Of a stretch of 64,000 nucleotides of DNA, positions 1 to 64,000 are shown in pieces. Source of the stretch: Balneolaceae bacterium (GTDB lineage: Bacteria > Bacteroidota > Rhodothermia > Balneolales > Balneolaceae); NCBI GenBank assembly GCA_006969905.1, contig CP030887.1:1-64000 (forward strand), in the 5' to 3' direction. The notes below the pieces were generated by a model, which was not told where the DNA came from, searched no databases, and saw nothing but the letters and a program-made list of their open reading frames with translations. Position 1 is the stretch's first letter. Each line of letters opens with the position of its first letter. The position numbers and the translations under genes were made by a program.

Positions 1-162
1 CTCAGGGTTACGCTCTATAGCGGATTGAAGTACTACGGCTTCTTCCGGGGACAAACCATCTCCACGCACTTCTTTGTCAATTAGCAGGCGGGCATAGTTA
101 TCCTGTATATGCTCTCGGGTAGCCTTCAGTCTGCCAGCGCCTATGAGATATTCATTCGTCAT
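1..162 (-). CDS. Partial small phage-region protein, C-terminus outside window
   Basis: An open frame starts at an ATG at 162 and runs leftward off the window edge without a stop, giving 54 visible residues (MTNEYLIGAGRL...). Its start overlaps the stop of the upstream gene in an ATGA arrangement, which is typical of translational coupling inside an operon. I do not recognise the family. It belongs to the leftward early gene block of the integrated element. The frame is supported mainly by the overlap and by continuity to the edge. Confidence 0.55.
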   Translation of the reverse strand, partial: MTNEYLIGAGRLKATREHIQDNYARLLIDKEVRGDGLSPEEAVVLQSAIERNPE

Positions 163-734
163 GGTAAGCCAACAACTTTTTCCATTTCTTTTAAAACAGT
201 ATCGTTGTCACTAAAAAACAAATGAGCATAATTAGGTAACGCTACACAGCCTGCTATTTCAGTACCATGATCACGCTCTATTTTTTGAACAGTATCGTCA
301 ACTACACAAGCCCATCCGGCGAGACAATGATTTGTACCACAATGCCAATTACCCATGTCAAGCCTGTTTGGTGTTAACAAAATGTTTTCTGCTACCTTTT
401 TGATTAATTCCTGTTCATTAATGTCATCATCTGAAATTCCAACGTTCCCCTTTAGCACCTTCCCTGCTTCATTGCGGAGCTTCTCATCCGAACACCATCC
501 AAGGATGTGGGCAAGCTCGGAGTTGGTGGGGCTGTTCCCCTTTAGCACCTTCCCTGCTTCATTGCGGAGCTTCTCATCCGAACACCATCCAAGGATGTGG
601 GCAAGCTCGGAGTTGGTGGGGCTGTTCCCCTTTAGCACCTTCCCTGCTTCATTGCGGAGCTTCTCATCCGAACACCATCCAAGGATGTGGGCAAGCTCGG
701 AGTTGGTTTTTTTTTCTATATTATTAGTATCCAT
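159..734 (-). CDS. Phage-region protein with three identical 30-residue repeats
   Basis: This 191-residue protein has a short N-terminus, then three tandem copies of a 30-residue unit beginning NSELAHILGW (about residues 11-97; the third copy lacks the last three residues), then a C-terminal domain. That domain holds a Cys/His/Trp-rich stretch, NWHCGTNHCLAGW, at about residues 129-141, which could bind a metal; I associate it with phage and plasmid hypothetical proteins. The repeats are identical at DNA level, so they were amplified recently. The start at 734 follows a hairpin leader and the stop overlaps the next gene by four bases. Function is unknown. Confidence 0.75.
   Translation of the reverse strand: MDTNNIEKKTNSELAHILGWCSDEKLRNEAGKVLKGNSPTNSELAHILGWCSDEKLRNEAGKVLKGNSPTNSELAHILGWCSDEKLRNEAGKVLKGNVGISDDDINEQELIKKVAENILLTPNRLDMGNWHCGTNHCLAGWACVVDDTVQKIERDHGTEIAGCVALPNYAHLFFSDNDTVLKEMEKVVGLP
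444..707. repeat. Tandem repeat, 90-bp unit, 2.9 perfect copies
   Basis: Units begin at 444, 534 and 624, and each matches the others base for base until the array ends at 707. The period of 90 is a multiple of three, so gain or loss of a unit keeps the host gene in frame. The array lies wholly within the coding region of the 191-residue protein. Confidence 0.97.
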
Positions 735-760
735 ACAATTAAGTTTGTGTGTGTTTAAAC

Positions 761-802
761 CCCCTCAACCTGTGCAGTTTGCCGACCTAGCAGGAAGAGG
801 GG
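761..802 (-). promoter_or_regulatory. Hairpin in leader of the repeat-protein gene
   Basis: Arms 761-772 and 791-802 pair over 4 and 6 bases with a two-base internal mismatch. The structure lies about 27 bases upstream of the start at 734. On the plus strand it is followed by a short T-run, so it could instead be a weak terminator of rightward transcription. It is one of several hairpins ahead of leftward genes of this element. Confidence 0.4.
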
Positions 803-842
803 ACTTTTTGTGTCTCTAAATGTTGGGAAAGTATGTTAAACT

Positions 843-1169
843 TTACTCCTGTAAGCTCAACTGCATTGAAGAGAGCTTTTCTTTAATTATCTCCTGAATT
901 ACCTCATTATGCTTATAGTCATTAATTGGTTGGGCGTGTATTCGCTCCGCCATACGAGTAGCATAGTCTTCGTCAACAGGTGTTAATCCATATACCGCAG
1001 TTGGTAGATGATATTTTGTAAATTCAGGAACTCTCGATGTCTTAGGAACATCAATTCGAACAAATTCCTGCCCTGCAATAGTCTCAGTTGTCACTTTGCC
1101 TGACAACTGAGTGTGTCCGAATAATTCTATAATTGCCCAAGTTTCAAATACAGGCTTTATTTCATCCAT
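843..1169 (-). CDS. Conserved phage hypothetical protein
   Basis: The product is 108 residues (MDEIKPVFETWAIIELFGHT...). The N-terminal pattern 'FETWAIIELFGH...GKV...IAGQEFVRIDVP' matches a short protein I recall as common in prophages and sometimes labelled, without good reason, an acetyltransferase. It has no signal peptide or membrane segment. The gene lies in the leftward early block between the repeat protein and a small membrane-protein gene, and a hairpin (1203-1222) lies upstream of its start. Biochemical role is unknown. Confidence 0.7.
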   Translation of the reverse strand: MDEIKPVFETWAIIELFGHTQLSGKVTTETIAGQEFVRIDVPKTSRVPEFTKYHLPTAVYGLTPVDEDYATRMAERIHAQPINDYKHNEVIQEIIKEKLSSMQLSLQE

Positions 1170-1202
1170 ATATGTTTATTTAATTAAAGTTTGGTAAATC
1201 CC

Positions 1203-1222
1203 CTTAGCCTTTCACAGCTAAG
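1203..1222 (-). promoter_or_regulatory. Hairpin in leader of the 108-residue phage gene
   Basis: A perfect 6-bp inverted repeat (CTTAGC/GCTAAG) with an 8-base loop lies about 34 bases upstream of the start at 1169. The bases between it and the start are A/T-rich. No T-run follows on either strand, which argues against a simple terminator. Confidence 0.35.
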
Positions 1223-1251
1223 AGGAATAGAGAGTTATGTCAAAGACTAAA

Positions 1252-1437
1252 TCACTCTAATAATGCCAGCCCAATTATTATTATCACTAACAAAATACAT
1301 CCAATTCACATTGGCGAAAGCACCCAAAACCAACTCCATGAAATTACATCAGTAAGTTTGAGCACAATGAATGTTATCGTAAGGAGTCCTACAAATCCTA
1401 TTCCTGAATTTGATCCACTATTATTTGAATTACTCAT
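1252..1437 (-). pseudogene. Small phage membrane protein interrupted by an in-frame TGA
   Basis: From the ATG at 1437 a frame reads 43 residues (MSNSNNSGSNSGIGFVGLL...) to a TGA at 1308-1306. The same frame then continues for 17 more hydrophobic codons to a second TGA at 1254-1252. The text 'LTIT-FIVLKLTDVISWSWFW-VLSP' resembles a family of tiny phage membrane proteins ending 'WSWWWVLAPLW', and the TGA falls where that family has Trp. Without readthrough the second membrane segment is lost. It may be a nonsense mutation, a sequence error, or a short functional form. Confidence 0.6.
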
Positions 1438-1472
1438 ATCTTTTTCGTTTTCTATTTAATGTTTAGTTAACA

Positions 1473-1498
1473 GATACCGGGCTTTCATCTCCGGTATC
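1473..1498 (-). promoter_or_regulatory. Hairpin in leader of the small membrane-protein gene
   Basis: A perfect 8-bp inverted repeat (GATACCGG/CCGGTATC) with a 10-base loop lies about 36 bases upstream of the start at 1437. It is followed (minus sense) by 'TAAATAGAAAACG', which resembles the box after the hairpins near 5350 and 5460. No T-run follows on either strand. Confidence 0.45.
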
Positions 1499-1539
1499 AG
1501 ATGTTGTTCCTAGCTTTTGGGGACTAAGTCCTTCCAGGG

Positions 1540-2259
1540 CTAATTTCTTGGGGCATAAACCGGCACTCCTGTTAATTGCTGAAGTTCTTTAATAAACTTT
1601 GCTTCGTTACTATTACTATCAGATAGATGTACAAGAGTTATTTGCTTGGTTTCAGACAGCCCTCCTTCTTCTTTCATTTGCTGGAAGAACAGCTTCAAGC
1701 CTTCAAAACTCATATGGGACTTTCTGATCCGTTGCTTCAATATTTCGTTGTGCGTATTACGCTCTAAAATATCTTCCGCATAGTTGCACTCAATGATCCA
1801 GTGAGTAACACCGTTAAACTTGTAAGGTATCTCACTGGTATCAGCTATATAAACCCCTTTAACGGGTCGGTTTTTGCTTACAAACAAGAACCCCATGGGT
1901 TCTGCAGCATCATGAAAGACATCAAGGGGCTTCACATTAAAGCTTCCTATTTCATATTCCTTCATTGATGTGAGCTGCTTATACATAGAGGGCATATAGG
2001 CTTTAGCTTCTGCTGTGCCCCGGCTCATATATACTGATCTACCGGTCATTAAAAGAGCCTCAACAGCCTTACAGTGATCATTGTGTTCATGTGTGATTAA
2101 AATGCCCGATAAATCAGAAAGCAGGTATCCCTTCGACAGAAGCCTTTTTCTAAGTTGGTTATAGGAAAGCCCGGCATCAAACAGAAGAGAGCTTTCCCCA
2201 TCATCAACCAGTATGGCATTACCTGCACTTCCTGACGCTATGTGTTCAATTGTTAGCAT
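1540..2259 (-). CDS. MBL-fold metallohydrolase (YycJ/WalJ-like, phage-borne)
   Basis: This 239-residue protein starts with the metallo-beta-lactamase fold: 'SGSAGNAILV' near residue 9, then the metal-binding motif THEHNDH at about 56-62, and a late 'HLSDSNSN' that supplies a terminal histidine, as in YycJ-type enzymes. That family includes nucleases, so a 5' exonuclease or processing role beside the annealase is an inference. Its ATG overlaps the stop of the upstream recT-like gene in a TAATG junction, so the two are translationally coupled. It is cytosolic, with no signal peptide. Confidence 0.85.
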   Translation of the reverse strand: MLTIEHIASGSAGNAILVDDGESSLLFDAGLSYNQLRKRLLSKGYLLSDLSGILITHEHNDHCKAVEALLMTGRSVYMSRGTAEAKAYMPSMYKQLTSMKEYEIGSFNVKPLDVFHDAAEPMGFLFVSKNRPVKGVYIADTSEIPYKFNGVTHWIIECNYAEDILERNTHNEILKQRIRKSHMSFEGLKLFFQQMKEEGGLSETKQITLVHLSDSNSNEAKFIKELQQLTGVPVYAPRN

Positions 2260-3227
2260 TAGAAGGGTAACCCATCATCTTTTTTTTCAAAATCATCCAT
2301 ATTAACCTCAAAAACCCTTTGTTCGGAAGACACTTTGGGCACAGATTTAGCTTCAATTTCAGGAGTAGCCACTTCCTGGAAATCAACCTCATCAGCACTT
2401 ATATCAACTTCTTCCTTTTCTTTTCCGGGTTCTACAAAAGGATTGTCCGCTTGCTGAACAACATGAAATGAACTGTTAGTTTTTTGCGGATCTATATCTA
2501 CTTCGTCAAAAGCTCTAAGGGCAACCGTTTTCTTTTTCATCTTGTTACCCCACTTACCCCAAAAGGCATTAGTTTTAACCTCACCTTGAATTTTCTTAAA
2601 GTAATCATCATCACAGGTGACAACTTTATTCAGGCTTTCATCCTTATATCTTATGAATGCAAAACCCCCGACTACCTCGCCCTGGTTGAAAGGAGCACGT
2701 GTGAACTCGAAGTTTTCTGAAGGATTATCACCGGAAATAACCATTAAAGTAAACTCGTCCTTTTCATGCACCAGGTGAACTCTTATATCTACAATCTCCT
2801 GAACGCTATACTTCTTCGCCATATACAATTTTCCTTCATACCCAATCCTCACATCCATATCATACTTCTTGGTGCGTTTATTGTAGTAAGGAATTAGATG
2901 TAAATGATTGGGTATAAGAGCATCCAGACCAACCCGAATACGATGAACAGCCTCTACTGCTAGTTTGGCCATGTTCACATTCTCCCATATAAATGGTAAA
3001 GTGTCTTTCGCATCATCAATACGCTTGGCTTCAAACTGCTTTAGCGCATTATCCGCATGTATATAAAAGTTTACTGCAAGCTTCTTCTCGTGCTCCCCAA
3101 AACCTGAAGCCTCACCAACGGCAGAAACAAACTCTTGGCTTACTTTTTCAACAAAACGGTTAGATAATGTTGGTTTTTCAGCTTTTGTTATCGCTGAAGA
3201 ATTTTTTTCTAATTCTTTTGTACTCAT
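2259..3227 (-). CDS. recT: RecT-family single-strand annealing recombinase
   Basis: At 322 residues it has the RecT layout: N-terminal region, then 'AVEAVHRIRVGLDALIPNHLHLIPY' style core (about 90-115), 'RIGYEGKLYMA' (about 127-137), and a late 'NKMKKKTVALRAF'. RecT proteins anneal complementary strands during phage recombination and replication. The last residues are acidic and end DDGLPF, like the C-terminal tip of single-strand binding proteins. The gene lies between a Rad50-like ATPase gene (9-base gap) and the MBL-fold gene (overlap). Its first 15 coding bases are identical to those of the Rad50-like gene. Confidence 0.92.
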   Translation of the reverse strand: MSTKELEKNSSAITKAEKPTLSNRFVEKVSQEFVSAVGEASGFGEHEKKLAVNFYIHADNALKQFEAKRIDDAKDTLPFIWENVNMAKLAVEAVHRIRVGLDALIPNHLHLIPYYNKRTKKYDMDVRIGYEGKLYMAKKYSVQEIVDIRVHLVHEKDEFTLMVISGDNPSENFEFTRAPFNQGEVVGGFAFIRYKDESLNKVVTCDDDYFKKIQGEVKTNAFWGKWGNKMKKKTVALRAFDEVDIDPQKTNSSFHVVQQADNPFVEPGKEKEEVDISADEVDFQEVATPEIEAKSVPKVSSEQRVFEVNMDDFEKKDDGLPF

Positions 3228-3236
3228 TATTGCTCC

Positions 3237-5333
3237 CTAAGCTACTAGCGCTTCTTTATTTGATGTTTCAACTCTTAGTTTTTTATCACCCGGAGAAACA
3301 ACCAGGCTAATTACCTGTAAATTGGTTTCCGGCAGTTCTGTTACGCTTTCTCTATTGTCAATAAAGACCGGAAGAGTTAGCCCGTAGTGATTGCCCAATA
3401 CTTCGATAATCTCCATACCTATTTGTACTTGCTGGGCACTATTTAGACCTAGAGTGTACCCAACGCCATTCTTACCCAAAACTTCACAGGTTTCTTTCAC
3501 GCCCCCATTGTTCTGATATTCAAAAAGCTTGAAGGATACATGTTTGAACATGCCGTTTACTTTCTCGGTTACAAACCTGGATTGGGCTGTTATAAATTTT
3601 TCAATAGTAGTTAAATCAGCCTCTACTTCATCTAACCGTCTGGACTTTTCAGCCAGTAGTTCCCTAAGCTCGTTGTTTCGTTTTGAGAGAGATTCATTTC
3701 TTTCGTGTACAACAAGAACGTCCCTGGCATCAGATATCTCTTTTTTAATCTCGTCTTTCTTTTCTTCAAGCCTTTGAACCTGGGCTTGCTTCTCTTGCTG
3801 ATGATTTTCGAGCTTGTTTTCAAGCTCTTCCCGTTTTTTCAGAATGTCTTTGTACTCTTCGCTGTCTTCAACATTAGGCTGTTCTTCAAGAAGATCGTCA
3901 TACGCCTGCTGGGCATCTTTAATTCTTTTATCATGTAGCCCGGTAACTTCTTTCCTTTCTTTCTCCAGGTTTTCTATCTCCTTCGCAATACCCTGCCCTG
4001 TTGAAGTAACATTTTCAAGCTCTTGTTCTGCTTTTTCTAAGGCTAATACTGCCTGGTCCAATTTCTCATCGGCAAGCTTCAGAGCCTGGGCCTTCTCTTC
4101 ATTAAACTTAGCTATATAATCATCATGGCTGGTATCTCCTTCAACGTTCTCAAATGGCCTATCACATAAGTCACAAACTTTTGGTTTGGGTTCTTTGGCC
4201 CTTGTCTCTGAAATTAAACCCTCAATCCGCTCAACTTCCTTCTTCTCCGCATTCTTCTTCGCTTCTTTTTCAGCATGTTCTTCAAGAAGCTCAGTCCTTT
4301 GCAATGCCAATTCCCTGATTTTGGAACTCACTAATTCTATGGCCTCATGCTTTTCGTCTTTGGCAATTCCAATACTCCGCCTTGCCTCTCCTGTAGCCTC
4401 CTCTATACTTTGGGAGTGGTTAGATTTTAACCTCAACTCTTGCGCATCTAACTCTGCAAGTTCACCCTTAATCTCTCCGGAAAAACCACCAGAATTAAGC
4501 CCGGCAATTTTATCTAAGATTGAATCAATGGCTTTTTCCTTTGCCAGGATGGTATTACGTGCTTCTCCAAGGTCGGTTTTATCAACCGGCTCAATACCTA
4601 ATTCATTCTCATCAATACGTTCTGGAATGCCCTTTATATCCTCCGATAATTCCTTTTTTACTTTTTTAAGGATATTAACTCTGGCATCCTGGGTTTTTCC
4701 ATCAAGTATTTTTGGATACTTAGCTAAGTCCAAGTTCGATGCAATTACTTCCTCGTCTTTGATATCACCAGCAAGATCAAATAGTACCTTTCTTCGATCC
4801 TGCCAGTCCATCTGCATACTGAAGTAATGGATATTGGTAAGCATCTTAAACACATTAACTGGAGCAATTTCTTCCATGCGCCTATTAAACTCGGTTTGAG
4901 AAACCGGCTCTCCATCAAAGGTATACTCGGTTTCAGTCCCTCTTCTTGTTGGTTTCTCTGAACCCCTTGTCTTTGTCCATTTCTCTGTAACACATCTTTC
5001 TAGGGTTAATGAACCACTACTATTAAGACTATCAGGAACACTAAATTCACCCTTTACAGAATGTTCAAGGTGGTGTATAATATTTCCTTGTTCGTCTAAA
5101 GTTTGAAAGGCAAACTTCTGGATAGACTGGTCTAAAGCATTCTTTTCAAATAAAAGGTAGTAGAAAGCATCTATTAGTGTGCTTTTACCCGTCTCATTTT
5201 CACCAAAGATAACAGCACTTTCACCATTTAGGGACAACACATAACTCCTTACCCCTTTGAAGTTTTTTAACTCCAAAGAATGAAGCCTCATATCTACTCT
5301 ATTCCAATATTCGGCAGTTTCTTTTGTACTCAT
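3237..5333 (-). CDS. Rad50/SbcC-like SMC-type ATPase
   Basis: The 698-residue protein has a Walker A, FGENETGKST, at about residues 43-52, long coiled coils on both sides of a CxxC zinc hook (CDLCDRPF near residue 390), and a C-terminal ATPase lobe. The Walker B region is atypical (LPVFIDNRE near 657, Asn where Asp or Glu is usual). The layout is that of Rad50/SbcC, but it is shorter than most chromosomal SbcC. No SbcD-type nuclease is next to it; the nearest nuclease-fold gene is the MBL-fold gene two genes downstream. It probably works in DNA-end processing with RecT. Confidence 0.85.
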   Translation of the reverse strand: MSTKETAEYWNRVDMRLHSLELKNFKGVRSYVLSLNGESAVIFGENETGKSTLIDAFYYLLFEKNALDQSIQKFAFQTLDEQGNIIHHLEHSVKGEFSVPDSLNSSGSLTLERCVTEKWTKTRGSEKPTRRGTETEYTFDGEPVSQTEFNRRMEEIAPVNVFKMLTNIHYFSMQMDWQDRRKVLFDLAGDIKDEEVIASNLDLAKYPKILDGKTQDARVNILKKVKKELSEDIKGIPERIDENELGIEPVDKTDLGEARNTILAKEKAIDSILDKIAGLNSGGFSGEIKGELAELDAQELRLKSNHSQSIEEATGEARRSIGIAKDEKHEAIELVSSKIRELALQRTELLEEHAEKEAKKNAEKKEVERIEGLISETRAKEPKPKVCDLCDRPFENVEGDTSHDDYIAKFNEEKAQALKLADEKLDQAVLALEKAEQELENVTSTGQGIAKEIENLEKERKEVTGLHDKRIKDAQQAYDDLLEEQPNVEDSEEYKDILKKREELENKLENHQQEKQAQVQRLEEKKDEIKKEISDARDVLVVHERNESLSKRNNELRELLAEKSRRLDEVEADLTTIEKFITAQSRFVTEKVNGMFKHVSFKLFEYQNNGGVKETCEVLGKNGVGYTLGLNSAQQVQIGMEIIEVLGNHYGLTLPVFIDNRESVTELPETNLQVISLVVSPGDKKLRVETSNKEALVA

Positions 5334-5345
5334 TTGTTCTCTATT

Positions 5346-5416
5346 TTAGCTGTTCATGCCCACCTGCAAAGGTGTGCGTGTTTGTTATTGTGCCGGAACC
5401 TTTGAGTAGGTTCCGG
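5346..5416 (-). promoter_or_regulatory. Leader module A: two hairpins and a 3-codon ORF
   Basis: Reading leftward, a perfect 8-bp hairpin (5393-5400 with 5409-5416) is followed by a 5-bp hairpin (5361-5365 with 5370-5374), then a mini-ORF ATG AAC AGC TAA (5357-5346) and 'AAATAGAGAAC', and the start of the Rad50-like gene at 5333. On the plus strand the larger hairpin is followed by TTCTTTTTTT, so it could also terminate rightward transcripts. A homologous module follows at 5457-5522. Confidence 0.5.
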
Positions 5417-5456
5417 TTCTTTTTTTCAATTTTTTGTTAATCAGGTGTTGTCTATT

Positions 5457-5522
5457 TTAAGTGTTCATGTCTGCTTCTCGGCAGATGTGTTTCTCTTAAG
5501 TGCCGGGGCCTGATTGCCCTGG
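5457..5522 (-). promoter_or_regulatory. Leader module B, homologous to module A but without its own gene
   Basis: The order of parts is the same as in module A: a 7-bp hairpin with one G.T pair on the plus strand (5503-5509 with 5516-5522), a 5-bp hairpin (5470-5474 with 5481-5485), a mini-ORF ATG AAC ACT TAA (5468-5457) and 'AAATAGACAAC'. Stem sequences differ from module A while pairing is kept. No gene fits between B and A, so it may be a leftover of a lost gene or a tandem leader. Confidence 0.45.
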
Positions 5523-5527
5523 TACTT

Positions 5528-5821
5528 TTAAATCTCGTACAGTGCCAGTTTTCGGTTAAAATTCTTTTCCACATACCGTTCAATCAAAGGAAACAAAGCG
5601 GGTTTATTCACCTCTATGAAATCATAGATCTCTGCAAAGGTTGCCCCCTTTTTAAAACCCCAGGAATGAACCGCTTTGGTGGTTACCCCCAAAATATTCG
5701 CGATGTCCGATATTTTGGGCTTATGCTCAACAGCAAGCAGCCTTAACCTCTTCTTTTCGTTTTCAAGCTCATCAATGTAAGTGCCGATGGTCTCCAGGTT
5801 ATGTTTTACAGCTACTCCCAT
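5528..5821 (-). CDS. Small HTH DNA-binding protein
   Basis: The product is 97 residues. An N-terminal helix rich in Glu/Lys (about 10-30) precedes a helix-turn-helix-like segment 'KISDIANILGVTTKAVHSWGFKKGA' (about 35-59). It has no signal peptide. Its stop is 195 bases from the Rad50-like gene, and its start at 5821 abuts the stop of the next upstream gene at 5822. The position in a leftward early block suggests a phage regulator or replication accessory protein. Target is unknown. Confidence 0.7.
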   Translation of the reverse strand: MGVAVKHNLETIGTYIDELENEKKRLRLLAVEHKPKISDIANILGVTTKAVHSWGFKKGATFAEIYDFIEVNKPALFPLIERYVEKNFNRKLALYEI

Positions 5822-6298
5822 TTACACCTCCTGGCTGAAATAAACGTTCTGTAAAGCACACTTCTCACTTTGCAGCTGGGCGCAAAAAGCTTCCAAGACT
5901 TTCAGGCATCCTTCCACCCTTTCCGCATCATGGTTTTTTAAAGCAGCGTCCGCATCAATTATGGCTTTCATTGCCTTAATAATATCTTCTTTCACAGACC
6001 CTTTGGGCTTGACCGGGTCGTACTGAGGCACTAAACGCCACTTTGTAGCATCAATCACCAGCCGGTGTAAATTCAGGATTCCGTCCTGGGACAATCTCAT
6101 TAGCCCGTCCAGCACCCGGTCTACCCCAGGCTTCGAGGGGCTGTTGCCATTGCAAATGCTTTTCATGCTGCTTTCATGCTTATAGCCAAACACATCCCTG
6201 CTTAAATAATCCCAGGTCAGCCCCAAAGCATGCAACTCGCCGACCATTTTTATCAGTACATCAGTAGTTGAATCGGTATGTGCCTCAATAAGATTCAT
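5822..6298 (-). CDS. Phage-region regulatory-like protein
   Basis: The 158-residue protein has a segment 'LGLTWDYLSRDVFGYKHESSMKSICNGNSPSKPGVDRVLDGL' (about 26-67), which reads like an atypical helix-turn-helix, followed by an alpha-helical C-terminal half with 'DIIKAMKAIIDADAALKNHD'. I do not recognise a named family. The start at 6298 overlaps the upstream LexA-like gene by four bases (ATGA), and it abuts the gene downstream. A role in early phage regulation or replication is inferred only from context. Confidence 0.65.
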   Translation of the reverse strand: MNLIEAHTDSTTDVLIKMVGELHALGLTWDYLSRDVFGYKHESSMKSICNGNSPSKPGVDRVLDGLMRLSQDGILNLHRLVIDATKWRLVPQYDPVKPKGSVKEDIIKAMKAIIDADAALKNHDAERVEGCLKVLEAFCAQLQSEKCALQNVYFSQEV

Positions 6299-6567
6299 GA
6301 TTCGATTTTTATGCCCTCTTCGCCATCCGTAGGTTCAATCAATTCATAACGATTAGAACCATGTCCTTCCAAATTCTTTCTAAGCACCCCCTTACTAATC
6401 AACCTTTGATAATGGGTAGTTACCGCATTCGTGCTGGCAAACCCAAAATGCCTCATAACCGTCTTAAAGCTTGGCATTTCACCTTCTTTGTTATAGTGCC
6501 ATCGCAAGAAATACAGGATATTGATCTGCTTATCGGTCAGGGTTGTATGTGTATCGGCACTGTTCAC
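6295..6567 (-). CDS. LexA-type DNA-binding domain protein without peptidase domain
   Basis: The 90-residue product has the LexA N-terminal winged-helix signature: 'LTDKQINILYFLRWH...GEMPSFKTVMRHFGFASTNAVTTHYQRLISKGVLRK' (about 10-65). The C-terminal autoprotease half of LexA is absent, so it cannot self-cleave. Its start at 6567 shares a base with the stop of the gene upstream. It could act as a stand-alone regulator, perhaps at sites for the host SOS system; that is inference. Confidence 0.75.
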   Translation of the reverse strand: MNSADTHTTLTDKQINILYFLRWHYNKEGEMPSFKTVMRHFGFASTNAVTTHYQRLISKGVLRKNLEGHGSNRYELIEPTDGEEGIKIES

Positions 6568-6836
6568 TATGAAGCCTCAGGGGTTGCCTTTTGCTGTTTT
6601 TCATTATTCTTTGGAGAGGAAGTACCCAATCGGTATTCAATTATTGATTCAGGTAGTTTTTCACTTTCTAAAATCTTAACTAAATCACCATGCTCTATGA
6701 CCTTATTGTTGCTTATCGTGCTATATGGAATTAAGCCCGACTGTATTCGCCGATCGACAGTTCCGTAAGATTTGCCAAGCACATCTGCTACTTCTTGAAC
6801 TGTGTACCAAATTGTATTTCCAAGTTTTGAGGGCAT
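6567..6836 (-). CDS. MerR/excisionase-like HTH protein, first gene of leftward block
   Basis: The 89-residue protein opens with 'WYTVQEVADVLGKSYGTVDRRIQSGLIPYSTISNNKVIEHGDLVKILE' (about 10-57), the helix-turn-helix plus wing of MerR, excisionase and AlpA-like proteins. It is the first gene of the leftward early operon and is divergent from the repressor gene, the position of a Cro- or Xis-type protein. The C-terminal 25 residues are polar and probably disordered. Whether it acts in excision or in regulation cannot be told from the sequence. Confidence 0.75.
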   Translation of the reverse strand: MPSKLGNTIWYTVQEVADVLGKSYGTVDRRIQSGLIPYSTISNNKVIEHGDLVKILESEKLPESIIEYRLGTSSPKNNEKQQKATPEAS

Positions 6837-6856
6837 TCTTATATTAAAATTAGTTC

Positions 6857-7369
6857 ATGTTTTTTATAACTCATTCGCATGATACAACTTTGAATACAAA
6901 TAATCCAAATTTAATTACAAAAAATTTTGAATCTTTTGGTGATTCCCTTAAGTATTTATTAAAAAACAGGGGGTTAAAGCAGAAGTTTTTAGTTGAAAAA
7001 GCTAAAAAAGGAGCCGATGAAATAAGCAGATATGTTAATGATAAAGTCTTGCCCCACCCTGATACCCAAAATTTATTGGGTGATATATTGGGTGTTAGTT
7101 TTGAACAAGACACTAATGGGAAATGGTCTTATTCTGAAACTCACTCTCATATAAATGAGCCTGTAACAAATTATAATATGGTAAGCCAATCACGCCCTTT
7201 GAGTTATTCAGAAAGAGAAAGGCAAATGGAAGGGCTGATCGAGGAGCTTAGGGATGTGGCCAATGATATTGAGGCAACTATTTTAAAAAAGAAACTAGAC
7301 GAAAAAACAAAACTTCTGATTTTTGACGGGATTGCAAAAAGGCTAAATGATATCAATCAGAAGCTGTAA
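6857..7369 (+). CDS. XRE-like phage repressor
   Basis: At 170 residues from the ATG at 6857, it carries a helix-turn-helix (ESFGDSLKYLLKNRGLKQKFLVEKAKKGADEISRY, about 25-60), then a polar linker and a helical C-terminal half (about 110-170), probably for oligomerisation. It is the only rightward gene in the regulator block and is divergent from the Xis/Cro-like gene. A TTG at 6890 is an alternative start that would leave 53 bases for the divergent promoters instead of 20. I saw no clear operator palindrome. It overlaps the convergent TPR gene by 17 bases. Confidence 0.75.
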   Translation: MFFITHSHDTTLNTNNPNLITKNFESFGDSLKYLLKNRGLKQKFLVEKAKKGADEISRYVNDKVLPHPDTQNLLGDILGVSFEQDTNGKWSYSETHSHINEPVTNYNMVSQSRPLSYSERERQMEGLIEELRDVANDIEATILKKKLDEKTKLLIFDGIAKRLNDINQKL

Positions 7370-8327
7370 GGTATTTGTTCTTTAAAAATACAACAGAGCG
7401 CTGAAAATGTTTTATGTGCTTTCGGAACGTTTTGAAAATGAGAATGACCACAGCAAACACAAAAAGCTGTAAAACATTCATCCATTGTTCTTTGACATGC
7501 TTTTTTTGTAAGGCCAACACATAATTTGATTGGGTTTTAGCCTCATCAAAAAATAGCTCGAATCCAAATAACAGCGCATACTCTCTCGCATCCATATATG
7601 AAGCATAGGAAATGTCATATTCCTTGAGCTTTTTGTAGATCTTTCCTTCAGAAAGCAAGAAGGCTATTTTTGTCTCCATAATTGCGCCCGTAGTATCTAT
7701 CAAGTTATGATACTCAAGTGCAAGTTTAGGATCGTCTACATGTAAGCTGTGATTTGATAAATTCTTTAGATAAATATTGGTACGGTGTGTTTTCCGGTCA
7801 TCATCTGTAAACTGGTTCCAGTAAATAGCCTTCTGTAAATAAACAGTCATGCTATCATATTTCTGAAAGTACTCCAATACCCCAACAAAGTCATTGTAGT
7901 TTATCGCCTTCAACAAGGGGTATTCATCAGGAACCAAAGGCAGCCACTTTCTATAAATGGAATCAGCTTTAAAATAATCTCCAGTTTCTAATGCAATCCA
8001 AGCCCTGAAGAAATGTGTATCATAAAAATTAGGCATATACTTTATACGATCCATTGGAATGGCTCTGATAATGGCCAGAGCTTTATTAGAATTGCCTTCT
8101 TTAAAATGTGCCCTGGCTAAATGATTCAATGCAAACCATAAGGAATCATGAGTTAAGCCTTCTCTTTTTAAATCTTCGATAGAAATTAAGGTAACAGAAT
8201 CACTTTTGTCAGATACATATTCTGAGCGTATAAAATTATATAGTTCTACCCCTTTCTCAGTTGGCGTTTGAGCCAACACATTTGAAAGCGATAGAACTAA
8301 TAGTAATATAAATAGGCTTGGCTTCAA
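7353..8327 (-). CDS. Exported TPR protein with C-terminal membrane anchor
   Basis: This 324-residue protein starts at a TTG, with an N-terminal signal peptide (MKPSLFILLLVLSLSNVLAQ), then helical TPR-like repeats (about 60-270), a membrane segment 'VLQLFVFAVVILIFKTF' near 285-302, and a basic tail of about 20 residues. The outline matches Bacteroidota periplasmic TPR sensors, but the cytosolic HTH usual in those is missing. The start lies just after the stop of a Gly-rich ORF whose last codons (GGGGGAGGA) would serve as its Shine-Dalgarno. It is cargo between repressor and integrase. Confidence 0.7.
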   Translation of the reverse strand: MKPSLFILLLVLSLSNVLAQTPTEKGVELYNFIRSEYVSDKSDSVTLISIEDLKREGLTHDSLWFALNHLARAHFKEGNSNKALAIIRAIPMDRIKYMPNFYDTHFFRAWIALETGDYFKADSIYRKWLPLVPDEYPLLKAINYNDFVGVLEYFQKYDSMTVYLQKAIYWNQFTDDDRKTHRTNIYLKNLSNHSLHVDDPKLALEYHNLIDTTGAIMETKIAFLLSEGKIYKKLKEYDISYASYMDAREYALLFGFELFFDEAKTQSNYVLALQKKHVKEQWMNVLQLFVFAVVILIFKTFRKHIKHFQRSVVFLKNKYLTASD

Positions 8328-8459
8328 TTATCCTCCCCCTGAGCCAATACCTCCACCCGGACCAGATCCACCACCACTTCCTCCGGTACCTGTATTGCCA
8401 CCTCCGTTTTCCTCATCATCGTCTTGATTGTAAAAACGGTTCAATTTATAAGTGTTCAT
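8328..8459 (-). CDS. Glycine-rich 43-residue peptide
   Basis: An ATG at 8459 opens a 43-codon frame ending TAA at 8330-8328. The first 12 residues are basic/aromatic (MNTYKLNRFYNQ), the next five acidic (DDDEE), and the last 26 almost all Gly, Ser, Thr and Pro, ending GGG. The first bases (ATGAACACTTA) match the mini-ORF in leader module B. The stop is followed immediately by the TTG start of the TPR gene, so the two are coupled. It may be a secreted or modified peptide, a translational leader for the TPR gene, or a short structural tail. There is no homology evidence. Confidence 0.5.
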   Translation of the reverse strand: MNTYKLNRFYNQDDDEENGGGNTGTGGSGGGSGPGGGIGSGGG

Positions 8460-8588
8460 TGTTTTGTCCTTTATTGGTTAATGCAAATAGTTAGACCTAC
8501 TTGCAGGTTATTCCTTACAAAAAAAGATTAAATAATTTATAAATCAACGGTTTTTAATACATTACTCGCAATCAACCAACTATTGCTT

Positions 8589-8762
8589 ATGAAATCCACC
8601 TATAAAATACTCGCCCCGCTCTTAATACCCTGTATTATTGTCTCCTGTGCCCCGCTTAAGTATGAGAAAGAAGAAAAAAACTACGACTACGCCGTTGCTA
8701 CAGTGTTGATATTAGGGTTGTCTATTTTAGCTATATATGCCGCAAGTGAACAAGAATATTAA
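8589..8762 (+). CDS. Small lipoprotein
   Basis: The 57-residue frame opens MKSTYKILAPLLIPC and has a lipobox IVSC ending at Cys20, so a mature lipoprotein of about 38 residues is expected. The mature part has a charged run (KYEKEEKNYDY) and a hydrophobic segment VATVLILGLSILAIYAA. It is divergent from the Gly-rich ORF and is followed by another small gene and the integrase, all rightward. A cargo role such as envelope modification or exclusion is only a guess. Confidence 0.55.
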   Translation: MKSTYKILAPLLIPCIIVSCAPLKYEKEEKNYDYAVATVLILGLSILAIYAASEQEY

Positions 8763-8810
8763 GCCTGCATTAAAAACACACAGAAACCCCGCAAAGCCAG
8801 CAACACTTCA

Positions 8811-8984
8811 ATGAAGCTCTTTAAATTTTACAACCCGCAATTTTCCTGGTCAATGATCATTTTTTGTGTCTTGATGATCCTTGCGGGTACATGTAGCTGG
8901 TATGTTGCCGATGAACCCAGAGACAACTGGGAAAGAGATCATTATATAGCCCCCCTTCCACCGGAGGCTTTGGGGTATGAATAA
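8811..8984 (+). CDS. Small membrane protein coupled to integrase
   Basis: The 57-residue product has one hydrophobic segment (SMIIFCVLMILAGTCSWYV, about 14-32) and a short acidic tail with PLPP. Its last eight bases overlap the integrase start: the ATG of the integrase gene at 8977 lies within the final codons, ahead of TAA at 8982-8984. That makes translational coupling likely and supports the frame. Family not recognised. Confidence 0.55.
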   Translation: MKLFKFYNPQFSWSMIIFCVLMILAGTCSWYVADEPRDNWERDHYIAPLPPEALGYE

Positions 8985-10050
8985 AAAAGTTTGGGTGTCC
9001 TACCGCAGGCTTAAATCGGGCAAATGGAAGATCCGGTTCAGAAGCCCCGGCCTTGGTGAGGCAGGGGTAACGCTGCCTAAAAACAAGCAGGAAAAAAAGG
9101 TCATTGAAAAAGTGGGCTGGTACAGGATTGAAATAGATGCAGGTCGGTTCGACCCCTGGGAAGATAAAAAGAAAAGCATCCCCATTGAAGCAGCCGTTCA
9201 GGGATATTTGGCAAACGGTAAGGGGAAAAAATGGAATGACAAAACCTATCAGGGTGTATCGTTCCGCTTGAACAGAATGATGGACGTGCTTGGCAGAACG
9301 GTAAAGGTTGACCGGGTAAAAGACTGGGATTGGTTTAGCGATTTACCCTACGCCCCCCATTCTAAAGAAGATTTCTTTTCAACAACCCGGGCATTTCTCA
9401 ATTGGTGCAAAAAACAGGGCTACCTGCAAAAGTTCAATGTAGAACTTCCATTGCAGGTCAGGAAAGAACTCAAACAGAAAAAAGTAAAGTATATCACCTG
9501 GTCTCAACTCGACCAGCTAGCTTCAGGGTACTTGGCGCTTAGGCAGGAAAGCAGCAAATTTGACTACAGAGGGTACGAACCGGAGCGGCACACACGCCTG
9601 TGGTGGGTAATGTTCTGGCAGCTGCTCAGAAAAGAAGAAGCGGGTGCGCTTACACATTCCAGCATACGTAAAGACAAAATGTATGTAGAAGGAAAAGGAG
9701 GTACCAGAAAAGAAATACCCATCGTACCCCCTGCAAAGCCCCATATAGAATGGTTTCTTGCCAACCCAATTAGTGATACCCTATTCGGGTTTCAGTCTAT
9801 GGACAGCCCAACTACCCAGCTTCGAAAAGCAATCATTGACGTGTTCGGAGAAGGCTTTCCAAGCAAGGGGTTCCATCAGCTCAGGCATGGTGGGATTGTC
9901 CATTATCTTACGGCTGGCAAGCCCCTGATTTATGTGAGCAGGCTTGCACGCCACAAAAGTATAACCACAACTGCCAATGAGTATGCGGACATTATAGAAG
10001 GAATGGAAGGAAGTGCCTTTGAGGACATACTTGACGAGCCGCTGGCATAG
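8977..10050 (+). CDS. int: Tyrosine-type site-specific integrase
   Basis: The 357-residue protein has an N-terminal arm/core-binding region with many Trp and Lys residues, then the catalytic domain. Visible active-site elements are the first Arg in 'FWQLLRKEEAGALT' (about 216), a Lys in the beta hairpin near 'VEGKGGTRKEIPI', HQLRHGG (about 302-308), and 'LARHKSITTTANEYAD' with the late His and the nucleophile Tyr (about 338). It catalyses integration and excision of the element. The gene ends about 170 bases from a split tRNA-Arg(TCT), which agrees with integration at that tRNA. Confidence 0.92.
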   Translation: MNKKVWVSYRRLKSGKWKIRFRSPGLGEAGVTLPKNKQEKKVIEKVGWYRIEIDAGRFDPWEDKKKSIPIEAAVQGYLANGKGKKWNDKTYQGVSFRLNRMMDVLGRTVKVDRVKDWDWFSDLPYAPHSKEDFFSTTRAFLNWCKKQGYLQKFNVELPLQVRKELKQKKVKYITWSQLDQLASGYLALRQESSKFDYRGYEPERHTRLWWVMFWQLLRKEEAGALTHSSIRKDKMYVEGKGGTRKEIPIVPPAKPHIEWFLANPISDTLFGFQSMDSPTTQLRKAIIDVFGEGFPSKGFHQLRHGGIVHYLTAGKPLIYVSRLARHKSITTTANEYADIIEGMEGSAFEDILDEPLA

Positions 10051-10073
10051 AAAAAAAATCCAATTTAATGTTC

Positions 10074-10093
10074 ACACTTTTTGGCAAAAGTGT
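10074..10093 (+). other. Perfect palindrome after integrase gene
   Basis: ACACTTTT and AAAAGTGT flank a 4-base TGGC loop. It lies 24 bases after the integrase stop. It could be a weak terminator hairpin or a binding site. A TACCTTTG box, like a Bacteroidota -7 element, follows at 10094-10101. Confidence 0.4.
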
Positions 10094-10112
10094 TACCTTT
10101 GAAGTCTGAAAA

Positions 10113-10156
10113 TATGGCAATCACGGGCACATAACGGGCTGTTAAATTTTGCCATA
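10113..10156. other. Inverted and direct repeats near the att site
   Basis: TATGGCAA (10113-10120) and TTGCCATA (10149-10156) form an inverted repeat that encloses two ACGGGC direct repeats, at 10123-10128 and 10134-10139, spaced 11 bp apart. Placed between integrase and attachment core, such repeats are candidates for integrase arm-type or excisionase sites. No experiment-like evidence is visible. Confidence 0.35.
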
Positions 10157-10220
10157 ATTTTCTAAGGCTGTAAAACATTGGTATTCAATACATTATATAA
10201 TTTGTTATCAGTTGCCAGCT

Positions 10221-10266
10221 TTGCCTTCTAAGCAGTAGGTTTCAGGTTCGAGTCCTGACGGGCGTA
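10221..10266 (+). other. Attachment site: 3' fragment of tRNA-Arg(TCT)
   Basis: The text starts within the anticodon stem, has loop CTTCTAA (anticodon TCT), then the variable region, a perfect T-arm (TCAGG-TTCGAGT-CCTGA at 10242-10258), the 3' acceptor strand CGGGCGT and discriminator A at 10266. The D-arm and 5' acceptor strand are missing; upstream is element DNA. This is the usual outcome when a tyrosine integrase crosses over in an anticodon region. The complete tRNA-Arg should be restored at the other end of the element, left of this window. Confidence 0.85.
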
Positions 10267-10287
10267 CAACATCTACTTGCTTTGCAA

Positions 10288-10358
10288 GGCGACATGGCCG
10301 AGTGGCTAGGCAGAGGTCTGCAAAACCTCGTACGGCGGTTCGAATCCGCCTGTCGCCT
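10288..10358 (+). tRNA. tRNA-Cys (GCA)
   Basis: The 71-base cloverleaf has acceptor GGCGACA/TGTCGCC, anticodon stem GAGGT/ACCTC around CTGCAAA (anticodon GCA), and T-loop TTCGAAT. The discriminator is T, as expected for tRNA-Cys. CCA is not encoded. It is the first intact tRNA after the split tRNA-Arg. Confidence 0.95.
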
Positions 10359-10391
10359 CACAGTTGTATTTGAAATATTGATTTCTTGATT

Positions 10392-10464
10392 GCCGCGTTC
10401 GTCTAGAGGCCTAGGACGCCGCCCTTTCACGGCGGTAGCACGGGTTCGAATCCCGTACGCGGTA
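10392..10464 (+). tRNA. tRNA-Glu (TTC), copy 1
   Basis: The anticodon stem CCGCC/GGCGG encloses CTTTCAC (anticodon TTC), and the T-arm is CGGGTTCGAATCCCG. The acceptor pairs as GCCGCGT/ACGCGGT with a G.T first pair. CCA is not encoded here. It is identical over its full length to the second copy at 10575. Confidence 0.95.
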
Positions 10465-10471
10465 CTATAAT

Positions 10472-10546
10472 GGAGCCCGTAGCTCAGTTGGTTAGAGCGC
10501 CAGGTTGTGGCCCTGGAGGCCGTGGGTTCAATTCCCATCGGGCTCC
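10472..10546 (+). tRNA. tRNA-His (GTG)
   Basis: The anticodon stem CCAGG/CCTGG encloses TTGTGGC (anticodon GTG). The encoded extra 5' G at 10472 pairs with the discriminator C at 10546, the identity feature of bacterial tRNA-His. CCA is not encoded. It lies between the two tRNA-Glu genes. Confidence 0.95.
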
Positions 10547-10574
10547 CTCTTATTGATCATATTGTTTTCATGAT

Positions 10575-10650
10575 GCCGCGTTCGTCTAGAGGCCTAGGAC
10601 GCCGCCCTTTCACGGCGGTAGCACGGGTTCGAATCCCGTACGCGGTACCA
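10575..10650 (+). tRNA. tRNA-Glu (TTC), copy 2, with encoded CCA
   Basis: The 73-base body is identical to copy 1, which points to recent duplication or gene conversion. Unlike copy 1, the discriminator A at 10647 is followed by CCA (10648-10650). It is the last gene of the tRNA run, and a terminator follows directly. Confidence 0.95.
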
Positions 10651-10681
10651 AAAGCCTTCAGTAAACTGAAGGCTTTTTTTG
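10649..10681 (+). terminator. Intrinsic terminator of tRNA operon
   Basis: AAAAGCCTTCAG, loop TAAA, CTGAAGGCTTTT and a T-run form a perfect stem of about 12 bp, starting right at the CCA of the last tRNA. It closes the tRNA operon. Confidence 0.92.
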
Positions 10682-10743
10682 TTTAGATGAGCGAATTACC
10701 ATAAAGTCTATTACATTCTTTCGCAATTAAACTCTTTCACTTT

Positions 10744-12057
10744 ATGGAAAACAAATCTTCTTCAAACCGCTCTGCCTTAATTGTGGTAACCACGCTCTTC
10801 TTTATGTGGGGGTTTATCACTGTTTTAGTGGATGCACTGATACCTCGCCTCAGGGATGTGTTTGAGCTTAGTTATTTCCAGGCAGGTTTGGTTCAGTTTT
10901 CCTTTTTTACTGCTTACTTTTTTATATCTATTCCCAGTGGAGGATTGATTGCTAAAATCGGTTATAAAAAAGGAGTAATTGTTGGTTTAATGACAATGGG
11001 TGTTGGTTGCCTGCTATTTTACCCCGCAGCATCATTGCGTTTGTTCCCGATATTTTTACTTGCCCTGTTTGTTCTGGCCGGAGGGATTACCATTCTTCAG
11101 GTTGCAGCCAATCCTTATGTAGCTGCACTAGGGCCTGCTAAAACAGCATCCAGTAGGTTAAATCTTTCACAAGCTTTCAATTCACTGGGAACCACACTCG
11201 CTCCTCTCGTTAGCGCAGCCTTTATTTTGAGTAACACCGTGGCCAGTTCTTCTGAAGTTTCTGCTATGTCAGAACTTGAACGTGAGGCTTACTTTGTAGC
11301 TGAGGCAAGCTCTGTTCAGGGCCCATTTATCACTTTGGCAGTTGTGCTGGTTGCCCTGGCCGGGGTTTTTGCTGTCTTCAAACTTCCTAAAATCTTAGAA
11401 GGCGATCATGATAAATCGGGAAGCTACAAAGCTGCTTTCAGAACTAAGCACCTGATGTTTGGTGCACTTGGAATTTTCCTTTATGTGGGAGCCGAAGTTA
11501 CCATCGGGAGCTACCTGGTCAATTATTTCCTGACCTTGGATGTTTCCTCATTAATAAATGAAAGTGGCATCATGAGTTCGATCGCTCGCTTTCTTTCGGG
11601 TTCAGATTTGGAAGAACTTAACCCGGTTCGTTTGGCAGGTACCTTTGTATTCTTTTACTGGGGAGGTGCTATGATAGGGCGTTTCATTGGCTCGGCTTTA
11701 CAGCTTAAAGTGAAACCAAACCTGCTGCTAATGATCTACGCTTTGACCAATGTTCTTTTATTGACCTTTACAATGCTCAGCAGTTCTTATGTAGCTTTCT
11801 GGACCATTCTGAGTATTGGGTTATTCAATTCCATCATGTTCCCAACCATATTTACACTTTCTATTGACGGATTGGGAAATAATACTGCGCAGGGCTCCGG
11901 TATTTTATGTACTGCTATTGTAGGAGGCGCAATTATTCCCCCTCTCTATGGATTGATTGCCGATCTTTCAAGCCTGCAGGTTGCCTTTATTTTACCTTTA
12001 TTTTGTTACCTGTACATAGCATGGTATGGCAAATTTGGCTTCTTTCACAGAAACTAA
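10744..12057 (+). CDS. FucP/GluP-type sugar:H+ symporter (MFS)
   Basis: The 437-residue protein has about 12 membrane segments. The FucP/GluP subfamily marks are the N-terminal 'FFMWGFITVLVDALIPRLRDVF' and 'LQVAANPYVAALGP...SSRLNLSQAFNSLGTTLAPL' (about 120-158). Members import fucose, glucose or galactose with protons; the exact sugar is not readable. It stands alone after the tRNA terminator. The stop codon overlaps that of the convergent glycosyltransferase by four bases (CTAA). Confidence 0.88.
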   Translation: MENKSSSNRSALIVVTTLFFMWGFITVLVDALIPRLRDVFELSYFQAGLVQFSFFTAYFFISIPSGGLIAKIGYKKGVIVGLMTMGVGCLLFYPAASLRLFPIFLLALFVLAGGITILQVAANPYVAALGPAKTASSRLNLSQAFNSLGTTLAPLVSAAFILSNTVASSSEVSAMSELEREAYFVAEASSVQGPFITLAVVLVALAGVFAVFKLPKILEGDHDKSGSYKAAFRTKHLMFGALGIFLYVGAEVTIGSYLVNYFLTLDVSSLINESGIMSSIARFLSGSDLEELNPVRLAGTFVFFYWGGAMIGRFIGSALQLKVKPNLLLMIYALTNVLLLTFTMLSSSYVAFWTILSIGLFNSIMFPTIFTLSIDGLGNNTAQGSGILCTAIVGGAIIPPLYGLIADLSSLQVAFILPLFCYLYIAWYGKFGFFHRN

Positions 12058-13004
12058 GCTTCTTCCCTTATATTAGGCTTCTGGCGTTCAACATGGTTTT
12101 TATTAATAAGTTCACCAAGCAGACCCGTAGATAAAAACTGAATTCCAAGAACCATTAACAGTATCCCTAAAAAGAGAAGCGGACGATCTCCAATGCCCTT
12201 ATCAAGTATAAGTTTTATATAAGCCAGGTATCCGTTAATCACAGTACCTGCAAGGAGCAGCAACATCCCCAGCGTACCAAAAAAGTGCATCGGCTTTTGA
12301 AGATAACGCTGTACAAAAAGGATCGTAATCAAATCCAAAAAGCCATTGATAAAGCGGGAAAGTCCAAACTTGGTCTTACCGTATTTTCGGGGATGATGCT
12401 TTACTATTTTCTCCCCTATCCTCCCGAAACCTTCCTTTTTGGCAAGCATAGGTATATAGCGATGGAGTTCTCCGTATAAATAAATGCTCTCAACTACTTC
12501 CCGCTTGTAGGCTTTCAGCCCGCAATTAAAATCATTCAACCGGATTCCAGCAGCTTTCCTAGTTACAAAATTGAAAAACTTTGACGGAATGGTTTTTGAT
12601 ATGGGATCAAAACGCTCTTTTTTCCATCCGCTTACCAAATCCAACCCACTCTTCAGCATAGAGATCATTTCGGGAACTTCTTCAGGGTCATCCTGTAAAT
12701 CCGCATCCATCGTCACAACATAAGTCCCGCTGGCTTTTTCAAAACCTGCCTGCAGAGCCACACTCTTTCCGTAATTCCCTCTCAAAGAAATGCCATGAAC
12801 TTCTTTGTTTTCATAAGAAAGCTGTTTTACCACTTCCCATGATGAATCTGTTGAACCATCATCAATAAATAGCACTTCATAGCTGTAGGTTGGTGCCAGA
12901 GCTTTTTTAATGGCTTTCGTTAACTCAGGCAGCGATTCTTCTTCATTGTAAAGAGGAACAACAATGCTGATATCTAATTCCGGGTTGGCTTCCCTTTTTT
13001 CCAA
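12054..13004 (-). CDS. GT2 polyprenyl-phosphate glycosyltransferase (GtrB/DPM-like)
   Basis: The 316-residue protein has a GT-A domain: 'DISIVVPLYNEEESLPEL' at about 11-28, 'FIDDGSTDSSWEVV' near 46-59 and the metal-binding 'TMDADLQDDPEE' near 97-108. Two C-terminal membrane helices (about 235-300) follow, the GtrB/ArnC layout, which loads a sugar on undecaprenyl phosphate at the inner membrane. The start is a TTG; no ATG precedes it in frame before a stop. It is divergent from the MerR gene. Confidence 0.88.
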   Translation of the reverse strand: MEKREANPELDISIVVPLYNEEESLPELTKAIKKALAPTYSYEVLFIDDGSTDSSWEVVKQLSYENKEVHGISLRGNYGKSVALQAGFEKASGTYVVTMDADLQDDPEEVPEMISMLKSGLDLVSGWKKERFDPISKTIPSKFFNFVTRKAAGIRLNDFNCGLKAYKREVVESIYLYGELHRYIPMLAKKEGFGRIGEKIVKHHPRKYGKTKFGLSRFINGFLDLITILFVQRYLQKPMHFFGTLGMLLLLAGTVINGYLAYIKLILDKGIGDRPLLFLGILLMVLGIQFLSTGLLGELINKNHVERQKPNIREEA

Positions 13005-13082
13005 AATGTCTGCTTTTAAAATAGTTCAGAAATGGTTTTCTTTGTGACATAAATCGGTGCTAAAATACACTTTCTGGATGCT

Positions 13083-13415
13083 ATGAAAAAATTGTATTAC
13101 TCAATGGGTGAAGTTACTAAGCTTACAGGCCTGGCCCCCCATGTCCTCAGAAGTTGGGAAAAGAGTTTTCCTGATCTGCATCCCAAGAAGAACAGTGCCG
13201 GTAACAGGGCTTATAAAGAGCACGAAGTTGAGTTAATTTTTAAAATCAAGGAACTGCTTGAAGTCAAAAAATATACAACAGAAGGTGTAAGAAGGGTTTT
13301 AAAAGGAGAAAAGGCTGATGACTCTTCTTCTAAAGAAACTCGGATTCCGGTAGATGTAAAAAAAGACTTAACTGAGGTTCGTGTATTCTTGAATGATCTT
13401 TTAGAAAAGCTCTAG
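13083..13415 (+). CDS. MerR-family transcriptional regulator
   Basis: The 110-residue protein begins 'YSMGEVTKLTGLAPHVLRSWEKSFPDLHP' (about 5-33), the winged HTH of MerR proteins, followed by wing 'NRAYKEHEVELIFKIKELL' and a short helix. It lacks Cys residues for metal sensing and any large effector domain. Short MerR proteins of this kind are frequent in Bacteroidota; the target is unknown. The stop lies one base from the convergent heme A synthase gene. Confidence 0.88.
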   Translation: MKKLYYSMGEVTKLTGLAPHVLRSWEKSFPDLHPKKNSAGNRAYKEHEVELIFKIKELLEVKKYTTEGVRRVLKGEKADDSSSKETRIPVDVKKDLTEVRVFLNDLLEKL

Positions 13416-13416
13416 G

Positions 13417-14355
13417 TCACGCTTCCAAGTTCCTTTCTGATTTAATTCCCAGCATTAAAAGCATCAAAAACTGGGAACACACTACAAGGGCAAATCCCAA
13501 AAGGTGAAATACCTGTAGCACACCAGGCATTCCCAGATAATTAAGCCCTATACCGGTTAAAGCCTGGGCGACCAACAAGCTTACAACGCTCCAACCTACT
13601 GTTAATAATTTGCCTTCTATATTTCGTTTTTTTAGTAAATAACCTAAAAAGAATGTCCCGGCAACTAACAACCAACTGAAAGAGCGATGTATTTCGAAAG
13701 TAAGGCCCAGTTTTCCTACCCATTCACTTCTGGGTGGTACAATAACTGCGTTTTTAATAAGATCAATACTTTCCCGAACCTGTGTTCCAAAAAATAATTG
13801 AACTGTTGTAAGCAGTAATAAAACCCCAACCGTGATAACTAATTGCCTCCGGGTTTGTGAATCAATCTCTACACGCACATAGTGTTCTGTTGCTTTAAAT
13901 GTAGCAAAAAGCAACACGTTTACGATAATCATGGCAAAGATCATATGCACTGTAATCAACCATACTTCCAAGCCTGATTCAACCACCTGTCCACCTAACC
14001 AACCCTGGAATAGCACCAGGATCAACGCAGTTGCCGATGCATAGAAAATAGAAGGCTTGTCTTTTCTGTACCGGATTGAACGCAAAAAAGTAGCTATGAT
14101 AAGCAGCCCTATAACTACTCCAACCAGGCGGTTTACATATTCCATCCAGGTTTTGTACACGTTGAATTGCTCCGGTTCAAAACCCGGTGGCAACCCTTCT
14201 AAACTGGTTGGTGGAATCCAAAGCCCAAAACATTTCGGCCAATCGGGGCACCCCAATCCTGCACCGGCTGCACGTACCAATCCTCCTACAAAAATTAAAA
14301 AAAGAGTGGCAAGAACCGTTGCAATAGCTGTTTTTTGGTAGGCATTTAATTTCAT
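13417..14355 (-). CDS. ctaA: Heme A synthase (Cox15/CtaA)
   Basis: From the ATG at 14355 the product is 312 residues with about eight membrane helices. Family marks are 'GGLVRAAGAGLGCPDWPKCFG' near the N-terminus (paired Cys) and heme-ligand histidines in 'TVHMIFAMIIVN', 'FEIHRSFSWLL' and 'VFHLLGFAL'. It oxidises the C8 methyl of heme O to give heme A for cytochrome oxidase. It is divergent from ctaB, its pathway partner. A TTG at 14370 would add five residues but the ATG start fits the family better. A TACCTTTG box lies only four bases before the ATG. Confidence 0.92.
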   Translation of the reverse strand: MKLNAYQKTAIATVLATLFLIFVGGLVRAAGAGLGCPDWPKCFGLWIPPTSLEGLPPGFEPEQFNVYKTWMEYVNRLVGVVIGLLIIATFLRSIRYRKDKPSIFYASATALILVLFQGWLGGQVVESGLEVWLITVHMIFAMIIVNVLLFATFKATEHYVRVEIDSQTRRQLVITVGVLLLLTTVQLFFGTQVRESIDLIKNAVIVPPRSEWVGKLGLTFEIHRSFSWLLVAGTFFLGYLLKKRNIEGKLLTVGWSVVSLLVAQALTGIGLNYLGMPGVLQVFHLLGFALVVCSQFLMLLMLGIKSERNLEA

Positions 14356-14428
14356 GCCCAAAGGTAACAATACTCGTTTAAAATGATTAACTTTTGCGCC
14401 AATTTTCTAACATGATTTATCATAGTAA

Positions 14429-15331
14429 ATGAATTCTGTCGAAGAGAAAGTCCTGACACCGCGACCTTTTTCAGAAACCATATCTGATTACTACCAACTT
14501 ACCAAGCCGGGTATCACACTGGCAGTATTGGCAAGTATGCTGGTAGGCTTTGTATTAGGCAGTACAGGTACCATCAGCTACCTCATTATGATACATGCTA
14601 TTGTGGGTACATGGTTGATTGCAGCAGGGACCGGGGCTCATAACCAGTTTATGGAACGTAAGCTTGACGGCTTGATGAAGCGCACCGAAAAAAGACCTCT
14701 TCCAACCCAAAGAATATCTGCTAAAAATGGGATGATCTTTTCGCTTACTCTTATTTTCAGTGGTCTTTTATACCTGGTTCTTATGGTAAACCCTGTTGCA
14801 GGTGCTGTTTCTTTTGCTACTACTCTCATCTACCTGGCTGCTTATACTCCCATGAAGCAGGTTTCAGCTTTTAATATTGTTATTGGAGCGGTTCCGGGGG
14901 CATTACCTCCGGTAGGCGGTTGGGCAGCAGCAAGTGGCACGGTTACCGAACCGGGAATGTGGCTTTTATTTGGAATTGTATTTCTTTGGCAGGTACCTCA
15001 TGTAATGGCTATTGCATGGATGTGCAAAGATGATTATTCAAGCGCAGGCTTTAAGATGTTGCCCAAAAATGATGAGACAGGATCCAAAACTTCTTTCTGG
15101 GCAATTTTATGTACGCTTCTCCTCTTCCCTGTTACCGTAGCTATTTACTGGCTTAGCATATCCGGTATCATATTCCTGGTATTGGGGGTGTTGCTTGCTT
15201 TAGGGTTTTTGTATTACAGCATCATCTTTTTGAAAGACCGGACCAAAGAGAACGCACGCAAACTTATGTTTGCCTCTATTGCTTATTTACCCCTGGTATG
15301 GAGCGCTGTATTTATTGACCGGTTATTCTAG
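14429..15331 (+). CDS. ctaB: Protoheme IX farnesyltransferase (heme O synthase)
   Basis: The 300-residue UbiA-family membrane protein has the first prenyl-diphosphate motif 'GAHNQFMERKLDGLMKRTEKRPL' (about 70-92) and a second Asp-rich region near 'MCKDDYSSAGFKMLP' (about 195). It farnesylates protoheme to heme O, the substrate of the divergent ctaA product. The stop overlaps the convergent RDD gene by nine bases. Confidence 0.93.
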   Translation: MNSVEEKVLTPRPFSETISDYYQLTKPGITLAVLASMLVGFVLGSTGTISYLIMIHAIVGTWLIAAGTGAHNQFMERKLDGLMKRTEKRPLPTQRISAKNGMIFSLTLIFSGLLYLVLMVNPVAGAVSFATTLIYLAAYTPMKQVSAFNIVIGAVPGALPPVGGWAAASGTVTEPGMWLLFGIVFLWQVPHVMAIAWMCKDDYSSAGFKMLPKNDETGSKTSFWAILCTLLLFPVTVAIYWLSISGIIFLVLGVLLALGFLYYSIIFLKDRTKENARKLMFASIAYLPLVWSAVFIDRLF

Positions 15332-16084
15332 TCCGCCATGTAAGGCATTGTAGTCTTTTACTATCTGCTGCAAAAATTGCACATCATTCATATCGCTTGA
15401 TAGAATTCCCAGCTTATCCTGGATCAGTTTTCGGGTTTTTGCCACCATGATAATCCACCGGGCATAATCATAGTCATACCTGCTTTTAAGAACTTCATTA
15501 ATGATACTTACATCTTCATCTTTCAGATCCATTACCTGCGGGAATATCGCATCGTATTCTTCTTCTACCTGGTGAAGCATTGTATCACTGAGCTTTGTCT
15601 TTTTCTTTACCTTGATAACACAGGTTTTAGCTGCTATATCTCCTAATCGTTGCCCTTTACCGTTGATAAGTATGGTAATCAATGCTAAGCCACCCTGAGT
15701 CAGGGTAACCTCGAACAAACGAATTATCCACCGGATCAGGTAATTGATAATTGAAGGGCGGGTTCCGTCCAGTTTAACCACCCTTATTCCTACTACCCAT
15801 TTACCAACAGTAAATCCATTCCAAACAATTTCCATGATCAGGTGATAAAGCATAACCGGCAATAGAATAATCAGCATAAAAAGCCATACAAATTCCTCGC
15901 CCGGAGGGTCTGATGCGGATTCAACCGAACCATCACTCGCAAGCATCCCCATCATAATTAAAAAGAACCAGTACACTCCCAATACAATGGCGTCCAGTAC
16001 GTAGGCCAGTATACGCTCTCCCAGGCCCGCTGGGGTATAGTTAAGCTGTACGTGCTGGGTGGTTTCAACACCAATTTCTGTCAT
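15323..16084 (-). CDS. RDD-family membrane protein
   Basis: From the ATG at 16084 (MTEIGVETT) the product is 253 residues; an upstream ATG would add 19 residues that do not fit. The RDD domain occupies about 15-160: 'GLGERILAYVLDAIVLGVYWF' contains the Arg-Asp core, followed by two more membrane segments and 'FTVGKWVVGIRVVKLDGTRPSIINYLIRWIIRL'. The C-terminal 90 residues are soluble and helical. It is divergent from a SpoIIM-like gene. This RDD/SpoIIM/MoxR/DUF58 neighbourhood recurs in bacteria; the transported substrate, if any, is unknown. Confidence 0.88.
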   Translation of the reverse strand: MTEIGVETTQHVQLNYTPAGLGERILAYVLDAIVLGVYWFFLIMMGMLASDGSVESASDPPGEEFVWLFMLIILLPVMLYHLIMEIVWNGFTVGKWVVGIRVVKLDGTRPSIINYLIRWIIRLFEVTLTQGGLALITILINGKGQRLGDIAAKTCVIKVKKKTKLSDTMLHQVEEEYDAIFPQVMDLKDEDVSIINEVLKSRYDYDYARWIIMVAKTRKLIQDKLGILSSDMNDVQFLQQIVKDYNALHGGLE

Positions 16085-16186
16085 CTTCCGGTTTTTATTT
16101 AGGATGAAATGAACTACTATTAACAGGCAACAAAAGTACATTCATAAGACTCAAAAGAAAAGCAGCACGGCTAATTAATTAATATT

Positions 16187-17149
16187 ATGAGGGAGGTTAC
16201 ATTCCTTAAAAAAAACTCGCAAAAGTGGACATCTTTTGAGAAGCTGCTTACGCAACCCAATAAGGAAAAAGCAGATACTTTAGCTGAGTTGTACATAGAA
16301 GTCTCAAACGATTTGGCTTTCGCGCAAAGCAATTTCCCCGGCAGCAAAACAGAGGCTTACCTAAATGATCTTACTATTCAGGCCCACAATACACTCCATA
16401 AAAACAGGAAAACAGACCTGCAGAGCATTTTAAGGTTCTGGACACATGATATCCCAATGCTTTTCAGCGGCAAACAAAAGGAGCTGTTTTATTCCTTTTG
16501 TGTTTTTAGTATTGCAATCTCCATAGGTGTTTTATCCTCATATCTTGATGATTCTTTTACCCGCAGCTTTTTAGGCGACCGTTATGTAAATATGACTATA
16601 AACAATATAAATGAGGGCGATCCCTTAGCTGTTTATAAAGATGAACATGCTATGAATATGTTCCTGGGAATAACCATTAATAATATCCGGGTTTCTTTTA
16701 TAGCTTTTGTAGCAGGGTTACTTACCTCTGTGGGTACCGGGCTGATCTTGTTTACCAATGGAATTATGGTGGGTACTTTTCTCCAGTTCTTTGCTAAATA
16801 CACTTTGCTGAAAGAAGCTTTATTGGTCGTTTTCATACATGGCACCCTTGAGCTTTCCGCCATTGTAATAGCAGGTGCAGCAGGTTTTGTTTTGGGAAAC
16901 AGCCTGCTGTTTCCGGGAACCTACAGCCGGTATCAATCTTTTTTACGGGCCAGCAAAGAGGGAACAAAAATGATTATCGGGCTTGTGCCCATATTTATCC
17001 TGGCAGGATTGTTAGAATCTTTTGTAACCCGGTATACCGGAATGCCGGTATTCTTAAGTCTTGCCATTATTGGCGGCTCACTGGCATTCATACTTTTTTA
17101 TTTCGTTTTCCTCCCTATTTCGAAAGCAAAACAAAACCAACACTCATGA
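16187..17149 (+). CDS. SpoIIM (stage II sporulation protein M)-like membrane protein
   Basis: The 320-residue protein has a soluble N-terminal helical region (about 1-95), then about six membrane segments with the SpoIIM-type 'FLGITINNIRVSFIAFVAGLLTSVGTGLILFTNGIMVG' (about 155-195) and 'FIHGTLELSAIVIAGAAGFVLG' (about 215-240). In non-sporulating Bacteroidota it pairs with RDD, MoxR and DUF58 genes, so a sporulation role is not implied. Its stop overlaps the next ATG (ATGA), starting a coupled run of genes. Confidence 0.87.
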   Translation: MREVTFLKKNSQKWTSFEKLLTQPNKEKADTLAELYIEVSNDLAFAQSNFPGSKTEAYLNDLTIQAHNTLHKNRKTDLQSILRFWTHDIPMLFSGKQKELFYSFCVFSIAISIGVLSSYLDDSFTRSFLGDRYVNMTINNINEGDPLAVYKDEHAMNMFLGITINNIRVSFIAFVAGLLTSVGTGLILFTNGIMVGTFLQFFAKYTLLKEALLVVFIHGTLELSAIVIAGAAGFVLGNSLLFPGTYSRYQSFLRASKEGTKMIIGLVPIFILAGLLESFVTRYTGMPVFLSLAIIGGSLAFILFYFVFLPISKAKQNQHS

Positions 17150-17988
17150 AAAACCTTGTACTTCGCCAAAGTCGCGATTTCGGAGATATCCTTTCCGCTA
17201 CTTTCACCTACCTGCGCCTTCACTTCAAAACACTTGGAAAGGGCCTCCTTTTCTTTTCTCTACCGGTCATCATTATTTCCGGGGTTCTGATTGGGTCAGG
17301 ATTTGGAGATTCCTTTGCAGCTTCGGAAGCCGGGCTTTCCGAACCGGAAGAACTTGGGGCGTTTTTCTTTAAGTTTTTTAGCGGGCTTATACTCCTCATG
17401 CTCACCTTTGTAGTAATCACTCAAATTGTATTCAAACACATGCAGCTTGTTGATGAAGGCGTTGAGGATATTGATGTGAATATGCTCCTGGAAGATTTCT
17501 CCAGAAACTTTTTTGGTCTGATCGGTATCTATATTGTGATTGGGGTAGCTACCACTATCGGTATTATGCTATTTATTATTCCCGGTATTTTTATTTCTGT
17601 AAAGCTTTCGCTTGCCCCGGCTATTTACATTATTGAAGAAGAAGAGTTTGGGGAAGCCCTCTCAAAATCGTGGGAAGTTACCCGTGATTATTGGTGGTTT
17701 ACTTTCGGGGTAAATATCGTGGTTTCAATCATAGTAAACTTTGCTTCCAATATTGTCATCTTCCCAATGTACATTATCATGATGGTAGTGGTATTTGCCT
17801 CAGGAGAACCCGATATGAATTTATTCGGTACATTATTCAGTGTTATGTATGGCCTTTCAATGATAACCGTTGGGCTTCTTTACTGCATACCCGTCATTTC
17901 TCAAGCGTTGGTTTACTTTAACCTGGATGAACGAAAAAGCGGTGCTACCCTTACAAGCAAGATTGACTCTCTGGCCGGTAATAATTGA
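17146..17988 (+). CDS. Multi-pass membrane protein of the MoxR/DUF58 cluster
   Basis: The 280-residue protein has about six hydrophobic segments and a central 'SLAPAIYIIEEEEFGEALSKSWEVTRDYWWFTFGV' (about 155-190), a pattern seen in DUF975 and GPDPase-membrane-type proteins. It has no catalytic motif I can name. It overlaps the SpoIIM-like gene upstream and sits four bases before the DUF4129 gene. It probably forms part of the same membrane assembly. Confidence 0.7.
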   Translation: MKNLVLRQSRDFGDILSATFTYLRLHFKTLGKGLLFFSLPVIIISGVLIGSGFGDSFAASEAGLSEPEELGAFFFKFFSGLILLMLTFVVITQIVFKHMQLVDEGVEDIDVNMLLEDFSRNFFGLIGIYIVIGVATTIGIMLFIIPGIFISVKLSLAPAIYIIEEEEFGEALSKSWEVTRDYWWFTFGVNIVVSIIVNFASNIVIFPMYIIMMVVVFASGEPDMNLFGTLFSVMYGLSMITVGLLYCIPVISQALVYFNLDERKSGATLTSKIDSLAGNN

Positions 17989-17991
17989 TTT

Positions 17992-18747
17992 TTGCATCAC
18001 GTTGCTGACATATTAAGAGTATTTTCCTTCCGAAAGCTATTTCCTTTGGTATTCCTATTAGGTATCTGCTTGTCAGGCTCTCCCTTATTAGTTGCCCAGC
18101 AAACAGACAGCCTCAACGTAGATCAAACTTCTAAAATCAGGATGCCTTCGCCGGAAAGACTTGCTGAAATAAGCAATAACGAAGGCTACTTCTATAACGA
18201 AGTGAAAACAGAGATGAGCCTTTGGGACCGCTTTGTGCTATGGCTCAGAAATTTACTGGGTGAATGGATCACATCAGATTTTATGTCTCTTTTCCTTAAA
18301 ATCTCCGCTTCTGTTGCCTTTGTACTGATTCTCATTCTTTTGATCAACCAGATAATGAAGGGAGAACTTAAAAATGCCATCAAGAGCAAAGGAAACCGGA
18401 CCGTTCTTAATTTAAATCCTACCCTGGAAAATATTGATGATATAAAGTATGAGGAGCTTATTCAGCAAGCCCTTCAAAAAAGAAACTATGCACTGGCCGT
18501 CCGATACTTATACCAAAAATGCCTGGTGATCTTAAAAGAGCAAGAACTCATCGAATGGAAGTCAGATAAAACCAACTATGATTATCTCTTCGAACTGGGA
18601 AACCATCCAAGCGCTTCTCACTTTGACCGGCTCACCTATTTTTATGAGTATGTGGATTATGGAGACTTCAAAATTAATGAACAACAGTTCAATACCATCC
18701 ACAACGTCTACCAACAGTTTAAAAATCAAATTATCAAACAGCCTTGA
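17992..18747 (+). CDS. DUF4129-type protein, exported N-terminus and one membrane helix
   Basis: The 251-residue product has a long N-terminal signal (RKLFPLVFLLGICLSGSPLLVAQ, ending about residue 36), a membrane helix near 105-122 (ISASVAFVLILILLINQIM), and a C-terminal cytosolic DUF4129 domain with 'YALAVRYLYQKCLVILKEQELIEWKSDKTNYDYLFEL'. The start is a TTG four bases after the previous stop; no ATG lies before residue 50, and that one would remove the signal. It is part of the MoxR/DUF58 cluster. Confidence 0.8.
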   Translation: MHHVADILRVFSFRKLFPLVFLLGICLSGSPLLVAQQTDSLNVDQTSKIRMPSPERLAEISNNEGYFYNEVKTEMSLWDRFVLWLRNLLGEWITSDFMSLFLKISASVAFVLILILLINQIMKGELKNAIKSKGNRTVLNLNPTLENIDDIKYEELIQQALQKRNYALAVRYLYQKCLVILKEQELIEWKSDKTNYDYLFELGNHPSASHFDRLTYFYEYVDYGDFKINEQQFNTIHNVYQQFKNQIIKQP

Positions 18748-19934
18748 GAAAAGACCGGCTCTATATCGTTTTCCTGGTTCTTTCGGTGGTTGTTTACGCA
18801 GCTGTTGAAATGGCTAAACCGGAACCGGTTGACTGGTCACCGGATTTTACAAAGAGTAAGTTTATACCCCACTCCTCAAAAATCCTTTATGAAGAACTGG
18901 ATGCTGCATTTCCGTACTCACAAATCTCTGAAAATAATTCAAACCTCTTCGACATCGCGGAAGATGTCAATAGTGACTCAAGGAACTGGATTTTTATAAA
19001 TAGCTCTTTTGGTTTTGATGAATACGAAACAGATGTTCTTTTGCGGGCTGCTTCCGCAGGTGATCATGTTTTTCTTGCCGGGTTAACCGCTGGCCCATTG
19101 GGTGATTCTTTAGGTTTGAGATACAGATTCTTTTACAGCTTTTTTGATAGTGCCTCTGAAAAAGAAAACCTTCACCTGCTTTTTAATGATCCGGGTTTTA
19201 ATATCGAAAATGGATGGAACCTTAGTATAAAAGGCACCTTTCATTTTATCACTTCATACGACTCAGCACGCACAAAAGAGCTGGGTAGTTTTGATGGTGA
19301 TTATCTGAACTTTGTGGAAATACAATGGGGAGACGGAAAGTTTCTTGTAAATACAACTCCATACCTGTTCACCAACTACTACCTAAGAACACCCGAGTAT
19401 GCCACCTATGCTTATGGTGCACTTTCCCATCTCCCAGACAGGACAACAGTTTGGGACAACTATTATAAAGACGGAAAGCAGGCGATGGCTACACCCATGT
19501 ATGCAATACTTAATTCAGACGCTCTTAAGTACGCCTGGTTCACAGCTGTTATCAGCGTTTTTCTTTTTATGCTGTTCCGTTCAAAAAGAAGACAGCGTAT
19601 TATCCCGGTTCTTAAATCACCCGAAAATTCAAGTATCCGGTTTGCGGAAACCATTGGCCAGCTTTACCAGGAACAGGGATCCCATAAAGACATTCTTGAG
19701 AAAAAGATCCTCTTTTTCTTTGATTATATAAAAACAAACCTTCGCTTAGACACAACCGAGATTAATGAACAATTTCGTGAGGATGTAGCCATACGATCCG
19801 GGATCAATAAGCAAGAGATTATTCGTCTTTTTGACCTGTTAGAACTGGTCAAAAATTCTCAAAAAGTTACAGATAACAAACTTAAACTTTTAACTGATCA
19901 AATTGATCAATTTTATAAAAACAGCCAACGATGA
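18744..19934 (+). CDS. DUF4350-type membrane protein
   Basis: The 396-residue product starts at a TTG that overlaps the previous stop (TTGA). It has an N-terminal membrane anchor (LYIVFLVLSVVVYAAVEM, about 5-22), an extracytoplasmic domain of about 240 residues with 'HVFLAGLTAGPLGDSLG', a second membrane helix near 275-290 (WFTAVISVFLFMLF) and a cytosolic helical tail of about 100 residues. DUF4350 proteins accompany MoxR and DUF58 genes. It overlaps the MoxR gene start by four bases. Confidence 0.8.
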   Translation: MRKDRLYIVFLVLSVVVYAAVEMAKPEPVDWSPDFTKSKFIPHSSKILYEELDAAFPYSQISENNSNLFDIAEDVNSDSRNWIFINSSFGFDEYETDVLLRAASAGDHVFLAGLTAGPLGDSLGLRYRFFYSFFDSASEKENLHLLFNDPGFNIENGWNLSIKGTFHFITSYDSARTKELGSFDGDYLNFVEIQWGDGKFLVNTTPYLFTNYYLRTPEYATYAYGALSHLPDRTTVWDNYYKDGKQAMATPMYAILNSDALKYAWFTAVISVFLFMLFRSKRRQRIIPVLKSPENSSIRFAETIGQLYQEQGSHKDILEKKILFFFDYIKTNLRLDTTEINEQFREDVAIRSGINKQEIIRLFDLLELVKNSQKVTDNKLKLLTDQIDQFYKNSQR

Positions 19935-20959
19935 GTGAATCCAAAAGCCCTGAAGAACAACCTGGTCAAACCTCAAATAACGAAGATGAACTTCGGTTCT
20001 CAGCAAGGACGGATCTTTCCGGGGTACAAAGCCTGGTAGATAATATTCGTAATGAGATCGGTAAAGTAATTGTGGGCCAGCAAAACATGGTTGACCTGTT
20101 GATCACAGCTCTGCTGGCAGATGGCCATGTACTTATTGAAGGTGTACCCGGTGTTGCCAAAACCCTTACCACAAAACTTCTGGCACAGGTAATTGATGTT
20201 GGCTTCTCAAGAATACAGTTTACGCCCGATCTTATGCCTGCTGATGTGATAGGTACCTCCATCTTTAATCCCAAGACCTCGAATTTTGAGTTTAAGAAAG
20301 GGCCTGTTTTTTCAAACATCGTTCTTATTGACGAAATAAACCGGTCACCGGCAAAAACCCAGGCAGCCCTTTTTGAGGCAATGGAAGAAAGGCAGGTTTC
20401 TGTAGATGGAGTTACCCATCCAATGTCTCCGCCCTTTATGGTGATTGCCACCCAAAATCCTATAGAACATGAAGGAACGTACCGCCTTCCTGAAGCTCAG
20501 TTAGACCGCTTTCTCTTCAAGATCGAAGTCCCCTATCCTTCTCTGGATGAAGAGATCAATATCCTGCAGGGAAGTTATGAACGGGGAAATGTAATTGATC
20601 TGGGTGTCCTCAAAAAAGTAGCTCATACGGATGATATCCTGGAGCAGAGAAAAATCATCAGCAAAGTACATGTTGAGCCTTTGGTGATGAAATACATTGC
20701 AGAAATTGTACAGCAAACCCGTAACTCAAGTTCTATTTCTGTGGGTGCTTCCCCTCGAGCTTCTGTATTTGTAATGCGGGCAGCCCAGGCATGGGCAGCC
20801 ATCCGTGGAAGAGATTTTATCACTCCTGAAGATGTGAAAGCTATTATTATGCCTGTTTTAAGACATCGTATAATGCTGACACCGGAAAAAGAGATGGAAG
20901 GTGTTACTCCCGATAAAGTGATAAGTGTAACGCTGGAAAAAGTTGAGGTGCCGCGATAA
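19931..20959 (+). CDS. MoxR-family AAA+ ATPase
   Basis: The 342-residue ATPase has Walker A 'IEGVPGVAKTLTT' (about 67-79), Walker B 'NIVLIDEINRSPAKTQAALFEAMEE' (about 128-152), sensor 1 'MVIATQNPIEHEGTYRLPEAQLDRF' and a C-terminal lid. MoxR proteins act as chaperone-like remodelling ATPases, usually with DUF58 or VWA partners; the DUF58 gene is next. Its ATG overlaps the previous stop (ATGA). Confidence 0.93.
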   Translation: MSESKSPEEQPGQTSNNEDELRFSARTDLSGVQSLVDNIRNEIGKVIVGQQNMVDLLITALLADGHVLIEGVPGVAKTLTTKLLAQVIDVGFSRIQFTPDLMPADVIGTSIFNPKTSNFEFKKGPVFSNIVLIDEINRSPAKTQAALFEAMEERQVSVDGVTHPMSPPFMVIATQNPIEHEGTYRLPEAQLDRFLFKIEVPYPSLDEEINILQGSYERGNVIDLGVLKKVAHTDDILEQRKIISKVHVEPLVMKYIAEIVQQTRNSSSISVGASPRASVFVMRAAQAWAAIRGRDFITPEDVKAIIMPVLRHRIMLTPEKEMEGVTPDKVISVTLEKVEVPR

Positions 20960-21021
20960 AAGCCTTCTTTTCTCAAATATTTCTCACCTCAAAGCTCTTC
21001 TGGGTACTCTTTGGATGTACC

Positions 21022-22290
21022 GTGCTTTTCCTGTTTGGGTATTTCTACCCAGCTTTGTTCCCGATTGCACAACTGACCGTTCTGGGTGCGGGTATTTTCC
21101 TTATCGTAGATACACTGATACTTTTCAGAATCCGTGAGCCCATCAAAGCAAACCGGAGTATAGGAAACAGACTTTCGAACGGTGACGATAACCCGGTCTG
21201 GATTAATGTCCAGAGCTTCTATCCCTTTAAAGTTTTGGTACAAATCATTGATGAAATCCCCCACCAGTTCCAGGTCCGGGATTTCAAACTCCAAGTTTCG
21301 CTGTCAAACAGGGAGAACAAATCCCTGAAATATGAGCTCCGGCCTACGGAACGGGGTGAGTATTATTTTGGAGCCATTCATATTTATGCAGAATCCACCA
21401 TTGGATTCATACAAAGACGGACAAAAATTGAACAGGAAGTAACCGTACCGGTGTATCCTTCTTTTATACAGATGCAAAAATTTGAGATGTATGCCATTTC
21501 AAACCGGCTTTCTGATATCGGCGTTAAGAAAATCCGTCGCTTGGGACATACGATGGAGTTTGACCAGATCAAAGAGTACGTACAGGGCGATGATGTCCGC
21601 TCTATCAACTGGAAAGCTACCGCCCGTTCCCAAAACCTTATGGTAAACCAATACCAGGACGAAAAATCACAGCAAGTTATAAACGTGATTGATATGGGGC
21701 GTGTAATGAAAATGCCCTTTGATGGGCTTACCCTTCTGGATTACGCCATTAATACCAGCCTGGTTATTTCCAATATTGCACTTCTCAAAGATGATAAAGC
21801 CGGGCTTATTACTTTTGGCAACAAAAACTCCATTATTGTAAAGCCGGAAAAGCGACGCCCCCATATACGTAAAATACAGGAAGCGCTCTATAACCTGGAA
21901 ACCAACTTCCTGGAGTCTGATTTTGAACGTTTGGTTTTGAACCTGAAACTTCATCTCAACCAGCGCAGCCTTATCCTTCTCTATACTAATTTCGAAACCT
22001 TCTCAGCTATGGAAAGGCAGCTTCCCTATCTTCAAAGAGTAGCTAAGGACCATTTACTGGTAACCATCTTCTTTGAAAATACCGAGGTAGGAAAACTCAT
22101 TGAAAAAGACTCTTCTACTATCGGGGATATCTATACCAAAACCATTGCTGAAAAATTCTACTATGAAAAGAAGCAGATCGTAAAGGCACTGAACCAGAGA
22201 GGAATTCATACCATCTTTACCCCACCCAAAGAGCTATCGGTAAACGCCATAAATAAATACCTGGAATTAAAAGCCAGAGGATTGATTTAG
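21022..22290 (+). CDS. DUF58 protein with VWA-like fold, MoxR partner
   Basis: From a GTG at 21022 the product is 422 residues: two N-terminal membrane segments, a beta-rich region, then the DUF58 signature 'IRRLGHTMEFDQIKEYVQGDDVRSINWKATARSQNLMVNQYQDEKSQQV' (about 175-225) and a VWA-like C-terminal half. The frame is open upstream to 20956, and the added residues (KAFFSQIFLTSKLFWVLFG) look like the usual DUF58 N-terminus. The only codon available as a start there is ATA at 20956, overlapping the MoxR stop. It acts at the inner membrane with MoxR. Confidence 0.9.
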   Translation: MLFLFGYFYPALFPIAQLTVLGAGIFLIVDTLILFRIREPIKANRSIGNRLSNGDDNPVWINVQSFYPFKVLVQIIDEIPHQFQVRDFKLQVSLSNRENKSLKYELRPTERGEYYFGAIHIYAESTIGFIQRRTKIEQEVTVPVYPSFIQMQKFEMYAISNRLSDIGVKKIRRLGHTMEFDQIKEYVQGDDVRSINWKATARSQNLMVNQYQDEKSQQVINVIDMGRVMKMPFDGLTLLDYAINTSLVISNIALLKDDKAGLITFGNKNSIIVKPEKRRPHIRKIQEALYNLETNFLESDFERLVLNLKLHLNQRSLILLYTNFETFSAMERQLPYLQRVAKDHLLVTIFFENTEVGKLIEKDSSTIGDIYTKTIAEKFYYEKKQIVKALNQRGIHTIFTPPKELSVNAINKYLELKARGLI

Positions 22291-22310
22291 TATTTTCGAT
22301 TCCAATAAGT

Positions 22311-22634
22311 ATGGCTTATTTTAAAACAGTAGTTTATAGGGCTTTCAATATTACCAATGCTAAAAAAGTTTTTGCCATACTATTAACTATACTTGGTATT
22401 TCTAGTCTGCTATACGGAATTAATTTATTCAATACTCTAAATTCAATCCAAGCCGGAAATATTAGTGAGGGTGGTTTAGGAGAGTTTGCATATTGGGCAG
22501 GTGGCTGGTTTTCAATTTCATTATCTATATTTTTCTTTGTTGATGTCCTACTACTTTACATTTTTAAAAAACCAAAAAGGCTCTATAACAAGCGCTTCAA
22601 GTCGATCCCGGTAGATAATGCTCGAGACTGCTAG
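22311..22634 (+). CDS. Small hypothetical membrane protein
   Basis: The 107-residue product has two membrane segments, about 19-40 (VFAILLTILGISSLLYGINLF) and 62-85 (GGWFSISLSIFFFVDVLLLYIF), and a basic C-terminal tail. The start lies 20 bases after the DUF58 stop and the direction is the same. It is not a standard member of the cluster, and base use is more A/T-rich than in the genes before it. Function is not known. Confidence 0.65.
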   Translation: MAYFKTVVYRAFNITNAKKVFAILLTILGISSLLYGINLFNTLNSIQAGNISEGGLGEFAYWAGGWFSISLSIFFFVDVLLLYIFKKPKRLYNKRFKSIPVDNARDC

Positions 22635-22716
22635 TTTACTTCGAAACCTTAAATTATGTACCCGAGCCGCTTAAGAGCCGGATCGTTAGCATCATCTCCA
22701 ATACTGGAGTGAAGAT

Positions 22717-23535
22717 TTACTCACGCTCTGCACCTTCGAGAAAGGGAACAGGACTAACCACGTTGAAATGATCAGCTTCTTCAAAGAATTGATTGAGTAG
22801 CGTGTTGTGGCCATAACCAACGATAAACAGTATCCGGTCGCCTGGTTCACTGTAAAGCGCAGTACGCGCGAACATCACCATGTTACGTTCCCACCAGTCC
22901 ATCATCTGGATTGCCCCTTGAGGGTCTTCGACAGTGCCCATTTGGGCAATTGACAGATAAATCGAGCTGCCCTGGAAGTTTTCGGGCTTGTTAAGCTCGG
23001 CGAGCAGGCCACTCAAAGGTAGGTCACTGTAACGCTCATATAGGTCACGGATGGCCGCTCCAGCAATGCGACGCTCATCCATTTGACGCTGAAGATCAAG
23101 TTCTTCCGCAATTGCCAGAGCAGGGCGGTAATCAAGAAAATTACTGTAATCGACACCATAAAGGCGCTCATGACCGAGCCGATTTGCCAGACGCATGCCA
23201 TATTGCTGGCGTTCATTGGCTGTTATCTCATGAGTACCATCGCGATAGGCATCATAAAGTGCATTGAATTTAGCTTCGTAGGATGGTGGCATTTCTAGCA
23301 TAATTTTATCAGGTTGAAATGCCTCGATTTTATCAAGCAGATCCATAATTTGCTGTTGACCCTTGTCGGAGAGATAAAAATCTGAGTTACCGCTTAGATG
23401 AATAGTGCCAAGTATCATGACTTGGACAGGATCATATTTTTCCACTTCATCTTCGTTATTTTGAGCATTAAGCATCGACAATTGAGAGAGGATCAAAAAA
23501 ACTGTTGCCAGAATTAGAATTTTTTTTGTGTACAT
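22717..23535 (-). CDS. DUF5694/TraB-like exported protein
   Basis: From the ATG at 23535 the product is 272 residues, with signal peptide 'KILILATVFLILSQLSMLNAQ' and a mature domain marked by 'VMILGTIHLSGNSDF' (about 38-52), 'DKIMLEMPPSY', 'LYGVDYSNFLDYRP' and 'ILFIVGYGHNTLLNQFF' near the end. These G-T-I-H and G-x-G-H motifs are those of the TraB/ChaN-like fold; DUF5694 is the closest name. An upstream ATG would spoil the signal peptide. Molecular role is unknown. Confidence 0.8.
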   Translation of the reverse strand: MYTKKILILATVFLILSQLSMLNAQNNEDEVEKYDPVQVMILGTIHLSGNSDFYLSDKGQQQIMDLLDKIEAFQPDKIMLEMPPSYEAKFNALYDAYRDGTHEITANERQQYGMRLANRLGHERLYGVDYSNFLDYRPALAIAEELDLQRQMDERRIAGAAIRDLYERYSDLPLSGLLAELNKPENFQGSSIYLSIAQMGTVEDPQGAIQMMDWWERNMVMFARTALYSEPGDRILFIVGYGHNTLLNQFFEEADHFNVVSPVPFLEGAERE

Positions 23536-23761
23536 ATTTAAAACTTTAATTAATGATATCGAATTGTATTCTCTATCCGTTCTCAAAAAGTGTGCCAAAA
23601 TCTATAAAACAACCCATAGGGCTAAAAATGAAGAACTTTCCTCTCCATGTGATCAATAATGAACAGTCGCTGTTCGAAAAGGAACAAACTAATTTTCAAG
23701 TACTGGTAATAGTCCTTATCCCCCATGATCTTTCAAGTTTGTGACTTAAAAAGCCTGAACA

Positions 23762-23880
23762 GGAGGTCTCCTGACTTCCATTCTCCACAGATGCTGAAAT
23801 GAACCTGTGCTGAACTTGATTAAGTACTCAGAATAAAAGCTTCTGGGCTTGTAGGCAATAAAAATATTCCCTTACTTCAT
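23762..23880 (-). other. Possible remnant of a cobalamin riboswitch; rest of 23536-23999 has no gene I can support
   Basis: On the minus strand 'AAGTCAGGAGACCTCC' (ending at 23762) closely matches the 3' core of cobalamin riboswitches (AAGTCAGGAGACCTGCC). An 'AAGGGAATA' about 105 bases upstream resembles another core box. The conserved GGTG..AAATCC and CCGC..CTGT parts are missing, so a working aptamer is unlikely. The nearest downstream gene is the DUF5694 gene, about 230 bases away. The remaining bases to 23999 show no convincing frame. Confidence 0.25.
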
Positions 23881-23999
23881 AAAAAATATTTGAGTTGACC
23901 GTCTATCGAAGCAAATATACAGGTCGACTTAAACGCAGAGTTATTAAAAGGTTTATTAATCTACTTCTAACTATCTCCTATTACTAAAATGTTACTATT

Positions 24000-24470
24000 A
24001 TGAGTGAATACAAGCCTTCGTTTAAAGCATGGTTATTCTCAATTTTTCTAGCTGCAGGATTTGGCAATGCGGCAGCTGACGGCATTGCCCATCTTGTTAA
24101 AAACGGACTTCAGGAAGATGGTCGATTAGTCGTTATTGACAAGGGTTGTTGGGGGCGAGAAATAAGAACCAGGGTTCAGGGAGGCATACAAACTAAGGTT
24201 ATCCCATCCTGTGAATACATATTTGTGAACAAAGGTGATCGAACAGTACTGGTTACCGACTTAAAAATTGATAACATAGTGCGAAGGTCGTTCCATACCA
24301 ACAATCCCGCAGGTTTTAGAGAACCAGGAGCAAACTTCACCAGAGCTAATGTTGCAGTTACTGCACCAGGTGATGTTTTGGTCATTCAGTCTGAAGTTGA
24401 CTCAACAATGTGGAACTCTACTGTTTGTCTATACAACAAAAATACTGAACTTACTTGTGTCACTAAATAA
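24000..24470 (+). CDS. Orphan hypothetical protein
   Basis: The 156-residue product has a hydrophobic N-terminus (AWLFSIFLAAGFGNAAADGIAHLV, about 10-33), then a beta-rich part with two widely spaced Cys (about 49 and 72) and a third and fourth near the C-terminus (about 142 and 152). The Cys pairs suggest an exported, disulfide-bonded protein. I do not recognise the family. It stands alone between non-coding stretches with dispersed repeats. Confidence 0.6.
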   Translation: MSEYKPSFKAWLFSIFLAAGFGNAAADGIAHLVKNGLQEDGRLVVIDKGCWGREIRTRVQGGIQTKVIPSCEYIFVNKGDRTVLVTDLKIDNIVRRSFHTNNPAGFREPGANFTRANVAVTAPGDVLVIQSEVDSTMWNSTVCLYNKNTELTCVTK

Positions 24471-24601
24471 TTAAAAATACGGCAACAGCTCCCCGCAGAA
24501 TGCAATTAAGAAGCTCCTACTTCTTGTAAACAGAAAAGTTCATGATTGTAAACATCAGGTTAATTCGTTGACAAATCAGGATGTAAGCACTGGCAATCAT
24601 T

Positions 24602-24668
24602 CACGAGTGGAGCGAAGTGATCTTACTATGCCAGCCACAAAAACTGAGACTACTTCACTTCGTTCGCA
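24602..24668. repeat. Palindromic intergenic repeat, copy 1
   Basis: CACGAGTGGAGCGAAGTGATC near 24602 and its imperfect inverted partner GAGACTACTTCACTTCGTTCG near 24646 frame a 67-bp element. The same layout recurs at 37190, and one arm occurs at 44740. It lies between two unrelated genes. Confidence 0.75.
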
Positions 24669-24695
24669 GATATGTACCATTGGCCAGAAAAAGGT

Positions 24696-27116
24696 TTAAT
24701 AAATCCCCGGAAACTTATCAGGCTCGCACTCTCTCATAATTTCGTAAGCCGTTTCGAAGATATCTTCGGCATTCGGTTTCGAGAAGTAATCACCGTCAGA
24801 GGCGTAAGCAGGTCGGTGAGCTTTTGCAGAAAGTGCTACCGGTTTAGAATCCAGGTAATTGTACCCTCCCTGCTCCTGTAGAATATGCTGCATGATATAA
24901 GCAGAAGCACCTCCCGGAACATCTTCATCCACAATTAAAAGACGATTAGTTTTCTTTACTGACTCAACAATCGTGTGATTTATATCGAAAGGAAGCAGGG
25001 TTCGAACATCAATCAGTTCAACAGAAATACCGGTTTCTTCAAATTGGGAAATCAGGCTCTCAACAATGTTAAAAGTAGAACCATACGAAACGATGGTTAA
25101 GTCAGTCCCTTCTTTTACAACCTCAGGAATACCCAGCGGTGTAGTGAACTCACCCAGGTTAGCCGGAAGGTCTTCTTTAAGCCGATATCCGTTCAATGGT
25201 TCGATAACCAATGCAGGATCGTCTCCCTGAAGCAAGGTATTATAAAAGCCTGCTGACTCTGTAAGATTTCTGGGTACACAAATATGTAGTCCTCTTAACG
25301 AATGAATCAACATCCCCATTGGAGAGCCTGAATGCCAGATTCCCTCCAGGCGGTGGCCACGGGTCCGAACAATTAACGGTGCTGCCTGCCCTCCTTTGGT
25401 TCTGTAGCGCAGCGAGGCCAAATCATCACTCATGCCCTGTAAACAATAAAGTACATAATCCAGGTACTGAATATCGGCGATGGGACGTAATCCCCGAAGC
25501 GCCATGCCTATTCCCTGCCCAAGAATGGTAGCCTCACGAATACCGGTATCACTGACACGGATTTCCCCATACTTCTCCTGCATGTGCTCAAGGCCTTTGT
25601 TTACGTCCCCGAGCTTCCCGGCATCTTCCCCGAAAACCAGGGTGTTCGGGTACTTCTCAAAAAGCTTATTGAAGTTATCACGCAGTACAACCCGTCCGTC
25701 AACTTTCTCAGGTTCATCCGCATATTCAGGTTTAATTTCAGCTACTTTTAACGGTGATTTTTCTGTCTCACTATACAGGTCTGATCCATATCGCTCGGCA
25801 TTTACTTCAAGGCTTTGCGCTACCCATTCCTTCAATTCCCGGAGGGCAGAGGAATCTTTTCCCGCTGTATATGCCAAAGCCTTTCGGGCAGCAGAGTTAA
25901 TATCCTTGCGAATAGCATTAGGAAACATCTTCAGTTTCTTAATGGTCTCTCCTACCTTAGCTTCCCCTGTCTCTTTTTGAAGCTTCTCTAGCAATGAAAG
26001 AACGTGAGCTTTTTCCTTTTTTATCGGGGAGATATATGCATCCCAGGCTTGTTTTTTGGCTTCGTTTGCTTCTTCGAGCGTCTGGTCTTCCAACTCATTT
26101 AGCTGGCTTTCGGTGGCGATCTTCTTTTTCAGAATCCAGTTCCTGGTTTGGGCTAAGCAGCAGTATTCTACTTCAAAATGCAAGCGCTCTTCATCTTTAT
26201 ACCGCTCATGCGAACCGGACGTAGAGTGGCCCTGGGGCTGGGTCACCTCCAGCACATGCACCAAAACAGGAACATGCTCTTCTCTTGCAATCTTTTCAGC
26301 CTTTTGATAGGTAGCTGTTAACGCTTCGTAATCCCATGCTTTAACTGTTAATATCTCAAAGCCTGGTGCATCTTCTGTTCGCTGGAATCCGGACAAAGCC
26401 TCTGAGATACTTTCTTTGGTAGTTTGGTATTTCTTGGAGACAGAAATTCCATATCCGTCATCCCAAACCGACATGATCATGGGTACCTGAAGAACTCCTG
26501 CTGCATTTATTGTTTCCCAGAACACCCCTTCTGAAGTACTTGCATCACCTATAGTACCAAAAGCAATTTCATTCCCTTTATTTGAAAATTTTTTCCATTC
26601 TTTCCCTTTCAGGGATTTTTCATTTCTATATACCTTGGATGCTTGTGCTAGGCCTAAAAGCCGGGCCATTTGCCCTGCTGTAGGAGAAATATCCGAAGAG
26701 GTATTTTTGGATTTGGTCTGGTCAATCCACTCACCATTTTTATCAATCAAACGGGTTGCAAAGTGGGAGTTCATTTGCCTTCCGGCAGAAAAAGGATCTG
26801 CTTCTACATCAGGGTGTGCATAAAGCTGTGCAAAAAACTGGGCAGGTTTTAGTTCATCAATAGCCAACATAAAGGTTTGATCCCGGTAATAGCCCGAACG
26901 GAAATCCCCGTTCCTGAAAACTTTTGCCATTGCTATTTGGGGGATTTCTTTCCCATCACCAAAAATTCCGAATTTGGCTTTTCCCGACAGCACTTCTTTT
27001 CGGCCTATCAATGACATATGGCGACTTAGCCAACCTAACTTATAATCTGCAAGAATCTCTTTCTTGCGGGCGGTTGAATAAGTTTTGCTACGAGATTTTG
27101 TCTTCGTTTCTGCCAT
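24696..27116 (-). CDS. 2-oxoacid (branched-chain type) dehydrogenase E1, fused alpha and beta
   Basis: The 806-residue protein joins both E1 subunits. The alpha half (about 1-440) has 'GTIGDASTSEGVFWETINAAGVLQVPMIMSVWDDGYGIS', the thiamine diphosphate motif. The beta half (about 470-806) has 'VFGEDAGKLGDVNKGL', 'VSDTGIREATILGQGIGMAL' and a transketolase C-terminal domain with 'LLIVDEDVPGGASAYI'. E1 decarboxylates the 2-oxoacid and passes the acyl group to E2. A fused E1 of this kind is common in Bacteroidota. The E2 and E3 genes are not in the window. The branched-chain substrate is a family-level guess. Confidence 0.9.
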   Translation of the reverse strand: MAETKTKSRSKTYSTARKKEILADYKLGWLSRHMSLIGRKEVLSGKAKFGIFGDGKEIPQIAMAKVFRNGDFRSGYYRDQTFMLAIDELKPAQFFAQLYAHPDVEADPFSAGRQMNSHFATRLIDKNGEWIDQTKSKNTSSDISPTAGQMARLLGLAQASKVYRNEKSLKGKEWKKFSNKGNEIAFGTIGDASTSEGVFWETINAAGVLQVPMIMSVWDDGYGISVSKKYQTTKESISEALSGFQRTEDAPGFEILTVKAWDYEALTATYQKAEKIAREEHVPVLVHVLEVTQPQGHSTSGSHERYKDEERLHFEVEYCCLAQTRNWILKKKIATESQLNELEDQTLEEANEAKKQAWDAYISPIKKEKAHVLSLLEKLQKETGEAKVGETIKKLKMFPNAIRKDINSAARKALAYTAGKDSSALRELKEWVAQSLEVNAERYGSDLYSETEKSPLKVAEIKPEYADEPEKVDGRVVLRDNFNKLFEKYPNTLVFGEDAGKLGDVNKGLEHMQEKYGEIRVSDTGIREATILGQGIGMALRGLRPIADIQYLDYVLYCLQGMSDDLASLRYRTKGGQAAPLIVRTRGHRLEGIWHSGSPMGMLIHSLRGLHICVPRNLTESAGFYNTLLQGDDPALVIEPLNGYRLKEDLPANLGEFTTPLGIPEVVKEGTDLTIVSYGSTFNIVESLISQFEETGISVELIDVRTLLPFDINHTIVESVKKTNRLLIVDEDVPGGASAYIMQHILQEQGGYNYLDSKPVALSAKAHRPAYASDGDYFSKPNAEDIFETAYEIMRECEPDKFPGIY

Positions 27117-27263
27117 TTCCTTGTTTTTAAATTTTTCTCTACTATGGAAAAGAACCCTTTAAAATCGGGGCACAATAATACGGAAAAGCGCTTTTCTTTA
27201 AAAGACGCTTTCAAAAGCTTTACCCCTTTTTTACACAGGGATAATCAACACAATATGGCGAAT

Positions 27264-28655
27264 TTATTCTGTAAATCCGCCTTTTGTCATTTTTATCGGA
27301 TCCAAAGCGCTATCTAATTCAGCATCCGATAAGTCAGTCATTTCTTTTGCTACTTCTTTGAGGGCTCTGTTTTCAGCAAATGCTTTTTTTGCAATTTTTG
27401 CCGCAAGATCATACCCGATAATTGGATTAAGTGCAGTAACAAGAATCGGGTTTCGCCCCACTTTATCCGCTATAACATCTTTCCTGACTGTAATTCTTGA
27501 AACAGACCGGTCTGCAAGATTCCTCGCTGCATTTCCTAAAATCTCAATAGACTGCAGTAAATTATGAGCCACGACCGGGAGCATAACATTAAGCTCGAAG
27601 TTTCCCGCCTGGCCCCCAATGGTAATGGATGTATCATTTCCAATTACCTGTGCACATACCATTGTTAAAGATTCTTCAATAACCGGATTTACCTTGCCGG
27701 GCATAATAGATGATCCAGGCTGTAAAGCAGCTAATTGGACCTCTCCTAACCCGCCATTGGGACCGGAATTCATCCACCGTAGATCATTACCTATTTTCAT
27801 CAAGCTTACCGCAATAGTTTTTAACTGGCCGCTAAGCTCAACAGGGGCATCAACCGTAGCCTGTGCTTCAAAATGATTTTCAGCTTCAATAAAGTCCAAT
27901 CCTGTCAAATCAGATAGTGTTTTCGCAAATTCAGAACCAAAATCTGGATGTGTGTTTATCCCCGTACCTACTGCGGTTCCTCCCTGGGGAAGTTCCTTTA
28001 ATCGCTCAAGTGCCGATTCTACTCTTTCGATTCCAAGATCAATCTGGCGGGCATATCCTCCAAATTCCTGTTCAATAGTAACAGGCATAGCATCCATGAG
28101 GTGCGTACGCCCGGTTTTTACCACATCAGAGTTTTCTTTACCCTTTTCAACAAAGGTATCGCTCAAATGCTTTAGCGAAGGGATCAAATGCCCTTTTGAA
28201 GTGATCATTCCGGCAATGCGTATTGCAGTTGGAATAACATCATTAGAACTCTGCCCGAAGTTTACATGATCATTTGGATGTACTGTGCTGTCTGTTCCCG
28301 TTTTTAATTCATTTGCTCGATGGGCAATTACCTCGTTGGCATTCATGTTTGTTGAAGTGCCTGAACCTGTCTGAAAAATATCAATTACAAACTGATCATC
28401 AAGTTTGCCTTCAATAATCTCATCAGAAGCTTTTACAATAGCCTCTGCTACTGCTGCATCAACCAAACCTAATTCTTTATTTACTATAGCAGCAGACTTT
28501 TTTACGTAGCCTACAGCCTGGATAAAAGCCCGGCTAAATCGAATTCCGCTGATTGGAAAATTATCGTTTGCCCTCTGGGTTTGTGCTCCGTAAAGCGCAT
28601 TTTTGGGAACCTTAACTTCGCCCATTGAATCTTTCTCGATTCGAAAATCACTCAT
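27264..28655 (-). CDS. fumC: Fumarate hydratase class II
   Basis: At 463 residues it has normal length. The superfamily signature 'GSSIMPGKVNP' (about 316-326) carries the catalytic Ser; 'TGSGTSTNMNANEV' (about 97-110) and 'GRTHLMDAMPVT' supply substrate-binding residues. It converts fumarate and L-malate in the citric acid cycle without an iron-sulfur cluster. It follows the E1 gene on the same strand, 147 bases away, and is probably a separate unit. Confidence 0.96.
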   Translation of the reverse strand: MSDFRIEKDSMGEVKVPKNALYGAQTQRANDNFPISGIRFSRAFIQAVGYVKKSAAIVNKELGLVDAAVAEAIVKASDEIIEGKLDDQFVIDIFQTGSGTSTNMNANEVIAHRANELKTGTDSTVHPNDHVNFGQSSNDVIPTAIRIAGMITSKGHLIPSLKHLSDTFVEKGKENSDVVKTGRTHLMDAMPVTIEQEFGGYARQIDLGIERVESALERLKELPQGGTAVGTGINTHPDFGSEFAKTLSDLTGLDFIEAENHFEAQATVDAPVELSGQLKTIAVSLMKIGNDLRWMNSGPNGGLGEVQLAALQPGSSIMPGKVNPVIEESLTMVCAQVIGNDTSITIGGQAGNFELNVMLPVVAHNLLQSIEILGNAARNLADRSVSRITVRKDVIADKVGRNPILVTALNPIIGYDLAAKIAKKAFAENRALKEVAKEMTDLSDAELDSALDPIKMTKGGFTE

Positions 28656-28739
28656 GATATCCTCTTAGATTTTGGTTGCCTTTGAAGATACGGCTTTTCA
28701 AAAAAAGAGGCAGGTCAGATCAATGGATAAAGTGAATTA

Positions 28740-29861
28740 TTAAAGAGTTTTCCGGAACATCCGGTAAGTCTTGTCAAGCTCTCCGCCAATTCGTTCAGCT
28801 ACCCTGATCATTTCTGTATTACTCCCTAAAACCCAACTTAATTCAGAAGTATAGACTCCATTAGCAATCCCATTTTCAATCGATTTTTGATGAAGCATTG
28901 CATCAATTCCTTTTCCCTGGTATTCAGGGAGGACACCCATTAAAGCAGTACGTATCCGGTTTATCTTCTTTTTACCAAACAGCAGCTTAAAGATGCCAAA
29001 TGGAAAAAGATTGCCATTCATTGTTGCAAAAATTTGGTTGTAATCAGGTAATGCCACTGAAAATGCTACCGGGTTCCCATCCACCTCAGCAATATGAGCG
29101 TATTTAGGATCCAGGATCATCTTAAAATCTTCGGCTGTGGCCTGTAGTTCTTCTTTGGTAAGCGGAAGAAACCCCCAGTTATCTTTCCAGGCTTCATTAT
29201 AGATATGGCGAACAATTTCAACTTCTTCTTTGATCTTTTTAATGTTAACAGGCCGTACCACTAATCCGGGGTTACGCTTGTTAACAATAGCCATTGCACG
29301 GTTGATACGATCCATAGATACTGTATCCTTATCTACTACATAGGCTAATAAATCCATATCAGGCTCGTATCCTGCGCCAAGAATCAGCTTTTCGTAATAA
29401 GGTTTGTTGTACGGCATAAGGATGTAAGGCATGCGATCAAATCCATCCACAAGGAGCCCTATCGTGTCCATCATCCCTGGGCTGGCAGGCCCAAGAACAT
29501 CCTTCATTCCTTTTTCCTTCAACCAGTCTCCGGCAACCCTGAATAACAAGTTTGCAGTATGCTGATCATCTATACATTCAAAAAAACCAAAGTGCCCGGT
29601 ATGGGTTTTATGATATTCATTGAACCGATGGTCAACTACTGCTGAAATACGACCTGCTATTTTTCCATTATGTTCAGCTATAAACAAAGCTATTTCAGCA
29701 TTATTGAAATAAGGGTTTTTAGCTGTATTGATAAGCTTTTTTTGTTCCATCCTGAGTGGAGGCACCCAACTTTCGGTCTCAGAGTAATGCAGGTATGGAA
29801 ACTCGATAAATCTCTTCCGTTCATCGTCGGTTGTAACGATGGTAACCCCATTTGTATTCAT
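28740..29861 (-). CDS. GNAT-fold acyltransferase, candidate ceramide synthase
   Basis: The 373-residue protein has the two-lobed GNAT outline: 'NAEIALFIAEHNGKIAGRISAVVDHRFNEYH' in the N-lobe and 'RIRTALMGVLPEYQGKGIDAMLHQKSIENG' (acyl-CoA binding, about 306-335) in the C-lobe. It lies 13 bases downstream of the serine palmitoyltransferase gene on the same strand. In Caulobacter a GNAT-type enzyme N-acylates the sphingoid base, so this position makes it a candidate for that step. Sequence alone cannot confirm the acyl acceptor. Confidence 0.75.
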   Translation of the reverse strand: MNTNGVTIVTTDDERKRFIEFPYLHYSETESWVPPLRMEQKKLINTAKNPYFNNAEIALFIAEHNGKIAGRISAVVDHRFNEYHKTHTGHFGFFECIDDQHTANLLFRVAGDWLKEKGMKDVLGPASPGMMDTIGLLVDGFDRMPYILMPYNKPYYEKLILGAGYEPDMDLLAYVVDKDTVSMDRINRAMAIVNKRNPGLVVRPVNIKKIKEEVEIVRHIYNEAWKDNWGFLPLTKEELQATAEDFKMILDPKYAHIAEVDGNPVAFSVALPDYNQIFATMNGNLFPFGIFKLLFGKKKINRIRTALMGVLPEYQGKGIDAMLHQKSIENGIANGVYTSELSWVLGSNTEMIRVAERIGGELDKTYRMFRKTL

Positions 29862-29874
29862 ACTAAACCCTTAA

Positions 29875-31110
29875 TTAGTTAGCGGAGTGACCGTTATGGT
29901 CAATGATTCCATGCTTAATGCCTACCTTTCGGAAAGCTTCCAGAATACGATCAAGATGATCGTTTGTATGGCTGGCCATGTAGCTGGTTCTAAGAAGAGA
30001 CTGCCCCTGCGGAACTGCAGGAGGTATCACAGCATTGGCATATACCCCTTCTTCAAAAAGATCTTTCCAGAACTTGAAACAATCCATCATATCACCAATA
30101 ACCACCGGTATAATAGGTGACTCACTAGACCATACATTAAAGCCAAGATTTTTAAGCTCTGTTCTCATATAAATGGATATCTCTTCCAGTCTCTTTATTC
30201 TCCATGGCTCTTCCTGAAGAATCTCCAAAGATTTAAGTACAGTAGCTACATTTGCGGGTGGCATTGAAGCACTGAAAATATGTGCGGGAGAATGATGGCG
30301 GATAAACTCTATCACTTCATGTCCACCAACTATAAATCCGCCAAGCGAAGCAAAAGACTTAGAGAATGTACCACTTATCAAGTCTACTTGATCAGTTAGG
30401 CCGAATACGGAAGCAGACCCACGCCCTCCATCACCGACCACACCAACAGCATGCGCATCATCTAAGTACAGGCGGGCACCAAATTCTTTAGCCAAAGCAA
30501 CTAGTTCAGGCACTTTTGCAAGTGTACCTGACATGGAAAAGACCCCATCTGAGATGATAATCTTACCTGCATCCGGATCAGCCTTTTCTAACATCTTACG
30601 AAGCTGATCCATATCGTTATGTTGATAGCGTACGGTTTTTGCATTTGAACAAAGTGTACCCACCACAATACATGCATGATTATCACGATCAGAAAAGATA
30701 ATATCGTTTCGCCCGGCTATCGTTTGGATAGAGCCTTCATTAGTTTGATAACCCGTGCTGAATAATACACACCGGTCTTTGTCCATGAAGGTTGCAAGCT
30801 TGTCTTCCAGCTCCAGGTGAATATCCAGGGTTCCGTTCAAATATCTTGACCCGGTACAACCGGTACCGTATTTATCAAGTGCCGCTTTTGCAGCTTCAAT
30901 GGTTCTGGGATCGTTAGTGAGGCCTAAATAATTATTAGAACCGGCCATAATCACTTCATGGCCTTCAATTTCTACAATTGTACCATCGGTAGCCTCCAGC
31001 GGCTTAAAATAGGGATACAATCCCAACTCTTTAACTTCATCCGCTTTTGTGAAATTAAATGCTTTAGCAAAGATGTCGTTTTTGGCTACATCGGTTTTGG
31101 TATCGGCCAT
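29875..31110 (-). CDS. spt: Serine palmitoyltransferase (alpha-oxoamine synthase family)
   Basis: The 411-residue PLP enzyme has 'GSNNYLGLTNDPRT' (about 57-70), 'GTGCTGSRYLNGTLDIHLELE', 'LYLDDAHAVGVVGDGGRG' (PLP-binding Asp, His) and 'LISGTFSKSFASLGGFIVG' with the Schiff-base Lys (about 254). Family members condense an amino acid with acyl-CoA. The GTGCTGSRYLNG text and the neighbouring lipid and glycosyl genes favour serine palmitoyltransferase over KBL or BioF. It makes the 3-keto sphingoid base. A good TTTG-N19-TATATTTC promoter lies upstream. Confidence 0.85.
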   Translation of the reverse strand: MADTKTDVAKNDIFAKAFNFTKADEVKELGLYPYFKPLEATDGTIVEIEGHEVIMAGSNNYLGLTNDPRTIEAAKAALDKYGTGCTGSRYLNGTLDIHLELEDKLATFMDKDRCVLFSTGYQTNEGSIQTIAGRNDIIFSDRDNHACIVVGTLCSNAKTVRYQHNDMDQLRKMLEKADPDAGKIIISDGVFSMSGTLAKVPELVALAKEFGARLYLDDAHAVGVVGDGGRGSASVFGLTDQVDLISGTFSKSFASLGGFIVGGHEVIEFIRHHSPAHIFSASMPPANVATVLKSLEILQEEPWRIKRLEEISIYMRTELKNLGFNVWSSESPIIPVVIGDMMDCFKFWKDLFEEGVYANAVIPPAVPQGQSLLRTSYMASHTNDHLDRILEAFRKVGIKHGIIDHNGHSAN

Positions 31111-31141
31111 GGCAGGTCCTCAAAAATTCTACTTTAACATC

Positions 31142-31172
31142 GAAATATAGCTAGTATTAAATTTCTATCAAA
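31142..31172 (-). promoter_or_regulatory. Bacteroidota-type promoter of the spt gene
   Basis: Minus strand: TTTG (31172-31169), 19 bases, TATATTTC (31149-31142), close to the TTTG/TAnnTTTG consensus of the Bacteroidota primary sigma factor. It is placed 32 bases upstream of the spt ATG at 31110. Confidence 0.5.
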
Positions 31173-31197
31173 TTATCGGCAATGTAATGTTATGCCA

Positions 31198-32328
31198 CTA
31201 ACCCAAAGCGCTATATTTTTTACAAACTGTCTTAAGATAGGAAATATATTGCTGAGCTACGTTGTTCCATGCAAAGTTTTCGAGTACAAAGCTTCGGGCG
31301 CTTTTGCTCATATCTTCCAACTCATTTTGGATCAATTCATCAACACGTGCTGCAAATTGCCCGCTATTTCTGACTTCGATTTTGTACCCGTTTTCCCCAT
31401 TCTCGATCACATCCTTAATGCCTTCTAAATCAGCAGCTACTGCGGGTGTTCCTGCCAGGTTAGCTTCCAAGAGTACAATTCCAAAGCCTTCCATATCCCC
31501 CGGCACAGGGATGTTGGGCATTATAAAAAGATCTGCAGCTGAATAAGCATCTTTTAACACAGAATCTGGTTGTTTGCCAACAAACATGATCTTGTCTTTA
31601 TTGGGTGAGTTCTGCACCAGTGTAACAAGGTTGTCATGCTCGGGACCTTCCCCAATCACCAGGTAAAATATATCCGACTTAACTTTCGGGAGTACTTCGT
31701 TAATAAACCACTCATGCCCTTTACGTTTCACTTGTCTTCCGACAGTGAGCAAAATCTTTTTAGACGAAAGGTTAACACCGAATTCTTTCTCGATTGCTAA
31801 ACGGGCAGAGACTTTATTGGGGGATTTCTCAAAATCCGACATATCAAATCCATTCGGTAAAGCTATTCCCTTTTCAGGGTCCATTCCCCTTTTTATGCAT
31901 TCATCGCGCGTTGCCCTGGAGACTGAGATCACACCATCCAAAGTCTCAAAAACTTTAGGAACAAAATTCTGATATATACTTACCGGCATTTTTACATCCT
32001 GCCCATGGTTAATGGTAACCATAGGTACATCTATTTTTTTCCGGGTGAATTTAGCCAGGCTTGCCGTTACCATTGAGGAAAAGAGAATGACATCCGGTTT
32101 AAATTCCTCAACAATGGCCGGGAGCTTTCGGGTAAGCTTTAGCAAAAAAAATGCAGTTCTGATTTCAATACCTTTCCAGGGAGCATGTTGGATGATCGTT
32201 TTGATTTCAACATCATCCATTTGCTCTATTTCACTCACCAGCTGCATACTAACGCGCTGCATACCCCCTATGCTTTTAAGAGGTGCCCCTTTTGGCGGAT
32301 GGAGATGTGAAATGTAAAGTATCCTCAA
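31198..32328 (-). CDS. GT4-family glycosyltransferase
   Basis: The 376-residue GT-B protein has 'HLHPPKGAPLKSIGGMQRVSMQLVSEIE' at the N-terminus, 'ILLTVGRQVKRKGHEWFINEVLP' (about 195-217) and the C-terminal nucleotide-sugar motif 'FIMPNIPVPGDMEGFGIVLLEANLAGTPAVA' (about 270-300) with the EGFGIVLLE core. It uses an activated sugar donor to build a glycoconjugate. Its start overlaps the upstream GT4 gene by four bases. Next to sphingolipid genes, it may glycosylate a ceramide or diacylglycerol head group; that is inference. Confidence 0.88.
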   Translation of the reverse strand: MRILYISHLHPPKGAPLKSIGGMQRVSMQLVSEIEQMDDVEIKTIIQHAPWKGIEIRTAFFLLKLTRKLPAIVEEFKPDVILFSSMVTASLAKFTRKKIDVPMVTINHGQDVKMPVSIYQNFVPKVFETLDGVISVSRATRDECIKRGMDPEKGIALPNGFDMSDFEKSPNKVSARLAIEKEFGVNLSSKKILLTVGRQVKRKGHEWFINEVLPKVKSDIFYLVIGEGPEHDNLVTLVQNSPNKDKIMFVGKQPDSVLKDAYSAADLFIMPNIPVPGDMEGFGIVLLEANLAGTPAVAADLEGIKDVIENGENGYKIEVRNSGQFAARVDELIQNELEDMSKSARSFVLENFAWNNVAQQYISYLKTVCKKYSALG

Positions 32329-33488
32329 ACCTTACCTTGCTTAGAAGATTCTAGAACTTCCCTATAGTTCTCTACAAGTCCCGCATTAATCGAATCCCAC
32401 TGATATTCCATGGCCATTTTCCGGGATGCTTCTCCCATTTTTTTCCTTAGCTCAGGATCGGAAACAACTTTTTCCAATTGACGGGTGAAATCCTCAACAT
32501 CCTTTTTCTTTGCCAAAAAACCATTAACACCATCTTCTACTAATGATTTACTCCCAATTGCATCGGCAACAATGCAAGGAAGGCCGCTGGCTTTTGCTTC
32601 AAGCGTTACATTTCCAAAGGTTTCAGTGTGGGATGGAAACATGAATATATCTGCACTTGCATAGGCTCTCGCAAGATTCTCCCCTTCCGCAAAACCTGTA
32701 AAATGGGCAGATGGAAGAAGTTTCTGGGCTTCTTCCTGAGCCTGGCCGCTTCCTACTACCAATGCCCTTACTTTGGGATTAGTCTTTTGGAGCTTCTTTA
32801 CACTTTCAATATAGGTGCGAAGTTCTTTCTCCCACACCAGGCGCGATACAAAGGTCACAACAATATCATCATCAGCAAATCCCACACTTCTGCGCCATTC
32901 CATATCCCTTTTTGAAGGATTAAAACGATCCGTATCAATTCCCCGCGCCCATATCTTCATGTTCCCTTCAATACCTTCACGGTGCAACTCCTCGATCATT
33001 GATTGAGACGGCACATAGGTATGTGGAAATTGTTTATAGAACCATTTCATCAACATCTTAAACGGTAATTTAAACGGAGAAAGGTACAGTGAATAATAGT
33101 TGGTATAACTTAAAAAATGGGTGTGGTAAGAAGTCACTTTGGGAATATTATTCTTCTTTGCCCATCTCAAAGCCCCTAACCCTAATCCATCAGGTGTGGC
33201 AATGTGAATAAGAGTCGGATTAAATTCTTTCAGTTTCTTTTTTGCTGATCCCGGGAAGTGAGTGGTAATCCTGTATTCCTCCCTACCCGGCACCAGCATA
33301 GGTATTGACGGTGTTACTACCAATTCTCCCTGGTGGTCAATAGCTGGGTTCTTAACCGAGGGACCAAAAACAAGTACAGGGATTTCCCGGCTCTCAAGGT
33401 ATTTTACCAGTGTATTTAGTGTAAGGGAAACCCCATCTCTTATGTGGTTATAGTTTCCCGTAAATAATGCTACTCTAAGTTCTTCCAT
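32325..33488 (-). CDS. GT4-family glycosyltransferase, diacylglycerol glycosyltransferase-like
   Basis: The 387-residue GT-B protein opens 'LFTGNYNHIRDGVSLTLNTLVKYLESRE', then 'YHTHFLSYTNYY' (about 121-132), 'VTFVSRLVWEKELRTYIE' and 'ADIFMFPSHTETFGNVTLEAKASGLPCIVAD' (about 280-310). The TETFGNVTLEA core is the donor-binding E-x7-E. The N-terminal layout resembles enzymes that glycosylate diacylglycerol. It is the first gene of a coupled GT pair and is divergent from an SDR gene. Confidence 0.87.
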   Translation of the reverse strand: MEELRVALFTGNYNHIRDGVSLTLNTLVKYLESREIPVLVFGPSVKNPAIDHQGELVVTPSIPMLVPGREEYRITTHFPGSAKKKLKEFNPTLIHIATPDGLGLGALRWAKKNNIPKVTSYHTHFLSYTNYYSLYLSPFKLPFKMLMKWFYKQFPHTYVPSQSMIEELHREGIEGNMKIWARGIDTDRFNPSKRDMEWRRSVGFADDDIVVTFVSRLVWEKELRTYIESVKKLQKTNPKVRALVVGSGQAQEEAQKLLPSAHFTGFAEGENLARAYASADIFMFPSHTETFGNVTLEAKASGLPCIVADAIGSKSLVEDGVNGFLAKKKDVEDFTRQLEKVVSDPELRKKMGEASRKMAMEYQWDSINAGLVENYREVLESSKQGKV

Positions 33489-33580
33489 AAAAGTTTAAAA
33501 GCAAACGGCAGATGTGTATCTTACCACGAAGCTACCTGCTAAGTTCTCAAAAAAAATTAACCGACGAATATAAGCAATTA

Positions 33581-34555
33581 ATGAAAGCCTTTGTAACCGG
33601 AGGAACCGGTTTTGTTGGAAGTCATCTGGTTGATGCACTTATCGCCCACCCCGAATACGAAGAAGTTCGTTGTTTGGTGCGGTCTTCGAATAAATGGTTA
33701 GAAGGAAAAAAGTTTACGAGAGTAGAAGGAGCTCTTAACGACCTTAAAACCATTGCGAAAGCACTGGATGATATAGATATAATTTTTCACGTGGCAGGAG
33801 TAGTACGCGCACGAACCCAGAAAGAATTTGACCTTGCAAATGTGCACGCTACGGAAGACTTAATCCGTGTAGCACAGAAAAAGAAAGTCTCAAATATGAT
33901 TATCCTTTCATCCCTTGCGGGGGTTGGGCCAAGTTTCGGAGAGCCGCTTGATGAATCCGATGACCTTAAGCCGATCAGCATGTACGGCGAATCCAAAAAA
34001 AAAATGGAAGAGGTGATCCATAAAATAGCCGGGAAAAATGATAGTATAAAGATCATCCGTCCACCTGCTGTTTATGGTCCCAGGGAATCTGATATTTATA
34101 CTTTCTTCAAAACTTTCTCCAAAGGAATCTGCCCGATTGTAGGAGACGGGAACCATCCGCGCCTTTCTATGGTGTATGTAAGTGATTTAGTTAACGGGAT
34201 CATAAAAGCATCCGAAAAAAAGGAACCAGGCGTGCATACCTATTTTATAACAGGCCCTGAAGATTATAACTGGAACCAGATCCGTTCGGTAACGGAAGTG
34301 GTTATGGGAAAGAAAACCATTCCCATTAAAATTAAGCCCGGCTGGGTAAAAAAAATTGCCGGAGTTATTGAAGGGAGCGCATCATTATTTGGAAAGTACC
34401 CCGTTGTAAACCGCGAAAAGGCTAATGAAATGATTATGGAATGGACTTGTACTTCCCAAAAAGCAAAAAAGGAATTAGGCTATATTCCCTCGATGAGCCT
34501 GGAGGAAGGTATTTCCAGGGCCATACATTGGTACAAAAAACATAATTGGTTATAA
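33581..34555 (+). CDS. Extended short-chain dehydrogenase/epimerase, candidate ceramide reductase
   Basis: From the ATG at 33581 (MKAFVTGGTGFVGSH) the product is 324 residues; the longer frame adds 23 residues before the Rossmann fold. TGGTGFVGSH (about 5-14) binds NAD(P), and 'YGESKKKMEEV' (about 135) holds the catalytic Tyr-x3-Lys. The 3-beta-HSD-like type matches CerR of Caulobacter, which reduces oxidised ceramide, and the locus has the other expected genes. It could equally be a sugar epimerase for the glycosyltransferases. Confidence 0.8.
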   Translation: MKAFVTGGTGFVGSHLVDALIAHPEYEEVRCLVRSSNKWLEGKKFTRVEGALNDLKTIAKALDDIDIIFHVAGVVRARTQKEFDLANVHATEDLIRVAQKKKVSNMIILSSLAGVGPSFGEPLDESDDLKPISMYGESKKKMEEVIHKIAGKNDSIKIIRPPAVYGPRESDIYTFFKTFSKGICPIVGDGNHPRLSMVYVSDLVNGIIKASEKKEPGVHTYFITGPEDYNWNQIRSVTEVVMGKKTIPIKIKPGWVKKIAGVIEGSASLFGKYPVVNREKANEMIMEWTCTSQKAKKELGYIPSMSLEEGISRAIHWYKKHNWL

Positions 34556-34559
34556 CAGA

Positions 34560-36095
34560 ATGCCCAGGATTACAACCACACTCTTTTTCGCCATACTGCT
34601 GGTTAGTTTTAATAAAGTGACAGCACAGGACTTATTGATCCAGGATTATTCAAACCTTATTGATATTCCTGAAACAAAAGCTATCCAGGCTTCCGAAACC
34701 CATTTATATGTTCTTTCGGAACAGGAAGGAATGGCCGTATTCAGAAATTACAGTGATTCTTTGCAGTGGCTGTATACTTCATCCGGAATGCAGAAAAGAG
34801 GAGATGTTATCTCCGCTGACGTGAGATTTGCCTATTTGTATGGAGACTCACGGCGTTTAACCGTACTGGAACCTACATCTGTACTGGGCGTGTATTCTTC
34901 CACTTTACTACCTGAGAAACCGCTAGGGGTTGCACGTTTAAATAACCAACTTTATATAGCGCTGGGCAGCAGTGGATTGGGAACTGTATCACTTCAAACA
35001 CCTGAAACGGTAGACTCAGAAATTGAATTTCCGGGAGAAAATCTTTTCCGGGAAACCGATGTTATCGATCTGGAAGTGTCCCAGTTAAGTAAGCAACTTT
35101 TTGTTCTTACCTCTGATGCCAAACTTGTTTTGTTCAGGTATAGTGACAACACTCTTCAGTTTGGTTCTACTTTATCTTTGTCTGTACCTCTAAAAAAACT
35201 GTTCATTGACGGAGACCGCATTTGGGGTAGTACAGATAATGGCGATATCTACACCATTACCGGAAATGGCCTTGGACGAAAAGTTGGCAATATCAGGGAA
35301 CAGGCCCATACCATTGTAAACTGGCGGGGCTATACTTTTGTAAGATCTGTTTCAGGAAATGTATGGGTTGCTCATAACCAGGATGATCTTATTCTATGGA
35401 AATCGGACAAGCAGGCCGGAAATTTCATTACCAAAAGTACTGACCGTGTGTGGATATCTGAGAATGGTAAACTTACCCGTGTTTTTATAAGCGAAGAGAC
35501 AGAACCAGTGCCCGCAGAGGCTGCAGGCCCGCTCGCTATGAAACCCATTCCCAATAAGATCCTTACCTATCCAAATTCACTTGTCCTGGCTTTAGAGCTA
35601 GAAAATAACTACCCGGTTGAAGAAGTTGAGTTCTCTTATAGGGGCAATGTGCGAAATGCCAAAATCCAGAAGCAAGGCCTGGTTTGGTCTCCTACTCCCA
35701 ATCAACTGGGCGTGAACTGGTTCACCATTGTTGCAACCAGCTCTACCGGGGAAGTTGACAGTACCCGGTTTACTGTTGATCTTCGCTCATTTAATACCCC
35801 TCCCCGCTTCAGCCCGGTCCGGGGTTCAACCATTGCTATTGAAGAAGAGTACCAGCTCCAGTTTAAGGCCATTGATCCCGAGAATCCCACTAGCAACCTG
35901 ATACGCTACCTGGGTGTGGATTTGCCCCAAGGAGCACAAATTAATGAGAATACAGGCTTGTTTAAATGGACACCCAACGTTCGCCAGGTGGGTGAAACGA
36001 CTTTTAAGGTTATTGCCTCCGATCAATTAGGTGCAGCAAGCTCTATCGAGGTAACACTGAATGTACTGGATATCCGAAGAGGTGGCGGAGAGTAA
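34560..36095 (+). CDS. Secreted protein with propeller-like region and C-terminal Ig-like domain
   Basis: The 511-residue protein has a signal peptide (ITTTLFFAILLVSFNKVTAQ), a long beta-rich part (about 25-330) that reads like a WD or NHL-type propeller ('VLSEQEGMAVFRNYSDSLQWLYT'), and C-terminal Ig-like domains ending 'IRYLGVDLPQGAQINENTGLFKWTP...TTFKVIASD', the putative-Ig (He_PIG) pattern. It follows the SDR gene by four bases and the MutY gene follows by two, so all three may share a transcript. The role is probably at the cell surface or in the periplasm. Confidence 0.7.
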   Translation: MPRITTTLFFAILLVSFNKVTAQDLLIQDYSNLIDIPETKAIQASETHLYVLSEQEGMAVFRNYSDSLQWLYTSSGMQKRGDVISADVRFAYLYGDSRRLTVLEPTSVLGVYSSTLLPEKPLGVARLNNQLYIALGSSGLGTVSLQTPETVDSEIEFPGENLFRETDVIDLEVSQLSKQLFVLTSDAKLVLFRYSDNTLQFGSTLSLSVPLKKLFIDGDRIWGSTDNGDIYTITGNGLGRKVGNIREQAHTIVNWRGYTFVRSVSGNVWVAHNQDDLILWKSDKQAGNFITKSTDRVWISENGKLTRVFISEETEPVPAEAAGPLAMKPIPNKILTYPNSLVLALELENNYPVEEVEFSYRGNVRNAKIQKQGLVWSPTPNQLGVNWFTIVATSSTGEVDSTRFTVDLRSFNTPPRFSPVRGSTIAIEEEYQLQFKAIDPENPTSNLIRYLGVDLPQGAQINENTGLFKWTPNVRQVGETTFKVIASDQLGAASSIEVTLNVLDIRRGGGE

Positions 36096-36097
36096 GC

Positions 36098-37183
36098 TTG
36101 TCTTCAACACAAATACCTGACTTTGCGAAGAATGTTCTTTCCTGGTACCGGGAACATAAGCGTGAAATGCCCTGGCGGGGATCGAAAGACCCTTACAAAA
36201 TCTGGATATCGGAGATCATGCTCCAGCAAACCCGTGTAGAGCAAGCCCGCCCCTACTTTGAACGTTTCATGTCGCTTTTCCCTACCGTATTTGATCTCGC
36301 CAAAGCAGATCAGCAAAAGGTATTAAAAGCCTGGGAAGGATTGGGATATTACAGCCGGGCCAGGAACCTTCATGCCGCTTCAAAAATGATTGTGGATCAA
36401 TATGACGGGAAGCTACCGGAACAATACGAGGAGATCATAAAGCTTAAAGGAATTGGGCCTTATTCCGCGGCAGCCATTACCAGTATTGCTTTCGGGAAAC
36501 CCAATGCGGTTGTGGATGGCAATGTGATCCGGGTAATTACCCGCTATTTTGGTATTGAAGATGATATACGAAGTACCCGAACTGTAAAACAAGTTCAGGA
36601 ACATGTTAATGAGTTGATCAGCTATGAATACCCGGCTGAGTTCAACCAAGGTTTAATGGAAATTGGCTCACTTGTTTGTAAACCCACCAACCCGGATTGT
36701 TCGAACTGTCCCATCCAAATAGGTTGTGTTGCAACCAAGACTGCCAAAACAGATTCTATCCCTTATAAATCACCTGCTAAAAAAACGCCTCACAAACATA
36801 TTGGAGTTGGCATTATTGAACGCGAAGATGGTAAAGTGTTGATTGCCCTGCGGCCCGAAGATGTTATGCTGGGTGGATTATGGGAATTCCCCGGTGGAAA
36901 ACAGGAAGAAGGAGAAAGCATTCAACAAACGGTAGAACGGGAATTAAAAGAAGAATTGGGTGTGGAGGTTCATGCTTACAAAGAATTCATGAAGCTGAAA
37001 CATGTGTATTCTCATTTCTCCATAACGCTCCATGCCTTTAACTGTAAACTGATCTCAGGGAAAGCCAAGCCCAAAAAAAGCCAGGAAATCCGTTGGGTTA
37101 GCATTGATGAATTAGAAGAATACCCATTCCCAAAAGCGAATAAGCAGTTGACGGAGAAGTTGGTTTCTGAGTTTTCTTCTTAA
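36098..37183 (+). CDS. mutY: A/G-specific adenine glycosylase with intact Nudix box
   Basis: The 361-residue protein has 'ISEIMLQQTRVEQARPYFERF' with the catalytic Glu (about 37), HhH 'LKGIGPYSAAAITSIAFG' (about 112-129), 'VVDGNVIRVITRYFG' with the catalytic Asp, and a 4Fe-4S ligand set C-x6-C-x2-C-x5-C (about 194-211). It removes A opposite 8-oxoG. The C-terminal domain keeps a complete Nudix motif, GKQEEGESIQQTVERELKEE and LGV, at about residues 267-289, unlike most MutY. The start is a TTG two bases after the previous stop, with GGAG in the spacer region. Confidence 0.93.
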   Translation: MSSTQIPDFAKNVLSWYREHKREMPWRGSKDPYKIWISEIMLQQTRVEQARPYFERFMSLFPTVFDLAKADQQKVLKAWEGLGYYSRARNLHAASKMIVDQYDGKLPEQYEEIIKLKGIGPYSAAAITSIAFGKPNAVVDGNVIRVITRYFGIEDDIRSTRTVKQVQEHVNELISYEYPAEFNQGLMEIGSLVCKPTNPDCSNCPIQIGCVATKTAKTDSIPYKSPAKKTPHKHIGVGIIEREDGKVLIALRPEDVMLGGLWEFPGGKQEEGESIQQTVERELKEELGVEVHAYKEFMKLKHVYSHFSITLHAFNCKLISGKAKPKKSQEIRWVSIDELEEYPFPKANKQLTEKLVSEFSS

Positions 37184-37189
37184 CCCTTT

Positions 37190-37256
37190 CACGAGCGAAG
37201 CGAAGTGATCTTCGGTTTTGTAACACAATCTTGAGATTGCTTCGCTCTGCTCGCAA
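37190..37256. repeat. Palindromic intergenic repeat, copy 2
   Basis: CACGAGCGAAGCGAAGTGATC at the left and GAGATTGCTTCGCTCTGCTCG at the right form imperfect inverted arms about 20 bases apart. It starts right after mutY. It has the same plan as the element at 24602. Confidence 0.75.
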
Positions 37257-37283
37257 ATGGTTCAAATCTTCTTCCTGATTTAG

Positions 37284-37360
37284 TCATCCCTGCGAAGGCG
37301 GGGATCTGGAGCTATATATTCTGCACTATATTTCTAAAAAACTCTGGATTCCTGCTTTGG
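37284..37360. repeat. Second type of intergenic inverted repeat
   Basis: 'GTCATCCCTGCGAAGGCGGGGATCTGG' near 37284 is a small hairpin itself, and 'CTCTGGATTCCTGCTTTGG' near 37341 is an imperfect inverted partner of it. Elements of this look are dispersed in many bacterial genomes. It abuts the HNH-like gene. Confidence 0.5.
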
Positions 37361-37399
37361 TATTTCGAGTCCTCCGAATTAGTGGGGGGAAGTCCATAT

Positions 37400-38353
37400 T
37401 TAAAAAAGTAAGATTTCAGAACTTTCTATCTCAATATCCTGCCCGTAAATAGTCTCATTGAAGTATTTCTTAACCAGTTCTTTCTTTTTATTACTCCAAG
37501 ATTCAAAATAGTCTGGGGCTAAAAAAAAATTCTCACAATTTCTGAGGACTAATTTTGAGAGGAGCCTTCTTTTCATTAAAGGTCTAGCAAAAAAGATTTC
37601 TTTTAATTCATCTCTAATTAACGACGCTTCATAATTCAAGTATGAAAACAAAACTGCAGTCTCTGATTCATTACAAGGAAATATATTTATCGCAACACGA
37701 GGCACATCATCTCTAATCGTAATATGATCTAATGAGAAAAGAGAATTAACAGCAATTGTAGGTGCTTGACTTTCAAGAATGATCAAATCATGACTTATAT
37801 CTTTATAAGTTTCGTTCAAGTATACTTGATCATATTTTTTCTTATATAAATGCATCATGTAGGCATTGCTCACCCACCCTCCTGCCCATATACCAAAATT
37901 TGAAGGTTTATTTTTCGGTAGTAATCCTAATTCAACCTGTTTTTGAAATGTACTTTGTGTTTTTAGAGTACTAATCATTACAGAATGCATCTCTTTCAAT
38001 ACAGCTCTATAAGCGAAAAGGAATAATTGCTTGCTGTTATTCTTTAAATCCAAAGACTGATTCTCGATCTCAAGAAAAATTTCTGTATCATGATTATTAC
38101 ATAAACCTTGAAAAGTAGAAGCCTTATTTTTTGATATTTTCTCATCGAAATCAAGATAAGGGCCAGTTTTAGATTTTGGGACAATCTTAAAGCCTACTAA
38201 ATGTTTATCTTTCTCAAGTAAATCAAAAATCCTTGAGTTTTGTATTGAATGGGCATTTGATGTTTTTTCTTGACAGTTCCCTCCAGGAAATAAGCACCGT
38301 CTATAATCCTTAGTGTTAACTTTATAGATAAAATTTTTAAGCTCTTTATTCAT
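37400..38353 (-). CDS. HNH-like/zinc-binding accessory protein
   Basis: The 317-residue protein has an N-terminal putative metal site: C20-x6-C27-x7-H35 (CLFPGGNCQEKTSNAHSIQN) with C85-x2-H88 (ASTFQGLCNNHDTEIF). This C-C-AHSIQ...C-H pattern resembles HNH-type or treble-clef fingers of hypothetical proteins found in defence-rich regions. The rest is helical with no named motif. The gene is clearly A/T-richer than its neighbours and lies alone between mutY and a DUF2400 gene, flanked by repeats, so it looks acquired. Confidence 0.65.
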   Translation of the reverse strand: MNKELKNFIYKVNTKDYRRCLFPGGNCQEKTSNAHSIQNSRIFDLLEKDKHLVGFKIVPKSKTGPYLDFDEKISKNKASTFQGLCNNHDTEIFLEIENQSLDLKNNSKQLFLFAYRAVLKEMHSVMISTLKTQSTFQKQVELGLLPKNKPSNFGIWAGGWVSNAYMMHLYKKKYDQVYLNETYKDISHDLIILESQAPTIAVNSLFSLDHITIRDDVPRVAINIFPCNESETAVLFSYLNYEASLIRDELKEIFFARPLMKRRLLSKLVLRNCENFFLAPDYFESWSNKKKELVKKYFNETIYGQDIEIESSEILLF

Positions 38354-38442
38354 TTAAGCCATTAGCATAAGTAGTAGATATTTCAATAGTAAATAAAGTT
38401 TAAGAATTATTCAGTTATTATAAACCTGGCTCAACTTATCAA

Positions 38443-39276
38443 ATGTCCAAACTCAGTACTCCCTCCAAAAAGAAACTCATATCCCTCAAACCCTACCTCG
38501 ACTCCCTCGTTCAGAAAATAGAAGTCAAAGATTTCATCGACAATGATCCTATCCAGTTCATGCATGCCTTTGAAGATAAAACGGACCAGGAACTGGCGGG
38601 CTTCTTTGCAGCTATTATGGCCTGGGGAAGACGGGATATTGTAATCGCCAAAGTAGATGATTTGCTTAAGCGAATGAGCTACCGGCCCACTGAGTTTATC
38701 CAAAACTTCAGTGAATCGGATGTGCCGGATTTAGAAACTTTCAAACACCGCACCTTTAAACCCATCGACATTTACTGGCTGGTAAAAATCCTGCAATCCA
38801 TCTTAAAACAGTTTGGAGATTTTGAAAAATTCTGGGCTGAATGTTACCAACAGGCTAAACAGGAAAACCGTGAACTGATTGCCGTATTCCACCAACGGTT
38901 TTTTGAACTCCATCCCGAAACCCCGCAACGAACACGAAAGCATATTTCTAATCCCGAGAAAAACAGCTCTGTTAAACGGCTCTATATGTACCTGAGATGG
39001 TGCATTCGTAAAAGCGAAGTGGATTTGGGTATCTGGGATTTCATGTCGCCCGCTGAGTTAAAAATCCCACTGGATGTTCATGTTGCCCGGCAAGCCCGAA
39101 AACTTGGACTCCTCTCCCGCAAGCAAAATGATTGGAAAGCAGTGTTAGAGCTCACTGAGAAATTACAAGCTCTTGATCCTGATGACCCGGCTAAGTATGA
39201 TTTCGCATTGTTTGGGTTAGGGATTTATCCTGAGTTTGTTGATGAAGGTTTTATGGTAAACCCAAAAATATCTTAA
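38443..39276 (+). CDS. TIGR02757 (DUF2400) family protein
   Basis: The 277-residue protein matches the conserved outline: 'FIDNDPIQFMHAFEDKTDQELAGFFAAIMAWGRRDIVIAKVDDLLKRM' (about 27-75), 'KRLYMYLRWCIRKSEVDLGIW' (about 180-200) and 'PLDVHVARQARKLGLLSRKQNDW'. The fold is likely related to HhH DNA glycosylases, but no reaction is established. It has no signal peptide. It is monocistronic, and an inverted-repeat element follows its stop. Confidence 0.88.
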   Translation: MSKLSTPSKKKLISLKPYLDSLVQKIEVKDFIDNDPIQFMHAFEDKTDQELAGFFAAIMAWGRRDIVIAKVDDLLKRMSYRPTEFIQNFSESDVPDLETFKHRTFKPIDIYWLVKILQSILKQFGDFEKFWAECYQQAKQENRELIAVFHQRFFELHPETPQRTRKHISNPEKNSSVKRLYMYLRWCIRKSEVDLGIWDFMSPAELKIPLDVHVARQARKLGLLSRKQNDWKAVLELTEKLQALDPDDPAKYDFALFGLGIYPEFVDEGFMVNPKIS

Positions 39277-39279
39277 GGC

Positions 39280-39388
39280 GTCATCCTGAACTTGTTTCAG
39301 GATCTTATGAATCGACGTTGATTTAAATAAGCACACAATTTTTCCTTTATAAATCTCCACAAAGATCCCGGATCAAGTCCGGGATGAC
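39280..39388. repeat. Long inverted repeat with hairpin arms
   Basis: Arms at 39280-39306 (GTCATCCTGAACTTG..) and 39363-39388 (..CAAGTCCGGGATGAC) pair imperfectly, and each arm also folds on itself. The 56-base middle is A/T-rich. It lies between DUF2400 and rpsU. It is a typical dispersed palindromic unit; a terminator role for the upstream gene is possible. Confidence 0.65.
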
Positions 39389-39458
39389 CTTGGAAAATCT
39401 CCCCTCAAGGGAGGACTTTATTAACAAATCAAAAATTCGTGTTCCGTCAGAAATTCCT

Positions 39459-39466
39459 TATATTTG
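39459..39466 (+). promoter_or_regulatory. -7 promoter element of rpsU
   Basis: TATATTTG fits TAnnTTTG. A TTCG (39436-39439) lies 19 bases upstream as a three-of-four match to the -33 TTTG. The rpsU start is 47 bases downstream. Confidence 0.5.
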
Positions 39467-39512
39467 GCCTCCCAATTAAGGGAAATAATATAATGAAAGG
39501 AAGTGAGGCTCA

Positions 39513-39707
39513 ATGCTAGGCGTTGAAGTTAAAGACAACGAAAGTGTTGAACGAGCGATCAATCGTTTTAAGAAGATGGTAACCCGTTCTCGTATTCTTA
39601 ATGAGTACAAGGACAGACAACAGTTCACCAAACCTTCTATTGAACGACGCGAGGCTATGAAAAAAGCCGTTCGCGAACAGCGTCGCCGTCAGCGTGAAAA
39701 CTACTAG
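39513..39707 (+). CDS. rpsU: Ribosomal protein bS21
   Basis: The 64-residue basic protein has the bS21 pattern 'VEVKDNESVERAINRFKKMV' and a C-terminal Arg-rich tail (REQRRRQREN). It binds the small subunit near the anti-Shine-Dalgarno region and helps initiation. It has its own promoter-like box and terminator. 'GAAAGGAAGTGAGG' precedes the ATG. Confidence 0.97.
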   Translation: MLGVEVKDNESVERAINRFKKMVTRSRILNEYKDRQQFTKPSIERREAMKKAVREQRRRQRENY

Positions 39708-39734
39708 TTACTTTCGTTGTTATCACAACATATT

Positions 39735-39766
39735 AAGCCTTTGGTGTTAACCAAGGGCTTTTTTTA
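39735..39766 (+). terminator. Terminator of rpsU, overlapping the radA 3' end
   Basis: AAGCCTTTGGT, loop GTTA, ACCAAGGGCTT and a T-run form a stem of 11 bp with one mismatch. The radA stop (39749-39747) and its last codons lie inside the right arm, so the same bases are coding on the minus strand. Confidence 0.85.
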
Positions 39767-41081
39767 TGGCTTCTCGTACGTACCGGGTTCCGTTTTTATC
39801 TTTACCGGCAGGAACAATAGATTCTTTGAATCCGAGCTTTGCCGCTTCTTTTTTTCTTTGTTCAATATGAGGAACCGTTCGTAACTCCCCTCCCAGTCCC
39901 ACTTCCCCGATAAAGGATATTCGCTGACTGATAGGTTTATCTGTTAGGCTCGAAACCAGTGCACAACAAACTCCCAAATCCCCGGCAGGATCGCTTAGCC
40001 TGAAGCCTCCTGCTATATTTAAATACACATCATGATTGGAAAAAGAATAACCTGCCCTTTTTTCTAATACCGCTAATAACAAGGCAAGCCGGCTTCGATC
40101 AAAACCATTAGAAGTACGCTGGGGAGTTCCGTAAGAAGCCGGGGTAACTAAAGCCTGAACTTCTATAAGCAGCGGCCTTGATCCTTCCATTGTACAAACA
40201 ATGGCATTCCCGCTTATCCCGTCCGTTTTATCTGATATAAAGAGTTCCGATGGATTGGAAACTTCAGATAATCCATCTTCTTTCATTTCAAATACGCCTA
40301 CTTCCTGCGCCGGACCAAACCGGTTCTTCAGGCTTCTCAATAAGCGATAGGTGTAATTCTTGTCTCCCTCAAATTGCAGTACTGTATCCACCATATGCTC
40401 CAATACCCTGGGGCCGGCTATATCCCCTTCTTTGGTAACATGCCCTACCACAATGGTTGTAATACCTTTCTTCTTAGCCAGTTGCTGAAATAGTGCCGCG
40501 CATTCTTTTACCTGCTGAATACTGCCCGGCATACTTTGCAACTCAGTCCTATATACCGTTTGGATAGAATCAACAATCAAAAGATCGGGTGATTTCTTTT
40601 GTGCTTCTTCAATGATTTTATCCACCTGGGTTTCATTATAAACCAGCAGGTTGCTGGAAGCTATGCCAAGCCGCTGTGCCCGTTGTTTTATCTGTCCGGC
40701 TGATTCTTCCCCTGCACAATACAAAATGTTTAAGTCCGGGTTAGATTTAGCAATTTGTAGCGTTAACGTACTTTTCCCAATTCCCGGCTCTCCCCCAATT
40801 AACACATACGCTCCCGGTAAAAATCCTCCTCCTAATACACGATCAAATTCATTTATCCGGCTCAAAAAACGGGATTTTTCTGAAGTCTCAACTTCGCTTA
40901 GTTTTTGAGGAGCTTCATTACTTTCAAGCCCGCTCACTCTTGCTTTGTGCTCAACTGGCTTAGCCTCTGTTTTCTGTTCTGTGAAAGTGTTCCATTCTTC
41001 ACAACCCGGGCAGCTACCCAGCCATTTGGGAGAGATATGACCACAGTTAGAGCACTCGAATTGTATCCTGACTTTAGCCAA
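39747..41081 (-). CDS. radA: DNA repair protein RadA
   Basis: The 444-residue protein has an N-terminal zinc finger (C-x2-C at about 9-12, C-x2-C at about 24-27), Walker A 'GGEPGIGKSTLTLQIA' (about 95-110), Walker B 'PDLLIVDSIQTVY', the RadA motif KNRFG (about 252-256) and a Lon-like C-terminal domain. It promotes branch migration in recombination. It is followed on its 5' side by a membrane protein gene with a four-base gap, so the two may be co-transcribed. Confidence 0.96.
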   Translation of the reverse strand: MAKVRIQFECSNCGHISPKWLGSCPGCEEWNTFTEQKTEAKPVEHKARVSGLESNEAPQKLSEVETSEKSRFLSRINEFDRVLGGGFLPGAYVLIGGEPGIGKSTLTLQIAKSNPDLNILYCAGEESAGQIKQRAQRLGIASSNLLVYNETQVDKIIEEAQKKSPDLLIVDSIQTVYRTELQSMPGSIQQVKECAALFQQLAKKKGITTIVVGHVTKEGDIAGPRVLEHMVDTVLQFEGDKNYTYRLLRSLKNRFGPAQEVGVFEMKEDGLSEVSNPSELFISDKTDGISGNAIVCTMEGSRPLLIEVQALVTPASYGTPQRTSNGFDRSRLALLLAVLEKRAGYSFSNHDVYLNIAGGFRLSDPAGDLGVCCALVSSLTDKPISQRISFIGEVGLGGELRTVPHIEQRKKEAAKLGFKESIVPAGKDKNGTRYVREAIKKALG

Positions 41082-41085
41082 CTTA

Positions 41086-42129
41086 TTAGTTTTTGTTTTG
41101 GCTTTCGATTACTGAGCGATTGATGTACCAGGTAGTGGCCATCATGCCCACCACAATACTGATATAATAGCTGATAATCCTCCAAAGAAATACGGAAAGC
41201 CCGATAAATGATTTGCGGGTAATCAATGGTCCCTGGAAAAGCACAAATAAACCTTCAATTCCTCCACTGCCCCCCGGCGTTGGTACCACCAGAAATGCCA
41301 GGTTCATTGCCAGGCTGCGTAATGCTGAAAGAATCTCGGGTGCAGGTAACAAACTCAGGATTACAACAGTAGGCAAAGCTACCCTGCACAGCCATGACAT
41401 AGTCGAAAAGAAAAAAGCTTTTAAAAGAAAACTGAAGGGTTTCTTTCTTAACTGGTGTGCATAGCCCTCGAGATTTTCCGCTTCCTCACTGATCTTATCA
41501 TAATAACGTCTCAGGATAGGGAGCCTGAAAATAGCCTTTATCACCTTTTTGATAGCTGCTGGATTCACAAGAACTCCATACGCTAACAAAGCGGCGTAAG
41601 AAAGAAGCAGAGTATACAGCAAAAACATGGAAGCTTCTCCCAGCAAGCCTATTTCATGGGGAACAACTTCGTAAAATATTCCCGCTACCAGAAGGATGGG
41701 AATAGCAATCGCGAACCATATCTGGTCTAATAACACCCCATAAAGCACAATAGCCGTAGACTCTCCCAGTTTCAACCCCTCTTTTGTCATAGCATAGGTC
41801 GCCATAGGTGCGCCTCCGATGGTAGATGGGGTTACTGCAGAGGTGAAATCCCAGGCTAGTACAACCCTGAATGAAGCCATCCAGCCTAAAGTTCTTTCAG
41901 AGAGAAACCGGATTTTAGCCGCTGAAAACCAAACCCTTAGAAAAGATATTACCAGCGCTATAAACAGGCCGGGTAATCGCTTGGGTGCAAGATGTGTGAG
42001 CACTCCCGGAGTGTAGGTATACCAGATAACCCCCGCCATAGTAAGTACACTTAAACTGATTGAAATAACCAGGTACTTACGGGATATGAAGTTTTGGGGT
42101 TGACTGCTATTTATGGGTGTACTACTCAA
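41086..42129 (-). CDS. LPG-synthase-like flippase domain (UPF0104) membrane protein
   Basis: The 347-residue protein has about eight membrane helices. The family marks are 'TSAVTPSTIGGAPMATYAMTKEGLKLGES' (about 95-123) and 'NLAFLVVPTPGGSGGIEGLF' (about 275-294), seen in the membrane half of MprF and related flippase-like proteins. The soluble aminoacyltransferase half is missing, so lipid translocation rather than lysyl transfer is likely. It is upstream of radA on the same strand. Confidence 0.88.
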   Translation of the reverse strand: MSSTPINSSQPQNFISRKYLVISISLSVLTMAGVIWYTYTPGVLTHLAPKRLPGLFIALVISFLRVWFSAAKIRFLSERTLGWMASFRVVLAWDFTSAVTPSTIGGAPMATYAMTKEGLKLGESTAIVLYGVLLDQIWFAIAIPILLVAGIFYEVVPHEIGLLGEASMFLLYTLLLSYAALLAYGVLVNPAAIKKVIKAIFRLPILRRYYDKISEEAENLEGYAHQLRKKPFSFLLKAFFFSTMSWLCRVALPTVVILSLLPAPEILSALRSLAMNLAFLVVPTPGGSGGIEGLFVLFQGPLITRKSFIGLSVFLWRIISYYISIVVGMMATTWYINRSVIESQNKN

Positions 42130-42157
42130 GCAACTCTTTTTGATGGAGGCTATAGTA

Positions 42158-42192
42158 TAAAAAAAAGCCTTACAGGAAACCCTGTAAGGCTT
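42158..42192 (-). terminator. Terminator of the class I aldolase gene
   Basis: On the minus strand AAGCCTTACAGG, loop GTTT, CCTGTAAGGCTT is a perfect 12-bp stem followed by a run of T. It lies 20 bases after the aldolase stop. Confidence 0.92.
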
Positions 42193-42211
42193 AAATTATT
42201 TCACAAAAAGT

Positions 42212-43288
42212 TTAAGCTATTGTGATTTCATCATCCAGGTATACGTCCTGAATCATATTCAGAAGCTTAACACCTTCACCAATCGGACGCTGGAAGGCTT
42301 TTCTTCCACTTATCAGCCCCATTCCACCGGCTCGCTTATTAATAACAGCTGTTTTTACAGCATCTGCGAAATCGTTATCGCCGGAAGCACCACCTGAATT
42401 AATCAGTCCGGCACGGCCCATAAAGCAATTTGCTACCTGGTACCTTGTCAAATCAATCGGATGATCTGTGGTTAATTCAGTGTAAATACGCTCATCAAGC
42501 TTACCATAACTGGAGTCGCCACTATTGAGTGCTTTGTAACCACCATTATTAGTTGGTTGCTTTTGTTTAATTATATCTGCCCCGATTGTAGTACCCACAT
42601 GGTTTGCCTGTCCGGTCAAATCAGCAGAAGAATGATAATCTACGCCATCTACTTTAAAGGCATTGTTTCGTGTATAGCACCAAAGAATTGTAGCCATTCC
42701 CAATTCATGGGCATACGCAAAAGCCTGGGCTACTTCCTGGATCTGACGGTTTGATTCTTCTGAACCGAAGTAAATAGTAGCACCTACAGCAGCTGCTCCC
42801 ATATCATACGCCTGATCAATAGTACCAAACATAATTTGGTCGAATGTATTTGGGTAAGTAAGCAGTTCGTTGTGATTGATTTTTACCACAAATGGTATTT
42901 TGTGAGCATACTTACGGGAAACGGAGCGAAGAGCTCCGAATGTTGAAGCGACAGCATTACAGCCGGCTTCGATTGCTAACTTTACAATATTCTCAGGATC
43001 AAAGTAATCCGGGTTTTTTGCAAATGAAGCACCACCTGAGTGCTCAATTCCCTGATCTACCGGCAAAATTGAAAGATATCCTGTTCCTCCAAGCCTTCCG
43101 TTGTCTATCATCCATTGCAGGTTGCCGAGTACCCTGTTATTTCGGTCAGAATGATACCACACATCATCAACATAAGAAGCTGATGGTAGAGCTAATCGGT
43201 CTTTGTTAATTGTTTTGCTTTTATGATCTAATAAGTAGGAAGCTTCATCGCCAAGAAGTTCTTCAATACTCTTTATTCCAAGTGACAT
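42212..43288 (-). CDS. fbaB: Class I fructose-bisphosphate aldolase (FbaB type)
   Basis: The 358-residue TIM-barrel enzyme has '[22 protein letters not shown]' (about 69-90), '[17 protein letters not shown]' with a conserved Lys, '[21 protein letters not shown]' (about 160-180) and '[13 protein letters not shown]' with a phosphate-binding Gly stretch. It cleaves fructose 1,6-bisphosphate by Schiff base, without metal. It is monocistronic with its own terminator. Confidence 0.93.
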
Positions 43289-43402
43289 GTTGTTCCCTTT
43301 TTTGAGTTAATTTCGTCCTTAAAATATATGGCTTAATCGTTGAAATGACCAGTTCAAATACACTCAGCAAGCCCGATTTTTCATTCCTTTTCAATAAATC
43401 TT

Positions 43403-43410
43403 TATCTTTG
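43403..43410 (+). promoter_or_regulatory. -7 promoter element of dusB
   Basis: TATCTTTG fits TAnnTTTG and lies 19 bases upstream of the dusB ATG at 43430. The -33 region is T-rich (TTTT near 43378) without a perfect TTTG. Confidence 0.45.
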
Positions 43411-43429
43411 ATCCAACAAAAAAAGTATC

Positions 43430-44419
43430 ATGAATATCGGCTCAATAACCTTACCTGAAAAACCGCTTTTCCTTGCCCCAATGGAAGACGTTACCGACTC
43501 CCCGTTCCGGCAGATATGCAGGCAAAAAGGAGCCGATATAGTGTTTACCGAGTTCATAAGCTCTGAAGCTCTGATCCGTGATTCGGATATAGCCTTGCAT
43601 AAGATGAGTTATTCTGAGAGCGAGCGGCCTTTTGGGATACAGATTTTTGGGGGCCGGGAAGAAGCTATGGAAGGCGCTGCTAAAGTTGCTGAAAATAACA
43701 ATCCTGACGTGGTAGATATTAATTTCGGATGCCCGGTGTATAAAGTGGTTAATAAAGGTGCCGGAGCTGCCTGCCTTAAAGATATAGGTATGATGGAGCG
43801 TATGGCGGGTACCGTAGTTGATGCCGTTACCACTAAACCTGTTACGGTTAAAACCCGGTTGGGCTGGGACGATTCAACCATCCGGATCCAGGAAGTGGCT
43901 CTTACGCTACAGCGTATAGGAGTGAAAGCACTTACCGTACATGCCCGAACCCGTGCACAAAAATACAAAGGAGATGCCCGTTGGGATTGGTTGAAAAAAC
44001 TTAAAAATACTCCCGGGCTTGAAATTCCAGTTATCGGAAACGGCGATGTAACTTCCCCTCAACTGGCTAAACAAATGTTCGAAGAAACCGGTGTGGATGG
44101 GGTAATGATTGGACGTGGTGCCATTGGTAACCCATGGATTTTTGAGCAAACACGGCATTACCTGGAAACCGGAGAACTTATCCCTGAACCCTCACTACAG
44201 GAAAAACTGGAAACATGTGCACATCAACTCAGGCTGTCCGTAGAACATCAAGGTGAGAGGTATGGCGTAATCATAATGAAAAAGCATTACGGGCAGTACC
44301 TGAAAGGAATCCGGAATGGTAAAAAGTTACGCATGGAATTAATGAAACATGCTACTATGGAACCCATTCTTGAAATTCTTCTCAACTTCAAAGAAGAAGA
44401 AGTGTTTGCGCTTACCTGA
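43430..44419 (+). CDS. dusB: tRNA-dihydrouridine synthase
   Basis: The 329-residue FMN enzyme begins 'LPEKPLFLAPMEDVTDSPFRQICRQKGAD' (about 7-35), has 'INFGCPVYKVVNKGAGAACLKD' with the catalytic Cys (about 100), 'VKTRLGWDD' and 'VIGNGDVTSPQLAKQM...GVDGVMIGRGAIGNPWIF' for FMN phosphate binding. It reduces uridines in the tRNA D-loop. It stands downstream of a clear -7 box. Confidence 0.95.
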   Translation: MNIGSITLPEKPLFLAPMEDVTDSPFRQICRQKGADIVFTEFISSEALIRDSDIALHKMSYSESERPFGIQIFGGREEAMEGAAKVAENNNPDVVDINFGCPVYKVVNKGAGAACLKDIGMMERMAGTVVDAVTTKPVTVKTRLGWDDSTIRIQEVALTLQRIGVKALTVHARTRAQKYKGDARWDWLKKLKNTPGLEIPVIGNGDVTSPQLAKQMFEETGVDGVMIGRGAIGNPWIFEQTRHYLETGELIPEPSLQEKLETCAHQLRLSVEHQGERYGVIIMKKHYGQYLKGIRNGKKLRMELMKHATMEPILEILLNFKEEEVFALT

Positions 44420-44477
44420 TTGAATCTTTTTTGAGCTTCTTCCGTACTTGGTTCCAGTTTATAAACAAGGAGTCATC

Positions 44478-44681
44478 ATGTTAGCAAGATTAGCGCGTGT
44501 TTTACGATCTTTCATTGGAACAGCAGGTATTGCGGCTTCACCTATAAAGGCAATCACAGGTATAGTTGTGAGCATTGTTATTCCTTACCTGCTTTATGCC
44601 TTCCTGGGAGGATTCGGAATAGCTCTTATTATTTTCGGTATAGGATGGCTGATTTGGTGGTTTGCCCGAAAGGAGAAGTGA
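44478..44681 (+). CDS. Small membrane protein
   Basis: From the ATG at 44478 the product is 67 residues; AAGGAG at 44467-44472 is well placed as Shine-Dalgarno, which is why I prefer it over the longer frame. It has a basic N-terminus (LARLARVLRSF), two hydrophobic stretches 'AITGIVVSIVIPYLLYAFLGGFGIALIIFGIGWLIWWF', and ends in ARKEK. It has the same direction as dusB, 58 bases after its stop. No family assigned. Confidence 0.65.
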   Translation: MLARLARVLRSFIGTAGIAASPIKAITGIVVSIVIPYLLYAFLGGFGIALIIFGIGWLIWWFARKEK

Positions 44682-44739
44682 GTATACTTCACCAATCGCC
44701 GCATTTCTACAAATTTTTCACTAAAAAAGCGTAGATCAA

Positions 44740-44762
44740 GAGATTGCTTCACTTTGTTCGCA
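44740..44762. repeat. Single arm of the palindromic intergenic repeat
   Basis: 'GAGATTGCTTCACTTTGTTCG' and the two bases after it match the right arm of the elements at 24602 and 37190. The left arm is absent. It lies just after the end of the serS reading frame, in the short gap. Confidence 0.6.
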
Positions 44763-44788
44763 AAAGGTATAGGTTTTGCAGAGCCTTC

Positions 44789-46057
44789 TTATAGGTAATC
44801 CCTCCCCATAAACAGCTTCAATACCTCAGGTACTCTTACTTTTGCATTTTCTTCCTGGTAAGCCTCAAGTATGGCTGAAACAACCCGTGGAAGTGCTAAT
44901 CCTGATCCGTTTAAGGTATGTGCAATCTCAATACCCTTCTCTCCTTTCCGGTAACGCAACTGCATTCTTCTTGCCTGGAAACTTTCGAAATTTGAACATG
45001 AACTTACTTCCAGCCATCGCTGTTGACCCGGACTCCAAACCTCTAAATCATACTTTTTACTCTGGGTAAAACCCATATCGCCTGTGCACATCAATAAAGT
45101 ACGATAGGGCAATTCCAATGCTTGTAATAAGCCTTCTGCATGCTCTCGCAGGCTTTCCAATTCATCGTAAGAAGTTTCAGGCTGTACAATCTTAACCAGC
45201 TCTACTTTATCAAATTGATGGAGCCGGTTCAATCCACGTACATCCTTTCCATAAGAACCTGCTTCTCGCCTCCAGCAAGGCGTATAGCATACATATTTTA
45301 CAGGAAGCTCTTTCTCAGATAGAATTTCATCGCGATGAAAATTGGTAACAGGTACTTCTGCTGTTGGAATCGCAAAAAGCTCATCTCTCTGAATCACGTA
45401 CATCATATCCTCTTTATCAGGAATTTGTCCGGTTCCCTTTGCAGAATCTTCGTTCACAAAATATGGCGCCTGTAATTCAGTATATCCGGCTTTCACCGCT
45501 TCGTTAATAAAATAGTTAATCAAAGCCCGCTGAAGTTGTGCTACAGGGCCTACATAAAATGGAAAACCCGCCCCGGTAACCTTTACTCCTCGCTCAAAAT
45601 CCACCCAGCCATATCTTTCAACTATTTCCCAGTGTGGTTTTCTCCATTCTTCTTTATTGGGTTCTCCCCAAGTTGCATGTACTACATTTTCATTTTCGGT
45701 TAAACCAACCGGAACACTGGGATGAGGAACATTAGGTATCCTGAGTAACAACTTTTCTCTTTCTTCGGCAACAGCTTTTAACTGTTCATCCAGCTTTTTC
45801 ACTTCTTCCTTCAGGTTAGAAGTCTCATTTATAATCGCCTGGGCTTCCTCTTTCTTGCCCTGCCCCATCAAAACGCCAATCTGTTTTGCCTTTGTATTAC
45901 TTTCGTTGCGCAGTTTATCCACCTCGTGGACAAGTCCGCGCCATGCTTCATCTTTTTCCAGTACCTGATCAATTACAGAGAGGTCGCTCTCGCCCTTGTT
46001 CTGTGCCCCTTGTTTAACTAAATCTCTGTTATTCTTTATAAAATTTATATCGAGCAT
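44789..46057 (-). CDS. serS: Seryl-tRNA synthetase
   Basis: From the ATG near 46057 (MLDINFIKNN) the product is 422 residues; a further upstream ATG adds 20 residues not seen in the family. The N-terminal coiled-coil arm spans about 30-100. Class II motif 2 is 'CYTPCWRREAGSYGKDVRGLNRLHQFDKVELV' (about 255-286) and motif 3 is 'AHTLNGSGLALPRVVSAILE' (about 380-399). It charges tRNA-Ser and tRNA-Sec. It is monocistronic. Confidence 0.96.
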   Translation of the reverse strand: MLDINFIKNNRDLVKQGAQNKGESDLSVIDQVLEKDEAWRGLVHEVDKLRNESNTKAKQIGVLMGQGKKEEAQAIINETSNLKEEVKKLDEQLKAVAEEREKLLLRIPNVPHPSVPVGLTENENVVHATWGEPNKEEWRKPHWEIVERYGWVDFERGVKVTGAGFPFYVGPVAQLQRALINYFINEAVKAGYTELQAPYFVNEDSAKGTGQIPDKEDMMYVIQRDELFAIPTAEVPVTNFHRDEILSEKELPVKYVCYTPCWRREAGSYGKDVRGLNRLHQFDKVELVKIVQPETSYDELESLREHAEGLLQALELPYRTLLMCTGDMGFTQSKKYDLEVWSPGQQRWLEVSSCSNFESFQARRMQLRYRKGEKGIEIAHTLNGSGLALPRVVSAILEAYQEENAKVRVPEVLKLFMGRDYL

Positions 46058-46243
46058 CCGATTATCTGCTTTTAAAATTATTTTTTTGAAGATAAGCGTA
46101 TTGAGCTTTTCGATCATTCTTTTTTTCCATAGTTAGAGACTAAAACAACTAAGTAATGGAAGCGCTTTTTTGAGTTGATTACCTAAATAAATAAGGCTAT
46201 CATTGCGATAACAAATAATTTTTTGGGCAAAACCCACACCTCT

Positions 46244-46726
46244 ATGAGTAATCTACTTGACGACATTGATATCCAGATTTTAAACCATCTACAAGAAAAT
46301 GGACGCGCTCAACGTAATAAAATAGCTGAGTTAGTAGGGCTTTCCGTTCCTTCAGTTTCTGAGCGTATGAGGAAACTTGAAGAACGAGGATTAATTGAAA
46401 GTTATAACGCTATGCTAAGTAGTAAAAGCTTCCATTTTGATATTACCGCTTTCATATTCGTACAGGTAGATGGCTCTGAGTATTATCCTTCCTTTGTTGA
46501 AATGACTGTTCACGAACCCGAGATACTTGAATGCCACTCTATTACCGGTGACGGCTCCCACTTTATAAAAGTGCGCACAAAAAATACCTCCTCTTTCGAG
46601 CGCTTGCTATCCCGCATCCAAGCCTGGGAAGGAGTTGGGAAAACTAGATCTAACCTGGTTCTTTCCACATTTAAAGAGACACGAAGTTTACCTATCGAAC
46701 AAGCTTCGGAACTGATCAAACAATAG
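46244..46726 (+). CDS. Lrp/AsnC-family transcriptional regulator
   Basis: From the ATG at 46244 the product is 160 residues: an N-terminal HTH 'LDDIDIQILNHLQENGRAQRNKIAELVGLSVPSVSERMRKLEERGLI' (about 4-50) and a RAM-type effector domain with 'HSITGDGSHFIKVRTKNTSSFERLLSRIQ' (about 95-125). Such proteins sense amino acids and form octamers. The longer frame adds seven residues ahead of the HTH. The next gene is a sigma-54 activator on the same strand. Confidence 0.93.
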   Translation: MSNLLDDIDIQILNHLQENGRAQRNKIAELVGLSVPSVSERMRKLEERGLIESYNAMLSSKSFHFDITAFIFVQVDGSEYYPSFVEMTVHEPEILECHSITGDGSHFIKVRTKNTSSFERLLSRIQAWEGVGKTRSNLVLSTFKETRSLPIEQASELIKQ

Positions 46727-46818
46727 TTTTACTTCCTTATTTTTTTACTAAAACGGTTACTTACTTACCCAGTAATGATTAACTTACGTCATTCTGTCAG
46801 TTAACCTAAAAGTAATTA

Positions 46819-48111
46819 ATGGATCGCGAAGTATTTCAGGAGCAATTTGGATTATTAGGCACATCGCCTGAGATCAAGCATGTAATTGACAAAATTATGC
46901 AGGTTTCTAAAACCGACATCACAGTGCTTTTGCAAGGTGAAAGTGGTGTTGGCAAGGACGTTACTGCACGTGCTATCCATGCTATGAGTGAGCGAAAAAG
47001 AAATAACCTGGTCATTGTGAATTGTGGGGCTATTCCTGAAGGGATCATAGAAAGTGAGCTTTTCGGACATGAAAAAGGTGCTTTTACCGGGGCTAACGAA
47101 TCTCGTGAAGGGTATTTCGAAAAAGCCAATGGCGGAACTATTTTCCTGGATGAGATTGGAGATACACCAAAAAACGTACAGGTAAAATTATTGCGGGTTC
47201 TTGAGAACGGAGAGTTTTTTAAAGTAGGCTCCAGCAAAGTTCAAACTACTGATGTGAGGGTTATTGCGGCCACAAACAGAGATCTTTGGGAAATGGTAAA
47301 AGACGGGAGCTTCAGGGAGGATCTCTACTACCGTCTGGATACCGTGCAAATGCACCTGCCCTCCCTCCGTGAAAGGCAAGAGGATATCGTCCCCATTTTC
47401 AGAAAGTTTGTTCAGGAATTTTCTGCTAAATATGATTCTGTTTTTAAAGGCTTCTCAGATGAAGCAAGGGAATTGCTCATCTCGTATCGGTGGCCGGGCA
47501 ATATCAGGGAGCTTAAGAATGTAGCAGAACAATTAGTTGTACTTGAAAAATCACAGTTTATTGATGTAGAACGCCTCAAAAAATATCTTAAAGGCCGCCA
47601 ACATGAAGGTTCGGCAGATAACCTCCCCATGCTGGCCGAATCAACTGAGTCTAACTCAAAAACTCAGAATGACTTTGACCGGAGAGACCGGGAGTTAGTC
47701 TTCAGGGCTTTGGTTGAACTTCGCAATGATATTGGCGACCTAAAGGAAATGATTGCTAACCTGGTGTATTCCCAGTTTTCACAAAAAGATATTAAAGCTC
47801 TGCCCCCTGCAGTTCGGGATGAGGTTTCCAGGGAAATGCGTGATATGAATATCGATCTTAGTGAACATAGCACATTAGGAGTTCAGTCTATGCCAGGGGA
47901 TGAGACTCAGCAAGAAGTGCCGGAAAGTGAAGGCTCAGCATTGTTAAATTTCTTTGGAGGGGATGATATCCCTTCTATAGAAGCTACTGAACAATTCCTG
48001 ATAAAACAGGCGTTGGAAAAATACGATGGGAATAGAAGAAAGGCTTCGGAAACCCTTGGGATTAGTGAACGAACCCTTTACAGAAAGTTAGACCAATACG
48101 GCCTTGCATAA
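46819..48111 (+). CDS. Sigma-54-dependent activator without receiver domain
   Basis: The 430-residue protein starts directly with the AAA+ domain: Walker A 'GESGVGKDVTARAIH' (about 40-54), GAFTGA (about 92-97) for sigma-54 contact, Walker B 'GGTIFLDEIGD' and 'RWPGNIRELKNVAEQLV' (about 220-236). A linker of about 100 residues precedes the Fis-type HTH 'NRRKASETLGISERTLYRKLDQYG'. No sensor domain is present, so control must come from expression or a partner. It overlaps the lptE-like start by eight bases. Confidence 0.93.
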   Translation: MDREVFQEQFGLLGTSPEIKHVIDKIMQVSKTDITVLLQGESGVGKDVTARAIHAMSERKRNNLVIVNCGAIPEGIIESELFGHEKGAFTGANESREGYFEKANGGTIFLDEIGDTPKNVQVKLLRVLENGEFFKVGSSKVQTTDVRVIAATNRDLWEMVKDGSFREDLYYRLDTVQMHLPSLRERQEDIVPIFRKFVQEFSAKYDSVFKGFSDEARELLISYRWPGNIRELKNVAEQLVVLEKSQFIDVERLKKYLKGRQHEGSADNLPMLAESTESNSKTQNDFDRRDRELVFRALVELRNDIGDLKEMIANLVYSQFSQKDIKALPPAVRDEVSREMRDMNIDLSEHSTLGVQSMPGDETQQEVPESEGSALLNFFGGDDIPSIEATEQFLIKQALEKYDGNRRKASETLGISERTLYRKLDQYGLA

Positions 48112-48613
48112 ATCTTTATTCATATCCCTGCTGGCTTTATTACTGATAGGAAACGGTTGCTTGAAGTATAGCTTTACCGGTACCACTATTCCCGATGATG
48201 TACAAACCATTTTTATCCCTTTTTTTCCTGATCGTTCTAATAGTGGTTTGGGAGATTTAAGTGACCGGCTCAATAATGCGCTAATTGAACGTTTTGTAAA
48301 CCAAAGCAGACTTCGCCTGGCAAGTAGTGAAGACGAAGCTGATGCCGTACTGGATGGGTCTATAACCTCATATTCAAATCTTCCTTTTAGTATAACCGGG
48401 GACGAACAAGCCAATCAGAATCAGGTTAAAATTGTAGTCAAGGCATCTTTCTTATATACTAAAAACCAGGAACCTGAATGGGATAAACCTTTTAACGGAA
48501 ACTTTACTTTTGATCCCACAGAGGATCCCATAACCGGGGAACAAACTGCAGCCGATGAAGCACTTGAACAAATTGCCAATAATATGTTTAATGATGCGGT
48601 AAGTAACTGGTAA
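48104..48613 (+). CDS. LptE-like LPS-assembly lipoprotein
   Basis: The 169-residue product starts at a TTG within the last codons of the activator gene. It has a lipoprotein signal 'LFISLLALLLIGNGC' (Cys19), then 'YSFTGTTIPDDVQTIFIPFFPD' and 'LTDA'-like helical parts, the outline of Bacteroidota LptE. LptE plugs LptD at the outer membrane during LPS insertion. There is no ATG alternative that keeps the signal. Confidence 0.8.
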   Translation: MHKSLFISLLALLLIGNGCLKYSFTGTTIPDDVQTIFIPFFPDRSNSGLGDLSDRLNNALIERFVNQSRLRLASSEDEADAVLDGSITSYSNLPFSITGDEQANQNQVKIVVKASFLYTKNQEPEWDKPFNGNFTFDPTEDPITGEQTAADEALEQIANNMFNDAVSNW

Positions 48614-48662
48614 TTATCTTTGAAAGTAAGTTCTACTCGGTGTATTATTGCAGTAATAAAAA

Positions 48663-49268
48663 ATGACCCAGCTACCTTTTAACATACCAAAATCTTTAAG
48701 CTCATACGTTGAACGGTTTCAATCAGAGCCTGAAACGGCTATAAAAAAACTTCAGGTACATGTTGAAAAAAGAGGAGCGGATGCCGTCGGCCATTTTTTG
48801 CTGGCATGGTTTTATCATTTACAGGACGATAATAAAAAAGCTATTAAAGAAGCCCTCATTGCCAAAACTTATGCTCCTGGAAGCCCGCTTATGCAGCATT
48901 TGCACTACTTTTTTGTACATCCTGAATTGTTTGATGCAATTGTACCTTCTCAAAATTATCCTTCAGCAAAAAAACTAACGCAGGCAAACAGAACTTCTCC
49001 TATACTTGATTTAGACCGGCTGATCGCTATGCTAGAAGCTGTTGAATCTCAACGGATCAGGATACCCACTGGAGATGAGCCATTTGACAATACGGACCTT
49101 GGTGAAGAAGGCGAATATGTAGAGGATATTGTTTCAGAAACACTGGCTAAAATCCACGTTAACCAAGGTAATAAAAAAGATGCGATCAAGATGTATCAGC
49201 AATTGATTGAGCTTAATGCCGACAAAGCAGATCATTATAAAGAAGAGATCGAAAAGCTGGCCGATTAA
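48663..49268 (+). CDS. Tetratricopeptide-like protein
   Basis: The 201-residue protein has helical repeats: 'AVGHFLLAWFYHLQDDNKKAIKEALIAKTYAP' (about 38-70) and a C-terminal 'VSETLAKIHVNQGNKKDAIKMYQQLIELNADKADHYKEEIEKL' (about 157-199), both TPR-like. It has no signal peptide. It follows the lptE-like gene by about 50 bases. Its stop overlaps that of the convergent MBL-fold gene (TTAA). Confidence 0.82.
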   Translation: MTQLPFNIPKSLSSYVERFQSEPETAIKKLQVHVEKRGADAVGHFLLAWFYHLQDDNKKAIKEALIAKTYAPGSPLMQHLHYFFVHPELFDAIVPSQNYPSAKKLTQANRTSPILDLDRLIAMLEAVESQRIRIPTGDEPFDNTDLGEEGEYVEDIVSETLAKIHVNQGNKKDAIKMYQQLIELNADKADHYKEEIEKLAD

Positions 49269-49900
49269 GCCTTAACAAACGGATTATGTGTCTTTTCATG
49301 GCCGATTGTTGTTGAAGGTCCATGACCGGAATAAACAGTAGTATTATCAGGTAAACTGTACAATTTGTCTTTTATCGACGCGCTGAGGATCTCAAAATCT
49401 CCCTGGTATAAATCTGTCCTTCCTATACTCTCCCTGAATAAAGCATCTCCTGCAATTACGAACTCTTCCTCTTTAAAATACAGTGAAGTATGATCGGGTG
49501 AATGTCCCGGTGTATATAAACACTCAAAAGAAAAGCCTGATAATTCAAAATCACCATCTACTGGCAGCGCTTCAGGAGTAAAAGAAAAGCCTACCTGATT
49601 TAGCCCGAACATTGTTGCCTGGCTTCCAAAGTTTTCCCAAAGGAATAAATCCTGTGTATTCAGATATACATTTATCTCAAAATCTTTAAGTACTCTCTGA
49701 AGCCCTAAAACATGATCTACATGGGAGTGGGTAAGAACAATGGCACTTAACTCAGCATTAAAATCCGTAAGCGTTTTTTTGAAAGCCTGGTATTCCGTCT
49801 CATTATAAAATCCGGGATCAATGAGAATAGCCTTGCCTTCTTTAATAAGGAGGTAGGTGTTCTCCATAAAAGGGCCAACTTCAAAAATCTTTATGTTCAT
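49265..49900 (-). CDS. MBL-fold hydrolase, glyoxalase II-like
   Basis: From the ATG at 49900 (MNIKIFEVGPF) the product is 211 residues. The metal motif is THSHVDHVLG (about 58-67), followed by 'YTPGHSPDHTSLYF' (about 130-143), 'FVIAGDALFRESIGRTDLYQGD' and a final 'VYSGHGPSTTIGHE'. The GRTDL text is typical of YcbL-type glyoxalase II-like enzymes. A thiol ester substrate is likely but not proven. Five residues upstream in frame include another ATG that fits less well. Confidence 0.9.
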   Translation of the reverse strand: MNIKIFEVGPFMENTYLLIKEGKAILIDPGFYNETEYQAFKKTLTDFNAELSAIVLTHSHVDHVLGLQRVLKDFEINVYLNTQDLFLWENFGSQATMFGLNQVGFSFTPEALPVDGDFELSGFSFECLYTPGHSPDHTSLYFKEEEFVIAGDALFRESIGRTDLYQGDFEILSASIKDKLYSLPDNTTVYSGHGPSTTIGHEKTHNPFVKA

Positions 49901-49912
49901 AACATCTGTATA

Positions 49913-49946
49913 CAAAAAAAGGATGCATCCTTATCAGAGCATCCTT
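49913..49946 (-). terminator. Terminator of rpmE
   Basis: On the minus strand AAGGATGC and GCATCCTT pair over 8 bp with a 12-base loop and are followed by seven T. It lies 21 bases after the stop of the bL31 gene and ahead of the MBL-fold gene start. Confidence 0.88.
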
Positions 49947-49966
49947 CAAATTATTTCGGAAAAAGT

Positions 49967-50185
49967 TTACTTACTTTTTTTATCGTACATTCGCTTAAAG
50001 CGATCAATACGTCCGGCTTTTGCCGTAAATGAGTTACTTCTTGTATAAAAAGGATGGTTTTTAGAATCTACTTCGCTTTTGTAGATACCATCTTTAGTAG
50101 ACAGTGTGCTTCGTGTCTGAATCTCTGATCCGTCACTTAATACTACTGTTACTTCTTTGTAATCAGGATGAATTCCTTTTTTCAT
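49967..50185 (-). CDS. rpmE: Ribosomal protein bL31, cysteine-free form
   Basis: The 72-residue protein starts 'MKKGIHPDYKEVTVVLSDGS' and ends 'AGRIDRFKRMYDKKSK'. It has no Cys, so it is the zinc-independent form; 'SKNHPFYTRSNSF' holds the place of the CHPFYTG zinc site. It bridges the subunits of the ribosome. A clear terminator follows. Confidence 0.95.
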   Translation of the reverse strand: MKKGIHPDYKEVTVVLSDGSEIQTRSTLSTKDGIYKSEVDSKNHPFYTRSNSFTAKAGRIDRFKRMYDKKSK

Positions 50186-50254
50186 AATCTTTGCTTATTC
50201 ATTTTTTCGAAAGGTTATAAATATAAGGTTATCTATAGCTCAATTCAATGATTT

Positions 50255-51763
50255 TTATATATCAAAATCTTCAAGGTCATCATCATTCTGGCTTATGGAG
50301 GAAAACATAGATCCTAACATGTCTGAATAAAGAGTGTGGTCATCCAAATCTTGTTTACTCAGCATCGAGTTCTGGTGAAGTGCTTCCAGCGCCAAATCCA
50401 TCCATGAATATAATTCGCTTTTCTCTACACCTTTAACATATTTCTTTACCAGGTCTTCCAAACCTGTCACTGAAGACAGTATTTTTTGGTATTCTTTAGT
50501 AGTTAGTGTATCTGAAATAGATACTTCTTTTCCACTGTTAAACCAGTCTAATATGGCTTTATAATCAGCCTTTACCTTTTCATCTTTTGACTGCGGGTCG
50601 GGAAAGTGATTTTTGAACGTTCTGTTAATTGCTTTTCCGACAATATGCTTTGCAACACTGATTACTCCTTCTTGTTCCCCTTCATAAACAAGTTCCAGTT
50701 TACCTGTCAGTGCCGGCACCATGTGGTAAATATCTGAAATACGCAGTGAAGTTTCTTTTTCACCATTAACAATAGCACGCCTTTCAGCTGAGGAAATAAT
50801 TTGCTCCATAGCCGTAATCGTCATTCGGGTAGAAACACCACTTTTCTGATCAATATACTCCGATTCGCGTGCTTCGAAAGCTGTGAATTCCAGAATCTCC
50901 CTGAATGCTTCGGGGATATGCACCAAAACGTTGTCTCTTTCTTGCCATGCTTCCTGCCTGGTGATACTTATTCCCGTTTTTAGTTCTTTTGGGTAATGAG
51001 TAATAATCTGGGCATCAATCCGGTCTTTAAGAGGTGTAATAATATTCCCCCTGTTTGTGTAATCTTCCGGATTTGCAGAAAAAGCCATTGAAACATCAAT
51101 GGGTATTCTGACATTGAAACCCCGAATTTGAATGTCCCTTTCCTGCATAATATTCAGTAAAGCTACCTGGATTCTTGGCTGTAAATCAGGCAATTCATTT
51201 ATTACGAAAATTCCACGGTTTGTGCGTGGAATAAGCCCGAAATTTATCACGCTTTCATCAGCTAAGTTCAGCTTCATCGTAGCCGCTTTGATAGGGTCTA
51301 TGTCTCCGATTAAGTCGGCTACAGTGGTATCAGGTGTAGCAAGTTTTTCACCATACCTGTATGACCTGTGAATCCATTCGATGGGAGTATCATCACCTTT
51401 TTCTTCAATTAAATCCCGTGCAAATTTAGAAAGCGGATTGTATGGATCGTCATTAATTTCTGAACCTGCCACAATCGGCATATACTCATCCAAAAAGTTT
51501 ATCAGGTTCCGTAAAATGCGTGTTTTTGCCTGTCCACGTAATCCCAGAAGAATCATATCATGATGTGAGAGTAACGCATGCTGAATTTGCGGAAGAACTG
51601 TTTTTTCATATCCTAAAATCCCTTTAAAAAGATTTTCTGCTTCTTTAATTCTGGCTATCAGGTTAAGCCTTAATTCTTCTTTGACTGATTTAGATTGCCA
51701 ACCGCTTTGCTTTAACTCTGCAAGTGTGGAGACCTGCTTGTGCCATTCATTACTCATAAACAT
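50255..51763 (-). CDS. Mg-chelatase ChlI-like AAA+ ATPase
   Basis: The 502-residue protein has Walker A-like 'LLGLRGQAKTRILRNLINFL' (about 73-92), Walker B-like 'GIFVINELPDLQPRIQVALLNIMQE' (about 185-209; Asn-Glu in place of Asp-Glu), sensor 1 'SMAFSANPEDYTNRGNIITPLKDRI' and a ChlI-type lid. It has no VWA domain. This type is usual in Bacteroidota that make no chlorophyll, so a chaperone or remodelling role is likely. No VWA partner is next to it. Confidence 0.85.
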   Translation of the reverse strand: MFMSNEWHKQVSTLAELKQSGWQSKSVKEELRLNLIARIKEAENLFKGILGYEKTVLPQIQHALLSHHDMILLGLRGQAKTRILRNLINFLDEYMPIVAGSEINDDPYNPLSKFARDLIEEKGDDTPIEWIHRSYRYGEKLATPDTTVADLIGDIDPIKAATMKLNLADESVINFGLIPRTNRGIFVINELPDLQPRIQVALLNIMQERDIQIRGFNVRIPIDVSMAFSANPEDYTNRGNIITPLKDRIDAQIITHYPKELKTGISITRQEAWQERDNVLVHIPEAFREILEFTAFEARESEYIDQKSGVSTRMTITAMEQIISSAERRAIVNGEKETSLRISDIYHMVPALTGKLELVYEGEQEGVISVAKHIVGKAINRTFKNHFPDPQSKDEKVKADYKAILDWFNSGKEVSISDTLTTKEYQKILSSVTGLEDLVKKYVKGVEKSELYSWMDLALEALHQNSMLSKQDLDDHTLYSDMLGSMFSSISQNDDDLEDFDI

Positions 51764-51806
51764 CCTTGTAATTTTAAACTCAAAACCGACAAGAACGCAT
51801 CTTCAT

Positions 51807-53075
51807 TCACACAGATGGAAACTTTTTTATAACCTTGGTTAAAGCCATAGCCTTAAGGAATGTTTCTTCCCATTCTTTTTCGGGATCAGAATCACTGGTT
51901 ATAGCCCCTCCAACCGGATAAAGCAGTTTATTATTCTGAATAATTGCTGAACGAATCACTACATTGAAATCAAAATCCCCATTGGATTTGATATAGCCAA
52001 TCGCTCCTGAATAAATTCCTCTTCTGTAATTTTCAAGCTTTTCTATTGCTTGCATAGCAGCAATTTTGGGTGCCCCGGTCATAGATCCCATCGGGAAGCA
52101 GGCCTTAATAATTTCAATGGCGTTCGTATCTCTTTCTACCTCACATTCAACCGTTGACACCATCTGATGAACGGTCTCAAAGCTCTGAATTTCAAATAGC
52201 TCCTTAACTTTAACTGTCCCTTTTTTCGCAATCCTGCTCATATCATTCCTTACCAGGTCAACAATCATAAGATTTTCAGCTCTTTCTTTTTCCGAGTTCT
52301 TCAATTCATCAATCAGCTTTTTTTCTCTTCCTTTTTCTCTTTTAATGGTTCCCTTTATAGGTTGTGACCAAACTTTGCTACCTGCTTTTGCTAAAAACCG
52401 TTCAGGCGATGATGAACATACATAAAAATCATCCAGTTTCATGAAACTTGCAAAGGGCACTGGGCCTTGCTCTTTCATTGCCTGGTATAATGACCATGCA
52501 TCACCTTCAAAATCGAACAGTAAAGGATGCGATAAATTTATCTCGTAATAATCCCCTTCTTTAATTTGCTCTTTGGAGAAATTGAGGATTTTTAAATATT
52601 CCTCTTTTTTTATCTGATCAGCCAGATAAATATTGAATTTTTCGGAACCTTCAGTTGTTGACCCCGGCAATGAACCTTGCAGTACTTTCATGCCACCACG
52701 TGAATCAATTTCTGCTAGGAAGCCCGGCTCAAAAAAATATAAATCCGGGGAATCTATAATCTCTTCATTTTCAGATTGTAAGTGCTCAACCCAGTTCTTC
52801 AAATCATAGCCTAAATATCCAAATACACTTCCTTCAGCTTTGCTTTGGTATTTCTTTAACGCAGCCCAGGGATTTCTCCTAAAGCTTCTTACGCTCTTTC
52901 CATCAAAAGTATTGATCTCATTTCCCCAGGCTTTAATCCAGGTTTGTGGTCTGGCAGCAATAAAAGAGCAATTGCTTGCGGGGTGGTTTTCCATTTGAGA
53001 TTCCAGCAAAACGACATCTCCTTCCTTTTGGAAATAGTTAACCAATACTGCTATGGAAAAATGCTTCTGAGACAT
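51807..53075 (-). CDS. pabB: Aminodeoxychorismate synthase component I
   Basis: The 422-residue chorismate-binding enzyme has PIKGT (about 239-243) with the Lys nucleophile of PabB, 'AENLMIVDLVRNDMSRIAKKGTVKV' (about 265-289), 'CFPMGSMTGAPKIAAMQAIE' (about 335-354) and 'RRGIYSGAIGYI'. It makes 4-amino-4-deoxychorismate for folate. The PIKGT text favours PabB over TrpE. No glutaminase or lyase partner is in the window. Confidence 0.88.
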   Translation of the reverse strand: MSQKHFSIAVLVNYFQKEGDVVLLESQMENHPASNCSFIAARPQTWIKAWGNEINTFDGKSVRSFRRNPWAALKKYQSKAEGSVFGYLGYDLKNWVEHLQSENEEIIDSPDLYFFEPGFLAEIDSRGGMKVLQGSLPGSTTEGSEKFNIYLADQIKKEEYLKILNFSKEQIKEGDYYEINLSHPLLFDFEGDAWSLYQAMKEQGPVPFASFMKLDDFYVCSSSPERFLAKAGSKVWSQPIKGTIKREKGREKKLIDELKNSEKERAENLMIVDLVRNDMSRIAKKGTVKVKELFEIQSFETVHQMVSTVECEVERDTNAIEIIKACFPMGSMTGAPKIAAMQAIEKLENYRRGIYSGAIGYIKSNGDFDFNVVIRSAIIQNNKLLYPVGGAITSDSDPEKEWEETFLKAMALTKVIKKFPSV

Positions 53076-53155
53076 GAGAATTATTGGGCAGGATTATACG
53101 GGTTATGCATCATTTATATAAGGCATTTCTTATTATAGTTGATTAAATACTACTC

Positions 53156-54187
53156 ATGCTTTACCAACATATTTTAAAGCCACTATTATTTAAAAAAGAT
53201 GCTGAAGAAGCTCACGAATTTGCCATTAAATGGGCTTCCAGAACAAATAATTCGCTGCTTCTTCAAAAACTTGTCCAAACTTTTTTTGATGGCAATAATC
53301 CCGAACTGGCACAAGAGTTTTTTGGGCTTACATTCCCGAACCCGGTTGGGTTAGCCGCCGGCTTTGATAAAAACGGCGTAACACCGAAGGCAATGCAGGC
53401 CTTAGGTTTCGGTTTTATAGAAGTTGGCAGCATAACAGCTAAGGCTTCATCCGGAAACCCGAAACCAAGAGCTTTTCGCTTACCTCAGGATCGATCTTTA
53501 ATCAACCGGATGGGGTTAAATAATGAGGGAGCAGATGTAGTTATTGAAAGGCTTAAAAAAACGAACTTAAAAATCCCTCTTGGAATCAATATCGCAAAAA
53601 CAAATGATATGTCGATCCATGGGGATGCGGCTATTGAGGATTATGTATACAGCTATAATAAAGCTCTTGAAGTAGCAGATTACGTAACTGTGAATATTTC
53701 GTGCCCTAATACAGGAGAGGGTAAAACATTTGAAGACCCGGATGCCTTAAACGCTTTATTAATAGCTTTGAAACCGTCAGAAAATGACACCCCAACCCTT
53801 GTAAAATTTTCCGTTGATACGGATAAAAAAACACTGCAGAAATTAGTGGAAATATGTGAAGAGAAAGGCATAGATGGTTATGTGGCTACAAATACCTCCT
53901 CTAAAAGAGAAAACCTTCAAACACCAACCTCTGTTTTAAAAGAAATTGGCAATGGAGGCTTAAGCGGTTCCGCAATTAAAAACAAAAGTACACAAGTAAT
54001 TACGTGGCTTTTCGAAGTGCTTGAAGGAAACAAGCCTATTATAGGGGTTGGAGGAATTGATAGTGCAGAAGCAGCTTTATCAAAAATAGAAGCCGGGGCA
54101 AATTTGTTGCAGGTTTATTCAGGTTTGGTTTATAAGGGACCGGAGCTGGTGAAGCAAATTAAATCTGGCTTGGGTAATCAACCCTAA
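53156..54187 (+). CDS. pyrD: Dihydroorotate dehydrogenase (quinone), class 2
   Basis: The 343-residue FMN enzyme has the class 2 N-terminal membrane-associated helices, 'FPNPVGLAAGFDKNGVTPKAM' (about 61-81), 'GINIAKTND' and 'TVNISCPNTGEGKTFED' with the catalytic Ser (about 182), plus 'PIIGVGGIDSAEAALSKIEAGANLLQVYSGLVY' at the FMN phosphate site. It oxidises dihydroorotate and passes electrons to quinone. The stop overlaps the convergent TPR gene (CTAA). Confidence 0.95.
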   Translation: MLYQHILKPLLFKKDAEEAHEFAIKWASRTNNSLLLQKLVQTFFDGNNPELAQEFFGLTFPNPVGLAAGFDKNGVTPKAMQALGFGFIEVGSITAKASSGNPKPRAFRLPQDRSLINRMGLNNEGADVVIERLKKTNLKIPLGINIAKTNDMSIHGDAAIEDYVYSYNKALEVADYVTVNISCPNTGEGKTFEDPDALNALLIALKPSENDTPTLVKFSVDTDKKTLQKLVEICEEKGIDGYVATNTSSKRENLQTPTSVLKEIGNGGLSGSAIKNKSTQVITWLFEVLEGNKPIIGVGGIDSAEAALSKIEAGANLLQVYSGLVYKGPELVKQIKSGLGNQP

Positions 54188-56937
54188 TTGGCAAATATAA
54201 ACGTATATTCACATTGAACTTGTACGGCTTGACCGTTAACGAGAACAGGTTCAAACACAAGTCTTTCTTCGATCGCTTCTTCAATAGCACTCTTAATACT
54301 TGGATCCAAAAACTCGGTTAGTAAGCTATAATCTTCTATACCTCCCCTTGTATTCAAGACAAATAAATACACAATTTCCTTATCTATAAGTGCAATTTTT
54401 TGGGGCTCAGAAAGCTCAATTGAGCCTGTAAAAGCTTCCATTCCTCCCCTTATGATTAACTTCTGTTCAAGCTCTGAACAACTGGGGAGTTCGCTAATTT
54501 CTTTACTCTCTTCCGCAGGAGTTTCATTGGATGATTGTTCACTCAAATCTTGTTCCGGTTCCTTAGGCTTGGGAACTTCAAGCTCTTGTTTAAGAAGCCT
54601 TACTCTTGGTGCAAGCTCTGTATTTTTAAAATACAAGAGATATAAATCGAGGTTTATCCGTGCTGTATCCCAGTATGCACCTTCGTAAGGAAAATACAAG
54701 TTGAAATCCGGTTGTTCTAAGGTAGAATCAATTATGCTTTGAAAGTACGAAACCTGTTGCTGGCTTATAGAGGTATCCTGGATAGCAATCCTTGCATCTT
54801 CTTGTTGTTTGCTTAAGCTATCCTGGTTTTGCTGCCATTTTTCTTTTTGCTGCACCCAGGAGCTATACTTTTCGACATAATTCTGATTTTGAGTTGCAAG
54901 CTGTATATAGTCTTGCGTTGCATCAAACAAAACTTTAGCCGACTCTGTATTTTTGGTATTTGCTAATGCAAGTTCTGTTTTAAGCCTGGCTCGCTCCAAA
55001 AGCTGTAACGTTGTATCTGACTCTATTTCCCTAAATCGCTCCAATATCCCTTCTTGTTTCTTGATTTCTTGTTGCTCTAAGTCAATATTATAGCGTTCAG
55101 CTAGCTTAATCCCATATCGCGATGATGGATATTTGCTTATCAAATCCAAGGCGTATGACCTAGCAACTTGGTCATTACCTTCAATAAAGTTCTTTTCAGA
55201 TAAGGAATAATACGCGACAGGAATCTCTGGGGCTTCAGGGTAGTTTTCTATAATATCTGAAAAATACCTGGCTGCGCTATCCGGCATTTGTAGTGATAAA
55301 AAGAACAGGTTCCCAAGCTCAAATTTTAAGCTGGCAATTTCCTTTTTTAGTGAATCTTGTTCTTGTTTTTCAAAAGGTACTTCAGATAAATCTACCCTTA
55401 TTTCTACTTGCCTGGTTCCTGATACTGCACCTGGCCTGGTATTTTCAGAGGACTCACTTTCTGAGTTTGCTTGTGAAACAATCAAAAGCTCAGCTACCCT
55501 CCAGTTATCAACAAGAGGCCTATCCCCCCAAATTGCTCTGAATTGATTTTTTCCACTTGCAAGCAATTCCGGGTTCTTAATATTTAAAAAGCCATTACCA
55601 CCTGCACTCTGCTGATTTTCATCCGTGCTGCCTGTTATATTCACTAATGTATTTTGCTGCTGCTCTCTGCGCCTGGCCTGGTCTTCCAGTTCTTTTATTT
55701 TTTGTTCTCTTATGCGGTTAACTAAAGAATCCAGTTGAGGGCCGGATAAATTGGCCACCCAAATTAAGCTGTCCTTATAAGCAATTTCTGATTTTATGTT
55801 AGAATAGCTCCCAAATGATTTTGCAAGATCATCTGCATTAAACGAAGCAGGGAGTTGATCTAAAGGTGCGTTTTGACGGGAAGCTGTATCATAGTAAGCG
55901 GCCGCCATTGAAAAATTGCTATACTCAAAGCGGTAAATTTCCGCTAAGCCATAATAAGTTTTTGCTGCTGTTACATTATCGGGCCTGGTAAGACTTCGAT
56001 ACAAAATGTACCTGTACATTTCTTCAGCTTCCTCATAATCTCCACGCTCCTGAAGTGTTTTGGCAAGTTCAAAATCAAGCTCAGCCTTAAACTCCGTATT
56101 CTTATCATCTTTGATCATTTCATCAAAAGTATTATACGCAACATCATAATTGCCCAATGACCTTGCAGTTTCGGCTTTCTTTCGTTTTGCAAGATATTGT
56201 AACTGGTACTCTACATAATGCTTCCCAACCTGATCGTAGGCATTAAATGCCATTTCTGTATTACCTAATAACTCATACAACTGCCCTAATAAAAAATAAG
56301 CACGTTCTTTATATGCTTTACTGCCCAAATTATTGATAGAACTTTCCAGCCTGGAAACTGCAAGATCATAGTCTTCATTTTCAATATAGAGTTGAGCTAA
56401 AATGGCATTTGCCTCAGCCTTGTTATTTCTTTTCCAGTCAATATCACTACCACTTAAATATCCTGACAGATATGAAATGCCTTGCTGATAGAGCTCCATA
56501 TCCAAAAACAACCTGCCTTTCCAGATTATAGCCTGCTGAATAAGCTCGCTATTTGTTGTAGCAACGAAGAGTTCATCATACTTTAAATCCGCAGAAAAGA
56601 AGTCTCTTCTAAAGTGATACGATTTACCGATTAGGAAAACGGCATCATCTACCCACTTTGAATCGGGATATTTCCTAAGAATTTCAGCCCCTTTATCTAT
56701 TGCTTTCTGGAAATCCTGTGCCCCGCTATTGACCGGAGCTTCATGTATTCGAATGGGCTGTTCGGGGTTGTAATTAACTTTTGCCGAAATAACTTTATCG
56801 TATCCCTCCTGATAACTTTTCTTTGCATTATAATATGTATTGTAATATGCAGTAAAGTTATCCCATCTTGACTTGAAAATACTCCCACAACCTGATAGTA
56901 AAGAAGCATATAAAAGAAGTATAAAAAACCGTTTCAT
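54184..56937 (-). CDS. SprE/PorW-like TPR lipoprotein
   Basis: The 917-residue protein has a lipobox LLSGC (Cys17), then 'SRWDNFTAYYNTYYNAKKSYQEGYDKV' (about 23-50), long TPR repeats (about 70-380, and again about 530-620), a coiled-coil region (about 620-740), and a C-terminal domain like the TonB fold (about 835-917, 'IDKEIVYLFVLNTRGGIEDYSLL'). The N-terminal text and repeats resemble SprE and PorW, proteins linked to type IX secretion and gliding. The rest of that system is not in the window, so a gliding role is only possible. Confidence 0.82.
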   Translation of the reverse strand: MKRFFILLLYASLLSGCGSIFKSRWDNFTAYYNTYYNAKKSYQEGYDKVISAKVNYNPEQPIRIHEAPVNSGAQDFQKAIDKGAEILRKYPDSKWVDDAVFLIGKSYHFRRDFFSADLKYDELFVATTNSELIQQAIIWKGRLFLDMELYQQGISYLSGYLSGSDIDWKRNNKAEANAILAQLYIENEDYDLAVSRLESSINNLGSKAYKERAYFLLGQLYELLGNTEMAFNAYDQVGKHYVEYQLQYLAKRKKAETARSLGNYDVAYNTFDEMIKDDKNTEFKAELDFELAKTLQERGDYEEAEEMYRYILYRSLTRPDNVTAAKTYYGLAEIYRFEYSNFSMAAAYYDTASRQNAPLDQLPASFNADDLAKSFGSYSNIKSEIAYKDSLIWVANLSGPQLDSLVNRIREQKIKELEDQARRREQQQNTLVNITGSTDENQQSAGGNGFLNIKNPELLASGKNQFRAIWGDRPLVDNWRVAELLIVSQANSESESSENTRPGAVSGTRQVEIRVDLSEVPFEKQEQDSLKKEIASLKFELGNLFFLSLQMPDSAARYFSDIIENYPEAPEIPVAYYSLSEKNFIEGNDQVARSYALDLISKYPSSRYGIKLAERYNIDLEQQEIKKQEGILERFREIESDTTLQLLERARLKTELALANTKNTESAKVLFDATQDYIQLATQNQNYVEKYSSWVQQKEKWQQNQDSLSKQQEDARIAIQDTSISQQQVSYFQSIIDSTLEQPDFNLYFPYEGAYWDTARINLDLYLLYFKNTELAPRVRLLKQELEVPKPKEPEQDLSEQSSNETPAEESKEISELPSCSELEQKLIIRGGMEAFTGSIELSEPQKIALIDKEIVYLFVLNTRGGIEDYSLLTEFLDPSIKSAIEEAIEERLVFEPVLVNGQAVQVQCEYTFIFAN

Positions 56938-56957
56938 ATGATTATTAACGGAATGAA

Positions 56958-58391
56958 TTACTCAATGGTGCTTACTTTAATCATATTTGTCCTGCCACGT
57001 TTAGCAATAGGCATACCGGTAGCTGTAATTACCCGTTCCCCGCTTTTTACCATCCCGTTATCCTTTAAATAGTCTTCCATTACCTTTACACTTTGATCGG
57101 TATCAAATAGCTCCTTTAACTGAACTGAATGAACTCCCCAAATCAAATTCAATTGCCTGCGAACTTTCCTGCTTTCAGTAAAAGCAATAATTGGTACTTT
57201 GGGCCTGAATTTTGCAATCCTACGAGCCGTACTACCAGAATGTGTAATTGTGCTTATAGCTTTTGCTTCCACGTTATCGGCTATGGTTACGCAGGAATAG
57301 GAAAGTGATTCAATAACTTGTTTTTCCTTCCACTCCGGTTTCTTGTATTGAAGACTATTATATAATTGTGGCCTGTTTTTCTCAATTGACCTACAAATCC
57401 TATCCATCACATTTACTGCTTCCATGGGATATTTACCGGCAGCAGTCTCCCCTGAGAGCATTACAGCATCTGTGCCATCAAGAACAGCATTAGCAACATC
57501 AGAACTTTCTGCACGGGTTGGCCTTGGGTTGTTAATCATAGAATCCAACATTTGTGTTGCTGTAATTACAGGTTTTCCAGCCATTCTGCATTTTTCAATG
57601 ATCATCTTTTGGACAATAGGAACTTTTTCTGTTGGTATTTCAATACCCAAATCTCCACGGGCAACCATAATACCGTCAGCTTCCTCAATAATCTCATCAA
57701 TTACATCCAGAGCTTCCGGTTTTTCAATCTTTGCAATAATAGCCGCCTGGCTGCCCGCTGCACGTACCCTTGAAATTATATCACGCACATCCTTGGCAGA
57801 CCGTACAAACGAAAGAGCTATATAATCAACATCTTGTTTTATGCCAAACTCGAGATCCTTTATATCTTTTTCAGTAAGAGCGGGAATTGAAATTTTAACA
57901 TTTGGGAGATTTACTCCTTTTCGGGATTTTAAAAGTCCACCCACAAGTACTTTAGCCTTCAGATGATTGCCACCTTTTTCGGTTACTTCAAATTCAAGCA
58001 ATCCGTCATCCAGCAAAATCATATTGCCCACTTCTGCTTCTTCTACAAGGCTCTTATAGTCAATAGGGATAATACTCGGGCTCCCTTCAACCTCCTCCCC
58101 GGTAATTTTTACCGTGCTTCCGGTTTTAAGAACCTGCCCGCCTTGTTTCATTTGTCCAACTCTAATCTTAGGCCCTTGCAAATCCATTAAGACGGGAACA
58201 CTGTATTTAAATTTTCGCGAAGCCTTTCTGATCAGTTCAATAACTTGTGCATGATCGGAGTGAGTACCATGCGAGAAGTTTACACGGGCTACATTCATCC
58301 CATGCAACAATAAATCTTCAATTCCTTTTTTAGTATTACAACTGGGGCCTATTGTACAAACAATTTTTGTTCGCCGTCTTGCAGATATCAT
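56958..58391 (-). CDS. pyk: Pyruvate kinase
   Basis: The 477-residue enzyme has 'RTKIVCTIGPSC' (about 6-17), 'VARVNFSHGTHSDH' (about 34-47), 'AIIAKIEKPEALDVIDEIIEEADGIMVARGDLGIEIP' (about 215-252) with the catalytic Lys and metal-binding Glu/Asp, and 'TRAESSDVANAVLDGTDAVMLSGETAAGKYP'. It makes pyruvate and ATP from phosphoenolpyruvate. It lies next to the SprE/PorW-like gene on the same strand, 20 bases upstream of its start. Confidence 0.96.
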   Translation of the reverse strand: MISARRRTKIVCTIGPSCNTKKGIEDLLLHGMNVARVNFSHGTHSDHAQVIELIRKASRKFKYSVPVLMDLQGPKIRVGQMKQGGQVLKTGSTVKITGEEVEGSPSIIPIDYKSLVEEAEVGNMILLDDGLLEFEVTEKGGNHLKAKVLVGGLLKSRKGVNLPNVKISIPALTEKDIKDLEFGIKQDVDYIALSFVRSAKDVRDIISRVRAAGSQAAIIAKIEKPEALDVIDEIIEEADGIMVARGDLGIEIPTEKVPIVQKMIIEKCRMAGKPVITATQMLDSMINNPRPTRAESSDVANAVLDGTDAVMLSGETAAGKYPMEAVNVMDRICRSIEKNRPQLYNSLQYKKPEWKEKQVIESLSYSCVTIADNVEAKAISTITHSGSTARRIAKFRPKVPIIAFTESRKVRRQLNLIWGVHSVQLKELFDTDQSVKVMEDYLKDNGMVKSGERVITATGMPIAKRGRTNMIKVSTIE

Positions 58392-58524
58392 ATAGTCTAT
58401 TTATTTAGAATAAAAGAATTACAAAATACTAAAGATAGGTTAAATGATGTTATTGAACTGAATTGTTTTTTGTTAATTTAAAAAGGATAAAAATCATATT
58501 TCATGCTATAACAGCTCCAGATAA

Positions 58525-59937
58525 ATGCGTAAAAAAAATATAGTTATACTTCTCCTTCCACTTATCTTGATAAGTTGTTCTAATAGTTATATAGAAAATA
58601 TAGACCGGATGCAGGGCTATGAATACCGGCCTGGATTTCCTGAAATGAGGTTGGTTACTTCCAGCTTTATTGATGAACAAAATATACCGAAAGTCAACCT
58701 TGCTATTGAAATTGTTTATGGTAGTTTGATTTATAAAAAGAATGATAACCTATTTGAAGCTAAGGCTACTTTAGACATTCAAATTCTGAGTAAATCAAAT
58801 GAGACAAGAACAACCCAAAATTTATCTTACCCAATCACTCTCAATAGTGGTAGAGCTAATATTTCTCTTAGCCAAGACACTTACTTATTTGAGAAAGAAT
58901 ATGAAATTGAACCAGGAGAATATGAAATAATTGCAACACTCACTGACAGCAGTTCATCTAGAGAGACTATAAGGAGAAGTGAGACTATAATTCCTGATCC
59001 TGATAATGATGAGTTTCATATAACGAATATTAGGATTCTGGCTAAGGAAGATGCTGATGATGCTTTCTTTCTTCCAATTACTACCTATGATATACCTGGC
59101 GAAATAGATTCTTTAAAGTTTGTTTTTCAAATTACAAATAATAATTTGAGTGATCCTATTTCGATTAATATGAAGCTATTGAGATTCAAATCTGATACTA
59201 GTGCTGCCAGAGAAATGAGTTTTCCTAATTACCCTCCTGGACATATTGGCTATAGAGGAATAGAATATGATGAAAAAGAAGAGATAAGCTCGAATCGAAG
59301 GACCCTTACTGATCCTGGTTCAGTACTCATTGAATTTTTATTTCCTCAACTTGAGAGGGGTAATTACAGGCTTGAAATAACAACGAACCCCCTTAATGGC
59401 GAAAAACTATATAAAGCCCGAGATTTTGCTATTAAAAGCCCCAGCTACCCTACTCTTCGTACTGCTAGAGAACTTGCCCAGCCTTTAATATACCTAATGG
59501 GTAAAAAGGATCATCAAAGGATAATGAGAATTGAAGATGAGGATACCTTAAAAAAGGAAATTGATCGTTTTTGGCTCAAAAACTTAAAAAACTCTTCGAC
59601 TGCTAAGGATGTTATCTCTCTTTTTTATGAACGTGTGGAAGAAGCAAATAAACAGTTTTCCAATTTCAAAGAAGGTTGGAAAACAGATATGGGAATGATA
59701 TATATACTCTTTGGTCCTCCTTGGTATCTGGAGAATTCGTTAACACAGATGAGGTGGGGCTACTCATTTAATTCTACAGATCCGGAAAAAAATTTCTACT
59801 TTTATAAACCACGAATCAAAGACAAATTCTATCCATTTGATAATTACCTATTACGCAGATCTAACATGTATCATAACTTGCATTATGTGCAAAGAGAAAA
59901 GTGGCTAAATGGTACTATACTTAGAGATAATCTTTAA
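58525..59937 (+). CDS. GWxTD domain lipoprotein
   Basis: The 470-residue protein has a signal with lipobox LILISC (Cys18), beta-rich repeats (about 40-320), and a C-terminal GWxTD domain: 'FKEGWKTDMGMIYILFGPPWYLEN' (about 387-410) and 'MRWGYSFNSTDPEKNFYFYKPR'. GWxTD domains are common in secreted proteins of Bacteroidota and relatives, with no known reaction. It is divergent from pyruvate kinase. Base use is A/T-richer than in neighbours. Confidence 0.85.
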   Translation: MRKKNIVILLLPLILISCSNSYIENIDRMQGYEYRPGFPEMRLVTSSFIDEQNIPKVNLAIEIVYGSLIYKKNDNLFEAKATLDIQILSKSNETRTTQNLSYPITLNSGRANISLSQDTYLFEKEYEIEPGEYEIIATLTDSSSSRETIRRSETIIPDPDNDEFHITNIRILAKEDADDAFFLPITTYDIPGEIDSLKFVFQITNNNLSDPISINMKLLRFKSDTSAAREMSFPNYPPGHIGYRGIEYDEKEEISSNRRTLTDPGSVLIEFLFPQLERGNYRLEITTNPLNGEKLYKARDFAIKSPSYPTLRTARELAQPLIYLMGKKDHQRIMRIEDEDTLKKEIDRFWLKNLKNSSTAKDVISLFYERVEEANKQFSNFKEGWKTDMGMIYILFGPPWYLENSLTQMRWGYSFNSTDPEKNFYFYKPRIKDKFYPFDNYLLRRSNMYHNLHYVQREKWLNGTILRDNL

Positions 59938-59956
59938 ATCTTTTTAAACAAAACCC

Positions 59957-60661
59957 TTAAAACTCGTTTACAGCCGAGGCCGATACGATTAAATTATTTC
60001 TAAAATTTTGCAATATTTTTTCATTAGATTCATCTTCATCTGGATTAAGTAGTTCTCCGGCTTCTCCCTCAAATACCTTTTTCAAGTCTAACCTTTGTAC
60101 AACTCTTAATGTTTCGGTCTCATCATCCAATTGTACAGGGGAAAAACTATACTCTTTCTCAAAAACGGTATTAGATCTTAATATGAACGATTTATTATTT
60201 ATGGCACCTTTAATCACTAATGAATAATTAGTAGTTCCAGTACCAAAAAAATCATCGTCAAACCCAGGAGATCTAAAAGGCACCGGGCTTACACCGATGT
60301 AATATGCATTAAAAGCTGCAAGATCACTAAAACCTAAATCAATTGATAAAACTAATCTCAAACCGTTATTTTCTGAATTATAAGCTACCAGAATACCGCT
60401 CGCATCACTAGTTGTTCCGAGCACAGTTGAATCTTCGGTCTCTATTTTCATCTCATTTACAATAAACTTAATCTCAGTTATTCTAAGAGTATCATTATTA
60501 GCATAAGCTAAGTCGTTGTCAATATTTGATGCTTCAAAGTATACAGATAACCTATTGGTTATATTAAAGTCCGATTTAAGACAAGAACTAGTCAAAAGTA
60601 ACACTGAGATAAGAACAAAAAAGTGTAACCGTAATAAGGAGTATGTATTTAGGAATACCAT
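59957..60661 (-). CDS. Hypothetical lipoprotein
   Basis: The 234-residue product has a signal ending LLLTSSC (Cys27). The mature part is beta-rich: 'RLSVYFEASNIDNDLAYANNDTLRITEIKFIVNEMKIE' (about 35-75) recalls MbnP-like proteins, but the expected metal ligands are not obvious. It lies between a convergent GWxTD gene and the terminator of the SusCD operon, so it has its own promoter. Function is not known. Confidence 0.65.
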   Translation of the reverse strand: MVFLNTYSLLRLHFFVLISVLLLTSSCLKSDFNITNRLSVYFEASNIDNDLAYANNDTLRITEIKFIVNEMKIETEDSTVLGTTSDASGILVAYNSENNGLRLVLSIDLGFSDLAAFNAYYIGVSPVPFRSPGFDDDFFGTGTTNYSLVIKGAINNKSFILRSNTVFEKEYSFSPVQLDDETETLRVVQRLDLKKVFEGEAGELLNPDEDESNEKILQNFRNNLIVSASAVNEF

Positions 60662-60732
60662 AACTAAAAAGGTGTTTCTCTTTGTTAGGAAGTTGTATAA
60701 CGAAGAAGTTCTTTAAAAATACTTTTTTTGGA

Positions 60733-60766
60733 CAAAAAAAAGCCACACTTAAAAAGTGTGGCTTTT
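60733..60766 (-). terminator. Terminator of the SusC-SusD-lipoprotein operon
   Basis: AAAAGCCACACTT (60738-60750), loop of three A, and AAGTGTGGCTTTT (60754-60766) form a perfect 13-bp stem. On the minus strand a run of T follows. It lies 20 bases after the operon's last stop. It is nearly symmetric and could stop transcription from both sides. Confidence 0.92.
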
Positions 60767-60785
60767 AATATAGCAAACTTGTGAT

Positions 60786-62015
60786 CTACTTTGCTATAAA
60801 GACATTAGTTGAATCAAGGTTTGCTGCTATTCTAGCACCAGTAGCACTATCAAGTTGTAGTATAAGCACTACCTCATTTCCTGCAAAACTACCAGTCAAC
60901 TCAATAACCTCAAAGGTTAAATCAGCTCCAGTACCACCAACATCAGCAGCAGCTATTGTAAAGGTATCGGAAGAACCAAATCCTAACCCACCACTAACTA
61001 CTGTTACTGTAGGAGCTGCAATAGGTGTTACAGAAGTAATTGCTAGCACTAAATCAGCTCCAGCACCACCAAGGTCAGCAGCGGCTATTGTCACTGTATC
61101 TGTATCAGCATAACGAACCCCACCTTCAATAGTAACAGTTGGTTGAGCAATAGCACTAACAGAGGTAACCTCAAATGTTACATTTGAACCTGTCAAACCA
61201 ATATCAAGTGCAGAAATTGTTAGTACATCACCAACTTCGTACTCAATTCCTGGATCGATTACTTCAACAGTAGCAGCACCATCGGAATCAATAACAACAT
61301 CAACTGTCGCGAATTGGCCACTTCCACCGGAAGGTGTTACTCTCTTATAGCTACCTGCTGTTCTTAAGGGATCAGCAGCACTAACAGAACCTATTTCCTG
61401 AATAGCTCCATATTCTGGTACCGTTACATTAAATGTTGCTCCTGTACCAATACCACCAGTGGCAGTAACACCATTGTACACACCTGTTACTCTCGCACTG
61501 TCAATATCACTTACGATATTGATTTCCTCGATTTCACCATATTCCGCAACTTCAACATCAAATGTGGCTCCTGTACCTGAACCGCTTGTAGCTGCGGTTA
61601 ACCCACTGTATGTACCTGTAGCTCGCAGGGAATCAATATTAGCATTACCTACTTCATCCAAAGTAGTAACAACAAAATCGATTCCAATTTCTGCAGTAGC
61701 AGAACCTGCCGGTATGGTTACTGGCGAAGCTGTAGAAAAGCTATAATCTGTAGTTGCTCTGGCAGTAGAACCACCAGCAGCACTAAATGCTATAGGCACA
61801 TCAGATGTCGCTAATCCATCCTTTGAAATTAATTGGACCTGAATACTTGTAGAAGTAACATTAATTCCAACGTTGTTGTTATCCTCAAGAGGGAATAACC
61901 CAACCTGGTCTGGACCATCATACGTTTTTTCTACATCACCTTTGTCAAAAAGGCTATCACAACCCACAAGAAGCAAAGGCAAAAGTAGAATTATTGAAAA
62001 TATTTTATTTTTCAT
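60786..62015 (-). CDS. Surface lipoprotein with phage-virion-like repeats (SusE position)
   Basis: The 409-residue lipoprotein (lipobox LLLVGC, Cys19) has a beta domain (about 40-125, 'VQLISKDGLATSDVPIAFSAAGG'), then three 'GxYxxVTxxGGxGTGATFxVxV' units (about 130-235) and three 'YxxGDxLTIxAxDxGGxGADLTFEVxS' units (about 255-385). Some units are also similar at DNA level. It is the third gene of the SusC-SusD operon, where a SusE-like substrate-binding lipoprotein normally sits. The repeat text is like that of phage tail and decoration proteins. Confidence 0.7.
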   Translation of the reverse strand: MKNKIFSIILLLPLLLVGCDSLFDKGDVEKTYDGPDQVGLFPLEDNNNVGINVTSTSIQVQLISKDGLATSDVPIAFSAAGGSTARATTDYSFSTASPVTIPAGSATAEIGIDFVVTTLDEVGNANIDSLRATGTYSGLTAATSGSGTGATFDVEVAEYGEIEEINIVSDIDSARVTGVYNGVTATGGIGTGATFNVTVPEYGAIQEIGSVSAADPLRTAGSYKRVTPSGGSGQFATVDVVIDSDGAATVEVIDPGIEYEVGDVLTISALDIGLTGSNVTFEVTSVSAIAQPTVTIEGGVRYADTDTVTIAAADLGGAGADLVLAITSVTPIAAPTVTVVSGGLGFGSSDTFTIAAADVGGTGADLTFEVIELTGSFAGNEVVLILQLDSATGARIAANLDSTNVFIAK

Positions 62016-62038
62016 GAGAATTTAAAATTTAATAATTA

Positions 62039-63538
62039 TTAATTGCCTGCTACTTCATAACCAGGGTTTTCAACCAATAAAGGATTTACATTTTGAGCAT
62101 TTACTCCGAAAGGAGCTAAAATCCTAAATGAATCTCTTCTGATTTTAATACCAACACCAGAAACTGACGGGATATCTCTTCCTAATCGCTTGAGATCCCA
62201 GAACCTATGGCCCTCTGCTGTTAGCTCACGCATACGCTCAAGAAGAATTTCGTCCTCAAAAGCAGTAATACTTACTAGAGCTCCAGCTGGAACGGTACCG
62301 GCATTTCGAGCTGTTTTCAAAGCCTGGAGTGCTGCAACACCAGCATTGGGATTGTTAGCAGCTTTGGCATCTGCCTCAGCTTTAATCAGATACATTTCAG
62401 CAACTCGCATATAGGTGATATCATCGGCAAGGTTACCTTTCCAACCGTTCCACTTTGTGATAGATACACCAAGTGAATTTACAGTTGAGCACCCATTTGC
62501 AGTAGCCCCTACTGACTGTTCTTCTATACAATCACCATGCCATCCTGCAACCCTGTAGTCTCCGGCAGTATATGCATCTATTACTTTTTGAGTAGGGATT
62601 TGAGCTACCCATTGATCAGAAGTATATGCTGCTAAACCATTATTTATGTTGCTTCCGGCAATAGCCTCAGTATTAGGATTTACGTCTAGTTCCCAAATCG
62701 CTTCGGGGTTAGCGCCTCTAAACATAGAAGCAATCCCTGCGGCTGTAGAAACAAGGGATAAACCACTATTATCTATTGCGTTTTGAGCTGCAGTACTAGC
62801 GTCAGACCAGTTACCGGCATAAAGATGAACCCTAGCAAGCATACCGTCAACAAAAGCTTCGGTAATAAACTTATTTTCTGAGCTACCGTTCGCTGCCAAT
62901 AGTGTTTTAGCTTCTGCTAAGTCAGTTAGCATCTGGTTGTAAATCTCAGTAACAGTGCTTCTTGCCAAAGGCTCTGCATCTGTAAGATCCAAAGTAGGAA
63001 AGTTCCTGTTAATGGCACTCAAATCAAAAGTTGATCCGCTTATTCCAGTATTTGCCGGCTCATAGCCAAATTCCCTGGATAAGCCATGCATGATCCATGC
63101 ACGAATGGCTAAAGCTTCACCCCTGTATTGATCCCTGGTAGCCTGATCAAATTCAGGTACATCATCAGGAATACCATCTATAAGGATATTAGCATCTAAT
63201 AGAACGTCATAGCTTCCACCAAAAGAACCTATATGTACAGTTCCACTTACTCCGTTTGCAGCATTTAGAACCTGAAAACGGGTTGAACCCGGACGGTTTA
63301 CCATACCATCAGCCAGTGCATCTGGCCCTATAAGGTTCTCGGTAGTAAGATCGAAACTCGCTCTAATCGTTGAATACATTGATGCCCTGATGGCATTAAT
63401 TGCATCCGCACTGTTCAGGGCCACTTCTGAGGAAACAGAAGTAGCTGGCTCAGTTTCTTCAAGCATTGATGTACAACCCCACATTCCTGTAACCAGAAAT
63501 GCAACGAATACATACTTTATATATTTAGCTTTATTCAT
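62039..63538 (-). CDS. SusD/RagB-family outer membrane lipoprotein
   Basis: The 499-residue protein has a lipoprotein signal (VFVAFLVTGMWGC, Cys22), the SusD TPR-like core with 'YRGEALAIRAWIMHGLSREFG' (about 138-158) and a C-terminal 'LLERMRELTAEGHRFWDLKRLGRD' (about 435-458), the RagB/SusD signature. It forms the lid of a SusC transporter and binds a glycan or peptide. It follows the SusC gene by 26 bases. Confidence 0.93.
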   Translation of the reverse strand: MNKAKYIKYVFVAFLVTGMWGCTSMLEETEPATSVSSEVALNSADAINAIRASMYSTIRASFDLTTENLIGPDALADGMVNRPGSTRFQVLNAANGVSGTVHIGSFGGSYDVLLDANILIDGIPDDVPEFDQATRDQYRGEALAIRAWIMHGLSREFGYEPANTGISGSTFDLSAINRNFPTLDLTDAEPLARSTVTEIYNQMLTDLAEAKTLLAANGSSENKFITEAFVDGMLARVHLYAGNWSDASTAAQNAIDNSGLSLVSTAAGIASMFRGANPEAIWELDVNPNTEAIAGSNINNGLAAYTSDQWVAQIPTQKVIDAYTAGDYRVAGWHGDCIEEQSVGATANGCSTVNSLGVSITKWNGWKGNLADDITYMRVAEMYLIKAEADAKAANNPNAGVAALQALKTARNAGTVPAGALVSITAFEDEILLERMRELTAEGHRFWDLKRLGRDIPSVSGVGIKIRRDSFRILAPFGVNAQNVNPLLVENPGYEVAGN

Positions 63539-63564
63539 TTTATATACCTTTAATATCTTTAAAT

Positions 63565-64000
63565 TTAAAAGCTAATGTCAATGCCGCCATATACCTGCCT
63601 TTCGGTAGGATAAGAAGCAGATGTGACGTTAGTGAAAATGTCAGTTGGATCGAAAGCAACTTCAGGATCATACCATGGCCAAGCTGTCCATGTTACCATA
63701 TTGATTGCAGAAGCATATAACCTAACATTTCTAATTCCTAGTCCATCCAGTAAACTGGTTGGTAAGTTATAACTTAAAGAAACGTTTTTCAGACGGATAT
63801 AACTTGCGTTATAAATCGACTGAGTGCCTTCTTCAGTTCTGTAATTATCTGTCTCAGGATAAGCATTACCACCAGACATAGCTCTTGGGAAATATGTTAC
63901 ATCACCGGGTAATCTCCACCTGTCCCGAACTTCAGTATTCAGGTTCATTAGGAAGTCAGGCGTTCTGGTAAAGTAATAATCAGAACTTGCAAAAGCCCAT
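63565..64000 (-). CDS. SusC/RagA TonB-dependent transporter, C-terminal part
   Basis: The frame enters at the right window edge and ends at 63565, giving 144 visible residues. The text 'NASYIRLKNVSLSYNLPTSLLDGLGIRNVRLYASAINMVTW' and the final 'RQVYGGIDISF' with terminal Phe are typical of the last strands of SusC beta barrels. It partners the SusD gene downstream. The N-terminal and plug regions are outside the window. Confidence 0.9.
   Translation of the reverse strand, partial: WAFASSDYYFTRTPDFLMNLNTEVRDRWRLPGDVTYFPRAMSGGNAYPETDNYRTEEGTQSIYNASYIRLKNVSLSYNLPTSLLDGLGIRNVRLYASAINMVTWTAWPWYDPEVAFDPTDIFTNVTSASYPTERQVYGGIDISF

Follow-up and report, generated by a model that had tools for sequence, protein, structure and literature searches.

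A question raised by this locus is why a prophage of a marine Balneola (Balneolaceae) bacterium carries, between its repressor and its integrase, a short glycine-rich peptide gene coupled to the gene for an exported TPR-like protein. The original prediction, made from the window (the whole 64,000-nucleotide stretch that was analyzed, positions 1 to 64,000 of contig CP030887.1), was that the two might form a peptide-sensing system analogous to the peptide-TPR pairs that control lysogeny in some Firmicutes phages, with a simple leader peptide as the plainer reading. We argue here that a peptide/TPR input to a regulatory circuit is plausible, and that such a circuit would be one for competence rather than lysogeny.

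The peptide-TPR pair and its prophage

By its sequence, the prophage that contains the window's pair is integrated at a tRNA, and its gene set comprises RecT, an SbcC-like protein, an excisionase, a repressor and an integrase. The features of the region are as follows.

6567-6836, minus strand: excisionase/MerR-type HTH_17 protein
6857-7369, plus strand: HTH repressor-like prophage gene (Pfam HTH_3 below cutoff; PHROG transcriptional regulator)
7353-8327, minus strand: TTG-started exported TPR-like protein of 324 aa, with a homologue in genome G004
8328-8459, minus strand: 43-aa Gly-rich peptide MNTYKLNRFYNQDDDEENGGGNTGTGGSGGGSGPGGGIGSGGG, its frame kept in two more copies in G004
8331-8336, minus strand: GGAGGA, the last two Gly codons and, from the sequence, also the Shine-Dalgarno of the TPR gene
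8467-8472, minus strand: Shine-Dalgarno-like AAAGGA of the peptide ORF (AAAAGGAG in G004), in a leader conserved across three copies
8490-8521, minus strand: ECF-type promoter of the pair (-35 TTTGTAAGGAAT at 8510-8521, -10 GTCTAAC at 8490-8496, N13 between)
8977-10050, plus strand: prophage tyrosine integrase (Pfam Phage_integrase, below cutoff)
10222-10267, plus strand: attachment repeat (tRNA 3' end), a 46-bp exact repeat identical to L036 10338-10383 at the other prophage end

The repressor-like gene and the TPR gene are convergent and overlap tail to tail by 17 bp, and the pair is flanked by repressor and integrase as had been described. Tail-fibre-like ORFs are found at the far end of the contig. 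At the contig break (window position 1 and the end of contig C1, L036:19856) the prophage itself is interrupted, within a tail-protein ORF, and hence the assembly probably lacks part of the phage. Structural genes seem to be absent, and the single-contig genome may not be closed.

Both ORFs of the pair were recovered as originally predicted, with the 43-residue peptide directly before the TTG-started gene. The junction reads GGAGGA-TAA-TTG, such that the TTG of the TPR gene is immediately 3' of the peptide's TAA and the final two Gly codons do serve as a Shine-Dalgarno sequence. Glycine accounts for 40% of the peptide ORF; of the window's 100 ATG-started ORFs of 38-60 aa, the next richest has 15%. 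The Gly-rich run extends over 25 codons with mixed third bases, and the use of all four indicates that the amino acids have been kept and that the run is not a DNA repeat. Inspection of its sequence revealed no hydrophobic segment or signal sequence in the peptide.

The TPR-like protein is comprised of a signal peptide (residues 1-20), weak TPR repeats, a C-terminal transmembrane segment (residues ~281-302) and a basic tail. Both the signal peptide and the C-terminal anchor were seen by hydropathy, in agreement with the earlier view that the protein is exported and so differs in topology from the cytosolic proteins of the Firmicutes pairs. The first internal Met is residue 92, which is beyond the signal peptide, and thus the TTG is the sole start that retains it. 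The TPR identity is weaker than had been claimed: Pfam TPR models do match the protein, but below their gathering scores (TPR_8, E=4.6e-4), and the matches are weak in both homologues. Pfam identified no HTH in the protein and no CHAT protease domain or other recognised catalytic domain was found in it, and its AlphaFold model is poor (pLDDT 54).

The TPR gene is present in two of eight Balneola genomes, the window's own and G004, a Balneola sp. MAG (loci L002 and L034), and the two proteins are 54% identical. G004 has two tandem units of peptide and TPR gene. Copy a has an intact 55-aa peptide followed by a TPR gene that is cut off shortly past the signal peptide, and copy b has a 42-aa peptide with a full-length TPR gene. 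The stop-to-start distance is 0-1 nt in all three copies, and the TPR starts are TTG, TTG and GTG. Since a second Balneola genome has the same arrangement, the peptide frame and its coupling appear to be conserved rather than due to chance. Across these two genomes, which are the only ones to carry the pair, the TPR gene never occurs without the peptide and starts with TTG or GTG throughout, as the original prediction would have it. Stop-codon readthrough fusing peptide and TPR protein was considered as a common principle and is excluded because the peptide and TPR frames differ at the G004 junctions (TAA-C-TTG and TAA-A-GTG). A single-sequence query of genome contigs retrieved no relative of the TPR protein, and an alignment-based one retrieved only the G004 locus; beyond that locus and generic TPR matches, there were no other relatives in the class (245 genomes) or in a phylum sample (394), and none in phages, plasmids or viral contigs.

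One reading of this arrangement is that the peptide is a mere translational leader which supplies a Gly-codon Shine-Dalgarno to a weak TTG or GTG start, and that the TPR protein works alone. The tight stop/start spacing and the invariable use of TTG or GTG are as expected for such a leader. A Gly-rich stretch over 25 codons with mixed third bases is not, nor is the intact 55-aa peptide that copy a retains despite its shortened TPR gene. This reading is weakened further because similar peptides occur as separate genes beside an exported TPR-CHAT-type gene in 15 of 15 genomes (see below), and we consider it unlikely. Of the simple leader peptide that was once the plainer interpretation, the coupling to a weak start stands and the sufficiency of that role is in doubt.

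In G004, the pair is downstream of Rhs genes in a tandem array, with no phage repressor beside it and no recognisable prophage. The G004 array (L034:17-6816 and 9296-10876) also has a third, lone copy of the promoter and a TPR remnant.

The promoter of the pair and the regulon that shares it

The promoter of the pair has the two-box form of ECF-type promoters (a -35 with GGAA and a -10 with GTC, at fixed spacing). It is the only such site in the window, and none of 100 shuffles contained one. A common leader, TTTTTGTAAGGAAT-N13-GTCTAAC, precedes all three peptide copies, both G004 copies included. When genomes were searched with the pattern TTTGTAAGGAAN{8,30}GTCTWAC, with the reversed pattern as a control, eight Balneola genomes yielded 106 matches versus 1 for the control. 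In the 105 instances that were read (loci L003-L119), the spacing between GTAAGGAA and GTCTWAC is 14 nt (78 instances), 13 nt (26) or 15 nt (1), and TTT precedes GTAAGG in nearly all of them. Several further genera of the family also have the Balneola form of the motif, which had no match in ~150 genomes from outside the family. The search of the window's own genome gave 21 matches versus 4 reversed controls, and its sites include G000:C1:488284, 776761, 1033813, 2022613 and 2163883.

Genes follow the motif closely and on the same strand, their starts often 5-40 nt downstream. The genes behind it include comEC, comM, ssb, recA, radC, integron integrases (IntI) and several Y1/RAYT transposase families, together with GIY-YIG nucleases, four-helix (S23) proteins, and DUF559 and PDDEXK_3 proteins. 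In the window's own genome the motif is carried, with 0-2 mismatches, by comM, radC, comEC, ssb, recA, GIY-YIG, S23, DUF559 and RAYT genes. The regulon thus covers genes for DNA uptake and ssDNA integration (comEC, comM, ssb, recA and radC) in both this genome and its relatives, and from these genes we infer that it is a competence regulon. The pair very probably belongs to it. Such an ECF-sigma competence regulon is apparently undescribed, as we did not find it in the literature searched, which likewise yielded no paper on Balneola competence.

GIY-YIG nucleases act on ssDNA in Neisseria transformation. The RAYT, GIY-YIG, S23, DUF559 and integron integrase genes are mostly puzzling stand-alone genes, and their placement under the promoter of comEC, ssb and recA suggests a common role on incoming ssDNA. 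The motif gives sequence-based access to the way in which an entire family of bacteria may activate DNA uptake, and to the companion genes of that process. An additional locus, G000:C1:2329071-2329138 (L155/L165), has divergent genes for an HU-like DNA-binding protein and a peptidase/endolysin-like protein with a weak copy of the motif on each side.

The possibility that the motif is a LexA box was rejected, given that the published Balneolaeota LexA site is TTACACATATTTTWTACATA (PMC7739468). While recA is a target common to the LexA/SOS regulon of Balneolaeota (PMC7739468) and to the regulon described here, the latter has a two-box ECF promoter over competence and ssDNA-processing genes.

Arbitrium and other RRNPPA systems have a cytosolic HTH-TPR receptor, and their peptide is exported and then re-imported. 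If the prophage pair were a lysogeny switch of this kind, the TPR protein would read the peptide and govern prophage induction. The site between repressor and integrase and the pairing of a peptide with a TPR protein are what suggested this mechanism, and in RRNPPA/arbitrium systems and ComRS (PMC6224593), too, a short peptide gene adjoins a TPR gene, whether the setting is a phage or the control of competence. However, the TPR-like protein here is exported, lacks an HTH and has a C-terminal transmembrane segment, the peptide has no signal sequence for export, the homologous pair sits in an Rhs array, and the promoter is that of a host regulon. The proposal of lysogeny control on the Firmicutes model did not withstand these findings, and we regard it as very improbable.

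Alternatively, the pair could be an envelope moron that keeps other phages from superinfecting or injecting their DNA, and its activation along with competence would be incidental. An exported membrane-anchored protein with its own promoter, at a moron position in the lysogeny module, would suit this role, yet the pair had no match in PADLOC, phages or plasmids and its second copy is outside any recognisable prophage. We consider a moron of this type improbable, if less so than a lysogeny switch. In the reading that we prefer, the pair is an accessory operon of the prophage, and of the Rhs locus in the relative, that is wired into the host ECF-sigma regulon, and this may well be the case.

The ECF sigma locus and the peptide beside TPR-CHAT

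One motif site in the window's own genome has an ECF sigma gene on one side and, on the other, a gene whose product is a membrane protein that combines an N-terminal domain with TPR repeats at its C terminus. From its position, topology and co-regulation, this membrane protein is a putative anti-sigma factor. In each of the eight Balneola genomes the motif falls between the ECF sigma gene, 1-2 nt past its stop codon, and the anti-sigma gene; the match is exact in seven of them and has a mismatch in the eighth. Among the family loci that were scored, which were identified by residue pattern and neighbouring genes, the motif is at most 9 nt from the sigma stop, with at most two mismatches, in 25 of 25. 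An integron-integrase-like gene without an exact motif is located ~6 kb from the ECF sigma locus of the window's own genome (L044:582-1544, plus strand).

The sigma loci of genus g4 (L189-L205) have a -10 of GCTCTWAC instead of GGTCTWAC. This g4 form has 140 matches in nine g4 genomes and none in six Balneola genomes or in the reversed controls, and the Balneola form is absent from the g4 genomes. The genes behind the g4-form sites (L225-L254) include comM, recA, recQ, IntI, RAYT, S23 and GIY-YIG. Since in g4 the sigma-locus site has changed in step with the entire regulon, the motif appears to be tied to the sigma factor, and this covariation is the strongest sequence evidence that the ECF sigma reads the motif.

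Near the sigma gene, past ScpA and an M28 peptidase, is a gene for an exported TPR-CHAT protein, with the CHAT domain recognized by Pfam in the window's own genome and by residue pattern and synteny in the others. A short ORF of 32-49 aa is divergent from this exported TPR-CHAT-type gene in 15 of 15 genomes from several genera. Most of these core peptide ORFs have a Shine-Dalgarno-like stretch, and they have a Gly/Asp/Pro-rich tail, for example MDTLYTNRFKIPDGDDPPGGKPGSGSGSGSGDGGTGGDTLT. Between genomes G002 and G003, the first 20 codons of the core peptide have three synonymous and no non-synonymous differences. The core peptide ORFs (L044:13509-13637, plus strand, and L256-L269) are probably unannotated. 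Being divergent, they are not cotranscribed with the TPR-CHAT gene, and the sigma motif was not seen upstream of those core peptides whose upstream regions were read.

The N-terminal layout of the prophage peptide is like that of the peptides beside TPR-CHAT, and in comparisons of the first 18 residues, the mobile-element peptides scored better against the core peptides than shuffles did (mean-score p of 0.0005, 0.002 and 0.0015). As the peptides are small and biased in composition, we refer to this as a resemblance and not as proven homology. For the TPR-like protein itself, the similarity to TPR-CHAT seen with HMMER --max and hhalign was no more than that of generic TPR repeats, and we do not claim that it is a TPR-CHAT homologue.

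In type III-E CRISPR systems, a TPR-CHAT protease cuts an inhibitor of an ECF-type sigma factor; the Craspase (type III-E CASP) components are the TPR-CHAT protein Csx29, the inhibitor Csx30 and the ECF-like CASP-sigma (PMC10028731). The Balneolaceae core locus, as distinct from the prophage pair, is similar in having a TPR-CHAT protease, an ECF sigma, a putative inhibitor and a sigma motif. It differs in that its TPR-CHAT protein is exported, its anti-sigma is a membrane protein that has a TPR domain, and it also includes a short peptide gene. No CRISPR genes and no Cas7-11 effector were found among the ORFs of the sigma loci that were read, and we do not classify the core locus as Craspase.

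Possible function of the pair

What might a prophage gain from a peptide and an exported TPR-like protein under this promoter? One possibility, which we favor tentatively and by analogy, is that the cassette damps competence as a version of the core peptide and exported-TPR arm that is carried by the phage and lacks the protease. The core locus encodes the ECF sigma, the putative anti-sigma (a membrane protein whose TPR domain is periplasmic), the exported TPR-CHAT protease and the Gly/Asp/Pro-rich peptide, and the sigma factor would be released by proteolysis. Released sigma would transcribe the prophage cassette from its own promoter. The peptide would be translated first, and the TPR-like protein, anchored in the inner membrane, would be produced by stop/start coupling from its weak TTG. 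As a mobile counterpart of the core arm that lacks the protease, the pair could then act as a decoy in a negative feedback, tying up the partner of either the TPR-CHAT protease or the anti-sigma. Damped activation of the sigma factor, and with it of DNA uptake, would guard the prophage against removal by transformation. If this is the case, the prophage may interfere with its host's uptake of foreign DNA. It is hard to see in this scheme how a cytosolic peptide with no export signal would reach a TPR protein located in the periplasm.

Precedents exist for such a conflict, since transformation can remove prophages and prophages often inhibit transformation (PMC4774983). The prophage protein paratox (Prx) is switched on by the streptococcal competence pathway via a CIN-box and inhibits ComR, a TPR-type competence regulator (PMC6224593). 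Here too, to judge from the attachment repeats and the promoter, a prophage gene is under a host competence-sigma promoter, with competence deduced from the regulon genes. Unlike Prx, which is one cytosolic protein that targets ComR, the Balneola cassette encodes both a peptide and an exported TPR-like protein, is controlled by an ECF sigma, and has an inhibitory action that is conjectural. The pair had no Prx-like family match in Pfam or NCBIfam, fold comparison was precluded by the poor model, and we do not assign the pair as a Prx homologue. A prophage on a competence promoter, as with paratox in streptococci, would make the conflict between mobile elements and transformation testable in an unrelated lineage.

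A more general scheme is that competence throughout the Balneolaceae is controlled by the ECF sigma, with the Gly/Asp/Pro-rich peptide and the exported TPR-CHAT protease acting as input on the membrane anti-sigma with its TPR domain, and that prophages and Rhs loci feed back on the circuit through peptide/TPR copies that lack the protease and have the promoter of this sigma. Taken as a whole, this scheme is somewhat unlikely.

The same circuit could also operate with the opposite sign, in which case the pair would boost competence or add an uptake or DNA-processing function that aids prophage spread or host recombination. The regulon consists mostly of effectors (ssb, comEC, nucleases and integrase) rather than inhibitors, and IntI and RAYT are mobile-element enzymes that could gain from competence. 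Activation would account for the data nearly as well as damping. On the other hand, the TPR protein has no recognised catalytic domain and its layout is like that of a protease-less TPR arm, and a small anti-sigma fragment in the regulon suggests that inhibitors are recruited too. We therefore hold activation to be unlikely, and damping to be the preferred reading. The fragment is a 48-aa isolated anti-sigma N-domain-like protein (44% identity, E=2e-9), and it points the same way as damping. It is encoded in a regulon cassette of another genome (L099; G006:C18:129100-130700, minus strand), where it is followed by an exported metallo-beta-lactamase-like protein.
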